Source: Prevotella sp. (GTDB lineage: Bacteria > Bacteroidota > Bacteroidia > Bacteroidales > Bacteroidaceae). From it: a stretch of 49,716 nt of DNA. The position numbers and the translations under genes were made by a program. The notes under the pieces are model-generated. The model was given only the letters and a program-made list of their open reading frames with translations, had not been told where the DNA came from and made no database searches. This document shows, in pieces, positions 1-49,716 of this stretch. The stretch covers positions 1 to 49,716 of the forward strand of contig JAFZUS010000183.1 in NCBI GenBank assembly GCA_017618275.1, given 5' to 3'. Numbering within the stretch: the first letter of the stretch is position 1; the number at the start of each line of letters is the position of its first letter.

Positions 1-187
1 ATATATTATACATATAATATATATAATATTAAAATTTTCTCCTTGACAGAAAGGTGAAAACCTTCCTGTCGTAGTTGAATAAATGAATAAATGAATAATT
101 CCCTTTCTGTACTAGGAGTGTTGACTTCCTGCTCCAGAAAAGTTGTCCTTATTCCTAAGAAGGTTGACTATACGGCTGAGGCATTTT
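1..187. other. AT-rich non-coding start of window
   Basis: No gene is visible. The first 40 bases are almost pure A/T. Positions 45-70 form a hairpin: GACAG (45-49) pairs with CTGTC (66-70) and AAGGT (51-55) pairs with ACCTT (60-64) around a GAAA loop, with one A/C mismatch. No U-rich tail follows on either strand, so it is not a clear terminator. Three copies of GAATAAAT-like sequence lie at about 79-103. Confidence 0.4.
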
Positions 188-304
188 ATAGTGGTTCTAT
201 ATCGTGTGTGTGTTAAAAACCGGCTGAAAATAGAGGCTCTATGCTGAAAATAGAGGCTCTATGTAAAAAAATAATGCCACTAATTTTCTAAATAGTGGCT
301 CTAT
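188..304. promoter_or_regulatory. array of four 13-bp palindromes (putative operators)
   Basis: Four copies of ATAG(A/T)GG(C/T)TCTAT lie at 188-200, 230-242, 250-262 and 292-304. The two inner copies (ATAGAGGCTCTAT) are perfect palindromes around a central G and sit inside a 20-bp tandem duplication (223-262). The outer copies differ by one or two bases. Start-to-start spacing is 42, 20 and 42 bp, about 4, 2 and 4 helical turns, so all sites would face the same side of the helix. The array ends about 100 bp upstream of the -7 box of the HU-like gene. A binding array for a dimeric regulator is an inference; the repeats and spacing are seen directly. Confidence 0.55.
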
Positions 305-402
305 TTTGATGGTAATTTTTATGGTCAAATCGGAAACGAGAAAATTTTGAGAAAAATTGAAAAATAATTGCCGAAAAATTTGGTGGTTTCAAATCTTTTT
401 TG

Positions 403-410
403 TAATTTTG
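403..410 (+). promoter_or_regulatory. TAnnTTTG promoter box of the HU-like gene
   Basis: TAATTTTG matches the Bacteroidetes sigma-70 -7 consensus TAnnTTTG. Transcription would start near 417, giving an unusually long leader of about 135 nt before the ATG at 552. Confidence 0.6.
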
Positions 411-551
411 CATCGTGATTCAGAGGTGATGGCAGTGCGCAGGCCAGAACAGACGAAGAACAATCGTGAAAACACACACACGAACCAAGACTAAGGAAAA
501 CGACGCAAGGATGTTGACGAAACTACTAAACAATTCAAAACACACAACATT
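411..551 (+). other. long leader with two possible short upstream reading frames
   Basis: The leader of the HU-like gene holds two short ATG frames. One runs 429-494 (21 codons, preceded by AGAGG, beginning MAVRRPEQTK). The other runs 511-558 (15 codons, beginning MLTKLLNNSK) and overlaps the HU start codon by 7 nt. Either could couple or attenuate translation. Frames this short arise easily by chance, so confidence is low. Confidence 0.2.
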
Positions 552-1202
552 ATGTTAGAACTCAACATTTTTCAAAACAAGAACCAGACCTCTCGCGCCT
601 TTGGCAAGTGGTACGCACGCGTGGAAGTGAAGAAGCAGTTGTCCATCCACGACATGGCACTGCACATGGCGGAACACAACACGCCGTTTAGTGTCGGAAC
701 CATCGAGGGTATCCTCCGCGACTTCGTAAGTTGCACCCGTGAGCAGTGTCTCTCCGGCAACACCGTGAAGATTGACAACCTCGCCATCTTCAAGTGCGCC
801 GTGTCGGCCAACGGACTCGTCCTGAGCGCAGGAAGGAAGGTGAACGCAGGTATCGGACAAGTTCCCATTGGCGGATGGGGTGCCGACGACACCCAGTACG
901 CCCTGAAGAACGTTCGCCTGCAGGCTACCGCAACCGGCAATTTCTCGAAGAGTGAACTCACCGACACCGCAACGTTCCGTTGGACGAAGGCTGCCAAGCA
1001 GGCCATCGAGGCCCTGATCAATCCCACCCAGGGCGGCGGCAGCACCCCCGACCCGAGCCAGGGCGGCACTGAGAACGGTGGAGGCACCAACCAGGGCGGC
1101 GGAACCGGAAACATCACGCCTGGCGGCGGCGACAATGGCGGCGGTGACAATGGCGGCGGTGATGACAACGGCGGTGGAGGCACTGGCTTCGACGAAGGGT
1201 AA
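552..1202 (+). CDS. HU/IHF-family DNA-binding protein with glycine-rich tail
   Basis: This 216-aa protein has an HU-related domain over about residues 1-130, of the Bacteroidales 'HU-related/histone-like' type that starts with a KWYARV-like strand rather than the classical HU N-terminus. Residues 155-216 are a low-complexity tail of GGG, NGGG and GGGD units ending in GTGFDEG. The tail is encoded by GC-rich repeats unlike the AT-rich surroundings. Such proteins are thought to bind DNA as dimers; the role of the tail is unknown. The gene has its own promoter and long leader and is followed by a small 'smalltalk'-type gene, a common Bacteroidales pairing. Family assignment is good; target and function are not known. 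Confidence 0.8.
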   Translation: MLELNIFQNKNQTSRAFGKWYARVEVKKQLSIHDMALHMAEHNTPFSVGTIEGILRDFVSCTREQCLSGNTVKIDNLAIFKCAVSANGLVLSAGRKVNAGIGQVPIGGWGADDTQYALKNVRLQATATGNFSKSELTDTATFRWTKAAKQAIEALINPTQGGGSTPDPSQGGTENGGGTNQGGGTGNITPGGGDNGGGDNGGGDDNGGGGTGFDEG

Positions 1203-1205
1203 AAA

Positions 1206-1240
1206 GAATTAGAAATTAGGAATTAGAAATTAGAAATTAT
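1206..1240 (+). repeat. heptamer tandem repeat (GAATTAG/AAATTAG x5)
   Basis: Five 7-bp units (GAATTAG, AAATTAG, GAATTAG, AAATTAG, AAATTAT) fill the gap between the HU-like stop codon and the start of the next small gene. They supply the AT-rich, SD-less leader that Bacteroidetes ribosomes use. Confidence 0.75.
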
Positions 1241-1246
1241 GATTTG

Positions 1247-1363
1247 ATGATGAAGAAGAAGAGTTTCATTGAGATTGCGGTGAAGGTGATAGTAGCCGCG
1301 CTCACAGCCTTCCTGACGGCCATCACGACCACGAGTTGCGCGGGTTACGGCCCGATCTACTAA
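1247..1363 (+). CDS. 'smalltalk'-type small membrane peptide
   Basis: A 38-aa frame begins with tandem ATG codons (1247 or 1250): MMKKKSFIEIAVKVIV, then a hydrophobic stretch and the end AGYGPIY. A basic N-terminus followed by about 20 hydrophobic residues suggests a single membrane segment or an uncleaved signal; TTTSC resembles a weak lipobox. Small proteins of this pattern, annotated as 'smalltalk protein', are recurrently found directly after HU-like genes in Bacteroidales. An intrinsic terminator follows at once, supporting a real two-gene unit. Function unknown. Confidence 0.7.
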   Translation: MMKKKSFIEIAVKVIVAALTAFLTAITTTSCAGYGPIY

Positions 1364-1367
1364 AAGA

Positions 1368-1405
1368 AATCAGCCGAGAGTTCAATTTCTCTCGGCTGAT
1401 TTTTG
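1368..1405. terminator. bidirectional intrinsic terminator
   Basis: AATCAGCCGAGAG (1368-1380) is perfectly complementary to CTCTCGGCTGATT (1389-1401) around an 8-nt loop. T-rich sequence follows on the plus strand (TTTTTG) and on the minus strand (ATTTCTTTTA), so it can end the HU/smalltalk transcript and the convergent small gene. Confidence 0.8.
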
Positions 1406-1537
1406 TTATTTCTTGGCCTTTTTCTTTTCTTTTTTCTTGTAGGCCTTTATCTCTTCGGGGGTGGCTAGGCCTGTCTTGAGACGGAACTCCTGGCGCGCCA
1501 GGCGCATCTGCTCTAGGAAGCGTTCGCTGGTGTGCAT
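1406..1537 (-). CDS. small lysine-rich hypothetical protein
   Basis: A 43-codon frame on the minus strand begins MHTSERFLEQMRLARQEF and ends in a lysine run (KKKEKKKAKK). An in-frame TAG lies four codons upstream of the ATG, so the frame cannot extend. It ends exactly at the bidirectional terminator, as expected for a convergent gene. The charged, helical composition resembles small nucleic-acid-binding proteins or the tail of a larger gene. It could be a real small gene or a 3' remnant. No family is recognised. Confidence 0.4.
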   Translation of the reverse strand: MHTSERFLEQMRLARQEFRLKTGLATPEEIKAYKKKEKKKAKK

Positions 1538-1617
1538 GCGGGGTGCCTACAATACCGTTTACAATTAAATTATCCTAATTCTCCGTCACTGATTTCTCTA
1601 TTCTCACCTCTTTTTAT

Positions 1618-1625
1618 TAATTTTG
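1618..1625 (+). promoter_or_regulatory. TAnnTTTG promoter box of the dapB operon
   Basis: TAATTTTG lies 25 nt before the ATG at 1650. It argues against a TTG start at 1623, which would lie inside the promoter box. Confidence 0.65.
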
Positions 1626-1649
1626 CACCGTTTTAATTCGAATTGGAAT

Positions 1650-2366
1650 ATGAAGATAGCATTAATCGGCTACGGAAAGATGGGTAAGATGATAGAACAG
1701 ATAGCCCGCGACCGTGGTCATGAAATCGTGAGTATCATTGATATTGACAACCAGCAGGACTTCGACAGTCCTGAGTTCGCATCGGCTGACGTAGCCATCG
1801 AGTTTACGGCACCACAGGTGGCCTATGGCAACTACCTGAAGGCCTGGGCAAAGGGCGTGAAGGTGGTCAGCGGCTCGACGGGATGGATGACGGAGCATGG
1901 CGACGATGTGAAGAGGGCTTGTGCAGAAGAGGGAAAGACACTCTTCTGGGCCTCTAACTTCAGCATCGGCGTGGCCATCTTCTCAGCCGTGAACCGTTAC
2001 CTGGCCAAGATCATGAACCAGTTCCCACAGTACGACGTGGAGATGGAGGAGACCCACCATGTGCATAAACTCGACCACCCCAGTGGCACAGCCATCACGT
2101 TGGCTGAGGAGATTGTGGAGAACATCGACCGTAAGGAGGCATGGAAGGAGGATACCACCGACAAGAAGTATCTGCGTGTGGACCATATCCGCCGGGGTGA
2201 GGTGCCTGGTATCCATACCATCCGTTATGACTCGGATGCCGACCTGATTACGATCACCCACGACGCACATTCTCGCAAGGGCTTTGCCCTGGGTGCCGTG
2301 CTGGCTGCCGAATATACAAAAGACCATCAGGGACTGCTCACCATCTCGGACATGTTTAAATTTTAG
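1650..2366 (+). CDS. dapB: 4-hydroxy-tetrahydrodipicolinate reductase
   Basis: Cytoplasmic NAD(P)H-dependent enzyme of the lysine/diaminopimelate pathway that reduces the cyclised product of DapA. The 238-aa protein starts with the nucleotide-binding GYGKMG (residues 7-12) and carries the diagnostic HHVHK (136-140) and DHPSGT (142-147) elements of the catalytic and substrate site. Length is typical of the short Bacteroidetes form. The ATG at 1650 is chosen because the promoter box ends at 1625. It is the first gene of a five-gene co-directional run; lepB starts 3 nt after its stop. Confidence 0.95.
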   Translation: MKIALIGYGKMGKMIEQIARDRGHEIVSIIDIDNQQDFDSPEFASADVAIEFTAPQVAYGNYLKAWAKGVKVVSGSTGWMTEHGDDVKRACAEEGKTLFWASNFSIGVAIFSAVNRYLAKIMNQFPQYDVEMEETHHVHKLDHPSGTAITLAEEIVENIDRKEAWKEDTTDKKYLRVDHIRRGEVPGIHTIRYDSDADLITITHDAHSRKGFALGAVLAAEYTKDHQGLLTISDMFKF

Positions 2367-2369
2367 GCC

Positions 2370-3800
2370 ATGGAGAAAAAGAAAGAGAAACTGAATCCCG
2401 TGAAGCAATGGGCGAAGTTTATCGTCGTGTTAGTACTGTATCTCGCCTTCCTTTATTGGGTGAAGTCGTGGTGGGGCCTGCTGGTCGTCCCGTTTATCTT
2501 TGATGTCTATATCACCAAGAAGATCAAGTGGCAGTGGTGGAAGGAGTCGGAAGGTCCCGTGAAGTGGATCATGTCGTGGGTCGATGCCCTCGTGTTCGCC
2601 CTCGTGGCCGTCTATTTCATCAACCTCTTCTTCTTCCAGAACTATGTGATACCCTCAAGTTCGCTGGAGAAATCATTGTTGACGGGCGACTACCTGTTTG
2701 TGTCGAAGGTCTCTTACGGTCCGCGTATCCCGCAGACACCGTTGACGATGCCCCTGACGCAGCACACCCTGCCGATGGTGGAGTGTAAGAGTTATATCGA
2801 GTGGCCCCAGTGGGACTACCGCCGTGTGAAGGGTCTCGGCAATGTGCAATTGAATGATATCGTGGTGTTCAACTACCCCGCAGGCGACACGCTCTGTTCT
2901 TCCATGAAGTATCAGGCACTCGACTTCTACCGGCTCTGTTACGAGATAGGCTATCAGCGTTATCCGCAGCGTCCTAACCCCGACTCGCTCGACGTGAATG
3001 TGCGTCGCCAACTCTTTGAGGCCATCTATCAGGGAGGGCGACAGTTCATCGAGGAGAACCGTCAGGAATATGGTGAGATCATCACTCGTCCGGCTGACCG
3101 CAGGGAGAACTATGTGAAGCGCTGTGTGGGACTGCCCGGACAGACCTTGCAGATTAAGAACCACATCGTCTACCTCGACGGCAAGGCCAACAAGGAGCCG
3201 GATAATGTGCAGTACACCTATAAACTGAAACTGAAGCAGGGGCTGAGCGACGAGGTGATGAAGGACCTCGGCATCACAATGGAAGACCTGATGAGCCTGA
3301 ACACCCTCGGCTACATGCCGCTGACGAAGCACGCCGTGGAGGAACTGAAACGGCAGGGGTATGTGGATAATATCACTCTGAACGAGGATGCCGACGAGTG
3401 GGATATCTACCCGTTGAACGGCAATAAGCACTGGACACGCGACAACTACGGTCCTGTCTGGATTCCGAAAAAGGGCGAATCCATCGCGCTGAACATGGAT
3501 AATATCGCCATCTACGAGCGTCCCATCCGCACCTACGAGGGCAACGAGTTGGAGGTGAAGGACGGCAAGATATTCATCAATGGTCAGGAGGCCAAGGAGT
3601 ACACCTTCAAGTTGGACTACTACTGGATGATGGGTGATAACCGCCACAACTCACTCGACTCCCGCTACTGGGGCTTCGTGCCAGAGGACCATATCGTCGG
3701 TAAACCGATCTTTATCTGGTGGTCGTCGGATCCTGACCGTAGCGGCTTTGGCGGCATCCGTTGGAGTAGACTGTTCCGCTTCGTAGACAATATTAAATAA
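2370..3800 (+). CDS. lepB: signal peptidase I
   Basis: Membrane-bound serine protease (S26) that removes Sec signal peptides at the outer face of the inner membrane. The 476-aa protein has hydrophobic segments at about 16-48 and 68-92, then the catalytic serine motif PSSSLEKSL (residues 95-103, nucleophile probably Ser98). The general-base lysine is in NYVKRCVGLPG. The substrate-site motif GDNRHNSLDSRYWG lies near the end. It is far longer than enterobacterial LepB because about 150 residues are inserted between the catalytic boxes, usual for Bacteroidales. It is translationally close to dapB (3 nt) and followed 21 nt later by a degenerate paralogue. Confidence 0.93.
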   Translation: MEKKKEKLNPVKQWAKFIVVLVLYLAFLYWVKSWWGLLVVPFIFDVYITKKIKWQWWKESEGPVKWIMSWVDALVFALVAVYFINLFFFQNYVIPSSSLEKSLLTGDYLFVSKVSYGPRIPQTPLTMPLTQHTLPMVECKSYIEWPQWDYRRVKGLGNVQLNDIVVFNYPAGDTLCSSMKYQALDFYRLCYEIGYQRYPQRPNPDSLDVNVRRQLFEAIYQGGRQFIEENRQEYGEIITRPADRRENYVKRCVGLPGQTLQIKNHIVYLDGKANKEPDNVQYTYKLKLKQGLSDEVMKDLGITMEDLMSLNTLGYMPLTKHAVEELKRQGYVDNITLNEDADEWDIYPLNGNKHWTRDNYGPVWIPKKGESIALNMDNIAIYERPIRTYEGNELEVKDGKIFINGQEAKEYTFKLDYYWMMGDNRHNSLDSRYWGFVPEDHIVGKPIFIWWSSDPDRSGFGGIRWSRLFRFVDNIK

Positions 3801-3821
3801 GGAGTCAGGGAGACAGGGAGT

Positions 3822-4361
3822 ATGAAGGGGACTGTGAAGTTTTTGGGAGCGTTGGTCATTGCCTTTGTGGTGATGCTGGCCTTCCGAGGACTGGTCATGA
3901 CGGTCTGTGCCATTGAGGGCGACGGCCTGGCACCTCAGTTTGTGGAAGGTGACCGGGTGGTTGTCAACCGCTGGAGTTACGGACTGCGTACAGGCAAGAA
4001 AGGCAGTCTCTTCGACTATGGCAGAATCTGCCGCCAAGAGGTGAAAAAGGGCGAATTCATCGCGTTTGAAGACTCTTTGGGCCATATACTTATCTGTCAA
4101 TGTACGGGTGTGCCTGGCGATACAGTCTATACGAGGAAGGGACAGGCCCCGAGTGTGGTTCCAGGCCTTTTCAACTGCGACGATCAGGACTACTACTGGG
4201 TGAGGAGTGTCAGCAAGAACAATCCCATTGACAGTCGGCAGTTGGGCTTTATCCCAGAGGAGCGCATCATCGGACGGGCTTGTCTGGTCTTATTCAGTCG
4301 CGACCCTATGGCGCCTTTCTGGAAAGGCTACCGTTCTGACCGTTTGCTTCTGCCGAAATGA
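3822..4361 (+). CDS. signal peptidase I-like protein lacking the catalytic dyad
   Basis: This 179-aa S26-fold protein has one N-terminal membrane segment (about 5-29), a recognisable catalytic-serine region (IEGDGLAPQF, 31-40) and a second box (ICQCTGVPGDTV, 91-102). Aligned with its active neighbour, the nucleophile position is Gly35 and the general-base lysine is Cys92, so both dyad residues are lost. The structural motif NNPIDSRQLGFIPE is kept. The frame is intact, so it is a pseudoenzyme candidate rather than a decayed gene. It sits between lepB and a WbqC-family gene and overlaps the latter by ATGA. It might be a LepB partner or bind exported peptides; that is inference. Confidence 0.82.
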   Translation: MKGTVKFLGALVIAFVVMLAFRGLVMTVCAIEGDGLAPQFVEGDRVVVNRWSYGLRTGKKGSLFDYGRICRQEVKKGEFIAFEDSLGHILICQCTGVPGDTVYTRKGQAPSVVPGLFNCDDQDYYWVRSVSKNNPIDSRQLGFIPEERIIGRACLVLFSRDPMAPFWKGYRSDRLLLPK

Positions 4362-5053
4362 CAACCCTGCTTAGCACGACTTATTTCGGACCCGTACAGT
4401 GGTACCAGAAACTCTATCGCAGCGAGGAGGTGCAGATAGAGGGGTGGGAGAGTTTTCAGAAACAGACCTACCGCAACCGTTGTCTGATTGCTACGACAAA
4501 TGGGGTGCAGGCATTGACGGTACCTGTGGAGCGAAATCATGGGGACAGTCCCCATGATCTTCGCGATGCTGCTATCACGGGGACTGTCCCCATGATTCGT
4601 TCTGTCCGTATCAGTGATCACGGCAACTGGCGCCACCTGCATTGGAATGCCCTGCAGAGTGCGTATGGCGAGAGTCCGTTTTTTGAGTATTACCAAGATG
4701 ATATATACCCTTTCTTTGAGAAGCGTTGGACGTTTTTGCTCGATTTCAACGAGGAGATCCGACAGAAAATCTGCGAACTCATCGATATCCAGCCGAAGGT
4801 CGGCTATACGAAGGATTACGTGCAGAATCACGGGGACAGTCCCCATGATCTTCGCGATGCTGCTATCACGGGGACAGTCCCCATGATTCATGATCTTCGC
4901 GAGGGAATCCGTCCCAAGCACCCGGCTCAAGATCCGGACTTCACGCCTAAACCCTATTACCAGGTGTATCAGCAGAAGCACGGTTTCCTGGCGAACCTCT
5001 CCATCCTCGACTTGCTATTCAACCTGGGGCCGGAGAGTATCTTTTACCTGTAA
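4358..5053 (+). CDS. WbqC-family protein carrying two in-frame palindromic inserts
   Basis: The start (STTYFGPVQWYQKLYRSE) and end (FLANLSILDLLFNLGPES) match the WbqC-like family, named after an O-antigen cluster gene of unknown enzymatic role. The 231-aa protein is longer than expected because two nearly identical 21-residue segments (residues 60-80 and 157-177, NHGDSPHDLR...ITGTVPMI) are inserted. Each is encoded by one 63-bp palindromic element and keeps the frame. Removing both leaves about 189 residues. The start codon overlaps the previous stop. Whether the protein still folds is unknown, but there is no stop or frameshift. Confidence 0.82.
   Translation: MTTLLSTTYFGPVQWYQKLYRSEEVQIEGWESFQKQTYRNRCLIATTNGVQALTVPVERNHGDSPHDLRDAAITGTVPMIRSVRISDHGNWRHLHWNALQSAYGESPFFEYYQDDIYPFFEKRWTFLLDFNEEIRQKICELIDIQPKVGYTKDYVQNHGDSPHDLRDAAITGTVPMIHDLREGIRPKHPAQDPDFTPKPYYQVYQQKHGFLANLSILDLLFNLGPESIFYL
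4535..4597 (+). repeat. 63-bp palindromic element, copy 1 (in frame in wbqC-like gene)
   Basis: The element has two GGGGACWGTCCCC palindromes joined by a 15-nt linker (CTTCGCGATGCTGCT). The left hairpin (ATCATGGGGAC/GTCCCCATGAT) is perfect. It is 21 codons long and in phase. Copies 1 and 2 are 61/63 identical (differences at element positions 6 and 51). It resembles REP/BIME-type or Rickettsia-palindromic-element-type repeats; no transposase is in the window. Confidence 0.88.
4826..4888 (+). repeat. 63-bp palindromic element, copy 2 (in frame in wbqC-like gene)
   Basis: Second direct-orientation copy, 61/63 identical to the first, with both arms reading GGGGACAGTCCCC. It is again exactly 63 bp and in phase. 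The 14 bases after it (CATGATCTTCGCGA, 4889-4902) repeat part of the element, which could be a partial third copy or the target sequence. Confidence 0.88.
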
Positions 5054-5101
5054 GAGAGATGTAATTAACAACATAGTTTAACCATTTAAAGTAATTCAAA
5101 A

Positions 5102-5659
5102 ATGAAAAAGATTAGTTTGAAAGTGGCAATTTGCCTGATTTCCGGAAGTTTCCTGTTCAGTTCTTGTATGGTAGGCTCTTGGGGCCTCTTCAACAAGTAC
5201 GCCTACTGGCAGACACACATGTCTGACAGCAAGTTTGTCAATGCCATCGTTGGTTTTGTGCTGGGTGCTGTTTGTTATCCGGTATGCACACTGGTGGATG
5301 CCCTCGTACTGAACAGCATCGAGTTCTGGACCGGTGACAATCCTGTGGCTTCCAATATAGGTAAGACCCAGAACGTGATGGGACAGGACGGACGTCTCTA
5401 TGCTGTGAAGACCTTGAAGAACGGTTATGAGGTCACTTCTCCCAACGGTGAGGTGACGCTGTTTACCTACAACAAGAAGGCCGACAGTTGGTCAGTGAGC
5501 CAGAACGGTCTGACGAAGGAGATCTTCCGTTTCAACGAGGACGGCAAGAGCATCAAGGTGGTGATGAACGGCGAGGAGCGCGACTTCACCCTCAACCAGC
5601 AGGGTGTTATCGACGCTGAATATGCTTCTACTACGGGTCTCTACTACGCAGCCCGCTAA
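5102..5659 (+). CDS. DUF3332-family lipoprotein
   Basis: A 185-aa envelope protein with a lipoprotein signal peptide: basic start MKKISLKVA, hydrophobic core, and lipobox SSC with Cys22 as the lipidated residue. A second hydrophobic stretch follows at about 46-68 (FVNAIVGFVLGAVCYPVC). The rest is a small beta-rich domain. This layout matches DUF3332, found widely in Bacteroidetes next to biosynthetic or envelope genes; its function is not known. It is 48 nt after the WbqC-family gene, probably the last gene of the dapB run, and ends at a strong terminator. Confidence 0.75.
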   Translation: MKKISLKVAICLISGSFLFSSCMVGSWGLFNKYAYWQTHMSDSKFVNAIVGFVLGAVCYPVCTLVDALVLNSIEFWTGDNPVASNIGKTQNVMGQDGRLYAVKTLKNGYEVTSPNGEVTLFTYNKKADSWSVSQNGLTKEIFRFNEDGKSIKVVMNGEERDFTLNQQGVIDAEYASTTGLYYAAR

Positions 5660-5680
5660 GCGTCATTTCATTCAAAAGAG

Positions 5681-5714
5681 AAAGGCTTCCCGATGCGTTG
5701 GGAAGCCTTTTTTC
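5681..5714. terminator. intrinsic terminator between convergent genes
   Basis: AAAGGCTTCCC (5681-5691) pairs with GGGAAGCCTTT (5700-5710) and is followed by TTT on the plus strand. It can serve the dapB-to-DUF3332 unit and, read from the other side, the GH127 gene ending at 5717. Confidence 0.8.
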
Positions 5715-5716
5715 GT

Positions 5717-7768
5717 TTAGTCTTCGAGGCCGCTGAGGCTACGGGCTAGCCAGACATCCATCTTGCCGGCACCACGGTGGTTCCAGGCGTAGTAGGGGAT
5801 GAGTCTGATGGCGACATCCTTGACAGTGAGTCTGCCGTCGTCGGCGATGGCGGCTTCCTGAGCCTTGGCACTGATGGCGGTGACATGGAAGGTCTTGCCG
5901 TCGCCCTCCGTATTCTGGATGCTGTAAGCAGTCTGCACATCAAACTGCGGCAGGCGGGGCAATAGCAGATGATGCGGATTGATGCCTTCGTTGTCGGCCC
6001 ACTCGGCGCAGTAGACCAATGGTCCGCGCTCTACGGCGATACGTCCCCTGTCGTCAGTCACTCTTGGATTGGCCACGACAGTACGCACGGGCATGTCGAA
6101 ATGGATACGGACGACATCACCCTTCTTCCAGTTGCGGTTGATGACGAAATAGCCGTTCTCCAACTCACTGCTGACACTCTGGCCATTCACGGTAATATCG
6201 TAGGTAGAGAAAATATCATCGCTATAGGAATACAGGTCGCTGGGCACTGCCTTGCTCTGTACCCACCCTGGGATGCGGATCATCATATTGAACGTCTTGG
6301 CCTTGTTCTGTAGCACCTTGATGCTGATGTCGCCATCCCAAGGATATTGCGTGGTTTCCTCAAGGGTAACATTCTTTCCGCCAATCTTGATGGTGGCCGT
6401 GTTGGAAGCGAAGAGGTTCACGTAGAGGCTGTTGTCACGTACGCCATAGACATAGCCCGGCATCGAGGGGATGAAACGGCAGAGGTTGGAGGGACAACAG
6501 GCACAACCGAACCAAGGCTGACGCGTCATCGTACCATCGGCATTGAAACGGTAGTGTCCGTCGCTGCTGAGGGGATTGGGATAGAAGAACTTACCTCCAT
6601 CGACACTCATGCCACTGATGACACCATTATATAAGGTGCGTTCCAGACAGTCGATATATTTCGCATCACCATGCAAGAGGAACATCCGTTCGAAGAGATA
6701 TACCATCGAGATAGCGGCACAGGTCTCGTTATAGGCTGTCAGGTTGGGCAGCTCGTAGTCGGCGCCGAAGGCCTCGCCTCCATGACGGGCACCCACACCT
6801 CCCGTGAGATAATACTTGCGTGAGACGATGTTTTCATAGATGGTGTCGATGGCCTTGATATAACTGGAGTCGCCAAGCAAGGCGGCGACATCAGCCATAC
6901 CGGCATACATATAACCAGCCCGTACGGCATGACCCCAGGCTTCTGTCTGGTCTACGACGGGCTTGTCGCTCTGCGAGTAGACATCCTTATGGTCTGTCTT
7001 TCCACGATAGTCGAGCAGGAACTTGGCCTCATCGAGGTATTTCTTCTCGCCAGTGAGCACATACAGTCTCGCCAGCGCCATCTCTGCGATCTGATGACCG
7101 GGTACCACACAAGCCTGTCCCGGGTTGGGACCTACCTCCCTGACTACGCAGTCGGCATAGCGTTTGGCAATATCGAGGAACTTCGTGCTGCCTGTGGCCT
7201 GATAATGGGCGCAGGCGGCATCCACCATGTGACCCAGGTTGTAGAGTTCGTGGCTCGCATGTTCCTCCGCAGCCCAACGCTTATTGGCTGCCCATCCGTG
7301 AGGATGCTCAGGGTTGATGGTGCGGGCGGTATAGAGATAGCCGTCTGGTTCCTGGGCTGCCCCCACCACATCGAGCACGGAGTCGATATAAGCCTTCAGT
7401 TTGGCGTCAGGAAAGGTCTGCAGCACATACGAGGCTCCCTCGATGGTCTTGTAGACATCCGTATCATCAAAAGAAAAACCCATGAACTTGGCCACATCCC
7501 ACTCTGGAGTCTTCAGACCAGCGTGTCCCGGGTGCTGTAAAGTGTAGGCCGCCATGTCGAAGTTCTTGTAGCGGTGTTCGCTCTCGCACTTCGAGAAGGC
7601 CAGGGGGATAGTCACCTCACGGGCTGCCTGGATACGGTCGCCCCAGAACGTGTTAGGTGTAATCTTTACAGAGGTAAAGGGAACTTGGGTATAGGGATAC
7701 CCGCTTTGGGCAAAGACTGTGCCCACACAGAATAAAGAAAGGCATACAAAGGCCGCAAAACGTTTCAT
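5717..7768 (-). CDS. GH127 beta-L-arabinofuranosidase
   Basis: Secreted 683-aa glycoside hydrolase. The start at 7768 (MKRFAAFVCLSLFCVGTVFAQ) gives a clean signal peptide; a longer in-frame start at 7807 would precede it with polar residues and lies upstream of the -7 box. The (alpha/alpha)6-barrel holds the GH127 zinc-cysteine site: NETC (Glu348, Cys350) and GCACCPSN (Cys424, Cys425). In characterised GH127 enzymes a zinc-bound cysteine is the nucleophile, which is unusual among glycosidases. It removes terminal beta-L-arabinofuranose. It is divergent from the GH146-GH51-esterase unit, with both promoters in the 115-bp gap, so the set is probably co-regulated. Confidence 0.88.
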   Translation of the reverse strand: MKRFAAFVCLSLFCVGTVFAQSGYPYTQVPFTSVKITPNTFWGDRIQAAREVTIPLAFSKCESEHRYKNFDMAAYTLQHPGHAGLKTPEWDVAKFMGFSFDDTDVYKTIEGASYVLQTFPDAKLKAYIDSVLDVVGAAQEPDGYLYTARTINPEHPHGWAANKRWAAEEHASHELYNLGHMVDAACAHYQATGSTKFLDIAKRYADCVVREVGPNPGQACVVPGHQIAEMALARLYVLTGEKKYLDEAKFLLDYRGKTDHKDVYSQSDKPVVDQTEAWGHAVRAGYMYAGMADVAALLGDSSYIKAIDTIYENIVSRKYYLTGGVGARHGGEAFGADYELPNLTAYNETCAAISMVYLFERMFLLHGDAKYIDCLERTLYNGVISGMSVDGGKFFYPNPLSSDGHYRFNADGTMTRQPWFGCACCPSNLCRFIPSMPGYVYGVRDNSLYVNLFASNTATIKIGGKNVTLEETTQYPWDGDISIKVLQNKAKTFNMMIRIPGWVQSKAVPSDLYSYSDDIFSTYDITVNGQSVSSELENGYFVINRNWKKGDVVRIHFDMPVRTVVANPRVTDDRGRIAVERGPLVYCAEWADNEGINPHHLLLPRLPQFDVQTAYSIQNTEGDGKTFHVTAISAKAQEAAIADDGRLTVKDVAIRLIPYYAWNHRGAGKMDVWLARSLSGLED

Positions 7769-7796
7769 ATTGTTATTGTTTTCGATTACTTGGTGG

Positions 7797-7804
7797 CAAA
7801 AATA
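7797..7804 (-). promoter_or_regulatory. TAnnTTTG promoter box of the GH127 gene
   Basis: Read on the minus strand the sequence is TATTTTTG, 29 nt before the ATG at 7768. Confidence 0.55.
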
Positions 7805-7847
7805 CACTTTTTAATTGAAATAGGCAAGGAATTCGGAAAAAAATGAT

Positions 7848-7855
7848 TATCTTTG
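7848..7855 (+). promoter_or_regulatory. TAnnTTTG promoter box of the GH146 operon
   Basis: TATCTTTG lies 28 nt upstream of the ATG at 7884. It is divergent from the GH127 promoter, with 43 bp between the two boxes. Confidence 0.6.
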
Positions 7856-7883
7856 CCACAGTTTTTACAATTACTACCCAATC

Positions 7884-10286
7884 ATGAAGAAAATGATAAT
7901 GTTTGTTGGAAGAGTCTCTTTCACGATGATGATGCTCCTCTGTGTAGGTAGCATCCAAGCCCAAGACCGGCTTTATGCTGATGAGTTTCCCTTAGGGGAT
8001 GTCACCCTGCTCGACGGACCGTTGAAGAAGGCCCGCGACCTGAATATCAAGACGTTGTTGCAGTATGACTGCGACCGTCTGTTGGCTCCCTACCGCAAGG
8101 AGGCAGGTTTGGAACCCAGAGCCAAGACCTATCCTAACTGGGACGGACTGGATGGACACGTGGGCGGACACTACCTCACGGCGATGGCTATCAATGCCGC
8201 CATAGGCAACGAGGAGTGTCGCCGTCGTATGGAATACATGATCAGCGAACTGCAACTCTGTGCTGATGCCAATGTCAAGAACCATCCTCAGTGGGGTAAG
8301 GGCTACGTGGGTGGCATGCCTAACAGCGAGCGTATCTGGAGTAACTTCAAGAAAGGTGACTTCGGTGTGTACTTCGGTTCATGGGCGCCCTTCTATAATC
8401 TCCATAAGATGTATGCGGGCCTGCGTGATGCGTGGGTGTACTGTGGTAACGAACAGGCAAAGACACTCTTCTTGGGTTTCTGCGACTGGGCCATTGACCT
8501 GACGGCAGGACTTACGGATGACCAGATGGAAAACATGCTGGGCAACGAGCACGGTGGCATGAACGAGGTCTTGGTGGATGCCTATGCCATCACCAAGGAC
8601 AAAAAGTACCTCGATGTCGCCAAGCGTTTCTCTCACCGCCGTCTGCTTACCCCTATGTCGCAGCGTCAGGACAATCTCGACAACATGCATGCCAACACTC
8701 AGGTACCGAAAGCCGTGGGTTTCGAACGTATCAGCGAACTCTCTGGTGATGAGAGTTACCACAACGCAGCCGATTTCTTCTGGGATATCGTGACGGGTGA
8801 GCGTTCACTGGCCTTCGGTGGCAACTCACGTCGGGAACATTTCCCCAGCAAAGAGGCCTGCATCGACTTCGTGAATGATATCGACGGACCGGAGACCTGT
8901 AACACCAACAACATGCTGAAGTTGACGGAAGAACTGCACCGTAGGAATCCGGAGGCTCGCTATGCCGACTACTATGAGTTGGCCACCTTCAACCATATCC
9001 TCTCGTCGCAGCACCCTGAGCATGGAGGCTATGTGTACTTCACCTCTGCCCGTCCACGTCACTACCGCAACTACTCGGCTCCCAACGAGGCCATGTGGTG
9101 TTGTGTGGGAACGGGAATGGAGAATCACGGCAAGTACGGACAGTTCATCTATACTCATGTGGGCAATGCACTCTACGTAAATCTCTTTGTGGCTTCAGAG
9201 TTGAACTGGAAGGAGAAAGGCATTCAGATTCGTCAGGAGACTCCGTTCCCATACGGTGAGACAAGTAAGATTACCGTTACCAACGGCAAGGGACAGTTCC
9301 CACTGCTTGTGCGTTATCCGGGTTGGGTGAAGCCAGGTGCCTTCAGCGTGAAGGTGAATGGTCAGCCTGTAGAAGTGATAAGCGGTCCGTCGAGTTACGT
9401 CACCATCGACCGCAAGTGGAAGAAGGGTGACGTGATCGATATCACCTTCCCCATGCACAATAGCATCAAATATCTGCCAAATGTCACTCAATATATTGCC
9501 CTGATGCACGGACCGATCTTGTTGGGTATGAAGACTGGTACGGAAGACCTGGCACATCTCATCGCCGATGACAGCCGTTTCGGACAGTATGCAGGCGGTA
9601 GGAAACTGCCTATTGACCAGGCGCCTATCCTCATCGCAGACGATCTCGAGGACATTGCCAACCAACTGACTCCCGTCGACGGTAAGCCCCTGCACTTCAC
9701 CCTCAGCACCAAGATGGAGAATGGCATCCACAACGAGCTGCAGCCTTTCTTCGAGATCCACGACAGCCGTTATATGATTTATTGGCTCGCCTTGACCGAG
9801 AAGACGCACAAGGACTATCTCAATCGTCTGGCCCGTGAAGAGCAGGAGCGTCAGGCACTTGAGGCTCGTACGGTGGACAAGGTACAGCCTGGCGAACAGC
9901 AGCCTGAGACAGACCACAAGATGGAGACCGACCGCTCCAATACAGGCAATACAAACGATGTGTTCTTCCGTGATGCACGTGACGGTCATTACTTCAGTTA
10001 CCTGATGCAGACTGGCGGTGAGACCGACCTCACCCTGCGCCTGCTGTTCTGGGGACAGGATGAATGGCGTACCTGCGAGTTCGACATCATGATTGACGAC
10101 CAACTGATGTGTAGTGTGAACAACACCCATAAGTGGCGCACTTCGCAGTTCAAGACGGAGGAATACCCCATTCCTGCCGACCTCTTGAAAGGTAAGACGC
10201 AGGTCCGTGTAAAGTTCGTCGCCAAGCCCCGTAAGCAGATTGGCGAGATCTATGGGGTGAGATTAGTCAAGAACAATCAACTCTAA
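7884..10286 (+). CDS. GH146 beta-L-arabinofuranosidase (DUF1680 type)
   Basis: An 800-aa secreted enzyme with an N-terminal signal peptide ending near SIQAQ. The catalytic (alpha/alpha)6 domain carries GGHYLTAMA, then ETCNTNNML and MWCCVGTGMENHGKYGQ, the glutamate/cysteine set that corresponds to the zinc-cysteine centre shared by GH127 and GH146. A beta-sandwich follows, then a charged linker (about 655-690) and a C-terminal beta-rich module (about 690-800) usual for the Bacteroides BT0349-like group. It probably removes beta-L-arabinofuranose from plant glycans. First gene of a three-gene unit; GH51 starts 15 nt after its stop. Confidence 0.85.
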   Translation: MKKMIMFVGRVSFTMMMLLCVGSIQAQDRLYADEFPLGDVTLLDGPLKKARDLNIKTLLQYDCDRLLAPYRKEAGLEPRAKTYPNWDGLDGHVGGHYLTAMAINAAIGNEECRRRMEYMISELQLCADANVKNHPQWGKGYVGGMPNSERIWSNFKKGDFGVYFGSWAPFYNLHKMYAGLRDAWVYCGNEQAKTLFLGFCDWAIDLTAGLTDDQMENMLGNEHGGMNEVLVDAYAITKDKKYLDVAKRFSHRRLLTPMSQRQDNLDNMHANTQVPKAVGFERISELSGDESYHNAADFFWDIVTGERSLAFGGNSRREHFPSKEACIDFVNDIDGPETCNTNNMLKLTEELHRRNPEARYADYYELATFNHILSSQHPEHGGYVYFTSARPRHYRNYSAPNEAMWCCVGTGMENHGKYGQFIYTHVGNALYVNLFVASELNWKEKGIQIRQETPFPYGETSKITVTNGKGQFPLLVRYPGWVKPGAFSVKVNGQPVEVISGPSSYVTIDRKWKKGDVIDITFPMHNSIKYLPNVTQYIALMHGPILLGMKTGTEDLAHLIADDSRFGQYAGGRKLPIDQAPILIADDLEDIANQLTPVDGKPLHFTLSTKMENGIHNELQPFFEIHDSRYMIYWLALTEKTHKDYLNRLAREEQERQALEARTVDKVQPGEQQPETDHKMETDRSNTGNTNDVFFRDARDGHYFSYLMQTGGETDLTLRLLFWGQDEWRTCEFDIMIDDQLMCSVNNTHKWRTSQFKTEEYPIPADLLKGKTQVRVKFVAKPRKQIGEIYGVRLVKNNQL

Positions 10287-10301
10287 TAAAATAAACGAAA
10301 A

Positions 10302-12344
10302 ATGAAAAGACGATTTGTATTCAGTGCTGCCCTCTTGGCAGTCTCATTGGGCATCTCCGCCCAGAAGGCCATGAAAGCCCCTGCTGGCGGCAAGGCCATC
10401 AGTGACGAATTGATCGGTATCTTCTTCGAGGACATCAGCAGCAGTGCAGATGGTGGCCTCTATGCCGAGTTAGTACAGAACGGCTCGTTCGAGTACAGTC
10501 CATCCGAGCGCGATGGCTGGGGCCCTGGAACCGCCTGGAAGGTGATACGTCCCGGACATTCTCTCGGACGACTGGATGCACGCATGGACAACCCCATCCA
10601 TCCCAACAATCCCACCTATATGCGCCTTCATACCGAACGTGCGAAGGAGTATTATGATTACAGAGGCTGGACGGGCTATGGTATCCAGAACGACGGCTTC
10701 GACGGCATCAGCGTCAAGGCTGGCGAGAAATATGACTTCTCGTTCTTCCTGCGTAACATCGACAATCCCAAATCGGTTCGCGTAGCACTGATAGCACAGC
10801 CTCAGGGTCGCGGCTTTGGCTTTGGCCCCAGAGAACCAAGACTCCTGGCTGAGGCCAAGTTCGACGTCCGCAACACCTCTTGGCAGAAATACCAGGCCGT
10901 GCTGACACCCGACAGCACTTGTCAGAATGCTTCGCTCCAGATTCTCGTGCTCAACACAGGCGACCTCGATATCGACATGGTGTCGCTCATACCACAGGAC
11001 ACCTATAAGGGTCACGGCCTGCGTAAGGACCTGGCTCAAGCACTGGCCGACCTCCAGCCGAAGTTCATGCGCTTTCCTGGCGGTTGCGTGGTGCATGGCG
11101 GTGGCGACGGCTTCTGGGATACTTACCGTTGGAAGACCACTATCGGTCCCAAGGAGCAGCGTCGCGGATTGAAGAATACGTGGGGTTACCACCAGAGCAT
11201 GGGACTGGGTTTCTTCGAGTATTTCCAGTTCTGTGAGGATCTTGGCATGCAGCCACTTCCCATCCTGCCTTGCGGTGTGAGTTGTCAGGGTGCCAATGGT
11301 GGTTGGAGTATGAGAGACCAGGCCCAGGACGTCGTTCCCATGTCTGAGATGGACGAATGGGTGGCTGAGGCTATCGACCTCATCGAATGGGCCAATGGCG
11401 ATCCTGCTACCAACAAGTGGGCGAAGATGCGTGCAGATGCAGGTCATCCGAAACCCTTCGGCCTGAAGTATCTCGGTCTTGGCAATGAGGAGCGCATCAG
11501 CCCTGAGTTCAGCGAGCGCTTCAAATATATCTATGAGCGTGTGATGAAGGCACATCCTGAGATTGTCATCGTGGGTACGGCCGGACCTGGTTCTCATCCT
11601 GGCAACAGCGACCTGAAGAACGGTTGGGATCTGGCTACCGAACTGGGTATGCCTATCATCGATGAGCACTACTACGAGCCCAATGCCTACTTCCTCTCTT
11701 CACGCCAATACAACTACTATCCCCGTGACCGTAAGACGAAGGTTTATCTGGGAGAGTATGCTGCCAAGGACAAGAAACTGATCGATGCACTGGCTGAAGG
11801 CCTGTATCTGTTGCACGTCGAGGCCAATGGCGATATCGTCTCTATGACCTCTTATGCACCTCTCTTCGCCAAGAAGACCAATACCAACTGGAACCCCGAC
11901 CTGATCTATTTCGACAACGAGCGTCCTTATCTCACCTGCAGTTACTATGTGCAGCAGATGTTCGGACAGTCGAGCGGACAGTACTACTATGGTGATTGTG
12001 TGACTATCGAGAATCCTGATGAGGCTCCCCGTTGGCGTGGACTGCCCGAAGGTCAGGAGAGTGGTTACCTACAGGGACAAAGCGTAGTGCTCAACGTGAA
12101 GACCCGTCAACTCTATGTCAAACTTGTGAATGCATCGGACAAAGAGAAGGAGTTTGATGTCAACCTGAGCCGTTTTGGTCTGAAAAAGACGGCCACGAAG
12201 ATCACCCTCACTGGCAATGCTCAGGATGAGAACAACTACGAGGCCCAGCCCATCGTCCCACAGACAGAGACCATCAAGGCCCAGAAGAAGTTCACCCTCG
12301 ATCTCGCCCCCTATTCGATGGTCATGCTGCAGTATCAGTTGTAA
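10302..12344 (+). CDS. GH51 alpha-L-arabinofuranosidase
   Basis: A 680-aa secreted retaining glycosidase. The signal peptide ends at about ISAQ (residue 21). A beta-sandwich at about 60-230 precedes the TIM barrel. The acid/base is Glu396 in GLGNEE and the nucleophile is Glu485 in YLGEYA; RFPGGC (257-262) is the typical GH51 active-site entry. A C-terminal beta domain follows (about 560-680). It releases alpha-L-arabinofuranose from arabinan or arabinoxylan. It lies between a GH146 enzyme and a CE1-like esterase in one unit, so substrates with both alpha- and beta-linked arabinose are likely. Confidence 0.92.
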   Translation: MKRRFVFSAALLAVSLGISAQKAMKAPAGGKAISDELIGIFFEDISSSADGGLYAELVQNGSFEYSPSERDGWGPGTAWKVIRPGHSLGRLDARMDNPIHPNNPTYMRLHTERAKEYYDYRGWTGYGIQNDGFDGISVKAGEKYDFSFFLRNIDNPKSVRVALIAQPQGRGFGFGPREPRLLAEAKFDVRNTSWQKYQAVLTPDSTCQNASLQILVLNTGDLDIDMVSLIPQDTYKGHGLRKDLAQALADLQPKFMRFPGGCVVHGGGDGFWDTYRWKTTIGPKEQRRGLKNTWGYHQSMGLGFFEYFQFCEDLGMQPLPILPCGVSCQGANGGWSMRDQAQDVVPMSEMDEWVAEAIDLIEWANGDPATNKWAKMRADAGHPKPFGLKYLGLGNEERISPEFSERFKYIYERVMKAHPEIVIVGTAGPGSHPGNSDLKNGWDLATELGMPIIDEHYYEPNAYFLSSRQYNYYPRDRKTKVYLGEYAAKDKKLIDALAEGLYLLHVEANGDIVSMTSYAPLFAKKTNTNWNPDLIYFDNERPYLTCSYYVQQMFGQSSGQYYYGDCVTIENPDEAPRWRGLPEGQESGYLQGQSVVLNVKTRQLYVKLVNASDKEKEFDVNLSRFGLKKTATKITLTGNAQDENNYEAQPIVPQTETIKAQKKFTLDLAPYSMVMLQYQL

Positions 12345-12376
12345 AATATATACTCTACCTATAATATTTCATCAAA

Positions 12377-13765
12377 ATGAAAAATTTTAGAGTGATACTC
12401 TTGGCTGCCATGTTTATCTTAGGTGGCGCCTTGACTTGGGCAGCAAAAGTGGATAAGGCCGTAAATATCAAAGTGGGCAGCAAAAATCGCAAGTACCGTC
12501 TGTACGTTCCCAACAATGTGAAAGAAAACACGGCACTTGTCTTCTGTCTGCATGGTACGGGTGGCTCTTCTGATAACAAGCAGCCAGCCTTTGATGCTAT
12601 CGCCAATACGGAAGGTATCATCGTGGTCTATGGACATGGTGAGAATGTCAAATTCCCATTCTTCGGGAACATGGAACTGCCTGGCTGGAACTCCACTGGT
12701 GAATGGAGCGGTGATATCGACTACATCAAGGCCATCATTGAGGATGTGGCTTCGAAATATAGCATCGACCGCAAGCGCATCTATTGCTGTGGATTCTCCA
12801 ATGGTGGTATGATGACCTATACCGTTGCCAATCTTCTGGGTGATGTGTTTGCAGCCTATGCCTCTATCAGCGGCTATCCCATCAATGAGTTCCACCTCCA
12901 TCATACTGGGGCACGACCAGTTCCTTTCCTTCATATCCACGGTACGAACGACGACCTCGTGAAGTCGGCTTATGTTTCGAAGATCATCGACAACATGGTG
13001 GCACGCAATGGCTGTAATCCCGTGCCGGAGACGACTACCAAATCGGGTAAGTTTACGAAGAAAGTGTATGCCGCTGGTGAGGGTGGTTTCCCCATCGTGT
13101 TCTACTCGATGAATGGTATGGGCCACTCTCCTGAAACTAACAATACGGAGGAAGGCAATGCCAGCAAGACGATGTGGAACTTTATGAAGGAGTACACGCT
13201 CGACTCTCCTTGTGATCCTACCTTGAAATGGCGTCCTTGCATCGAACAGGAAGGCTGGGCACCGAAGAGCCACGGATGGACCATCAATTCAGGAACCACC
13301 ATTTGTTCATTTGGTAAGGACCAGAACACCAACTCCAATGCCAACGTCTATCCCTCGCTGCAGTTTATCAAGGGAAACTATCGCCTCACCTTTAATGCCA
13401 TCGGCGAGGCAGGCAAACAAGTTACCGTCCAACTGAAACGTCTGGCAGGGAAGAAAGACGAGGTGTTCAGCACGGCTGTTGAGGTAGGCGAGAAGCGCGC
13501 AATCGACTTTAGTATTCCTGATGAATGGGCGGAGTTCAAAATCTCCTTTACCAAGGACGATGCTGCCGATGACATCACGATTACCGGTATCGAGGTTCAC
13601 TCCGTCGACCCGAATGAAGCAGGTATTAATGATGTACGTAGTGATGTCTCAACGCATGTTGATGGCATCTACAACCTCTCCGGCACTCGTACCAACGGCC
13701 TGACACGTGGTATCAACATCATCAAGACCAGCGACGGCAAGACAAAAAAGCAATTTGTCCGTTAA
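12377..13765 (+). CDS. CE1-like esterase with C-terminal sorting domain
   Basis: A 462-aa secreted alpha/beta hydrolase of the PHB-depolymerase/feruloyl-esterase type. It has a signal peptide (about 1-22), oxyanion region FCLHGTGG (57-63), nucleophile Ser141 in GFSNGG, Asp192 in HGTNDD and His250 in GMGHSPE. A beta-sandwich module follows (about 265-415). The last 45 residues contain IYNLSGTRTNGLTRGINII, matching Prevotella-type type IX sorting tails, so surface delivery is likely. In this operon it would remove feruloyl or acetyl groups from arabinose-rich glycan; the exact ester is not shown by sequence. A strong terminator follows. Confidence 0.82.
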   Translation: MKNFRVILLAAMFILGGALTWAAKVDKAVNIKVGSKNRKYRLYVPNNVKENTALVFCLHGTGGSSDNKQPAFDAIANTEGIIVVYGHGENVKFPFFGNMELPGWNSTGEWSGDIDYIKAIIEDVASKYSIDRKRIYCCGFSNGGMMTYTVANLLGDVFAAYASISGYPINEFHLHHTGARPVPFLHIHGTNDDLVKSAYVSKIIDNMVARNGCNPVPETTTKSGKFTKKVYAAGEGGFPIVFYSMNGMGHSPETNNTEEGNASKTMWNFMKEYTLDSPCDPTLKWRPCIEQEGWAPKSHGWTINSGTTICSFGKDQNTNSNANVYPSLQFIKGNYRLTFNAIGEAGKQVTVQLKRLAGKKDEVFSTAVEVGEKRAIDFSIPDEWAEFKISFTKDDAADDITITGIEVHSVDPNEAGINDVRSDVSTHVDGIYNLSGTRTNGLTRGINIIKTSDGKTKKQFVR

Positions 13766-13786
13766 CAAATTAGTCTGTGTTTTTTG

Positions 13787-13822
13787 CAGGGTCAGGGTAC
13801 AGGTTCTCTGACCCTGTTATTT
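13787..13822 (+). terminator. intrinsic terminator after the GH146-GH51-esterase unit
   Basis: CAGGGTCAG (13787-13795) pairs with CTGACCCTG (13808-13816) and is followed by TTATTTTTT. Confidence 0.85.
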
Positions 13823-13896
13823 TTTCTCCTTTTTAGTGCAAGATTTTGTCGTTTTTCCGTTATATATATAAAAGGTATCACAATTTATTTGTAATA

Positions 13897-14697
13897 ATGT
13901 GTAAGAATATGTATAGACTGACAATGAAAATAGTATGTTTGACTATCATGATGGCTGGCATGTGCTCGTGTTCTACTGGCAATGATGAAGATAAAAGCGA
14001 TCCTTTTGTGCCTAAAATAGAACCGACTTCTTCCTTGCTGCAATCCGATGGAAAATATACTGGCGTGTGGTGGATGAATGATGTAAAGACCGAAGCAGAT
14101 AATATCTTCTATCTTCATAATGAGAAAATCTCTCAGAAGCCTGGCGTTATCGATTATAACAAAAATGTCAACCCTTCGTATGTGGACTTGCATTATAATT
14201 CAATGAAGTCTACCTTTTACATAGAGTTTTATGAATTTCCATTCAAGGCCATTGCCAGAGAACTGTTCCCAGATATAGAAATCGCTTATCTTACCATTGA
14301 AACCCAAGAAGGTGCACCGTTCGACCCAGAAGAAAAACTCTATTCCAATATCCGTATCGAGGCAGGCAATAGCATCTGCCTATTCTATTCCATGCCTTTG
14401 GAAATCATTGGCTATTCGGAAAATGCTGTTTATAACAATTTTCATCCTATTGTAGGTATGGCCTATCTGCGTATGCCATATGTCGTGACTACAAAGGACG
14501 GTAATTACTTTGGTATGGTGCTCGACATCGTTCCAGACAAGAGTACCGTCAGTCAGGACATTGCTTCCGGCACGATATCGTGCAACATCCTTATCCGACA
14601 AATAGAAATCTACGATAAAGATATGCAGAAGAGTGTCAGGAGTCTGGATCAGGACATCAAACTGACCTTCATCAGCACGGAGAAGAAAAGCGAATAG
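13897..14697 (+). CDS. hypothetical lipoprotein
   Basis: A 266-aa protein from the ATG at 13897; 13924 (MKIVCLTIMM) is an equally possible start, and 13846 is in frame but would add a charged leader. The signal peptide ends in lipobox MCSC, followed by acidic residues (STGNDEDKSD) like the Bacteroidetes surface-export signal, so a surface lipoprotein is likely. The body is beta-rich with no recognised domain. It ends 6 nt before an ECF sigma gene and may share its transcript, perhaps as an envelope component of that regulatory unit. Confidence 0.65.
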   Translation: MCKNMYRLTMKIVCLTIMMAGMCSCSTGNDEDKSDPFVPKIEPTSSLLQSDGKYTGVWWMNDVKTEADNIFYLHNEKISQKPGVIDYNKNVNPSYVDLHYNSMKSTFYIEFYEFPFKAIARELFPDIEIAYLTIETQEGAPFDPEEKLYSNIRIEAGNSICLFYSMPLEIIGYSENAVYNNFHPIVGMAYLRMPYVVTTKDGNYFGMVLDIVPDKSTVSQDIASGTISCNILIRQIEIYDKDMQKSVRSLDQDIKLTFISTEKKSE

Positions 14698-14703
14698 GAC
14701 GCA

Positions 14704-15252
14704 GTGGAGACAGAGCAGCAACTGCTAAACGCTATACGTAACGGAGACCGTTCGGCGCTGCGGCGCCTCTACGACCGCTATTCGGATTATGCTATGGCCG
14801 TCGGACTAAGGTATATCCCTGAACGCGAAGAGGTCTGTGACGTGATTCAGGACAGTTTCGTGAAGATACTGACCTCCATCCATCGGTTCGACTATCGCGG
14901 AGAAGGCTCGCTGAAATCATGGGTATCGAGGATTGTGGCCAACAAGGCCGTCGACTACCTCAGAGACCACCAACGGTTCTCGTATGTCAACGCCGTACCC
15001 AACGACCTTGTTGACGATGAAGAAGAACCTGGGTTCGAAGAGATACCGCCCGACATCCTTACGGCGATGATTGGGCGACTCCCTGACAACTACCGTATGG
15101 TCCTGAACCTCTTCGTATTCGAGCAATGCTCGCACAAGGAAATCGCCCAACAACTAAGCATCAAGGAAAGCACCTCTGCATCGCTCTTTTTCAGAGCCAA
15201 ACAGATGCTCTCAAAGATGGTTAAAGAATACGTCAAACGACAAGAGATATGA
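14704..15252 (+). CDS. ECF RNA polymerase sigma factor
   Basis: A 182-aa cytoplasmic sigma-70-family factor. Region 2 (about 20-90) contains DVIQDSFVKIL and the DNA-binding KSWVSRIVANKAVDYLR; region 4 (about 120-175) has a helix-turn-helix around HKEIAQQLSIKE. The start is GTG at 14704, six bases after the lipoprotein stop. The stop overlaps the next start as ATGA, so it is translationally coupled to a membrane protein with an anti-sigma-like N-terminus. Envelope-stress or surface signalling control is inferred from this context. Confidence 0.9.
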   Translation: METEQQLLNAIRNGDRSALRRLYDRYSDYAMAVGLRYIPEREEVCDVIQDSFVKILTSIHRFDYRGEGSLKSWVSRIVANKAVDYLRDHQRFSYVNAVPNDLVDDEEEPGFEEIPPDILTAMIGRLPDNYRMVLNLFVFEQCSHKEIAQQLSIKESTSASLFFRAKQMLSKMVKEYVKRQEI

Positions 15253-16475
15253 ATCAGGAAAAGTGGATAGAACAATTGCGCGACAAACTGGCAGACCATA
15301 AAGTGGCTCCGCCAGAGGGTATGTGGGATGAGATTGAGGCCGCTCTTCCTGAACTAATGCAAAATCAACAGCCTAAGAAAGCACGTTTTGTGCCCCTGCG
15401 CCGATGGCTTGTGGCTGCTGGTTTGGTAGCACTCCTTGCCACAGGTGGCTATTGGTGGTGGAGTCAGGAAACACCTCGTCAGGAAGTGATGGCTGATGCC
15501 AGCGAGAAAGCGACAATCATAACCGAAGGGACTAGGGGTCAGCATCAGAATGACAATCCGAAACAGGAAGAACCGCAAGCGTTTCCTGTTGGCAAACCGT
15601 CAACCTCGCCCAAAAGGAAGTCTTTCGACAAACTTGTTACTTTGACCCAGAGTGAATCAACACAATCGGAAAGTGCTTCTTTGTCAGAAACATGCAAGGA
15701 CGATTCATCTGTGTCTGACGGAACCAAAGAATCCCCTCGTGACAACCTCTTTGTGTCACAAGAAAAAGAACTAGAGGTCATTAAAGAACTCGAAAAGGAG
15801 ATCTTTGAATTATCGAAGCAACAAAAGCGGTCTGTCAGTGTTGGACTTTACGCGATGAACGGCTTTGGCGACCAGACAGGCAGAAACGGTGTCTTTATGT
15901 CTAATGAGATGCTTCAAAAATACAACATTGTCAACAGCAATTCTACCAGAACACGGACACCCGTCTATCTGGCAGGCTATGAAGAACGGCAGAAGCACAA
16001 CCAGCCCCTTTCGTTTGGACTCTCTGCCAGTTATCCGCTGACAGAACGTCTTTCGCTGACCTCTGGTATTGTCTTTACCAGACTACATGCCGACTTCCAG
16101 TATATCATGCCCACCCATCAGATTAAGAAAGAACAAACGCTCTGTTATCTGGGTATCCCTCTTCTAGTAAATTATCGCCTCTGGCAGTATCATGGTCTGA
16201 AGGTCTATTTCAACGTTGGCGGTCAAGTCGACTGGAACATCAGCATCAGCCTAAAGAGCAACGGTGTCGCTCAAGAGATGAACAAAGATCGGATGCAGTG
16301 GTCCGTCAATGGTGCTCTTGGTGTGGAATACGACATCATTCCTCAGTTAGGCCTTTACGCAGAACCTGGCATAAAATACTATTTCGACAATGGCAGCCGT
16401 GTACAAACCTTCTTTAAAGAAAAACCCACAAGTTTCAACCTGCAACTGGGCCTTCGCTGGAATATAACCAGGTAG
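15249..16475 (+). CDS. anti-sigma-like membrane protein fused to outer-membrane beta-barrel
   Basis: A 408-aa protein with a cytoplasmic segment of about 50 residues (EQLRDKLADHKVAPPEGMWD), one membrane helix (about 53-72) ending YWWWS, and a serine/threonine/glutamate-rich disordered region (about 75-180). Its C-terminal half (about 193-408) has alternating strands and ends WNITR, like the OMP_b-brl (PorT-type) family. Coupling to the sigma gene by a 4-bp overlap suggests the N-terminus restrains the sigma factor. One chain with both an inner-membrane helix and a beta-barrel domain would reach both membranes unless it is cleaved. Confidence 0.75.
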   Translation: MNQEKWIEQLRDKLADHKVAPPEGMWDEIEAALPELMQNQQPKKARFVPLRRWLVAAGLVALLATGGYWWWSQETPRQEVMADASEKATIITEGTRGQHQNDNPKQEEPQAFPVGKPSTSPKRKSFDKLVTLTQSESTQSESASLSETCKDDSSVSDGTKESPRDNLFVSQEKELEVIKELEKEIFELSKQQKRSVSVGLYAMNGFGDQTGRNGVFMSNEMLQKYNIVNSNSTRTRTPVYLAGYEERQKHNQPLSFGLSASYPLTERLSLTSGIVFTRLHADFQYIMPTHQIKKEQTLCYLGIPLLVNYRLWQYHGLKVYFNVGGQVDWNISISLKSNGVAQEMNKDRMQWSVNGALGVEYDIIPQLGLYAEPGIKYYFDNGSRVQTFFKEKPTSFNLQLGLRWNITR

Positions 16476-16530
16476 TGTCATTTCCGTAAGTACTTCTTTA
16501 TCTGTGTTTCTAACTGACCAACAAAGAAAC

Positions 16531-16564
16531 GCCCCCGTAATTCTGGATTCAGAACTGCGGGGGC
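16531..16564. terminator. long hairpin between convergent genes
   Basis: GCCCCCGTAATTCTG pairs with the complement of CAGAACTGCGGGGGC with only two mismatches. The U tract is weak on both sides, although GTTTTTTAAT follows 16 nt later. It probably ends the sigma/beta-barrel transcript at 16475 and the transporter transcript at 16612. Confidence 0.65.
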
Positions 16565-16611
16565 TAATGGTTGATTATTAGTTTTTTAATAATCTTCGAT
16601 TCACATTGCTT

Positions 16612-18009
16612 TTAGGCCTTGCTACGTGCTTCAATCTCGCTGCTCATCTCGTCAAGTCTCTCATCAGTAAGAGGATACTTATAGATCAGGTAACCTACAA
16701 CGATAAGAAGAATGGCAGGAATGATAGTCGTGAACACCAGGATGGCATTCTGTGCTATTTCAGAATAATTGGCCAGTTTTGGATAATAGGCATTTACAGG
16801 TGCGCTGATGAAGGAGGCGAGGAACACCACCACAAAGATGCTGAGCACCAACTGCAGGCACTTGTTGGCCTTGAACTCCTGCCACATCTCACCGAATGAA
16901 ACAGGTTTTTCGGGGGTCGTGGTGATATTCTCCTTGCTGCCCATGAAGCAAAGCATCAGGAGCACAAAACCGACGAGAGCAAACACACATGTCACCGTAA
17001 ACCATGCCATCGGACTGGTAGGCAATGCAGACTCCTCGCTGGCGAAGTTGAAGCCAATCCATCCCATCACCAGAGGTGTGATCCAACCTGCAATGGAGAA
17101 TCCAGCCTTGAAAGCAACACCGGCAAGAGCGTTTACTGTAGCAGCAGGTCTGTTTCCTGTACGATACTCGGCCTCGGTGATGACTTCAGGCACCAGTGCC
17201 CACATCAGTGAACCAACCAACAGTCCGACACCCGTCATGACCTTTGCGGTCTGAACAAGGGTATTGAGACTTGTGACATCAAAGAACTTACCGATGGTGA
17301 ACAGGATGGCAAATCCAATCAGGCCGATGGCGAGAAGTGTATAATAAAGGCCCTTCTTGCCCAGCCATTTCTTCAACATGGGAAGAGATGGCAGGATGAT
17401 GAAGGCGGGAATCGTACCGATGGCCATAAAGGTAGCCTGATTCCAGTCGATAGCCTGGTGGACACACATGGCAAGTCCGATGGGGAAGCCTGCCTGAACG
17501 ATAATCTGACCGATATTGGCGCATACCATTCGTGTAGAGGTCAGGATCAGCACTTCATCGTTGTCACGGGTCATACTGGCCATAATTGAGCCGTATGGTA
17601 TGTTGACTACTGAATAGATCATGCTCAGAACAGTATAACTGATCGTAGCATAGGCAATCTTCATACCCATGGACCAGGTAGCGGCCTGTGGAAGCATCAG
17701 TAAGCAGGCGGCAACGGTAAGGGGAATACCACCATATAGAAGATAGGCACGATACTTACCCAACTTAGGATTGCGATTGTCGATATAGCGCCCCACTACA
17801 GGACTCCAGAAACAGTCGATAAGTCGGACGGCAAGAATCAGTCCGCTGACGAATGCCGGATTCAGTTTCAATACTGTAGTAAGGTAAATCATCAGGTAGC
17901 AGGCTACCGTCTGGAAAATAAGGTTCTGCGCCAGGTCGCCCGATCCGAAGCCGATGCGCTGGAGCCACGAAAGTTTGTAAAAGCCTTTTGTTTCGATTGC
18001 TGTTGCCAT
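16612..18009 (-). CDS. GPH-family (MFS) sugar:cation symporter
   Basis: A 465-aa inner-membrane protein with about 12 transmembrane helices. The segment after helix 2 (GRYIDNRNPKLGKYRAYLLYG) corresponds to the GPH/MelB signature D-x-T-x-x-xGK-x-RP-x-LL, and the family's YSVVNIPYGS motif is present. It probably takes up a sugar or oligosaccharide. It starts 26 nt after the stop of the CE20-like esterase, so the two form an operon, and the substrate is presumably the deacetylated product. Confidence 0.87.
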   Translation of the reverse strand: MATAIETKGFYKLSWLQRIGFGSGDLAQNLIFQTVACYLMIYLTTVLKLNPAFVSGLILAVRLIDCFWSPVVGRYIDNRNPKLGKYRAYLLYGGIPLTVAACLLMLPQAATWSMGMKIAYATISYTVLSMIYSVVNIPYGSIMASMTRDNDEVLILTSTRMVCANIGQIIVQAGFPIGLAMCVHQAIDWNQATFMAIGTIPAFIILPSLPMLKKWLGKKGLYYTLLAIGLIGFAILFTIGKFFDVTSLNTLVQTAKVMTGVGLLVGSLMWALVPEVITEAEYRTGNRPAATVNALAGVAFKAGFSIAGWITPLVMGWIGFNFASEESALPTSPMAWFTVTCVFALVGFVLLMLCFMGSKENITTTPEKPVSFGEMWQEFKANKCLQLVLSIFVVVFLASFISAPVNAYYPKLANYSEIAQNAILVFTTIIPAILLIVVGYLIYKYPLTDERLDEMSSEIEARSKA

Positions 18010-18035
18010 AATTTAATTTGTTTTTATTTATTTGT

Positions 18036-20009
18036 TTATTGTTTATTTAGTTTAAGTTCAAATGATGACATGGGGAGTCCGCTGAGCGAGCGCACGTTGG
18101 CATTAATTGGGTTGTCTTTCCAGGCATAGCGGACTGAGAATCCATAATCTGGAATTGAGTATTGTGAATTGACGAGCGGCTTCACCTCTATGATATTGCC
18201 GTTGCCGTTGGCCTCAGCATTATGGTATACACCATCGTGGCCAGCCAGTTCGAAGCCGTATAGTTCACTTGGCTGGATGGGCTGGTCGAGGGTCAGGATG
18301 ATCTTACCATCCTTTGCTTCCGAGGCGATGATCTTTGGTGAGAGTTTCACCTTATTATTATTAAAGACGAGGCGGTCGAAACAGAGGCCGATACGTTCGG
18401 CAGCCTCTTTCTTGCGAAGCGGATGGATATCGACAGTCTCACCGAGGTCGTTGAGAACAGCCAGTTCTGCATAAGGATCGGCATTGGCTACGATGCGCTG
18501 GGCCTCACGGAGTTGTGCCCAGCCGCTATTGACGGGCTCTGTCTGGGGCGTGATGGGTCTCGGTATACCAGTCTGCTGGCGTCCGTCGTAGTTGGCCAAC
18601 TGGGCAATGACGAAGGGCATTTGCTGGTCCTGCCAGGTGTCTCGCCAACAGCCAATCAGTTTCTTCAGATAGTCGGCATAGGGGGCGGGGTTGCCTGTGT
18701 TCGACTCTCCCTGATACCACACCACGCCACTGATGGCATAAGGAGCCAGGGGATAGAGTACGGCGTTATAGAGCGTGGTGGGGATATTCTGTAATGACAC
18801 GTCGCCACCGGGACAAGGAGGCATCTCTGTACCGACATGGAACTTCCACTGGTCGCTGAGGGGGATGACATCCTTCGGCATGGGGTTTTGTGAGAAACGG
18901 TCATCGCCGAAACAAAGCATATAGGGCTTCTCAGGGATGAAGTGGACGGCACCGTTCTTGTTGATGAAACGGATGGCAATCACATTGTCGCCCTCCTGGA
19001 GCAGGCCTTCAGGGATGTCATAGCGACGGGGGGGATACTGATAACCAGTGCTTCCAATCTGCTTGCCGTTGAGATAGGTGATGTCCTGATCATAGAGCGT
19101 ACCTAATAACAGACGGGCGGGCTTGCCTGCATGTGCCTTATCTATATTGATGTGCTGACGGAGCCAGACGGAACCGATCCCTCGCCAACTCCAATTATTT
19201 TGGTCGATGGTCATCCAGTCGGAATCGTTGTAGGTGGAGAGAGGGTAGGTCTGTGTGCCGTCCACCTTGTCCAGCAGTTCATTCCAGCGTCTGCTGGCCT
19301 CGCCGTTGGCCTGCATCTGTGCCCTCACGTAGTTGTCGTTCTGAAAGAATGCCACGCGCTTGACCAACATGGGATAATCAGTCATCAGCGAGTCCATCGA
19401 TATCCAGGCCTCGATGGGGGTGCCGCCCCAACTGTTGACGATGATACCCTGTGGTACCTTGTTTTTCTCAAACATCCGTTTGCCCAGGAAGTAGCCGATG
19501 GCGGAGAAGGGCCAGGCATTCTGCTTGTTCAGGGGCTTCCAGTTGATGCTCGTCGGACGGATATCGTCTTTTACACCATGTGTGGCAGTCTCGTTCTGTA
19601 CACGGAACAAACGGATCTGGGGATTCTCGTAGGTATCTATCTCTTGGACATACTGCGGATAGACGCGCTCGATGTGGACATCGATGTTCGACTGTCCTGA
19701 ACAAAGCCAGACGTCGCCGATGAGGATATTGTCGATAGTCAGGTCGTTGACAGACATCTGGTAAGGGCCTCCAGCCTTCATCTTTGGTAGGTCAATGCGC
19801 CACTTTCCCTGATCGTCGGCAGTGGTGGTATATTGTTTCTTGTTGAATTGGATAGTCACAGACTCGCCAGCATCGGCCTTGCCCCAGATGGGGATGGACT
19901 TGCCCCGCTGAAGAACCATTCCCGACTGGAACATCTGTGGGAGACTGACCTTCGCATCGGCCCATGATATGCACAGGAATACTGCGCTAATAAGAAGTGC
20001 TCTTTTCAT
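18036..20009 (-). CDS. CE20-like carbohydrate acetylesterase (sialate O-acetylesterase family)
   Basis: A 657-aa secreted SGNH-fold esterase. The signal peptide ends near SWADA (about 19). The nucleophile is in WLCSGQSNI (about 105), with further blocks WYQGESN and DLGETVDIHP, the last holding the Asp-x-x-His pair. Between the SGNH halves is an inserted jelly-roll like GH2 sugar-binding domains (about 285-375, RLLLGTLYDQDITYLNGKQIG), the architecture described for CE20 acetyl-xylan/xyloglucan esterases. Annotation as sialate esterase is common for this family, but no sialic-acid genes are nearby, so plant-glycan deacetylation is more likely. It is in an operon with a GPH transporter. Confidence 0.82.
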   Translation of the reverse strand: MKRALLISAVFLCISWADAKVSLPQMFQSGMVLQRGKSIPIWGKADAGESVTIQFNKKQYTTTADDQGKWRIDLPKMKAGGPYQMSVNDLTIDNILIGDVWLCSGQSNIDVHIERVYPQYVQEIDTYENPQIRLFRVQNETATHGVKDDIRPTSINWKPLNKQNAWPFSAIGYFLGKRMFEKNKVPQGIIVNSWGGTPIEAWISMDSLMTDYPMLVKRVAFFQNDNYVRAQMQANGEASRRWNELLDKVDGTQTYPLSTYNDSDWMTIDQNNWSWRGIGSVWLRQHINIDKAHAGKPARLLLGTLYDQDITYLNGKQIGSTGYQYPPRRYDIPEGLLQEGDNVIAIRFINKNGAVHFIPEKPYMLCFGDDRFSQNPMPKDVIPLSDQWKFHVGTEMPPCPGGDVSLQNIPTTLYNAVLYPLAPYAISGVVWYQGESNTGNPAPYADYLKKLIGCWRDTWQDQQMPFVIAQLANYDGRQQTGIPRPITPQTEPVNSGWAQLREAQRIVANADPYAELAVLNDLGETVDIHPLRKKEAAERIGLCFDRLVFNNNKVKLSPKIIASEAKDGKIILTLDQPIQPSELYGFELAGHDGVYHNAEANGNGNIIEVKPLVNSQYSIPDYGFSVRYAWKDNPINANVRSLSGLPMSSFELKLNKQ

Positions 20010-20037
20010 AAAGTTGGTAATCTGTCAGATTTTTGTG

Positions 20038-20045
20038 CAAATATA
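20038..20045 (-). promoter_or_regulatory. TAnnTTTG promoter box of the esterase-transporter operon
   Basis: Read on the minus strand the sequence is TATATTTG, 29 nt before the ATG at 20009. Confidence 0.6.
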
Positions 20046-20151
20046 GCAAATTCTTGCGTTGAAATGGCGGAATATTTCTTTTTTCTTTCCAAATGAAACA
20101 TAACGAAAAGCATCTGTAACATTTCAAAACGGCATATTGTCCCATTTTTAT

Positions 20152-20159
20152 TAACTTTG
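20152..20159 (+). promoter_or_regulatory. TAnnTTTG promoter box of the transporter-GH43-sigma operon
   Basis: TAACTTTG lies 16 nt before the ATG at 20176. It is divergent from the esterase promoter 106 bp away. Confidence 0.6.
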
Positions 20160-20175
20160 CAGCCAGATTGATTTT

Positions 20176-21642
20176 ATGACTTTAAAGAACGATAAACTGC
20201 AGAAAGTCTCATTGGGCGAGAAAGTAGGTTACTCTTTGGGTGACGCTGCTGCTAATCTCGTGTTCCAGATGATGGTCATCTTCCAGTTGAAGTTCTATAC
20301 CGATGTGTTCGGGCTTGATGGTGCCGTTGCGGGTAGCGTGTTGCTGATAGCCAGCCTCTCTGCAGTAATGGTTGATCCCCTCATCGGTATCATGGCAGAC
20401 AAGACAAATACCCGATGGGGCAAGTTCCGTCCCTGGCTTCTGTGGACGGCCCTTCCGTTTTGCGTTTTCTATGTCCTCGCATTCTACAACCCGGGCATTG
20501 AAGAAAAGGGAATGGTGGCTACCTATGCTACCATCTCCTATCTGTTGCTGATGACGGTCTACTCTTTCAACAATATACCATACACATCGTTGGGTGGTGT
20601 CATGACGAGTGATATTAAAGAGCGTACGAACATCACGACCATCCGCTTTGTGGCTGTGATTATTACTCAGTTCATCGTACAGGGACTCACGTTGCCGCTG
20701 GTAGACCATTTTGGGAATAATGGTGAGAACCTGCAGCACGGCTGGGTTTGTACCATCGGTATCTTCTCTGTCATAGCCTTTGTTTGCTTTATGATAGCCT
20801 TTGCGGTTTCCAAGGAGCGTATCCAACCGCCTCCCACTCAGAAGGTAAGTATCAAGGAAGATGTCAGGCAGACGGTGTCGAACGTGCCTTGGAACATCTT
20901 GTTCGTCCTGACCTTCTCTGTTTTCATCACGCTTTCGATGTGGGGTTCGGCCATGAATTTCTATTTCCAGTATAATATCGACCAGAAGTCATTGTACGAT
21001 TTCCTGCATTTCTTCGGGTTGTTGGATGATCCTGCTGAGGCTTATTCTGTGGGATTCTCTGTGTTTAACATGATTAGTGCCTTGGTTCAGTTTGCAGGCA
21101 TTATCTTCCTGTCGCAATATCTGGCCAATAAGTATGGTAAGAAAAAGACCTTTATGGTCTGTCTTTTCCTGACCGCCATCTTCTCGGCCATGTTCTATAT
21201 TCCTTCACCAACAGATGTCAGCCTGGTCTTTGTGTTGAACATCCTGAAGTCACTGTCTTATGCTCCGACGGTTCCTTTGCTGTGGGCAATGATTGCCGAT
21301 GTGGCCGACCATATTGAGTATGAGAGTCACCGTCGTGCCACGGGCTTCTGTTTCTCGGGTATCGTGATGGCCCTGAAGGTCGGTCTCGGTACGGGTGGTG
21401 CCATTGCAGGTATCATCATCTCCGCCTTTGGCTATGTGCCGGGTAATGTGAGTGCACAGAACGAGACTGCTATGGAGGGTATCCGTCTGGTGTCCAGCGT
21501 CCTGCCAGCCATCTTGTTTGGCATTGGTGTCCTGGCCTTGTATTTCTATCCTATCACAAAAGAGTATAATAAGGGTATGCAGGCTGAACTGGCTTCCAGG
21601 CGTCGTCAGGCCAGCCAAGACGAAAAAGTTTCCAAGTATTGA
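20176..21642 (+). CDS. GPH-family (MFS) sugar:cation symporter
   Basis: A 488-aa inner-membrane protein with about 12 helices and the clear GPH signature DKTNTRWGKFRPWLLW after helix 2. It also has YSFNNIPYTSLGG and WAMIADVADHIEYESHRRATG, typical of the XynP/XynB-like xyloside transporter group. It is likely a symporter for xylosides or arabinosides, since the next gene, 29 nt on, is a cytoplasmic GH43 enzyme. Together they form a classic import-then-hydrolyse pair. The two GPH transporters in the window are only distantly similar and probably take up different sugars. Confidence 0.9.
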   Translation: MTLKNDKLQKVSLGEKVGYSLGDAAANLVFQMMVIFQLKFYTDVFGLDGAVAGSVLLIASLSAVMVDPLIGIMADKTNTRWGKFRPWLLWTALPFCVFYVLAFYNPGIEEKGMVATYATISYLLLMTVYSFNNIPYTSLGGVMTSDIKERTNITTIRFVAVIITQFIVQGLTLPLVDHFGNNGENLQHGWVCTIGIFSVIAFVCFMIAFAVSKERIQPPPTQKVSIKEDVRQTVSNVPWNILFVLTFSVFITLSMWGSAMNFYFQYNIDQKSLYDFLHFFGLLDDPAEAYSVGFSVFNMISALVQFAGIIFLSQYLANKYGKKKTFMVCLFLTAIFSAMFYIPSPTDVSLVFVLNILKSLSYAPTVPLLWAMIADVADHIEYESHRRATGFCFSGIVMALKVGLGTGGAIAGIIISAFGYVPGNVSAQNETAMEGIRLVSSVLPAILFGIGVLALYFYPITKEYNKGMQAELASRRRQASQDEKVSKY

Positions 21643-21671
21643 ATAATGTCTAATTTAAATAATTTGTGAAT

Positions 21672-22673
21672 ATGAAACCACGTTATCTTTTCCCGAGTGA
21701 TTATATGGCAGATCCTGCTGCCAATGTGTTTAACGGACGTTTGTATGTTTATCCTTCCCACGACTGGGAGGCTGGTGCTGCCTTTGACGATGATGGTGGT
21801 CACTTCCAGATGAAGGACTATCATGTGCTCTCGATGGACGACATTGAGAATGGTGAGGTGACCGATCATGGTAAGATCCTCGATGTGGAGCAGGTGAAGT
21901 GGGCTGAGAAGCAGATGTGGGACAATGATGTCGTGGAGAAAGACGGTAAGTACTACCTGATCTTCTCGGCTAAGGACTACAATGGCGTGTTCCATCTCGG
22001 CGTAGCCGTGGCCGACAAACCAGAAGGTCCGTTTATCCCGAACGACGAGCCTATCCGTGGCTCCATGAGTATTGACCCCTGTGTGTTCAAGGACGACGAT
22101 GGAGAGATCTACATCTATTTCGGTGGTCTGTGGGGTGGACAACTCCAGTGGTATCAGGCTCCTGAGAAGTTGGTGAAGGAAGGTATTGACCTTGGTCCTG
22201 CCGCCGACAAGAAGACCCAACTCTTCGCTCCTGCCGACATCCCGGCACTACCCAGTTTCGTGGTGCGTCTGAACGGTGATGTGATGCAGTTTGCTGAGGC
22301 CCCCCGTAATGTGATTATCCTTGACAAGGACGGCCAGCCCTTGAAGGCAGGCGACCCGCACCGTTTCTTCGAGGCTTCGTGGATGCATAAGTATAATGGC
22401 AAGTACTATTTCAGTTATTCTACGGGTGACAGCCACTTCCTCTGCTATGCCATCGGTGACAATCCTTACGGACCGTTTACCTATCAGGGCGTGATCCTTG
22501 ATCCAGTGGTAGGTTGGACAACCCACCACAGCATTGTGCAGTACAAGGGTGAGTGGTTCCTGTTCTACCACGATTGTGTGCCCTCTAATGACATCACCCA
22601 TCTGCGCAGTCTGAAGGTGCAGCGTCTGTTCTATAATGAGGATGGAACGATTCAAAAGGTTGTGAATGAGTAA
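21672..22673 (+). CDS. GH43 beta-xylosidase/alpha-L-arabinofuranosidase
   Basis: A 333-aa five-bladed beta-propeller glycosidase. Catalytic residues are Asp14 (ADPAANVF, base), Asp135 (SIDPCVF, pKa modulator) and Glu234 (FFEASW, acid). No signal peptide is present, so it acts in the cytoplasm on imported oligosaccharides. Length and the start RYLFPSDYMADP resemble subfamily 1, which includes bifunctional xylosidase/arabinofuranosidases. The ATG at 21672 is preferred over an in-frame GTG two codons upstream. It overlaps the following sigma gene by 8 bp. Confidence 0.9.
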   Translation: MKPRYLFPSDYMADPAANVFNGRLYVYPSHDWEAGAAFDDDGGHFQMKDYHVLSMDDIENGEVTDHGKILDVEQVKWAEKQMWDNDVVEKDGKYYLIFSAKDYNGVFHLGVAVADKPEGPFIPNDEPIRGSMSIDPCVFKDDDGEIYIYFGGLWGGQLQWYQAPEKLVKEGIDLGPAADKKTQLFAPADIPALPSFVVRLNGDVMQFAEAPRNVIILDKDGQPLKAGDPHRFFEASWMHKYNGKYYFSYSTGDSHFLCYAIGDNPYGPFTYQGVILDPVVGWTTHHSIVQYKGEWFLFYHDCVPSNDITHLRSLKVQRLFYNEDGTIQKVVNE

Positions 22674-23157
22674 TCTCATAGAGACATATTATACGAATCA
22701 TCGCGACGAACTGCTGGCATTTGTCAGCAGTCGTCTCGGTGGCTCAGAAGAGTCGGAAGACATTGTACAGAATGTCTTCCTACGCCTTCTGACTTCCGAC
22801 AAGATGATTACACCGATCACCTTGCCAGCCTTAGTCTATACGATGACACGAAACCTGATATCCGACTATTACCGTCGTCGCCATGCCTATGAGGAGTTTG
22901 AGCATTTCATCAAGGGGGGGACAGACGAAGTCGACTCCATGGAGTCCGTCTTCTCTGCTACTGAACTGACTGAACTGATGGAGCGCGGCTTGGCCCGTAT
23001 TCCAGAGAACTGTCGAGAGATTTATCGCATGCATATCTACGGCGGGATGAAAGTCAGCGAGATATCCCTGACGTTAGGTGAAGGCTATAAGTCAGTAGAG
23101 CATCGACTGGGTACCGCCAGAAAGGCGGTACGTCAATACTTGCGAAAATACGCATAG
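22666..23157 (+). CDS. ECF RNA polymerase sigma factor without an adjacent anti-sigma gene
   Basis: A 163-aa sigma-70 factor with region 2 at about 10-75 (SEDIVQNVFLRLLTS, LVYTMTRNLISDYYRRR) and region 4 at about 105-160 (IYGGMKVSEISLTLGEGYKSVEHRL). Its ATG lies inside the last codons of the GH43 gene (8-bp overlap), so it is translated from the sugar-utilisation transcript. No FecR-type anti-sigma or SusC-like transducer is encoded near it; the next gene is convergent, 13 bp away. It may act as a regulator whose level follows operon expression, or pair with an anti-sigma factor elsewhere. Confidence 0.88.
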   Translation: MSNLIETYYTNHRDELLAFVSSRLGGSEESEDIVQNVFLRLLTSDKMITPITLPALVYTMTRNLISDYYRRRHAYEEFEHFIKGGTDEVDSMESVFSATELTELMERGLARIPENCREIYRMHIYGGMKVSEISLTLGEGYKSVEHRLGTARKAVRQYLRKYA

Positions 23158-23170
23158 ATAATCGTCAGGA

Positions 23171-24709
23171 TTAGTCTTCTATTATTTTGATACGTCCTTG
23201 TGATTCGGCGTAGGCTTGGCCTGTATTGCCGCCAAGCACCTTGCGCAGGTAATCTGACAATGCCTCGTAGTAGCGAAGCGAACTCTCCTGTAATACCGGG
23301 CATTTCTTGAAACAGTCGAAGAAGCCGCCGGCATTGTGGTTGTAGTCTGTCAGAGCCACGCTGTAAGTGCGCTGCATGTCGATGGGCGCATAACTGCCGT
23401 CTTCTTGCAGTATCTCAATGTCGCTGACGGTGTGACTCTTACTGTGGATGGTGAATCGCAGACCTGAGCACTGTGGGAAGTTTCCGTCGAGTACAGGCAA
23501 GAGGGCTGTACAGCGTGTCAACATCGTCTTCAGTTGTTCGGCAGTCACCGAGATACGACGTAGGGTGTTGTCGTAGGGCAGCATACCGATGATGTCGCTA
23601 TAGGTAATGTCGCCTGCATGGATGTCATTACGAATGCCGCCGCCATTCTCCATACCGATGTCGGCCTTCATAGCATAGCGGTAGGCATCAGCCACTATGT
23701 CGCCTGCATTCGTCTCCTGTCCGCGTACCATCATCTGGTTGTTCTCGTCAGTCACCACGAGGGGATAGTCGCTGTGGGCGATCACCTCAGAGGTGACGGC
23801 TTTTACCATCTGGTGGATACTGTCGACGGTAGCAGTTATTTTTGCATTCTCATAGGGGATATCCTGACTCTTGATGAGATGGGTGATGAACTGTCCGTCG
23901 GGGGTGATGAGTAACTTGCCTATATTGTTGAACTGTGTTCCCGTTTGGGTGACGGAAATCTCCTTGCCGTCAAGGTTCTTTATCTTCACGCCTTCGAAGA
24001 TCTCATGTGAGTGGCCGTCGAGCACCACGTCAATGCCTCGGGTATTGTTGACGAGACGATATGAACTGAATCCCAGCGACTGTGGTGTCTCGCCTACGTG
24101 TGAGAGCAGTACCACATAGTCGGCTCCTTCGGCACGGGCTGCATCTACGGCCTGCTGAATGAGTTGATAGAAGGTCTTCGCCTTCAGGTCGTAGAGCAAG
24201 ATGCCATTGGTATCGTAGAAGGAATAGCCTTCGAGAATCATCGTCTCTGGGGTGGTGGCTCCAATATAAGCCACTTTCTTATTGCCGTATTGATGAATCA
24301 CGTAGGGAGCATAAAGAGGCTGAGGCTCTCCGGCTTCATAGAGGTTGGCACAGACCACAGGGGTACCGGCCTCCTCTAACAACTGCTTCATGCGAGGCAC
24401 ACCATAGTCAAATTCATGGTTACCCAGTGTCAGGGCATGATAGTCCATCAGTCGCAGGATGTCGGCGATATACTGTCCCTTCGAGATGGCTCCTGTGGTG
24501 TTACCTTGCAGGAAATCACCACAGCACACAGCGGCAGCGTAGGCCGTATCCGACTGGTTAATGGCATCACGCAGACCGGCGATCTTCGTATAACCGTCGA
24601 TACCACAGTGGACATCGTTTTCGTAGAGAATCACAATGCTCTTCTGAGCCATTACCAGATGACAGCCCATCACGAGGGCCAACATGCTTAAAAAGAATCT
24701 TTTCTTCAT
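23171..24709 (-). CDS. 5'-nucleotidase/2',3'-cyclic phosphodiesterase family protein
   Basis: A 512-aa secreted metallophosphoesterase of the UshA/YfkN type. The start at 24709 gives a clean signal peptide (MKKRFFLSMLALVMG...VMAQ); an in-frame ATG at 24778 would overlap queC and add a polar leader. Metal-site motifs are ENDVHCGI, GNHEFDYG and LDGHSHE. The C-terminal substrate domain has the family's ENGGGIRNDI and TDYNHNAGGFF. It dephosphorylates nucleotides or related phosphates in the periplasm or on the surface. It starts 19 nt after queC ends, so the two may be co-transcribed. Confidence 0.88.
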   Translation of the reverse strand: MKKRFFLSMLALVMGCHLVMAQKSIVILYENDVHCGIDGYTKIAGLRDAINQSDTAYAAAVCCGDFLQGNTTGAISKGQYIADILRLMDYHALTLGNHEFDYGVPRMKQLLEEAGTPVVCANLYEAGEPQPLYAPYVIHQYGNKKVAYIGATTPETMILEGYSFYDTNGILLYDLKAKTFYQLIQQAVDAARAEGADYVVLLSHVGETPQSLGFSSYRLVNNTRGIDVVLDGHSHEIFEGVKIKNLDGKEISVTQTGTQFNNIGKLLITPDGQFITHLIKSQDIPYENAKITATVDSIHQMVKAVTSEVIAHSDYPLVVTDENNQMMVRGQETNAGDIVADAYRYAMKADIGMENGGGIRNDIHAGDITYSDIIGMLPYDNTLRRISVTAEQLKTMLTRCTALLPVLDGNFPQCSGLRFTIHSKSHTVSDIEILQEDGSYAPIDMQRTYSVALTDYNHNAGGFFDCFKKCPVLQESSLRYYEALSDYLRKVLGGNTGQAYAESQGRIKIIED

Positions 24710-24728
24710 GATTATAGGTTTATATTGT

Positions 24729-25379
24729 TCATTCATATTCTGTGGAATCAGGGATTCCGGCTTCGGCGAGGGCTTCACGGCGCTCTACGCAGGTGCCGCA
24801 CTTGCCGCAATGCTTATCACCGCCACGGTAGCACGACCAGGTTTCGGCGTAGTTGATGCCCAGTTCCTTGCCCCGTTTCGCAATGTCGCCTTTCGTCATA
24901 TTGCAATAAGGCGAGAGCAGACGTACCCCGTTGAAGGTTCCTGCTTGGGTGGCGGCATCAAAGGCCTCCACAAACTCCGGACGACAATCGGGATAGATAG
25001 TGTGGTCGCCTCCATGGTTGGCCATCATAATATATTGCAGGTCGTTGCTCTCAGCCATACCGGCGGCAATGGCCAACATGATGCCGTTGCGGAAGGGTAC
25101 CACCGTCGATTGCATATTCTCGTCGGCGTAGTGTCCCTCCGGGATAGCCTCATCGCCTTCCAACAACGAACTGCGGAAATATTTCCCCATGAAGTCGAGA
25201 GGTATCACGATATGCTTGATGCCCAACTGCTCACAATGATATTTGGCAAAGGGGATTTCCTTCGCATTATGGTTCGATCCGTAGTCGAATGAGATGGCCA
25301 AGGCTATCCGTTCCTGATAGTCATATAATAAGGTGGTGGAGTCCATTCCCCCACTCAGAATTAATATGCAGTCTTTCAT
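24729..25379 (-). CDS. queC: 7-cyano-7-deazaguanine synthase
   Basis: A 216-aa cytoplasmic ATP-dependent enzyme that converts 7-carboxy-7-deazaguanine to preQ0 in queuosine synthesis. The PP-loop ATP site is SGGMDS (9-14). The C-terminal zinc site is built from cysteines in WSCYRGGDKHCGKCGTC. NGIMLAIAAGMAE and HGGDHTIYPDCRPEF are typical QueC segments. Other queuosine genes are not in the window. Its own promoter lies 20 nt upstream. Confidence 0.95.
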   Translation of the reverse strand: MKDCILILSGGMDSTTLLYDYQERIALAISFDYGSNHNAKEIPFAKYHCEQLGIKHIVIPLDFMGKYFRSSLLEGDEAIPEGHYADENMQSTVVPFRNGIMLAIAAGMAESNDLQYIMMANHGGDHTIYPDCRPEFVEAFDAATQAGTFNGVRLLSPYCNMTKGDIAKRGKELGINYAETWSCYRGGDKHCGKCGTCVERREALAEAGIPDSTEYE

Positions 25380-25398
25380 CTCTCGTCAAATTTTGCTG

Positions 25399-25406
25399 CA
25401 AAGGTA
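25399..25406 (-). promoter_or_regulatory. TAnnTTTG promoter box of queC
   Basis: Minus-strand TACCTTTG, 20 nt before the queC ATG. Confidence 0.6.
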
Positions 25407-25483
25407 ATATTTTTTTGGGAATTCTTATGTGGTGTCGGCTTTTTTTTGTAATTTCGCACCATGAATCCCAAATCATTATCATT

Positions 25484-25948
25484 ATGGAGAAAACTCTTGT
25501 ATTATTGAAGCCCAGTTGTGTACAGCGGCAACTGATTGGCGAGATTGTGAACCGTTTTGAGCGTCGCGGACTGCGTGTCGCAGGTATGAAGATGATGCAA
25601 CTCTCTGATGAGATCCTGCGTGAGCACTATGCCCATCTTGTTGACAGACCCTTCTTCCCCTCGTTGGCCGCTTCCATGCAGACATCACCTGTAGTGGCCC
25701 TTGCCCTCGAAGGTGTGGATGCCGTGCAGGTGGTGCGTACTATGACTGGTTCCACCAACGGACGTGAGGCTGCACCGGGAACCATCCGTGGTGACTACTC
25801 AATGAGTAACCAGCAGAATATCGTCCATGCCAGCGACTCTACATCGAATGCCGAAATCGAGTTGAAGCGCTTCTTCCGTGACGAGGAAATCTTCGACTAC
25901 ACCAGCGGTGCCATCGGCTTTATCTATGGCGAAGGCGAGGCAAAATAA
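25484..25948 (+). CDS. ndk: nucleoside-diphosphate kinase
   Basis: A 154-aa cytoplasmic enzyme that transfers the terminal phosphate between nucleoside triphosphates and diphosphates through a phospho-histidine. His115 lies in NIVHASDS, matching the family motif NxxHGSDS with Ala for Gly. TNGREAAPGTIRGDY is the conserved nucleotide-binding segment. The start MEKTLVLLKPSCV is standard; longer in-frame extensions upstream overlap the queC promoter. A hairpin follows the stop. Confidence 0.95.
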   Translation: MEKTLVLLKPSCVQRQLIGEIVNRFERRGLRVAGMKMMQLSDEILREHYAHLVDRPFFPSLAASMQTSPVVALALEGVDAVQVVRTMTGSTNGREAAPGTIRGDYSMSNQQNIVHASDSTSNAEIELKRFFRDEEIFDYTSGAIGFIYGEGEAK

Positions 25949-25968
25949 TAAAAGTCGTTAATTTTTCC

Positions 25969-25995
25969 AGGGTGTACCGACTTATGGTACACCCT
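25969..25995 (+). terminator. hairpin after ndk (terminator-like, weak U tract)
   Basis: AGGGTGTACC (25969-25978) pairs perfectly with GGTACACCCT (25986-25995) around GACTTAT. Only TGTCGTATCTTTG follows, so termination may be weak. It directly abuts the next gene's promoter box. Confidence 0.5.
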
Positions 25996-26000
25996 TGTCG

Positions 26001-26008
26001 TATCTTTG
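26001..26008 (+). promoter_or_regulatory. TAnnTTTG promoter box of the radical SAM gene
   Basis: TATCTTTG. It rules out the in-frame TTG start at 25995. Transcription would begin near 26015, so translation from 26016 would be nearly leaderless, while 26034 would have a short leader. Confidence 0.6.
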
Positions 26009-26015
26009 CAGGCGT

Positions 26016-27305
26016 ATGTTGACAGAAAAGACAATGGAGAAGTTGCGAGTGCTCGCAGAATCGGCAAAGTATGATGTGTCGTGTTCGTCGAGCGGCACTG
26101 TGCGCAAAGGCAAGCAGGGCATGGTGGGCTCTACCGTCGGCGGCATAGGCATTTGCCATTCTTTTGCTGATGACGGTCGTTGTATCTCCCTGTTGAAGGT
26201 GATGTTGACGAACTATTGTATGTACGACTGCGCCTACTGCATCAACCGCCGTTCGAACGACATCAAACGGGCCACCCTGTCCGTCTCTGAATTGGAGGAA
26301 ATCACGATGGAGTTCTATCGCCGTAACTATATTGAGGGACTCTTCCTTTCGAGCGGTGTGGTGCGAAACCCCGACTACACGATGGAGCGGTTGACAGCCA
26401 TCGCGCGTGACCTCCGTACCGTTCATCGCTTCAACGGCTATATCCACCTGAAGACCATCCCCGGTGCCTCGCAGGAATTGCTCAATGAGGCAGGACGCTA
26501 TGCAGACCGTATGAGTGTGAACATCGAGATTCCCAAAGAGGAGTCACTGAAACTCTTAGCACCAGAGAAAGACCACAAGAGCGTGTTTCAGCCGATGAAA
26601 CTGATACAGCAGGGTGTCCTCGAAAATAAGGAAGACCGCAAGAAATATCGTAGTGTACCTCGTTTTGTGCCTGCCGGACAATCGACGCAGATGATTGTGG
26701 GCGCCACAAAAGAGACAGATCGCGACATCCTCAACATGTCGACAATGCTCTATGGGCAACCTACGATGCGGCGTGTCTACTACTCCGGCTACGTCAGCGT
26801 CAATACCTATGATCCACGTCTGCCCGTACTGAAACAGCCACCACTGGTACGCGAGAACCGGCTTTATCAGGCTGACTGGCTGTTGCGCTTCTATCATTTC
26901 AAGGTGGAGGAGATTGTGGATGACCAGCATGCGAACCTCGACTTGGAAGTGGATCCGAAACTCGCTTGGGCACTCCGCCACCCAGAGGTCTTCCCTGTCG
27001 ATATCAATACAGCCGACTATGAACATTTGCTCCGTGTACCAGGTCTTGGCACTAAGTCGGCATGGCTGATTGTCAATTCACGCCGTTTCAACCGCCTGAC
27101 ATCCTACGACCTGAAGAAGATGGGTGTAGTGATGAAGAAAGCGAAGTATTTCATCACCTGTCATGAACTGACTGATGGCTATGCGGTACCCATCGTGGGC
27201 ATCAACGAACTACATCCGGAGCGCCTGCGCCCCTTGCTCGTCTCGAAGGCTCAACAGAAGCGGGCTGCGGAAGAAAGACAATTGAAACTGGACTTTGACC
27301 AATGA
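26016..27305 (+). CDS. radical SAM protein, putative DNA modification/repair (TIGR03916-like)
   Basis: A 429-aa protein (423 aa if it starts at the ATG at 26034). AKYDVSCSSSGT near the start and the iron-sulfur motif CMYDCAYC (Cys68, Cys72, Cys75) match the 'putative DNA modification/repair radical SAM' family. The C-terminal half holds a helix-hairpin-helix DNA-binding motif (DINTADYEHLLRVPGLGTKS, about 321-345), which supports action on DNA. In many bacteria the family is adjacent to a uracil-DNA-glycosylase-like partner (TIGR03915). No such gene is next to it here, so the partner is elsewhere or absent. Activity has not been established. Confidence 0.85.
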   Translation: MLTEKTMEKLRVLAESAKYDVSCSSSGTVRKGKQGMVGSTVGGIGICHSFADDGRCISLLKVMLTNYCMYDCAYCINRRSNDIKRATLSVSELEEITMEFYRRNYIEGLFLSSGVVRNPDYTMERLTAIARDLRTVHRFNGYIHLKTIPGASQELLNEAGRYADRMSVNIEIPKEESLKLLAPEKDHKSVFQPMKLIQQGVLENKEDRKKYRSVPRFVPAGQSTQMIVGATKETDRDILNMSTMLYGQPTMRRVYYSGYVSVNTYDPRLPVLKQPPLVRENRLYQADWLLRFYHFKVEEIVDDQHANLDLEVDPKLAWALRHPEVFPVDINTADYEHLLRVPGLGTKSAWLIVNSRRFNRLTSYDLKKMGVVMKKAKYFITCHELTDGYAVPIVGINELHPERLRPLLVSKAQQKRAAEERQLKLDFDQ

Positions 27306-27346
27306 TGGTATAAGTGTTTGACGGAATGATGGATTGATGTGCTAGG

Positions 27347-28594
27347 TTACTGGAAAATAAGCGTGGTCAGTTTCTCTGTGGCGAACAGGTCGTTCGCCAC
27401 TTTTTGGATATCTTCAGCAGTTACCTGGTCTATGCTGTCGTAGAGGTGGGTGATGTCCTTCTCCCAACCGTAGTGCAGGAAACTTTTGCCAAAGTCGAGG
27501 GCAAACTGCTCGCGGTTGTCGCAGGCAATGGCAATCTGACCCTTCAACTGGCGCTTGGCATTGCGCAGTTGGGTGACGCTGAGAGGCTTCTGCATGATCT
27601 TATCCAATTCGTGACGCACCAGACGGAGGCATTTCCTGACATCGTGCGGATCGCAGCCGAAATAGATACTCCAGATGCCTGTGTCACTATAACTCACCAT
27701 CGTGCTTTCAACCGTATAGACCAGTCCGTGGCGCTCACGGAGAGAGAGGTTCAGACGGGCATTCATGCCAGGTCCGCCCAAGATATTATTTAATAGGTAG
27801 AGGGGGATGCGAAGGGGGTGATGGATGTCGTAGGCTTGTGTGCCAAGCATCACGTGAGCCTGGTGTGTACCGATGTCTTTGGTGATGAATTGAGAGTTGA
27901 GAGTGTAGAGTTTAGAGTTTGCTACCGCCTTAGATGAAAGTACCTCTGGGATGGCGGTGGCAAACTCTACGCTCTCAGTTCTACACTCTACTCTCTTTAT
28001 CAGTTTCTCAAAGTCCAAGTCCCCATATGCAAAGAAGATAGCATTGTCAGGGCGGTAGTGGCGGCGCACAAAGCGTAGGGCATCATCTGTGGTATAAGTA
28101 CGCAACTGTTCTGCCTTTCCCAGGATATTATGTCCGAGAGGATGACCTTCAAAGATAATATTCTCGAATTCATCGTAGATCAGTTCGGCTGGGGAGTCGT
28201 TATAACTCTCGATTTCATCGCAGATGACCTCTACCTCTTTGTCAATTTCATGCTGCGGATACCGGCTGTGGAAAACGATGTCTGTTAGGATGTCCACTGC
28301 CTGAGTGAAATGTTCCTTGGAAATGGCGGCATAAAACACGGTATCCTCCTTGTTGGTGAAGGCATTGAGTTCACCACCTACACCCTCCAAGGCATTGATG
28401 ATCTGTAGGGCATTACGTTTCTCAGTCCCTTTGAACGTCATGTGCTCACAGAAATGTGCCATACCCTCCTCGTCGGATAGTTCATTGCGGGTGCCTGCTG
28501 CAATCTGATAACCACAATAGACTACTTGCGAAGGGGACTGCAGATGGATGATCCGCAGCCCGTTTTCAAGCGTATGAGTGTTGTATTTCGTCAT
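27347..28594 (-). CDS. M16-family zinc peptidase with in-frame palindromic insert
   Basis: A 415-aa peptidase of the processing-protease/PqqL group. The inverted zinc motif HFCEH (His47, Glu50, His51) and the distal glutamate in CDEIESYNDSP (about 127) are intact. NNILGGPGMNARLNLSLRE and LVYTVES are typical of the second domain. Between the domains (residues about 200-234) the sequence becomes unusual (VEFATAIPEVLSSKAVANS) because a 105-bp inverted repeat has been accommodated in frame. No signal peptide is seen, so a cytoplasmic location is likely. It is convergent with the radical SAM gene and divergent from the PfkB gene. Confidence 0.87.
   Translation of the reverse strand: MTKYNTHTLENGLRIIHLQSPSQVVYCGYQIAAGTRNELSDEEGMAHFCEHMTFKGTEKRNALQIINALEGVGGELNAFTNKEDTVFYAAISKEHFTQAVDILTDIVFHSRYPQHEIDKEVEVICDEIESYNDSPAELIYDEFENIIFEGHPLGHNILGKAEQLRTYTTDDALRFVRRHYRPDNAIFFAYGDLDFEKLIKRVECRTESVEFATAIPEVLSSKAVANSKLYTLNSQFITKDIGTHQAHVMLGTQAYDIHHPLRIPLYLLNNILGGPGMNARLNLSLRERHGLVYTVESTMVSYSDTGIWSIYFGCDPHDVRKCLRLVRHELDKIMQKPLSVTQLRNAKRQLKGQIAIACDNREQFALDFGKSFLHYGWEKDITHLYDSIDQVTAEDIQKVANDLFATEKLTTLIFQ
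27892..27996. repeat. 105-bp inverted repeat inside the M16 gene
   Basis: The left arm (about 27892-27929) contains GAGAGTTGAGAGTGTAGAG and ends TTTGCTACCGCC. The right arm (about 27953-27996) begins GGCGGTGGCAAACTCTAC and continues as the near complement, CTCTC...ACACTCTACTCTC. GGCGGTrGCAAACTCTA is shared by both arms. The loop is about 23 nt. The arms consist of GAG(A/T)GTT-like short repeats. It reads through in frame in the peptidase. Confidence 0.7.
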
Positions 28595-28602
28595 TTTGAG
28601 CG

Positions 28603-28610
28603 CAAAGGTA
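28603..28610 (-). promoter_or_regulatory. TAnnTTTG promoter box of the M16 gene
   Basis: Minus-strand TACCTTTG, 9 nt from the ATG at 28594, so the leader is very short. Confidence 0.5.
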
Positions 28611-28653
28611 CAAAATTATCTGTGATAATCTGTGTAATCTTTGACTTTTTTTG

Positions 28654-28661
28654 TATCTTTG
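28654..28661 (+). promoter_or_regulatory. TAnnTTTG promoter box of the PfkB gene
   Basis: TATCTTTG, 20 nt before the ATG at 28682. Confidence 0.6.
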
Positions 28662-28681
28662 CACCATTAACAATAAATGCA

Positions 28682-29617
28682 ATGAGAAAAGTTATTGGAA
28701 TCGGCGAGACAGTTCTCGACATTATCTTCAAAAACGACCAGCCTATTGGTGCAGTACCTGGCGGTTCAGTATTCAACGGCATCATCTCCTTGGGACGCTG
28801 TGGCATACCAGCCTCCTTTATCAGTGAGACGGGTAACGACAGGGTAGGCAAGAAAATCATTTCTTTCCTGAAGGAGAATAATGTGAATGCGGAGTATCTC
28901 TATGTCTATCCGGAGTCAAAATCACCTATATCCTTAGCGTTCCTGAATGAAAGGAACGATGCGGAATATGTATTTTATAAGGATCATCCGCACGACCAGT
29001 TGGATTTTGTCTATCCTGATATCCAACCCGACGACATCGTGATGTTTGGCTCCTATTATGCGGTCAATCCTGTGATTCGTCCACAGATGGTGGCTTTCCT
29101 CGATCATGCCAAGAACAAGGGGGCTATCATCTATTACGACGTGAATTTCCGTGCTTCTCATCAACATGAGGTGATGAAACTGACCCCGAATATCTTGGAG
29201 AACTTGGAGTATGCTGACATAGTGAGAGGCTCTTCCGAGGACTTCGAAATCCTATATAAGAAAACGGATGCCGATGCTATCTACCGTTCTCAGATATCCT
29301 TCTACACCAAGAATTTCATTCTCACCCAGAGCAGCGAACCTGTGGAACTAAGGGCCGAAGGTGGAATCAGTAAACAGTATGCTGTCGAACAGACCGAGGC
29401 TATCAGTACCATTGGAGCAGGTGACAACTTCAATGCTGGCTTCGTCTATGGCCTGATCAAGTACGGCGTGACCCGTGATATGGTTAGGACGGGCTTTAGC
29501 GAGGATCTGTGGGATCAGATTATCGACTGTGCCATCAAGTTCTCTGCAAATGTCTGTCAGAGTATCGACAACAGTGTGGACATTGCTTTCGGAAAAGAGC
29601 GTCAACGCGAACTATAA
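28682..29617 (+). CDS. PfkB-family carbohydrate kinase
   Basis: A 311-aa cytoplasmic ribokinase-like sugar kinase. The start MRKVIGIGETVLDIIF and the sugar-site GGSVFNGIISLGRCG (about 26-40) are followed by the C-terminal signature ISTIGAGDNFNAGF, whose Asp is the catalytic base. The family includes fructokinase, ribokinase and 2-keto-3-deoxygluconate kinase; the substrate cannot be fixed from sequence. It stands alone with its own promoter and a terminator, and is not next to sugar-uptake genes. Confidence 0.88.
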   Translation: MRKVIGIGETVLDIIFKNDQPIGAVPGGSVFNGIISLGRCGIPASFISETGNDRVGKKIISFLKENNVNAEYLYVYPESKSPISLAFLNERNDAEYVFYKDHPHDQLDFVYPDIQPDDIVMFGSYYAVNPVIRPQMVAFLDHAKNKGAIIYYDVNFRASHQHEVMKLTPNILENLEYADIVRGSSEDFEILYKKTDADAIYRSQISFYTKNFILTQSSEPVELRAEGGISKQYAVEQTEAISTIGAGDNFNAGFVYGLIKYGVTRDMVRTGFSEDLWDQIIDCAIKFSANVCQSIDNSVDIAFGKERQREL

Positions 29618-29620
29618 GCC

Positions 29621-29650
29621 CTCCCAAGAATAGGGGAGTATCATTTTTTC
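29621..29650 (+). terminator. short intrinsic terminator after the PfkB gene
   Basis: CTCCC (29621-29625) pairs with GGGAG (29634-29638) around AAGAATAG, followed by TATCATTTTTTC. It overlaps the end of the convergent helicase gene. Confidence 0.5.
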
Positions 29651-31446
29651 TTCTTTTTTCGGGGTTTGCGTAGGGCCCAGCCTTCTTCAGAGAAGTCTGG
29701 TTCGGGGCCACGAAGGTCGCGAGGCACCTTTTTCATCAGACTGCGCCAGTCATCCTTTTGGGGGCGCGAGGGAACAGTATTTCCTGGCTTTCCAGACTTT
29801 CCGGGTTTTCTGGGGGAGGTGTTTTCATCCGCATCATTGCAACGTACCTGACGACCTTTGTGGCGGATGCCCGTCAACTGGATCATCACCTTCTTGGCAT
29901 CTTTTTCTGGCACCTCGAAATACGAGATGGTATCAAGCAGGTCGATATGTCCCACCTCCTGGCGTCCGCCCACGAAACGGTTCAGCATCTGCATCAGTTC
30001 ACCAGGATAGAAACCGTCGCGCTTGCCGAGATTGATAAACAGACGCCTGTAACCTTTTTGAGCCTTGTTCTGCAGTTTCTGCTTGTCTGTCTGAGGCTTC
30101 TTCTCCTTGGCCATGTCCACCTTCTCCAGTTCCGGGGCATCGGCATAGTAAGCCAGGAACTTACCAAACTCCAACGACACGATTTTCTTGATGATTTCCT
30201 CCTTGTCGATATATTCGAAGTAACGACTGATGTCCTGCATGAATGGAGCAATCTCCTCATCGTCGACATCTGTCTTCACAATCTGGTCCATCACCTTATA
30301 GAGTTGTTTCTTGCAGATTTCCTCAGCCTTCGGAATCTCTGCATGGACAAATGCCTTGCCAATCTCCTTCTCGATATTACGGATTTTGAACTTCTCACGA
30401 CTATGGATGATAGAAATCGAGGTGCCTTTCTTGCCGGCACGACCCGTACGACCTGAGCGGTGGGTATAGTTCTCGATGTCGTCGGGCAGTCCGAAGTTGA
30501 TCACATGCGTCAGGTCGTCCACGTCGAGTCCTCGTGCTGCCACATCCGTCGCCACCAACAACTGCGTCAGGTGCTGACGGAACTTCTGCATCGTCAGGTC
30601 GCGCTGAGGCTGCGAGAGGTCACCATGCAACGACTCTGCATTATAACCGTCACGAATCAGTTTGTCGGCAATCTCCTGCGTCTCTACCTTCGTACGACAG
30701 AAGATGATGGCAAAAATCTTGGGATAGTAGTCCACAATTCGTTTCAGGGCCAGATACTTATCTTTGGCACTTACCAGATAATAGATGTGGTTCACATTCT
30801 CAGCGCCCTCATTACGACTACCCACCACTATCTCCCTGTAGTCGTGCAGATAGGTCTTCGCGATACGTTCCACCTCACGACTCATCGTTGCTGAGAACAT
30901 CAGCGTGTTATGTTCGGCTGGCAACGACTCGAACACCTCGTTGATACTTTCCGAGAACCCCATGTTCAACATCTCGTCGGCCTCATCTAACACGATGGTC
31001 TGCACCTGCTCCAGACGGGCATAGCCACGGTGCATCAGGTCGACCAGTCGTCCAGGCGTCGCTACGATGATGTTCACCCCTTTCTTCAGAGCACGCATCT
31101 GAGGCTCGATAGACGCACCGCCATAGACGGCCTCCACATGTATTCCGTCCATATACTTCGCAAAGTCACGGATGTCGTCGGTAATTTGCAGGCACAACTC
31201 TCGTGTCGGACTCAGCACCAATGCCTGCGTCTCTCGGCTTGTTGTATCAATCCGCTGCAAAAGTGGAATACCGAATGCTGCCGTCTTACCTGTACCCGTC
31301 TGGGCAAGGGCAATCACATCCCTCCCCTCTGGAGAAATCAGATAGGGGATTACCTTCTCCTGTACAGGCATCGGCTGCACAAATCCTAACTCTTCGATGG
31401 CTTTACGAATCCCTTCGCTAACGCCTAATTCTTCAAATGTCTTCAT
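29641..31446 (-). CDS. DEAD-box RNA helicase with DbpA-like RNA-binding domain
   Basis: A 601-aa ATP-dependent RNA helicase. Core motifs in order: the Q-motif region (FVQPMPVQEKVIP), AQTGTGKT, PTRELCLQ, DEADE, SATMS, and HRSGRTGRAG in the second RecA domain. Residues about 465-540 (GYRRLFINLGKRDGFYPGEL) are a DbpA/CsdA-type RRM-like RNA-binding domain. A basic tail ends in a lysine run. The linker before the tail contains KPGKSGKPG, encoded by a 9-bp repeat. The ATG at 31446 is chosen because the promoter box lies just upstream; an in-frame ATG at 31485 is outside the transcript. Likely roles are ribosome assembly or cold adaptation. Confidence 0.92.
   Translation of the reverse strand: MKTFEELGVSEGIRKAIEELGFVQPMPVQEKVIPYLISPEGRDVIALAQTGTGKTAAFGIPLLQRIDTTSRETQALVLSPTRELCLQITDDIRDFAKYMDGIHVEAVYGGASIEPQMRALKKGVNIIVATPGRLVDLMHRGYARLEQVQTIVLDEADEMLNMGFSESINEVFESLPAEHNTLMFSATMSREVERIAKTYLHDYREIVVGSRNEGAENVNHIYYLVSAKDKYLALKRIVDYYPKIFAIIFCRTKVETQEIADKLIRDGYNAESLHGDLSQPQRDLTMQKFRQHLTQLLVATDVAARGLDVDDLTHVINFGLPDDIENYTHRSGRTGRAGKKGTSISIIHSREKFKIRNIEKEIGKAFVHAEIPKAEEICKKQLYKVMDQIVKTDVDDEEIAPFMQDISRYFEYIDKEEIIKKIVSLEFGKFLAYYADAPELEKVDMAKEKKPQTDKQKLQNKAQKGYRRLFINLGKRDGFYPGELMQMLNRFVGGRQEVGHIDLLDTISYFEVPEKDAKKVMIQLTGIRHKGRQVRCNDADENTSPRKPGKSGKPGNTVPSRPQKDDWRSLMKKVPRDLRGPEPDFSEEGWALRKPRKKKKK
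29781..29816 (-). repeat. 9-bp TTCCGG-type tandem repeat coding KPG/KSG in the helicase linker
   Basis: Four 9-bp units (TTCCTGGCT, TTCCAGACT, TTCCGGGTT, TTCTGGGGG) on the plus strand encode collagen-like GKPGKSGKPG on the minus strand. The motif recurs at 36821-36935 and 37656-37670. Confidence 0.6.
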
Positions 31447-31454
31447 CTTGGGTG

Positions 31455-31462
31455 CAAAGATA
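31455..31462 (-). promoter_or_regulatory. TAnnTTTG promoter box of the helicase gene
   Basis: Minus-strand TATCTTTG, 9 nt from the ATG at 31446. Confidence 0.55.
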
Positions 31463-31506
31463 CGAAAATTTTTCGGAGTTTCCACGAGAAATCACATGAT
31501 TTTGAT

Positions 31507-31514
31507 TAACTTTG
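31507..31514 (+). promoter_or_regulatory. TAnnTTTG promoter box of the LOG-family gene
   Basis: TAACTTTG, 9 nt before the ATG at 31523; divergent from the helicase promoter. Confidence 0.55.
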
Positions 31515-31522
31515 CAGCGGAT

Positions 31523-32053
31523 ATGAAGATATGTATTTTTTGTTCTGCGAATCAGCAGATTGATCCAGAATTCTTCACTATGACGGAAGAACTGGGTAAA
31601 TGGGCGGCGAAAAACGGCCATTCCATCGTATATGGAGGTGTGAATCAAGGATTGATGGAGTGTGTGGGAAAGGCGGCTAAGGAGAATGGGGGACGAACTA
31701 TAGGCGTTGTTCCAACAATCGTCGAAAAGACTGGACGCACTAGTGATTATGTAGAGATAGAGATTCCCTGCGACAACCTCAGTGACAGAAAACAACTGAT
31801 GATGGATCAAAGCGATGTGTTTATTGCCCTGCCTGGTGGTATCGGCACCATCGATGAGATATTTACTGTGGCTTCTTCTGCTACCATCGGCTATCATAAC
31901 AAACTCGTGATCCTCTATAATATGAAGGGCTTCTGGGATTCACTCATTGCCCTGCTCAACGATCTGCAGAGCAAAGGTATGATCCGTGGCAACTGGCAGC
32001 AATACATCAAAACGGCCGATTCCATCGAGGAAATCAGCCGGATGATTCAATAG
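31523..32053 (+). CDS. LOG-family protein (TIGR00730; nucleoside-5'-monophosphate phosphoribohydrolase-like)
   Basis: A 176-aa Rossmann-fold protein. The start MKICIFCSAN is typical; YGGVNQGLMECVG and PGGIGTIDEI match the family's GGGxxGLMG and PGGxGTxxE motifs that form the phosphoribohydrolase site. Plant and bacterial members split cytokinin-type or other nucleoside monophosphates; in bacteria the real substrate is usually unknown. The 3' end overlaps the convergent GH2 gene by 7 bp. Confidence 0.9.
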   Translation: MKICIFCSANQQIDPEFFTMTEELGKWAAKNGHSIVYGGVNQGLMECVGKAAKENGGRTIGVVPTIVEKTGRTSDYVEIEIPCDNLSDRKQLMMDQSDVFIALPGGIGTIDEIFTVASSATIGYHNKLVILYNMKGFWDSLIALLNDLQSKGMIRGNWQQYIKTADSIEEISRMIQ

Positions 32054-34611
32054 GGTGAGATATTGTTCAGTTCTCCAATCTTTCCCTCAACGACATCTGT
32101 GGTCATCAGTTGGTAGAAGTCATCAAGGGTGATGTGCGTCTGGGGTGCAAATTTATCTGAGGTCATGTATTCCAAGACGCTGCGATAGAAGGCCCGTCCC
32201 TCGGGATATTCAGATGCCTTTTCGAGGTCAGTCATGCAAACGAGTAATTTCCCTTTTCCGATAGCGAACTCGAAGATGAGGCCGAGTTTATGATTGCGCT
32301 CAATGTTATCAATCACCTGCACGATGGGCCGGTAGTCCTTATTCGTGTTGTCGAGAATCATCGGATGGCTGTTCTTTATGACGGGGAACCACTGCCAGTT
32401 GGTGTGCATCTCCGTAGGGAAACTCTTGAATATCGGATGCTTGGGATCTGTGAGAATGCCTAACGTACCTGGCGAGACGGATTTCTTGTTCCCCTCGCAG
32501 ATGGTCTTGAACATACGGTAGTTCCAATAGTCGGTCTGGAAGAGTCCGCCCACGCAGAGTTTCGATGAGTCTGGCATCAGCAGTACGCTTTTGCCTTTCT
32601 CCAATTGTTGGGCAATCTCTTCCGTCAGTACATTGGTGATGATGACTTTCTTCTGCAGTTTCTTCAGGTGGTCCTTGACGGGATAGACCCATAGGTCGTA
32701 GGTGTTTTGGTATTCTGTGCCGTCGATATTCAATAACAGTTGCAGTTGGGTGGGTTTGTCATATCGGGAGAGGCTGACATTGATCTCTCCAGCCTCAATG
32801 AGCCCCTCACCATCGGGGGTGTCTATCTCTCCTTTTATGTCGGGAGATACTTCCCATGAGAGTTTCTTCCCCTTCAGGCTTTCACCACTGTAATTCGCTA
32901 TCTGAACCTTCGCATGGATACCTTCTTTATTGGTGAAACAGTATTTGTCGGCTATGAGCAGGGGTACCACAGGGGCGCACCACTGGCGCCATTCTCTTTC
33001 CGTGCAGAGGCCTTTTGGATCCATAAAAGCATCAAGGATGCCGACGTATGCACTACCCTGTCCAGGGTAGTCCTGCAGGTCGAGCAGTTGGAAACCAGCC
33101 ATATTCGGGGTGCGGAGATCCATCTCAATATCCTGTTTGTAGAGTTGCAGTGACCAGAGGCCACTGGCTTGGTGAAAGTCTTTTGCCTGATCCAGCATAC
33201 CAGCCTTCTCAAGGCGACTACGAAAGACCTCCATATTATAGGGATAGAGTACACCTGTATATTTCTTTATTTCGTCGTAGTCGGGATAGGTCTGGAACTG
33301 GGCCGTTTCGTGGGAGATGACGGGAATTGCAAATTCCCTCGAACTGCCTTCAGCGAAAGCCAAGGCACATCCTTCCTCGAAGTTCATCGTGGTGTTGGGG
33401 TGGAAGTGGTTGATCATCCCACCGTCAGCCGCATCGGCAAACGAGAAGGAGCCACGGGTATGGGTGTTGTAGTGGCCCCACGCCTCGCCACCAACACGAC
33501 AAGTCGTAAAATAGTCCATGCCTTTCTTCACACCCTGATAACCAAGGTAGTAGTTGCTACCGAAGGTATAGACCTTATCGGGGGCCATCTTCCGGAAATC
33601 CTCGATGAATTCGGCCATTTTGTCAATGCTGCCCCATAGTTCATTACCCAAGGCGAACATCCTGAACGAGGGATGATGACCATACCAGCGCAGGATGTTT
33701 TCTCCCTCCTTATGCAGGAACTGCATCAGCACCGTGTCCTTGTCATTGAAGTCGCCCCAGAAAGGCAGTTCGGGTTGCAGGATGATACCCAGTTCATCGG
33801 CAGCGACAAAGGCGGCCTCTGGCGGACACCAGGAGTGGAAACGCACATGGTTCAGTCCGTAGGCAGCACAGTCACCCAGGTAGTTTCTCCACGATTCCGC
33901 ATCCATCGGCACATGACCTGTCAGTGGCCAGACACACGCATCGTGCTTGCCTCTTAAGAAGATCTTGTGTCCATTGGCATAGAAGTGCTGTCCTTCGATA
34001 TGAAAGTCCTTAAGGTTTGGATGCTCTTCTGCGCGTGATGCGGCAGGAAGACCATTCAACAATTCAATCCTCCCAATGATCCCATTCCAGTTGGTCTGGG
34101 TGTCTTCTGTATAGGCATGGCTGTTGGCGTAGAGTTGCTCAGGTACGCCACTGCCATTATCCACCATGATGGCGAGGTCGTGACGACCTGGGGTGAGCCA
34201 TTGTGAGAGGTCGAACACCTGGGGCGTGGAGATGTCGTTCGACGAACCGACAAAGTTCGCATCGACATAGATTTCCGTAGGTTTTGTACGTTCTAAGAAG
34301 AGATAGACAGGTTGACCTTGCCAGTCGGCAGGAATCTCCACCTGACGCTTGTACCACGCCCTGCCTTTATAAGAAAAGATTCGCGAGAGGTGGGTGGTCT
34401 CGTCTTTCTTCACGAGAGGGTCTCCCTTCTTATTCGTATCCGTCGTACCGGGCAGTTGCACTGTCTCTGTCAGGATATAGTCAGGATGCACCAGTCGTTG
34501 GCGGTCCAGAGCAAACTGCCATGTGCCGCTGAGATCCATCACCAACGTCTGTGCCGTTGAGGTGAAAAGTGATAAGTGAAAAATGAAAAGTATAAGCAGA
34601 AGTCTTCTCAT
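32047..34611 (-). CDS. GH2-family glycoside hydrolase
   Basis: An 854-aa secreted enzyme. The N-terminal jelly-roll sugar-binding domain (about 25-195) begins VMDLSGTWQFALDR and contains GRAWYKRQVEIP. An immunoglobulin-like part and a TIM barrel (about 210-500) follow, with acid/base Glu in ALGNEL and probable nucleophile Glu in VISHETAQF. The C-terminal 300 residues form beta-rich accessory domains. GH2 members include beta-galactosidases, glucuronidases and mannosidases; this sequence is not closely like LacZ and the substrate is open. The signal-peptide core ILFIFHLSLFTS is encoded by a TTTTCAYTTTTCAC-type repeat. An 8-bp tandem repeat lies directly before the ATG. Confidence 0.83.
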   Translation of the reverse strand: MRRLLLILFIFHLSLFTSTAQTLVMDLSGTWQFALDRQRLVHPDYILTETVQLPGTTDTNKKGDPLVKKDETTHLSRIFSYKGRAWYKRQVEIPADWQGQPVYLFLERTKPTEIYVDANFVGSSNDISTPQVFDLSQWLTPGRHDLAIMVDNGSGVPEQLYANSHAYTEDTQTNWNGIIGRIELLNGLPAASRAEEHPNLKDFHIEGQHFYANGHKIFLRGKHDACVWPLTGHVPMDAESWRNYLGDCAAYGLNHVRFHSWCPPEAAFVAADELGIILQPELPFWGDFNDKDTVLMQFLHKEGENILRWYGHHPSFRMFALGNELWGSIDKMAEFIEDFRKMAPDKVYTFGSNYYLGYQGVKKGMDYFTTCRVGGEAWGHYNTHTRGSFSFADAADGGMINHFHPNTTMNFEEGCALAFAEGSSREFAIPVISHETAQFQTYPDYDEIKKYTGVLYPYNMEVFRSRLEKAGMLDQAKDFHQASGLWSLQLYKQDIEMDLRTPNMAGFQLLDLQDYPGQGSAYVGILDAFMDPKGLCTEREWRQWCAPVVPLLIADKYCFTNKEGIHAKVQIANYSGESLKGKKLSWEVSPDIKGEIDTPDGEGLIEAGEINVSLSRYDKPTQLQLLLNIDGTEYQNTYDLWVYPVKDHLKKLQKKVIITNVLTEEIAQQLEKGKSVLLMPDSSKLCVGGLFQTDYWNYRMFKTICEGNKKSVSPGTLGILTDPKHPIFKSFPTEMHTNWQWFPVIKNSHPMILDNTNKDYRPIVQVIDNIERNHKLGLIFEFAIGKGKLLVCMTDLEKASEYPEGRAFYRSVLEYMTSDKFAPQTHITLDDFYQLMTTDVVEGKIGELNNISPY

Positions 34612-34616
34612 TCAAC

Positions 34617-34656
34617 TTTTTTACCTTTTTACCCTTTTACTTTTTTACTTTTTTAC
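34617..34656 (-). repeat. 8-bp tandem repeat (TTTTTTAC x5) upstream of the GH2 start
   Basis: Units TTTTTTAC, CTTTTTAC, CCTTTTAC, TTTTTTAC, TTTTTTAC end 5 bp upstream of the GH2 ATG (read GTAAAAAA on the coding strand). The gap to the upstream S46 gene contains nothing else. Confidence 0.8.
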
Positions 34657-34665
34657 CTTTCCCCT

Positions 34666-36786
34666 TTATTTCGCATTGATCTCCTTTAGCAGACGATCTG
34701 CCTTGCCCCACGACTCCATCATATAGAGCACATAGCGGATGTCCACGCCAATACAACGGGCCAACTGAGAATCGAAGAAGATGTCAGATGAGAGCGAGTC
34801 CCAGTTGCCGTCAAAGGCCAGACCTATCAGTTCGCCCTTGCCATTGAACATCGGTGAACCGCTGTTACCACCCGTGATGTCGTTGTTTGACAGGAAACAG
34901 AGGTGCAGTTTGCCTGTCCCCTTGTCAGTGTATTTGCCGAAGTCCTTCTTCGAGAGCAGTTCTCTCATGATAGGCTCAGCCTCGTACTCAATGTTCTCGT
35001 GGGCCTTGTCCATCTTCTCCACGATACTCTCGGCAGTGGTATAATAACCAGATGGCTTGCCGCCCAGCAGGTATTCACCCACCTGACCATACGAGAGGCG
35101 CATGGTCATATTGGCATCTGAGTAGTTGGGCATATCCTCCTCCATACGCAGTTTGGCGGCACAGAGGTAGCGCTCCAACACGTCGATGCTGTCGTAGGTG
35201 GCCATTAGGTCGGAACGGAGTTCGAGCAACGTCGAATAGACACACTCACCGTACATGACACCAGGGTCACGTTTATAACTGTTCTTGTTGATGTAGATCT
35301 TCTTGTCGCTCTTCATCAGTTTCGACTTCTTATAGAGGTGGTTCGCATATTTCTGGTAGTCGCCCTTGAAGTCGCGGTCTATGATGTTGTAGAAGGCAGG
35401 CAGATACTTCGGGTCCACCTGTTCACGGTAGTTCTTCATCAGGGCAGCAATGACCTCACAGTCCAAATTGTAATCCCACTCGTCGCTGTTGTTCTTGAAC
35501 TCCACGTAGTAACTCTTGGGCTTGCCCTCCTTGCCGTTGATGATGGCGTTGTTCTGTACGCGCATGGCGCGACGGGTCATTTCGTCACTACGTCCGAAAG
35601 TCTCGCTGAAGAACGTCATTGTCCGCATGGCATCAAAGCGCTGTTTGTAGAGACGCTCCAGTATGTCGAAGTCGAGTTTATCCTTCAGATAACCTGTAGA
35701 GTCCTGCCACTGACGGATCTTCGCCTCGAAGGCGGCTTTCTGCTGAATCAGACCGATGGAATCGATACATTTGTTCATGCCGATGGAGTTTTTCCAGTAG
35801 TTGGAACTGCTGGCATACTTCGAGTCGTACTTGATGCGCACAGCCTCGTCGGCACGCATGTGGCGGATCATGATGTTCTGCTTAATCTCGCGCGTCTTGT
35901 ACATTGGCTCGTTCTGGGCATCACGACGCTCCCTGATGCCATAACTCGACAGATAACGGCTTGTGCTTCCCGGGAAACCGATAGTCATAGAGAACGATCC
36001 TGGCTGATAGCCTTGCAGAGACACCTGTGCCCACTTCTTCGGGTGATAGGGCACATTATCCTTAGAATACTTCGCAGGACCTCCTGTCTTGGGGTCTACA
36101 TAGATACGGAACACGCTGAAGTCGCAGGTCTGACGGGGCCACATCCAGTTGTCTGTCTCGCCACCGAACTTACCCATTGATTTGGGCAGGGCAAACACCA
36201 AGCGCACATCTTCGTAGTCGCGGTAGGTGGTGAGATAGTACTTGTTGCCCTCATAGTAAGGCTTCAACTCTGCACGGAGTGTGGAGTCCTGTTCGTATAC
36301 CTGTTTCTGGAAGACATTCTCCAAAGAGTCGATGAAATGGCCTCTTTTGTCCTCAGTGAGTCCGCTGAGGCCCAACGAGTCCAGTTGTTCTGTCACGTCC
36401 TTCTGTTCCACCATGAAACTCACGAAGAGATTCTTGTTGGGCAGTTCTTCCTCATACGAGTTCGACACAAAACCGTTGAGCATATAGTCGTGTTCCACCG
36501 TAGAGTGGCTGCGGATAGACTCGAAACCGCAGTGGTGATTGGTAAATACGAGTCCATCGGGTGACACCACCACACCCGAGCAGTAGCCTCCGAAGAGCAC
36601 CACACAGTTCTTCACGGCATCATCGCCTTCATACAGTGCCCCGTACGGCAATTCGTAGTTTTCCTGCTTCATCGTTTCATAGACGGCATTCGGCAAGTTA
36701 TACAACGTCCACATGCCTTCATCGGCTTTTATGCCATTCGGCAGAAAGGTAAGAAGGATTAGAATTGAAATAATAATTTTTCTCAT
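34666..36786 (-). CDS. S46-family dipeptidyl-peptidase, DPP7-type
   Basis: A 706-aa exported serine exopeptidase that removes N-terminal dipeptides in the periplasm, a key step in peptide feeding by Bacteroidales. The signal peptide ends near IKADEG. The triad is His85 (FTNHHCG), Asp222 (WPRQTCDFSVFR) and Ser642 (TGGNSGSP). The residue 18 positions after the serine is Gly660 (AFDGNW). In Porphyromonas DPP11 this position is the Arg that selects acidic P1 residues, while DPP7 has Gly, so DPP7-like preference for hydrophobic P1 residues is predicted. Length matches the family. Confidence 0.9.
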   Translation of the reverse strand: MRKIIISILILLTFLPNGIKADEGMWTLYNLPNAVYETMKQENYELPYGALYEGDDAVKNCVVLFGGYCSGVVVSPDGLVFTNHHCGFESIRSHSTVEHDYMLNGFVSNSYEEELPNKNLFVSFMVEQKDVTEQLDSLGLSGLTEDKRGHFIDSLENVFQKQVYEQDSTLRAELKPYYEGNKYYLTTYRDYEDVRLVFALPKSMGKFGGETDNWMWPRQTCDFSVFRIYVDPKTGGPAKYSKDNVPYHPKKWAQVSLQGYQPGSFSMTIGFPGSTSRYLSSYGIRERRDAQNEPMYKTREIKQNIMIRHMRADEAVRIKYDSKYASSSNYWKNSIGMNKCIDSIGLIQQKAAFEAKIRQWQDSTGYLKDKLDFDILERLYKQRFDAMRTMTFFSETFGRSDEMTRRAMRVQNNAIINGKEGKPKSYYVEFKNNSDEWDYNLDCEVIAALMKNYREQVDPKYLPAFYNIIDRDFKGDYQKYANHLYKKSKLMKSDKKIYINKNSYKRDPGVMYGECVYSTLLELRSDLMATYDSIDVLERYLCAAKLRMEEDMPNYSDANMTMRLSYGQVGEYLLGGKPSGYYTTAESIVEKMDKAHENIEYEAEPIMRELLSKKDFGKYTDKGTGKLHLCFLSNNDITGGNSGSPMFNGKGELIGLAFDGNWDSLSSDIFFDSQLARCIGVDIRYVLYMMESWGKADRLLKEINAK

Positions 36787-36917
36787 TGCTAATATTATTT
36801 AGTTGTCATTGTTTTCGCTTTTCCGGATTTTCCGGGATATCCGGATATTCCGGCTTCCCGATTCTTCCGGGATTTCCGGAGCATCCATAGCCCCCGGCTT
36901 TTTCTAACTATCCGGGC
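36787..36917. other. intergenic region filled by the TTCCGG 9-mer repeat
   Basis: The 131 bp between the four-helix-bundle gene and the S46 gene hold no reading frame. AT-rich sequence (36787-36820), which would contain the S46 leader, is followed by the repeat. Confidence 0.5.
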
Positions 36918-36935
36918 TTATCCGGTCTCTCCAGC
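36821..36935. repeat. 9-bp TTCCGG-type repeat block
   Basis: Phased 9-mers TTCCGGATT, TTCCGGGAT, ATCCGGATA, TTCCGGCTT and CCCGATTCT run from 36821, then TTCCGGGAT, TTCCGGAGC, and after a CCCCCGG spacer TATCCGGGC and TTATCCGGT to about 36926. The right end runs into the coding sequence of the four-helix-bundle gene, whose stop codon (TTA on the plus strand, 36918-36920) is part of a repeat unit. Confidence 0.7.
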
Positions 36936-37625
36936 CAGTGCTTTCAGACGCGCTATCTCCCTGCGAAGGCTTTCTATCTCATCACGTAGCCTTATAATCT
37001 CCCGCTCTTGCTGGGCGATGATATCCTTTTGCGAGGCTCTCTGTTCAAGCCGAGCGGCTGTCATTCGCTCTTTGATACCGCCTTCCGTCGTGAACTCGCG
37101 GTCTTTCTTCTGGATATACTTCGTCAGTGCCGAGTCTATCTGATGGCACAGGCAGATGCCCATATTGGCCAGTTCCTCATCATTCATCTTGGGTAGCAGC
37201 GGCTGATAGTCTTCAAACTTATAGTGGTTTTTACAAAACAGATGGAGGGGTTCGAAACGAGGGTTGTTCCCAAACCATTCACCGATACCCTTACGTTTCA
37301 GATAGTCGTGAAAGTCTTCTAGAAGTTCTAGGTTGCTACCACGTGATATGCCTAAGAGTTTAAGTTCCACCTCTGTGGAGGTCTGTCCGTCGCTGCTTCC
37401 CTCAGCGATGTTCTGCTTGACGCTCCGGGCACTCTGCACCATCTGATCCACCGTACGGTCGCCGTATTTAGGCAGGTATCTCTGACAGAATACCTGCGTC
37501 AATTGGTAGAGCACGTCACTGCGCTGGTAAAAGCGCAGGTTACTATAGACCACGGCCTTGCGCAGGACGCTGGCAGTGCCGTCGGCATAGTGGTTGATGA
37601 TGGGGGATTTCTTATTGTCAGGCAT
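36918..37625 (-). CDS. four-helix-bundle protein with coiled-coil suffix
   Basis: A 235-aa cytoplasmic protein. Residues about 25-115 match the four-helix-bundle family first seen in 23S rRNA intervening sequences (SARSVKQNIAEGSSDG and LLEDFHDYLKRKG are typical). The middle is the longer 'suffix' form. Residues about 195-230 form a charged coiled coil (EREIIRLRDEIESLRREIAR). The last residues ALAGETG end inside the TTCCGG repeat. Function is unknown; it is not inside an rRNA gene here. Confidence 0.8.
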   Translation of the reverse strand: MPDNKKSPIINHYADGTASVLRKAVVYSNLRFYQRSDVLYQLTQVFCQRYLPKYGDRTVDQMVQSARSVKQNIAEGSSDGQTSTEVELKLLGISRGSNLELLEDFHDYLKRKGIGEWFGNNPRFEPLHLFCKNHYKFEDYQPLLPKMNDEELANMGICLCHQIDSALTKYIQKKDREFTTEGGIKERMTAARLEQRASQKDIIAQQEREIIRLRDEIESLRREIARLKALAGETG

Positions 37626-37652
37626 ATTATTCTTTTTATGTGAGTCTTCTTA

Positions 37653-37670
37653 TTATCCGGGATTTCCGGG
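37653..37670 (-). repeat. TTCCGG-type repeat at the flippase 3' end
   Basis: TTATCCGGGATTTCCGGGC covers the stop codon (37653-37655) and the last codons (PGNPG) of the flippase gene. The TTATCCGG stop context is the same as in the neighbouring gene at 36918. Confidence 0.6.
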
Positions 37671-39125
37671 CTTCTTTCTGAATCTCCGTCCTATCACTGG
37701 TAGGCTGCTGAGTGGGAGATCCTGCTTGATGATTCTATATACGAATCCCAGGATGAAGACGTTGTTGATGATGAGCAATACCCATTTGGGCCATTCCGTA
37801 TTGATGTCAAACCACTCCATCATACCGAATAAAGCCATAGCGACAATGAAGTAAATGATGATATCCTTCATCGGATAGGGAATAGGGTTCTTCTTTTGAC
37901 CTACGAAGTAACTTAGCGTCATTGAGGTAAAATAACCGGCAAGTCCTCCCCAGGCACAGGCCCAATAGCCGATCTTGGGGATATAGATGATGTTAATGGC
38001 GATGAGTACGATGCAGCCAGCCAACGAGAACCACGCCCCATAGATGGTCTTGTCGATGAGTTTGTACCAGAACGAGAGGTTGAAATAGATACCCATAAAA
38101 ATCTCAGCCATCATTACGATAGGTACTACACCCATTCCAGCACGATACTTTTCACCTATAATATATTGCAACACAGGCATCCAGCCCATCACACAGAGGA
38201 AGGCCAACAGCGTGAAGATGATGAAGTACTTCATCGCTGAGGCGTAGTATTCTGTCTTGTCTGCATCTTTGTTCTTGGCAAACACGATGGGTTCATAGGC
38301 ATAACGGAAAGCCTGCGTAATCATCGCCATAATCATTGCTATCTTGACACATGAGCCATAGTCACCTAACAGAATATCGGCCTCGCCCCTATCAGGGTAG
38401 ATTAGCGGGAAGAGGATCTTATCTGCCACTTGATTCAGTATACCGGCTATTCCCAATATCAGGATGGGCCAGGAGTAACTGAACATCCTGTGCAATAGCA
38501 TTCCGTCGAAATGCCACTGAATCTTAAAGAGGTCTGGTATAAAGAACAAGGTGATAAAACCCGTACAGAGCAGGTTGATGAAGAATACATAAAAGACCGA
38601 TGTCTTGCCCAACAATACGAAATAGATGAGATTTAAGCAGATGTTCAGTATGATAAAGAGCATCTTCAGCGAAGCAAAACGGATGGGCCTCTTCTGGAAT
38701 CGCAGATAACTGAAGGGAATGGCCTGTAGCGCATCAAGGGCTACCACTACTGCCATCATCAACAGATAGTCGGGATGTTCCGTATACCCCAACGCATGAC
38801 TGATGGGGCCGATAAATCCGAAGATACACAACAGGAACACCAGTGTCAATGACCCTACCACTGCCATCACTGTCGAGAAGACAGTATCAGGTTTGCTCTT
38901 CTCGTCGTTGGCAAAGCGGAACAGGGTGGTCTCCATGCCGAAAGTCAGCAATACGAGAATGAGTGCCGTATAGGCATAGACATTGGTGCTGATGCCATAG
39001 TCGCCGGTTTCGTGCGGCATATAGTAAGTGTAGAGGGGTACCAGCAGATAATTCAAGAATCTGCCTATGATACTCGAAAGCCCATATATTGCCGTATCTT
39101 TTGCCAATGATTTCAGATTAGCCAT
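37653..39125 (-). CDS. polysaccharide biosynthesis protein (Wzx-like flippase, MOP superfamily)
   Basis: A 490-aa inner-membrane protein with about 12-14 helices. The start LAKDTAIYGLSSIIGRFLNYLLVPLYT is typical of Wzx/MurJ-like exporters that flip lipid-linked sugar units. No glycosyltransferases are adjacent, so its glycan is unknown. The C-terminal KKPGNPG derives from a 9-bp repeat. The start codon is directly preceded by an 8-bp tandem repeat. Confidence 0.87.
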   Translation of the reverse strand: MANLKSLAKDTAIYGLSSIIGRFLNYLLVPLYTYYMPHETGDYGISTNVYAYTALILVLLTFGMETTLFRFANDEKSKPDTVFSTVMAVVGSLTLVFLLCIFGFIGPISHALGYTEHPDYLLMMAVVVALDALQAIPFSYLRFQKRPIRFASLKMLFIILNICLNLIYFVLLGKTSVFYVFFINLLCTGFITLFFIPDLFKIQWHFDGMLLHRMFSYSWPILILGIAGILNQVADKILFPLIYPDRGEADILLGDYGSCVKIAMIMAMITQAFRYAYEPIVFAKNKDADKTEYYASAMKYFIIFTLLAFLCVMGWMPVLQYIIGEKYRAGMGVVPIVMMAEIFMGIYFNLSFWYKLIDKTIYGAWFSLAGCIVLIAINIIYIPKIGYWACAWGGLAGYFTSMTLSYFVGQKKNPIPYPMKDIIIYFIVAMALFGMMEWFDINTEWPKWVLLIINNVFILGFVYRIIKQDLPLSSLPVIGRRFRKKPGNPG

Positions 39126-39189
39126 TTTTTTACCCTTTTACCTTTTTACTTTTTTACCTTTTTACTTTTTTACCCTTTTACTTTTTTAC
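39126..39189 (-). repeat. 8-bp tandem repeat (TTTTTTAC-type x8) upstream of the flippase start
   Basis: Eight 8-bp units (TTTTTTAC with CCTTTTAC and CTTTTTAC variants) fill the whole 66-bp gap between the SpmAB-like gene and the flippase ATG. The motif is the same as at 34617-34656. On the coding strand it is a run of GTAAAAAG-like units ending at the ATG. Confidence 0.85.
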
Positions 39190-39191
39190 CC

Positions 39192-40424
39192 TTACCCAAA
39201 GAATAAGTATGCGATAGCGATTGCGGCGATGATGCCGGCGAAGTCGGCGAGGAGCCCACAGGTCACGGCGTGGCGGGTCTTCACAATACCCACACTGCCG
39301 AAGTAGACGGCAAGAATATAGAAGGTTGTATCTGTCGAACCCTGGAAGATACAACTCAGGCGTCCCACGAACGAGTCAGCCCCGTAGGTTGTCATAGCGT
39401 CCACCATCATACCCCGTGCTCCACTGCCGCTCAACGGCTTCATCAGGGCTGTCGGCAAGGCTCCCACGAAGTCGGTATTGCCGCCACAGGCTTCCACACC
39501 CCATTTGATACCGTCGATGAGCATATCCATTGCCCCAGAGGCACGGAAAACGCCGATTCCAACGAGAATAGCCACCAGATAGGGAATGATCCTCACTGCC
39601 GTCTGGAAACCCTCCTTCGCACCCTCGATGAAAGCGTCGTAGACATTTACCTTCTTCCGGATACCTGCGAGGATAAAGGCGATGATAATCGTCATCAACA
39701 GGATATTGGCTGCCGATGTACTCACCTTATTCATTAATATAGAGTCCAACTGTCCGAAGCCCCAGATGATGCCTGCCACCACGAGGGCTGCACCTCCTAA
39801 GGTCAACAGGATGGTGCGGTTCAACAGGTTGATCTTCTGAAAGAGACTCGTGATGATGATACCTGCCAGCGTCGAGAAAAATGTGGCCAACAGGATTGGT
39901 ATGAAGATATCCGTAGGCTGTGCGGCTCCCATCTGGGCACGATAGACCAATATAGATATAGGTATCAGCGTCAGACCTGAGGTGTTCAGCACAAGGAACA
40001 TAATCATCGGGTTCGAGGCGGTATCCTTCTTCGTGTTCAGTTCCTGCATCTGTTCCATAGCCTTTAGGCCGAGGGGTGTGGCTGCATTGTCGAGCCCCAG
40101 CATATTCGCAGCAATGTTCATAAAGATGGAGCCCGTAACTGGGTGACCCTTGGGTATTTCCGGGAATAGTTTCGTAAAGATGGGACTCAGCAGACGAGCC
40201 AGCACATTCACCACACCGCCCTTCTCGCCAATCTTCATAATACCGAGCCAGAGCGACAGAACACCTGTCAGACCCAAGGAAATCTCAAACGCGGTCTTCG
40301 ACGATGAAAAGGTCGAATCCATCATGGCTGGGAACACTTCGAAGTCTCCCAGAAACACCAGTTTCACCAGTGCAATCAAAAATGCGACGATAAAAAACGC
40401 CACCCAAATCCAATTCAGTACCAT
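39192..40424 (-). CDS. nucleoside-recognition domain membrane protein (SpmA-SpmB-like fusion)
   Basis: A 410-aa inner-membrane protein with about 8-10 helices. The first half resembles spore maturation protein A (GSIFMNIAANMLGLDNAATPLG) and the second half SpmB (PLSGSGARGMMVDAM, SCIFQGSTDTTFYILAVYFG), fused as usual in Bacteroidetes, which do not sporulate. A role in transport is assumed from the 'nucleoside recognition/Gate' domain; the substrate is unknown. The ATG at 40424 is chosen because a promoter box lies at 40433-40440; an in-frame ATG at 40463 lies upstream of it. Confidence 0.87.
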   Translation of the reverse strand: MVLNWIWVAFFIVAFLIALVKLVFLGDFEVFPAMMDSTFSSSKTAFEISLGLTGVLSLWLGIMKIGEKGGVVNVLARLLSPIFTKLFPEIPKGHPVTGSIFMNIAANMLGLDNAATPLGLKAMEQMQELNTKKDTASNPMIMFLVLNTSGLTLIPISILVYRAQMGAAQPTDIFIPILLATFFSTLAGIIITSLFQKINLLNRTILLTLGGAALVVAGIIWGFGQLDSILMNKVSTSAANILLMTIIIAFILAGIRKKVNVYDAFIEGAKEGFQTAVRIIPYLVAILVGIGVFRASGAMDMLIDGIKWGVEACGGNTDFVGALPTALMKPLSGSGARGMMVDAMTTYGADSFVGRLSCIFQGSTDTTFYILAVYFGSVGIVKTRHAVTCGLLADFAGIIAAIAIAYLFFG

Positions 40425-40432
40425 ATTGTGTG

Positions 40433-40440
40433 CAAAGGTA
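40433..40440 (-). promoter_or_regulatory. TAnnTTTG promoter box of the SpmAB-like gene
   Basis: Minus-strand TACCTTTG, 9 nt from the ATG at 40424. Confidence 0.55.
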
Positions 40441-40477
40441 CGAATAAGTGAGAAGATAACCAAATAAAACCATAAAA

Positions 40478-40507
40478 AAGGAGCACCTACTCCCGTAGCC
40501 GCTCCTT
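40478..40507 (-). terminator. intrinsic terminator, minus strand (copy A)
   Basis: On the minus strand the outer stem AAGGAGC/GCTCCTT and inner stem CTAC/GTAG are followed by TTTTTTATGG. It is related to the terminator at 40881-40906: same outer stem, inner stem changed on both sides. It would stop transcription arriving from 40.5-40.9 kb before the SpmAB promoter. Confidence 0.65.
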
Positions 40508-40666
40508 CTAGCTAACTTAGTTTATTTAAAGTATTTGATAAAGTGTATTCTGTACTTTATTTATTCGAGTGCAAAGGTATGAAAAATATTTGATACTTCC
40601 AAATGTTTTCAGGAAAAACTGACGAAAGTACACAAAAAGAACCGTCCCTTTTGTGTAGAAAAAATC
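40508..40666. other. non-coding AT-rich stretch
   Basis: No convincing gene or structure is seen. It includes the odd minus-strand sequence ACCTTTGCAC (40570-40579), which resembles a -7 box (TACCTTTG read as 40572-40579 on the minus strand), so a transcript starting near 40.56 kb is possible. Confidence 0.3.
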
Positions 40667-40739
40667 ATCCCGCTCATCCCGCCTATCCCACACGTAAGAT
40701 TTTTTACTTTCAGTGTGGGATGAGCGGGATAGGTGGGAT
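40667..40739. repeat. inverted repeat built from 9-bp units
   Basis: The left arm is ATCCCGCTC, ATCCCGCCT, ATCCCACAC (40667-40693). The right arm is GTGTGGGAT, GAGCGGGAT, AGGTGGGAT (40713-40739). The arms are near complements, with the order of the variable triplets partly exchanged, around a 19-nt AT-rich loop. It can form a hairpin of about 27 bp. Confidence 0.8.
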
Positions 40740-40760
40740 AAAAAGTGGATATGACAAGTA

Positions 40761-40776
40761 TACGCGTGCACGCGTA
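40761..40776. repeat. perfect 16-bp palindrome
   Basis: TACGCGTGCACGCGTA is its own reverse complement and GC-rich in an AT-rich setting. It lies between the 9-mer inverted repeat and the 21-bp array. It could be a protein-binding site. Confidence 0.75.
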
Positions 40777-40778
40777 AA

Positions 40779-40883
40779 GACACTACTATTTTTTGCTATG
40801 ACACTACTATTGAAAATTACGACACTACTAATTTTCGTTACGACACTACTAATTTTTGCTACGACAGTACTAATGAAAAAGGA
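40779..40883. repeat. 21-bp direct tandem repeat, five units
   Basis: Units begin at 40779, 40800, 40821, 40842 and 40863, each GACACTACTAnTTTTnGnTAn (the last is GACAGTACTAATGAAAAAGGA). Units are contiguous with no spacers, so it is not a CRISPR array. The 21-bp period is two helical turns. Confidence 0.85.
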
Positions 40884-40906
40884 GCGATTGCTCGCGCAAC
40901 CGCTCC
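40881..40906 (-). terminator. intrinsic terminator after the LruC-like gene (copy B)
   Basis: On the minus strand GGAGCG/CGCTCC with inner TTGC/GCAA is followed by TTTTTCATT. It lies 37 nt after the stop of the LruC-like lipoprotein gene. Confidence 0.75.
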
Positions 40907-40942
40907 CCATCCTTTTATTACTTTTTGAAGTATCTGATGTTC

Positions 40943-42901
40943 TTATTCAACGTCGTATGTGTTGATACCACCAACCCATTTAAGTACGCTCGTCTTGCCT
41001 GTACACCAATCAGCAAATGACTCGTTCACAGCCTTGATGCTTGTGCGCTCTTCCATCCAGCCATAGTTGTAAGGAACAGCAAACTTGGCTGCGGGCTCAC
41101 CCTGTTCTGATGTGATCTCTACCCACTGGTTGCCTTTATAGACCTCAATCTTAATATTCTTGGCATCAGCATTTGTATTAACTGCGAACGGCAGTGTGAA
41201 CTCAGGACATGTAAGGCCGTCAAGACTCTGACGCTGTACATTAGCAGACTTATCAGGATAAGTTCCATGGGTGTTGATCATCTTGTTAGCGCAGTTCACG
41301 CCAGGATTTGCTTCTGCGAACAGATCATGTACCTCAGACCAGTCAGCATCGTTGGCATCATTAGGTTCAGCAACTCGTGCAATACGGAGGGGCAGTGTAC
41401 CACCGGCAGCCCTGATAACCACCTTGGCAGCGTTTGCAGCACCGAAGTAAACGTCGAATACGATATCGTTGAAGTCGAAGTCCTCGTCAGATGTACCATT
41501 AGTCAAGTCCTCAGCCATCACACGGAGATCAGCATTTGCTGGAGGATTTGGAGTGCTATACTTCTGAGCCTCAGTCAGTGTAACAATCCAGTCACTGTAC
41601 CAACCATCTGCAGTTCCACCAATCACTACCCAGTTATATTGATTTAGTGGAAGTTTGTTTGCCTGCAAAGCAGGAATCATTTTCTCAATACTTAAATGTT
41701 TTGTGCTGCCTTCATAATACTCCCAATCTGTACCATCCCAATCAGGATCCCTATCACCAGCATATTCGTTACTATTTGAGGAGAGTAAACCAACTTTTTC
41801 TGTAGTATTGGGGAAATATGGATAGAGAACCTTGTTGCCATATACATATCCAATCTCACCAACTGTTGAAGCATCAACATAAGTTGTTCCATTCCATACC
41901 TCTTCATTACCATTAGGAAGTTCAACGTAGAAGTAGTTAGGTACCTTATGATCATATTCATCACCAGAATAAACAATATTTCCTTCAGCATCATACTTTG
42001 TGTATGAATACACTTCGTCATCTACCAACATCTCAAAGTCGAAGCCCATGTATGAGCGGTTCCAACCGTCATTCAGACAACCATCGTAACCCTCAATATT
42101 GGCAGTTGCCCAATCATGAATTGTCTTCCAACCGACGAGACGTGTGTACTCAGTGCGACGTAAAGAACAATTACTATTGTAGTAACCGAAACTCTTCGTT
42201 GTAGAATTTGTCATCAGATTGATCTTGTCTGGATGACGATATGCATCGCCAGAATTCACTGGGTAGGTCTCTATGACATCAGTTAACGTACCCTTATAGT
42301 TAAGCACATTGCGATATATACCGCAATCACCATGGTTGAAGTTCTTGTTATGGTCAACAAATTCGGGAGTTTGAGTATTGTCAACTGCAGCCAAGTGATC
42401 CATGTGGTTAGAACCTATTAGTTGTGTTGAACCATCAGCTGCCTCATATTGCTCAGTAGAGTTTGGTCCTATTTTGTCTGCATCAACTCCTCCCTTGTAA
42501 ACCTGCTGGATGAAGTAGTTCTCCCACTGAGGATCAACATATTCATTACCTGGTACAGTCTGGAAATAGATACGAACGATTTCCTTCTGATTTTCACTCA
42601 GTGCAGGGGGAACTTTATACATACAATCTGTGCGATTATTTGCAGCCCACTCATTACCGTTGGAAAACGTTCCACGTGTGCGGGTAGAGAATGTGCCACT
42701 GAAACCCCAGGTCTGATTGGCAGCAACCTTACCACCAATGTACTGCTCGAAAGCAGCCTTGTAGGTGTTAACGATCTTCTGGGCCTCCAGATTGTCAATC
42801 TCCTCCTGACTCATCGGCTCGAGGTCATGAGAACAACTTGTGAATCCAACGCAAAGTGCAAGCGCTGCGATTCCGGTCATCAAATACTTTTTCATCTTCA
42901 T
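40943..42901 (-). CDS. LruC/DUF4842-like surface lipoprotein
   Basis: A 652-aa lipoprotein (start MKMKKYLMTGI; an in-frame ATG is two codons in). Lipobox FTSC at about Cys23 is followed by SHDLEPMSQEE, acidic enough for surface export. An N-terminal NQTWGF motif matches the 'DxNxDW' element of related lipoproteins. The acidic block DEDFDFNDIVFDV (about 490-502) is the LruC hallmark. The middle has many aromatic, Asn and Asp residues. It is paralogous to the 730-aa protein at 45781 (shared DxDFNDIVFDV, GW...DGW/YFSDWIVT, N-terminal layout). It has its own promoter about 100 nt upstream. Function unknown; a surface-assembly role is suggested only by context. Confidence 0.75.
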   Translation of the reverse strand: MKMKKYLMTGIAALALCVGFTSCSHDLEPMSQEEIDNLEAQKIVNTYKAAFEQYIGGKVAANQTWGFSGTFSTRTRGTFSNGNEWAANNRTDCMYKVPPALSENQKEIVRIYFQTVPGNEYVDPQWENYFIQQVYKGGVDADKIGPNSTEQYEAADGSTQLIGSNHMDHLAAVDNTQTPEFVDHNKNFNHGDCGIYRNVLNYKGTLTDVIETYPVNSGDAYRHPDKINLMTNSTTKSFGYYNSNCSLRRTEYTRLVGWKTIHDWATANIEGYDGCLNDGWNRSYMGFDFEMLVDDEVYSYTKYDAEGNIVYSGDEYDHKVPNYFYVELPNGNEEVWNGTTYVDASTVGEIGYVYGNKVLYPYFPNTTEKVGLLSSNSNEYAGDRDPDWDGTDWEYYEGSTKHLSIEKMIPALQANKLPLNQYNWVVIGGTADGWYSDWIVTLTEAQKYSTPNPPANADLRVMAEDLTNGTSDEDFDFNDIVFDVYFGAANAAKVVIRAAGGTLPLRIARVAEPNDANDADWSEVHDLFAEANPGVNCANKMINTHGTYPDKSANVQRQSLDGLTCPEFTLPFAVNTNADAKNIKIEVYKGNQWVEITSEQGEPAAKFAVPYNYGWMEERTSIKAVNESFADWCTGKTSVLKWVGGINTYDVE

Positions 42902-43008
42902 AAAAGTTTTAAATTAATATTGTTATTAAAGCGAATTATACTCGATATTTGAAAAGATTTCGTCGGTAAAAATGGACGTTTGATAGATATTCTTTACGAA
43001 TTCGACGG

Positions 43009-43016
43009 CAAAATTA
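43009..43016 (-). promoter_or_regulatory. TAnnTTTG promoter box of the 652-aa LruC-like gene
   Basis: Minus-strand TAATTTTG, about 108 nt upstream of the ATG at 42901, so the leader is long. Confidence 0.55.
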
Positions 43017-43184
43017 ATATATTTGTCGATAAAATACAAGAGTTTTTGCGTTAAATAAAGTTAATGACCCAATATTCATCCACAAAAAGTAGGGTTTCGT
43101 ATGGAAAATGTTACTTTTAACGTGTTTTTTATGTAAAATTCCGAATCAGATCATAAAAATCCTATGGTGCATTGTTAAAATGAT

Positions 43185-43210
43185 AAGGCACCTGCTTCTG
43201 CAGGCGCCTT
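43185..43210 (-). terminator. intrinsic terminator after the surface-protein gene
   Basis: AAGGCGCCTGC pairs with GCAGGTGCCTT around AGAA (one G-T wobble) on the minus strand, followed by ATCATTTTAAC. Confidence 0.8.
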
Positions 43211-43246
43211 TATCACATTAAAATCTTATTGTACTTGATTCTCCAC

Positions 43247-45751
43247 TCACTTAATCACAACCTTCTTACCATTAATAATATAGAGGCCCTTGGTTGGGTT
43301 CTCCACACGCTGGCCACGGAGGTTGTAGATAACATCGTCGCCAATGGTCTCAGCCTCGATGTTAGAGATACCTGTGCTCTCACCAATGAGTTTGATGGCG
43401 AGTCGTCCACGGGCGGCATTCGTGCCGTTCAGGTCGAGGTAAGCATGCTTGGAATCAACGTAAGCCCCCTCAATATTGACCTCAGCGAATACGACATCAT
43501 TAGAACGAACAGTCAGTACATACATTTTGTCACCACTCACATATTTGTCTTGGCCGTTAACAGTACTGCCGGCATGGAGTTTATTATTTGTAAGTGCTTC
43601 GATTGTTGCGGCAGGGACAGTGGCAGAAGAAATTAGGAGTTTGTACTCCGTAGCATCACTCTTGGCTTTCAGGAGCAGGGGAACGCCCTTGTCACATACG
43701 CCAGTCACTTGAGTGAACTGCACTTCTGTGTCATTTGCGTCTGATGCGTAGTATCCCTCCACGCCTATTGAGCGTGAGAAGTCGACTTTCTCTTCAGTGA
43801 CGTAGGTACGATAGCCGAAGAAGGAGATTGCATGATTTTCTTCATCGATGTCGATATAGTCTTCCTCAGTTGGTGCGGCTTCAAGGACTGTCAGTCTGTA
43901 ACTGACGGATTGAGCAGCGTTGTAGTATTCATCACCATTGAAAGAGGCGGTGATGACTGTTATTCCAGAACCGACCAAGGTGACATCTCCTGTCGTAGGA
44001 TCGACAGTTGCAACATCAGTGTTCGAAGATTCATAACTGATATCCAGACCTGTAATAGTTTGATTGTTAACGGTGGCAATCAGTGTGGGAACCTCAAAGT
44101 AACTCTCACCCATTGTTGCAGTTGCCGTCGCAGTAGTGAATGACAACGTCACATTCTGCTTGATGGGAGTAGAAGAAAGATAATACGCATCCGTAACCAC
44201 CACTGAGGCATCATTTGACGTGTTGTCGCGGTTGCAGCCATAGATGGTCAGGTCATGGATATTGTAGATGTCACAGTCACCCCACTCTATATTCTCAAGA
44301 TTGATGTCGATGTTACCCCATTCATCTGGAGTGACCACGAACTCCTTTGTAGGACCACTGGGAGGGTTTGATCCATCGTGCATCTTGAATACAACCGTCA
44401 GTTCATGAGCACTTGCATTATTCCAGTCGCTAACATGCAGATGTAGATGCGTCCAGCCGCTCAGGTCGCCGCTGATATTCACGGCTTCCATGAAGTTCCA
44501 TGCTGTATTACCCCAGCCTGGATAAGATGGACCCCAGGAGAATGTGCTGTTTTGCTCATTCCAATTGGCTGCACAGTATTCTGATGTCTTAAACGTCAGA
44601 TAGTGTGCCTCGGCAAATGTGGTACTGATGGTCACATTGCTTGCGGGCATTATAAATGTGCGTGTATTTCCGCTGCCAGTAAGCGTCACAGCATTGTTGC
44701 TTGCATCCACCACACTGATACTTTCAAGTGCATAGCCGTTATTAGGTGATATGGTGACGGTGACAGTTTCACCATTAGCAGCACTCGACTTATTAACAGA
44801 CGCAGAACCATTACTACTAGCATTGACAGTTACAGAGTATGCCTGTTCCTGAGTAGATCCGGTAGTGTAATACGCATCCGTCACTACTACAGAGCCATTC
44901 TGTGTTGCGTCATCACGGGTGCAGCCATAGATGGTCAGGTCATAGATATTCGTGATGTCGCAATCACCCCATTCTCCAAGATCAATATCGATGTCGCCCG
45001 ATGCATTAGGAGACTTCAAAAACTCCTTTGTGTCGCCTTCAGACGGAACTTTACCATCAGCCTCCTTGAACACTATCCTCAGTTGATGAGCACTTGCATT
45101 CGTCCAATTGCTGACATGCAGATGCAGATGTGTCCATGTGCTCAAGTCGCCCTTAATATCATTGCCGTTGATATCCTTGGCCGCCATGAAGGTCCATGCA
45201 GAATTAGAGCCGCCTAATCCCCATGTAAACGTGTTGGTACTGGCATTCCACGTTGCCGCGCAGTAGGATTCCGTCTTAAAAGTTAGATAGTGTTTGTCTT
45301 CTTGAGTAGTGGTACCACTACCAGAGCCAGTTACAAGAACAACCGAAGTAACAGTAAAATCATATCCTGCAACAAACACATTTCCATTTTCATCGGCTAG
45401 AATTTCATTTATCATACCTTGAGTTAATTCTATGTCAACGTGTCCATTTATTGCCGTTCCATTGTTCTGTCTTGAACTACCACTGACATCCGGCCTATTA
45501 CCATTTAAATTTCCTACTGCTAACTTAAGTTGCCAAGAACTTGTACCATTTCCGTTAATACGAACTATATCATTTGGTGATGCGTTTTTAAAAGAATCAT
45601 TAGAAAACATCACAGGGTCACTATCATACCATCCAACGGTTTTTGGATTTTCCGACGTCCAAAGTGGAATATCTGTGGCCTTTACATTGTTTGCTCCCAT
45701 CAGCAGCGCTGCTACTACGAGAAGCATTCTGAAAATATTCTTTGTCTTCAT
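43247..45751 (-). CDS. large sorted surface protein with duplicated jelly-roll, Ig-like domains and T9SS-type tail
   Basis: An 834-aa secreted protein. The signal peptide ends near NNVKA (about 25). A segment of about 160 residues occurs twice (about 155-300 and 390-535): each opens with HYLTFKT..YCA, contains WTHLHLHVS.W.NASAH and closes with DLTIYGC.RD...SVVVTDAYY. Between them is an InlB-like beta repeat (ASVNKSSAANGETVTVTISP). A Big_2-like Ig domain follows (YESSNTDVATVDPTTGDVTL). The end NLRGQRVENPTKGLYIING is a type IX sorting tail. The duplicated unit looks like a carbohydrate-binding or adhesion module (inference). It starts 29 nt after the 730-aa lipoprotein gene, so they share a transcript. 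Confidence 0.8.
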   Translation of the reverse strand: MKTKNIFRMLLVVAALLMGANNVKATDIPLWTSENPKTVGWYDSDPVMFSNDSFKNASPNDIVRINGNGTSSWQLKLAVGNLNGNRPDVSGSSRQNNGTAINGHVDIELTQGMINEILADENGNVFVAGYDFTVTSVVLVTGSGSGTTTQEDKHYLTFKTESYCAATWNASTNTFTWGLGGSNSAWTFMAAKDINGNDIKGDLSTWTHLHLHVSNWTNASAHQLRIVFKEADGKVPSEGDTKEFLKSPNASGDIDIDLGEWGDCDITNIYDLTIYGCTRDDATQNGSVVVTDAYYTTGSTQEQAYSVTVNASSNGSASVNKSSAANGETVTVTISPNNGYALESISVVDASNNAVTLTGSGNTRTFIMPASNVTISTTFAEAHYLTFKTSEYCAANWNEQNSTFSWGPSYPGWGNTAWNFMEAVNISGDLSGWTHLHLHVSDWNNASAHELTVVFKMHDGSNPPSGPTKEFVVTPDEWGNIDINLENIEWGDCDIYNIHDLTIYGCNRDNTSNDASVVVTDAYYLSSTPIKQNVTLSFTTATATATMGESYFEVPTLIATVNNQTITGLDISYESSNTDVATVDPTTGDVTLVGSGITVITASFNGDEYYNAAQSVSYRLTVLEAAPTEEDYIDIDEENHAISFFGYRTYVTEEKVDFSRSIGVEGYYASDANDTEVQFTQVTGVCDKGVPLLLKAKSDATEYKLLISSATVPAATIEALTNNKLHAGSTVNGQDKYVSGDKMYVLTVRSNDVVFAEVNIEGAYVDSKHAYLDLNGTNAARGRLAIKLIGESTGISNIEAETIGDDVIYNLRGQRVENPTKGLYIINGKKVVIK

Positions 45752-45780
45752 ATCTTTGTTCTCATTTTAGGAGTTAAACA

Positions 45781-47973
45781 TTAATGTCTTCTGCGCACAA
45801 GTACGGGATCTGTATTACGATATCCACTATCGGTGCCTCCGCCAGTGACAGCACTCATACCCATATAAACCATTGCTTCGGTCCAGTTTGGTGCTTCGTG
45901 CCGAGCAGTGTAGGAAACGTCAGGCGTAAAGAGTGATGCAGTTACAGGATTGTCCCAAACAGAATTGGCATGCTCGTCGAAATCGTATTCGTCTCCGTCG
46001 CCAACATATCCACCCTCTGGGCCATCGTTTTCTGTAACACCAGGATTGATTTTATAATTTTCCAGATAATTACCGTCCTTATCCTGATACTTCACATATC
46101 TTGTAAAGGAGGGATAGCCATTGCTAATCTCCTCGCGCTCCTTTAGCCACTTTGTGGTAAGGGGAACACAAATCTTATGAGGAGCCACACCCTTGTAGGC
46201 TGTCAGTTCTGCGAACTCCGCGCCATAGGTGACGAATATCTTGACATCCGCCACACTCGTAATAGCAAGTGGTGTGTCGTTCAGTTTCTTGGCTGTGGCG
46301 TAATTCCTGTAATCATTACCGTAACTGCCATCCCTGTCTTCAATGGTGTTTACGATAACCTTATCAGAAAGTTGATATTGAAAGGATTGCTTTACGTTAT
46401 AGGTATAACCACCTGCTTGAATCGTGGCGGGAATGGTACCACCGCCAGCAAGGAGCCATACATCACCGTCATAGGTGGTGGAGGTCGTCACTCTTGGACG
46501 ATTGGGATCTACTACCCACTCCTCACCATCGGAACTAATTTGATATTCGGTAATCATCTCCGTCTTATAGATTAAAACGTCGAACACGATGTCGTTGAAG
46601 TCGATATCTGAGGCACGCACCACACCAAGGTCTTCACAGAACACTCGGCCACTACCCTCTTCGTCGAAAGACACCTTCTTGTAATACACTTCCCGTTTAT
46701 AGTCAGAGCCCTCCGAGCCTGGCTCAATGGGAATAGTGATGGTTTCAGGCAGCCTTCCAGCGTCTGCAGGCATGAAGGTAACAATCCAGTCGCTGAAATA
46801 GCCGTCATTGCAATTACCGACCTTGACCCACTTTTTATTATCGCTACCTGTTACTGGAAGCCAACCAGCATCAAGTAAGTCTTTTGCATCATCAACGTTT
46901 GGTGCTGGGTCAATAGTTCGGAACTCACCACAATATTGGTTCTGTTCTGCTTTCAGGTAGTGATATTTGTTACCATACAAATCATGGCGATAATAGTCAT
47001 TCTCAGAGTAGGTTTTGCCTAAGTAATGGGGCTGATAATCATAGTCAGGATTTCCGTACTCCCACTTTTCTGTTCCAGTAAATATCTTCTCATTGGGTAA
47101 TTGGTCGAAGTCAAAGCCAATGAAACTGCGGTGGAATTCATCGTCACATTCTTTGTCTACTTCACCATCATTCAACTTGCTGCTGAGCCATGTGGCGAAA
47201 TCAGGATCGCTGTTACAGAAATTATCGATTGTAACAGCGCTGACAAGTGTCCAACGATCGTCGCGAACACAACTTGCATCACTGTTGGCATAACCGAAAC
47301 AACTGGTTTTGGTGTTCAGCAGTAACTGAATCTCGTCAGCGTGCTGCTGATTTGTGTTGTTTACATCAGTCTGGTCACGGTCAGCCACATTGTAGTTTGT
47401 ACTGCAATTACCGTTGTTGAAATTGTAGGTGTGAGTATGGTCTGGGCCACAGGTCAGGTGATCCATGTGCTCACCACTCTCAATATATGTGCTGTTGTCG
47501 GCTGCCAGATATTTCTCAGGCGACTTGCCTTCCATAGGATCGGTACCACCGTCATAGACCTGCTGCATGAAGAAGTCAATAGCACCGTAGTCGGGACGAT
47601 TGGGTTCTACAATATGATTCTTTTGGAAATAGTACTGCGCACGCAATTTCTGTGCATGGGTCAGTGGATCAGGAGCCAGGAAGCCTTTTGATGTCCACAT
47701 ATTAGCATCAGGATACGCACCCACATAATTGGCAAACTCACCATCTGCACGGGTACGAGACATAGCCGTACGTGTACGTGCCAATATTTCAGCGGTACCG
47801 AAGCCCCAGTCCTGGTTCGGATCGACTTTACCGAACTCCTCCTCGAACACCTGCTCATAGGCCTTTAGTTTCTGCTCTACAAGAGACCCGGAGAGTTCAT
47901 CATCGCTATGACAACTGGTAAGGGTTGCGCAGGCGACTAGAGCCAATGCTCCTGTTATCAAATACTTTTTCAT
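45781..47973 (-). CDS. LruC/DUF4842-like surface lipoprotein
   Basis: A 730-aa lipoprotein. MKKYLITGALALVACATLTSC is a lipoprotein signal peptide, and HSDDELSG after the cysteine closely fits the Bacteroides surface-export signal (acidic SDD). VDPNQDWGFG (about 50-60) and DIDFNDIVFDV are LruC-type elements. The end is basic (VLVRRRH). It is paralogous to the 652-aa protein at 40943 over most of its length. It is first in a minus-strand unit with the sorted surface protein and divergent from a third LruC lipoprotein 176 bp away. Role unknown. Confidence 0.75.
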   Translation of the reverse strand: MKKYLITGALALVACATLTSCHSDDELSGSLVEQKLKAYEQVFEEEFGKVDPNQDWGFGTAEILARTRTAMSRTRADGEFANYVGAYPDANMWTSKGFLAPDPLTHAQKLRAQYYFQKNHIVEPNRPDYGAIDFFMQQVYDGGTDPMEGKSPEKYLAADNSTYIESGEHMDHLTCGPDHTHTYNFNNGNCSTNYNVADRDQTDVNNTNQQHADEIQLLLNTKTSCFGYANSDASCVRDDRWTLVSAVTIDNFCNSDPDFATWLSSKLNDGEVDKECDDEFHRSFIGFDFDQLPNEKIFTGTEKWEYGNPDYDYQPHYLGKTYSENDYYRHDLYGNKYHYLKAEQNQYCGEFRTIDPAPNVDDAKDLLDAGWLPVTGSDNKKWVKVGNCNDGYFSDWIVTFMPADAGRLPETITIPIEPGSEGSDYKREVYYKKVSFDEEGSGRVFCEDLGVVRASDIDFNDIVFDVLIYKTEMITEYQISSDGEEWVVDPNRPRVTTSTTYDGDVWLLAGGGTIPATIQAGGYTYNVKQSFQYQLSDKVIVNTIEDRDGSYGNDYRNYATAKKLNDTPLAITSVADVKIFVTYGAEFAELTAYKGVAPHKICVPLTTKWLKEREEISNGYPSFTRYVKYQDKDGNYLENYKINPGVTENDGPEGGYVGDGDEYDFDEHANSVWDNPVTASLFTPDVSYTARHEAPNWTEAMVYMGMSAVTGGGTDSGYRNTDPVLVRRRH

Positions 47974-48024
47974 CTTAATAAGATTTTAATAGAGTGTTAC
48001 GTAACTAAATATCAATTGATGGCG

Positions 48025-48032
48025 CAAAATTA
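48025..48032 (-). promoter_or_regulatory. TAnnTTTG promoter box of the 730-aa lipoprotein operon
   Basis: Minus-strand TAATTTTG, about 52 nt before the ATG at 47973. Confidence 0.6.
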
Positions 48033-48117
48033 ATACATTTTCCCTAAGTAATATCATTTTTATTGTTAAATTCTGTAAAACGGGACAAAAAATGTATCAC
48101 TTTAACGAGAAAATTAG

Positions 48118-48125
48118 TAATTTTG
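48118..48125 (+). promoter_or_regulatory. TAnnTTTG promoter box of the 438-aa LruC lipoprotein
   Basis: TAATTTTG, 25 nt before the ATG at 48150; divergent from the 730-aa lipoprotein promoter. Confidence 0.6.
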
Positions 48126-48149
48126 TCAGCAAAATAAACGATTTTGTCT

Positions 48150-49466
48150 ATGAAGATGAAGATTTTCAATCAACCGGTCCTTTTTATTGCCGCAGTCATG
48201 GCGCTTGGAACCGTTTCATGCAGTAAAGAGATCGATTTTGACAAGGAGAAATACACGAAATACAGGAAATATGTTTCTCCAGTAGACAGTGTGGATCAGA
48301 GCCATACGTGGCAACTGTCCACAAGCCGCACCTACCAGTTCACCCTGAATGGAAACATGGGGGCCAAGAAGTTGGAGATCTATAACGAAAACCCTGTGAC
48401 GTCTACGAATGCGGAACTGATGGCTCGCACCTTCGTGAAGGATGGACAGCAGGTGGCATTGTCCGTCTCCGTACCCGACTTGTTGACGACGCTCTATGCG
48501 GCTGTGGTTGATAATGCCGGCACCTATACCGTGACGAGTTTCAGTACGACGGAACACTATGTGGACTTTATTGACCCGATAGCCACGAAAGAGAAGCCTC
48601 GCATGGCCACACCGAATATCATGGCCTATACCTACTGTTATGAGGAGAACTACCCCGAACCGGGCGACTATGACTTCAACGACCTGGTGATGCATATCGG
48701 TCTGGAACGAACGGGGCAGAAGCAGATAGACATCCATGTGACACTGGTGGCGGTAGGTGCTTCAGGACAGATTGCGGGTGCCCTCCGTCTGGTAGGCTAT
48801 CGCTATCAGGATATTGAGAGCGTGGTGGCCAAGGACGGCAAGACGTTGAATGTCGATGTGCCGAAGATGTCGTACGGTCTGCTTCACAATGATGATATCT
48901 TCATAGAGGGCAGGAACGGAAACGGGAAGAAAGGCTACGGTGAGGCTGTCATCAACCTGTTCGTAGATGCCCATTGGGCCATGAGCGGTGGTGATATTGA
49001 GACCATCAACGACGAATTTGAACGTAGGAAATACAACGTGATGAGGTCGTTTACTGATCCGTATGACCAGACTTACGCCAAGACCGTCGACTTTACCGTT
49101 ACCTTCAAGAGTGAGAGCGGCCTGAACAGCCTGACACAGGAGATGATAGACCCGTTCATCATTACCTATTATATGGCTAACAGGATTGAGACGCACATGG
49201 ATGAGTACAAGAAGTCACAGACGCTCTATAATTATGATGACAACGTAGACTTCAAGGATGTCCCCTGGGCATTGAAGATTCCGACACAGTTCTTCCAATA
49301 CCCGTTGGAGGGTTGCCAGATTGGTTTCAGAAAGCGGACGGAGGATGGCACACCTGCCATGTTCGGAGCCTATATGACACTCGGCCATTCGTTTGGCGAA
49401 TGGGTGGAGAATCAGAATAACAGTCTCGACTGGTACCAGTATCCGACAGCAAACCAAGTATGGTAA
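48150..49466 (+). CDS. LruC-domain lipoprotein
   Basis: A 438-aa lipoprotein; ATG at 48150 or 48156, and an in-frame TTG at 48144 is less likely. Lipobox TVSC is followed by SKEIDFDKE, a plausible surface-export signal. QSHTWQLSTSRTYQF is the N-terminal 'HxW' element. The LruC core begins with EPGDYDFNDLVMHIGL (about 174-190) and ends with GHSFGEWVENQNN, closely matching the family's C-terminal pattern. LruC proteins were named from a Leptospira surface lipoprotein and are common but uncharacterised in Bacteroidetes. It is divergent from the two related lipoprotein genes and adjacent to the tRNA remnant. Confidence 0.82.
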   Translation: MKMKIFNQPVLFIAAVMALGTVSCSKEIDFDKEKYTKYRKYVSPVDSVDQSHTWQLSTSRTYQFTLNGNMGAKKLEIYNENPVTSTNAELMARTFVKDGQQVALSVSVPDLLTTLYAAVVDNAGTYTVTSFSTTEHYVDFIDPIATKEKPRMATPNIMAYTYCYEENYPEPGDYDFNDLVMHIGLERTGQKQIDIHVTLVAVGASGQIAGALRLVGYRYQDIESVVAKDGKTLNVDVPKMSYGLLHNDDIFIEGRNGNGKKGYGEAVINLFVDAHWAMSGGDIETINDEFERRKYNVMRSFTDPYDQTYAKTVDFTVTFKSESGLNSLTQEMIDPFIITYYMANRIETHMDEYKKSQTLYNYDDNVDFKDVPWALKIPTQFFQYPLEGCQIGFRKRTEDGTPAMFGAYMTLGHSFGEWVENQNNSLDWYQYPTANQVW

Positions 49467-49474
49467 AGGGGGAG

Positions 49475-49520
49475 TGGACCAGGTAGGGCTTGAACCTACG
49501 ACCTCCAGATTATGAGTCTG
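49475..49520 (-). tRNA. 3' fragment of tRNA-Met(CAT): attachment-site remnant
   Basis: Read on the minus strand, it contains the anticodon loop CTCATAA with stem CAGA/TCTG, the T arm GTAGG-TTCAAGC-CCTAC (49483-49499) and the acceptor 3' strand CTGGTCC plus discriminator A. CCA is not encoded, as usual in Bacteroidetes. Homology stops at 49520 inside the anticodon stem: the fifth pair is A/G and no D arm or 5' acceptor follows. The gene is therefore cut, as at the attR of an element that integrates into a tRNA 3' half. The intact tRNA should lie beyond the right end of the window. Confidence 0.85.
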
Positions 49521-49531
49521 TTAAAGTAAGA

Positions 49532-49676
49532 TTTTTTAAGATTTCACAAAATATTTTCTTGTATTCTATTTGGTTGTTTATCAGATATTTACTAATTTTG
49601 CAGCCAAAATAGGAAACTTTGTAATATCTTAAAAAACGACCCTTGGTGTTCGCGTGGTGTTCGCAAGGTGTTCGCG
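49532..49676. promoter_or_regulatory. integrase control region: inverted repeat, promoter box and 11-bp triple repeat
   Basis: TTTTTTAAGAT (49532-49542) and ATCTTAAAAAA (49626-49636) form a perfect 11-bp inverted repeat. TAATTTTG (49593-49600) is a promoter box between them. (T/A)GGTGTTCGC(G/A) occurs three times in tandem at 49644-49654, 49655-49665 and 49666-49676. Such sites beside a tRNA core are typical integrase or excisionase arm-binding and autoregulatory sites; function here is inferred. Confidence 0.6.
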
Positions 49677-49708
49677 GAAATAAAGGCGAAGAGCAACAGA
49701 TTTGAATT

Positions 49709-49716
49709 ATGAAGGC
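49709..49716 (+). CDS. start of a probable tyrosine-type integrase (partial)
   Basis: Only ATGAAGGC is inside the window. The call rests on position: an ATG after a promoter and repeated arm-type sites, immediately beside a split tRNA. No protein sequence can be examined. Confidence 0.35.

Follow-up and report, generated by a model that had tools for sequence, protein, structure and literature searches.

REP sequences are named for being extragenic. The window analysed here, a stretch of 49,716 nucleotides that constitutes contig C64 of a 3.6-Mb Prevotella sp. draft genome in 213 contigs, holds a WbqC-family gene in which two nearly identical palindromic segments lie in frame, and it raises the question of what kind of element this is, what moves it, and how it came to reside within coding sequence. 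We propose, with a probability of roughly 0.8, that the element is a REPIN, probably mobilized by a RAYT, whose surviving copies in this group of rumen Prevotella lie almost only in frame in protein-coding genes.

Architecture of the repeated element

The host gene (4358..5053, forward strand, 231 codons) matches the Pfam family WbqC (PF08889, 118 bits, E 5e-34) and has 80 named orthologues in our set. Its two inserts, copy 1 at 4535..4598 (site 1) and copy 2 at 4826..4889 (site 2), both on the forward strand, form a direct repeat of 64 nt in which 62 of 64 positions are identical (97%). Each is read in frame as the peptide NHGDSPHDLRDAAITGTVPMI and consists of two GGGGACWGTCCCC palindromes in inverted orientation, separated by a linker: the arms of copy 1 are GGGGACAGTCCCC (4541..4553) and GGGGACTGTCCCC (4579..4591), and GGGGACAGTCCCC forms both arms of copy 2 (4832..4844 and 4870..4882). 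The first-pass annotation had described a two-copy palindromic repeat in frame in a WbqC-family gene, each copy made up of two palindromes with a linker, and our analysis bears this out, with coordinates correct to about one base. It had also found the opposite strand open through both copies, as is indeed the case (ORF 4328..4981, reverse strand); this antisense frame has no Pfam match, and we read it as a by-product of near-palindromic elements and not as a gene. Between positions 4300 and 5100, Rfam contains no known RNA family at gathering score.

The palindrome is not a product of chance, since the 13-mer GGGGACWGTCCCC occurs 15 times in the 3.6-Mb genome against 0 for a reversed control, and since both copies outperform 200 of 200 shuffles when folded. 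As single-stranded DNA, each copy folds into one long hairpin, of −24.2 kcal/mol for copy 1 and −16.6 kcal/mol for copy 2, and none of the 200 shuffles made of each was as good (z −8.8 and −4.3, respectively). Comparison of 21 related 64-mers, seven from this genome and 14 from relatives, with rows that share ancestry, showed that five pairs of the long hairpin have changed on both sides, in 11 such cells; the shuffle mean is 3.4, and 0 of 500 shuffles reach 11. One of the five covariation measures, further pair types, did not exceed shuffles, and the same structure slid by two columns comes near the correct register (0.045 vs 0.064). Two local hairpins were considered as the folding unit and rejected, as they show less covariation (two pairs and three cells, vs five and 11 for the long hairpin). 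In diverged copies, for example those at locus L041 and on contig C210, the outer pairing is kept and the inner palindromes are lost. The architecture is that of a REPIN, two inverted REPs that form one hairpin, in keeping with the REP/BIME-like organization that had been suggested from the window alone. Neither strand of the 64-mer contains GTAG, GTGG or CGTC, and the hairpin foot thus has no GTAG/CGTC tag.

The 13-bp palindrome contains no stop codon in any of the six frames and the canonical linker has one open frame on each strand, so that a copy that lands in the right register, in whichever orientation, contributes a peptide without stops.

Insertion history of the WbqC loops

Each copy had been credited with adding exactly 21 codons and had been taken for a recent arrival, and both claims stand in part. 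The inserted segment does comprise 21 codons; the net gain is smaller, as the WbqC of one relative (L089) has 200 codons vs 231 in the window, the difference being made up of 15 at site 1 and 16 at site 2. At site 1 the GTVPMI of the element occupies the position of GTSPLI in relatives. With respect to age, a motif check found the site-1 copy in 0 of the 80 named orthologues, and 5 of 80 have a segment at site 2, so that none carries both, an outcome that agrees with the first-pass annotation. Four relatives (L038, L039, L042 and L089) have a single palindrome at site 2. The element there is complete but diverged in L041; in genome G374 it is complete, is accompanied by an additional palindrome and lies in a frame that is not open; and L046 perhaps has a trace of it (AATCA-AATGATT). 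The WbqC protein of genome G324, which is listed under the same genus as the window, is the same as that of Prevotella sp. RGIG7923 (L038). The site-2 copy, common to relatives in whole or shortened form, is therefore old, and only the site-1 copy looks recent. Because the site-1 linker is found, among the copies of this genome, only at site 2, comparison of linkers suggests that site 2 is probably the likeliest source of the site-1 copy. A 14-nt direct repeat, CATGATCTTCGCGA, is present both in the linker of copy 2 and in the host flank, and loss of the sequence between these two repeats would yield the single-palindrome form of site 2.

In an AlphaFold2 model of WbqC built from 49 sequences (mean pLDDT 86.8), the inserts occupy predicted loops: blocks at the inserts have pLDDT values of 51 and 68 (residues 61–80) and of 75, 48 and 75 (residues 151–180), vs 84–98 for all other blocks except one of 74 at residues 31–40. 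In orthologues the corresponding loops are of variable length and frequently contain inserts of another kind, made of tandem repeats; the SufS-like and MenE-like loops do likewise. The insertion sites are permissive. Among such inserts are in-frame short tandem repeats (e.g. TCACCTC, CGTACCT) unrelated to the palindrome, in the two WbqC loops of L044, L056, L072, L100 and L110. The WbqC loops of L049, L065 and L101 contain, in frame, a spacer flanked by short tandem repeats that form inverted arms, perhaps representing other hairpin families. In L097 one loop has a GC-rich stretch, GGCTACGGGTAGGCGCG, and the other loop the reverse complement of it, which may be another case of copying between the two. 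Hairpins as a general source of long WbqC loops were considered and rejected, since few of them contain a stem (p 0.02 or less vs codon shuffles): among long loops at site 1, 2 of 16, and among long stretches at site 2, for which the pattern took in much flank, 3 of 17; with shorter site-2 stretches, 7 of 64 were positive.

Distribution of the element and its association with RAYT genes

Elsewhere in the same genome, a search recommended by the first-pass annotation disclosed further copies, for a total of nine full copies in seven genes, 9/9 in frame: two each on C64 and C180 and one each on C129, C210, C206, C94 and C177. The C177 copy is a weak match (E 7e-4), and those on C94 and C177 have other linkers. 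Near-identical copies are thus dispersed within one genome, as for a REPIN, in low number, and the predicted resemblance to Rickettsia palindromic elements, namely in-frame insertion into genes, extends well beyond wbqC. The Pfam matches of the host genes are WbqC, a GT4 glycosyltransferase, a pyridine nucleotide-disulphide oxidoreductase (which we take to be dihydrolipoyl dehydrogenase), MntP, an MFS transporter, a class-V aminotransferase (presumably SufS-like) and an AMP-binding enzyme (presumably MenE-like). Two of the seven, WbqC and the GT gene, hold two copies each, against a random expectation of 0.012 same-gene pairs with an assumed 3000 genes. Single palindromes occur in frame in a radical-SAM gene on C119, which we take to be HemW-like, between genes on C12, and in an ambiguous position on C106.

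Across the genus, 398 genomes (this one included) were searched for two exact palindromes with any 14–44 nt between them, a pattern that avoids linker bias. Twenty genomes carry 39 exact elements (5/176 among the more complete genomes), and the reversed control matched one genome. A long ORF runs through all except two of the 39; of these two, the G374 element is within wbqC in a frame that is not open, and the G221 element is intergenic. Grouping by host flank gave 25 groups and, once the G374 wbqC copy had been merged by hand with site 2 of the window, 24 sites, of which 23 are in frame and one is intergenic; the mainly extragenic location of REPINs is thus not found here. The G374 copy (C18) had been a candidate for a second, non-wbqC place of the wbqC linker, until it proved to be wbqC site 2. 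Registers among the 37 in-frame copies are unevenly used: GGG GAC (peptide GD[SC]P) accounts for 26, and two others for 11. Exact elements are hosted by genes with Pfam matches to PrmA, CbiJ-CbiD, RsmF, UvrA, carbon-nitrogen hydrolase, MenC, peptidase U32, sulfatase, CobQ, nucleotidyl transferase, 4Fe-4S protein, Mfd-like helicase and class-V aminotransferase, and diverged copies add MurF-like, ClpA-like, helicase, 5-FTHF cyclo-ligase and decarboxylase genes. The hosts at L154, L167 and L174 have no Pfam match at 1e-8, and an RsmD-like host, at which two species use different registers for one site, has a weak NCBIfam match only (28 bits vs a cut-off of 117.5).

Beyond the genus, a search of 399 genomes of the family found seven positive genomes, all in genus g216, which together have 23 hairpins of the same arms, most with an AT-rich linker; 32 further genomes of the own genus in this search had no such hairpins. 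Fifteen of the g216 hairpins were read. Four are inside ORFs of 253–607 aa, of which three match a Pfam family; the other 11, two ambiguous cases included, are outside long ORFs. Coding and non-coding sites number 23 and 1 in the genus vs 4 and 11 in g216, with location judged from ORFs and not from gene calls (Fisher p 8e-6; 2e-4 with the two ambiguous cases moved). A class-level survey, in which 0 of 394 genomes besides this one were positive, had suggested strict restriction to the genus, and this is ruled out by the seven g216 genomes with the same arms and other linkers. Phages and plasmids were considered as carriers and gave no match to the 64-nt query.

The genome of the window encodes one Y1 protein (C206:37272-37631, in a frame of 292 aa), which matches PF01797 over the cut-off. 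A Y1 domain in a frame of 250–310 aa is present in 16 of 23 element-bearing genomes vs 1 of 24 others (Fisher p 2e-6), the latter being hand-chosen and unmatched for phylogeny; the remaining genomes have shorter Y1 frames or none, and four element-bearing drafts that are 80–89% complete (G324, G327, G396 and G375) show no Y1 match. The 25 RAYTs that were aligned share a HuH motif (NHVH or NHFH) and RY[IV]HQNP. NF047646 (REP-associated tyrosine transposase) is the only match among three NCBIfam models tested, at 61–65 bits and thus below its cut-off of 80 bits; these proteins are Y1/HuH transposases related to REP-associated tyrosine transposases.

RAYT genes not only accompany the element, an association that the first-pass annotation had proposed for scrutiny, some of them are also found next to units of like kind. 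An arm unit, GGGGAC[AT]G, lies within 150 nt of 10 of the 25 located RAYT frames (0.009 expected per locus), and in four genomes, that of the window, G374, G050 and G095, such units are present on both sides; the other 15 frames have none within 150 nt. The RAYT of the window genome is flanked by GGGGACAGG and ACTGTCCCC, 25 and 26 nt away, one per side, which share the arm core (GGGGACAGG) only, and not the linker or outer bases, with the copies in the window. Units beside the G025 and G050 RAYTs have the ATCA-GGGGACAG arm, which is of the window's type. A stricter test, which required the complete palindrome and allowed no more than one mismatch, had given 0 of 16 loci and the impression that no repeats adjoin this RAYT; that result came about because the pattern was too strict, and the 9-nt arm finds units on both sides. 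A 29-nt inverted repeat of other sequence is located upstream of the same gene (G000:C206, L029 2151-2219).

Two relatives extend the connection. In G025 an element is found within ~10 nt of the RAYT stop codon; the diverged copy beside the RAYT of G025 is outside any long gene. The G025 RAYT gene itself (G025:C32, L253:2180-3037, reverse strand) contains a related hairpin segment in frame upstream of the HuH motif, which is absent from the 73% identical homologue in G374. In G031 (C157, L259) the RAYT is surrounded by a sister REPIN family (CAGGGGACAGGTACCTG), with 32 units at ~18 places in the genome; six of 16 places examined are inside ORFs of 387–698 aa, five with a Pfam match (e.g. NAD-dependent epimerase), and the others are outside genes or ambiguous.

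Origin of the coding location and relation to known systems

How strong an excess of coding sites these numbers represent depends on the coding density and on the tolerance that is assumed. For coding densities of 90% and 94%, respectively, 23 of 24 sites would have p 0.009 and 0.08 if all in-frame insertions were tolerated, and 8e-5 and 0.004 if half were. It is conceivable that an ordinary REPIN-RAYT system inserts at random and that the coding bias is no more than the outcome of a high gene density and of selection that removes copies breaking the frame. The coding share of the window is indeed ~0.94 by a greedy ORF count, at which density full tolerance gives p 0.08 for 23 of 24, but a tolerance of 20% predicts a coding share of only 0.27–0.51 at densities of 0.85–0.94, and the same-arm hairpins of g216, retrieved by the same search, are mostly outside long ORFs. 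We regard random insertion as a possible but doubtful account of the bias. We put forward with similar reserve the proposal that coding sequence is the niche to which this REPIN lineage has adapted, the hairpin moving between genes as a mobile element compatible with protein and giving essential enzymes new loops. It is prompted by the stop-free palindrome and by the linker open on both strands, and would include, in one relative, insertion in the RAYT that may itself move the element. Adaptation of the element to being translated is possible.

Origins that dispense with a transposase are harder to sustain. In disordered loops, replication slippage and template switching could generate and propagate hairpins, as with tandem-repeat inserts, and unrelated inserts of that type in the WbqC, SufS-like and MenE-like loops of relatives, extra palindrome units adjoining several copies (C180, C129, C177 and G374) and the two genes with two copies each would all fit. 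Within-gene slippage cannot explain the spread of the element, however, because 64-nt sequences that are nearly the same, and whose linkers are alike, are found in genes with no relation to one another, both within one genome and across several species; the RAYT association argues in the same direction, and the arm units flanking RAYT frames add weight to the REPIN-RAYT reading and remove it from this alternative, which we consider unlikely. The prevalence of the GD[SC]P register might instead point to selection of the inserted peptide for a function, such as that of a shared tag. This is most improbable, given the 11 of 37 copies in other registers, the change of register between two species at the RsmD-like site, the functionally unrelated hosts, and the relatives in which the same genes have no insert or carry other repeats. 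Finally, the draft state of the genome and the out-of-frame copy in one relative could be taken to indicate an assembly artefact, an idea to which we give almost no credence, as assemblies from water buffalo, red deer, rumen and sheep carry the palindrome in frame at the same wbqC site.

According to the REPIN-RAYT reading that we favor, two inverted short palindromes form, when the DNA is single-stranded, a single long hairpin with slight bulges, which the RAYT-class tyrosine (Y1/HuH) transposase of the lineage probably mobilizes. Copies arriving in flexible, length-variable loops would survive purifying selection and become inherited, and may then lengthen, shorten or spread locally via hairpin- or slippage-mediated copying and deletion. 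For WbqC, we infer that an older insertion in loop 2 was later copied to loop 1. Tolerance rather than benefit would be the reason that copies survive.

We compare the element with the REPINs and RAYTs of Bertels and Rainey 2011 (PMC3116915). REPINs are described there as extragenic, with 14 of 1,067 16-mers overlapping genes, and as present in hundreds of copies, whereas the Prevotella element lies in frame in genes and has nine copies. Both have an inverted palindrome pair in one hairpin, dispersed near-identical copies, and a RAYT, which in Prevotella has arm units nearby in 10 of 25 frames, and we file the element as a variant that works like a REPIN and not as a standard member. Rickettsia palindromic elements are ~150 bp long and, in their first report, were located in ORFs in nearly half of all cases (as related in PMC10969869). 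They resemble the present element in that they are inserted in frame into unrelated genes and add peptide (PMC10969869 and PMC3733652), and differ from it in that it is 64 nt long, is genic at 23 of 24 sites and has a RAYT in its lineage. Compared by description, it works like these elements, sharing in-frame insertion and not the length of ~150 bp, and is not a member of their family.

Coding REPs and behavior like that of the Rickettsia elements are already known to science (PMC3733652). Intragenic GTAG/CGTC REPs in several groups form dimers that code for 20–30 residues, sometimes twice in one gene, and uvrA is among the hosts there as it is here; unlike the element of the window, most REPs in that study are intergenic, and the GTAG, GTGG and CGTC motifs are those missing from the Prevotella 64-mer. 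The word 'Prevotella' is absent from the text of the same paper. For TnpA-REP proteins, PMC6006769 describes a subclass 2.4, abundant in Cyanobacteria and Bacteroidetes, with REPs in frame within tnpA-REP, and a subclass 2.6 with atypical REPs. These subclasses include RAYTs of Bacteroidetes, and the REP in frame inside tnpA-REP in 2.4 recalls the G025 gene, although the insert lies between HuH and Y in subclass 2.4, as portrayed there, and before HuH in G025.

We found no report of such elements in Prevotella in the open-licence literature. What is new is that the copies are almost exclusively in coding sequence, that another genus differs in this respect, and that a RAYT is linked to the element in the same clade. 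A lineage in which almost all copies are in-frame protein insertions reverses the extragenic rule of REPs, outside Rickettsia and in gut bacteria from a genus with cultured members, and it makes testable the question of whether coding palindromes persist by mere tolerance or because the element evolved to be translatable. The copies also constitute a natural set of ~20-residue insertions in housekeeping enzymes, which should be useful for learning which loops accept new peptide.

Repeats of other kinds were encountered in the same genome. Tandem repeats of 8 nt, ACTTTTTT/ACCTTTTT in type, form two arrays in the window, at 34599..34688 and 39116..39205, and ORFs on contig C12 (G000:C12, L035, near 4180-4450) translate into HGDWNICA / TDVPVPVCR peptides in repeated form, which may be a further insert derived from a palindrome.
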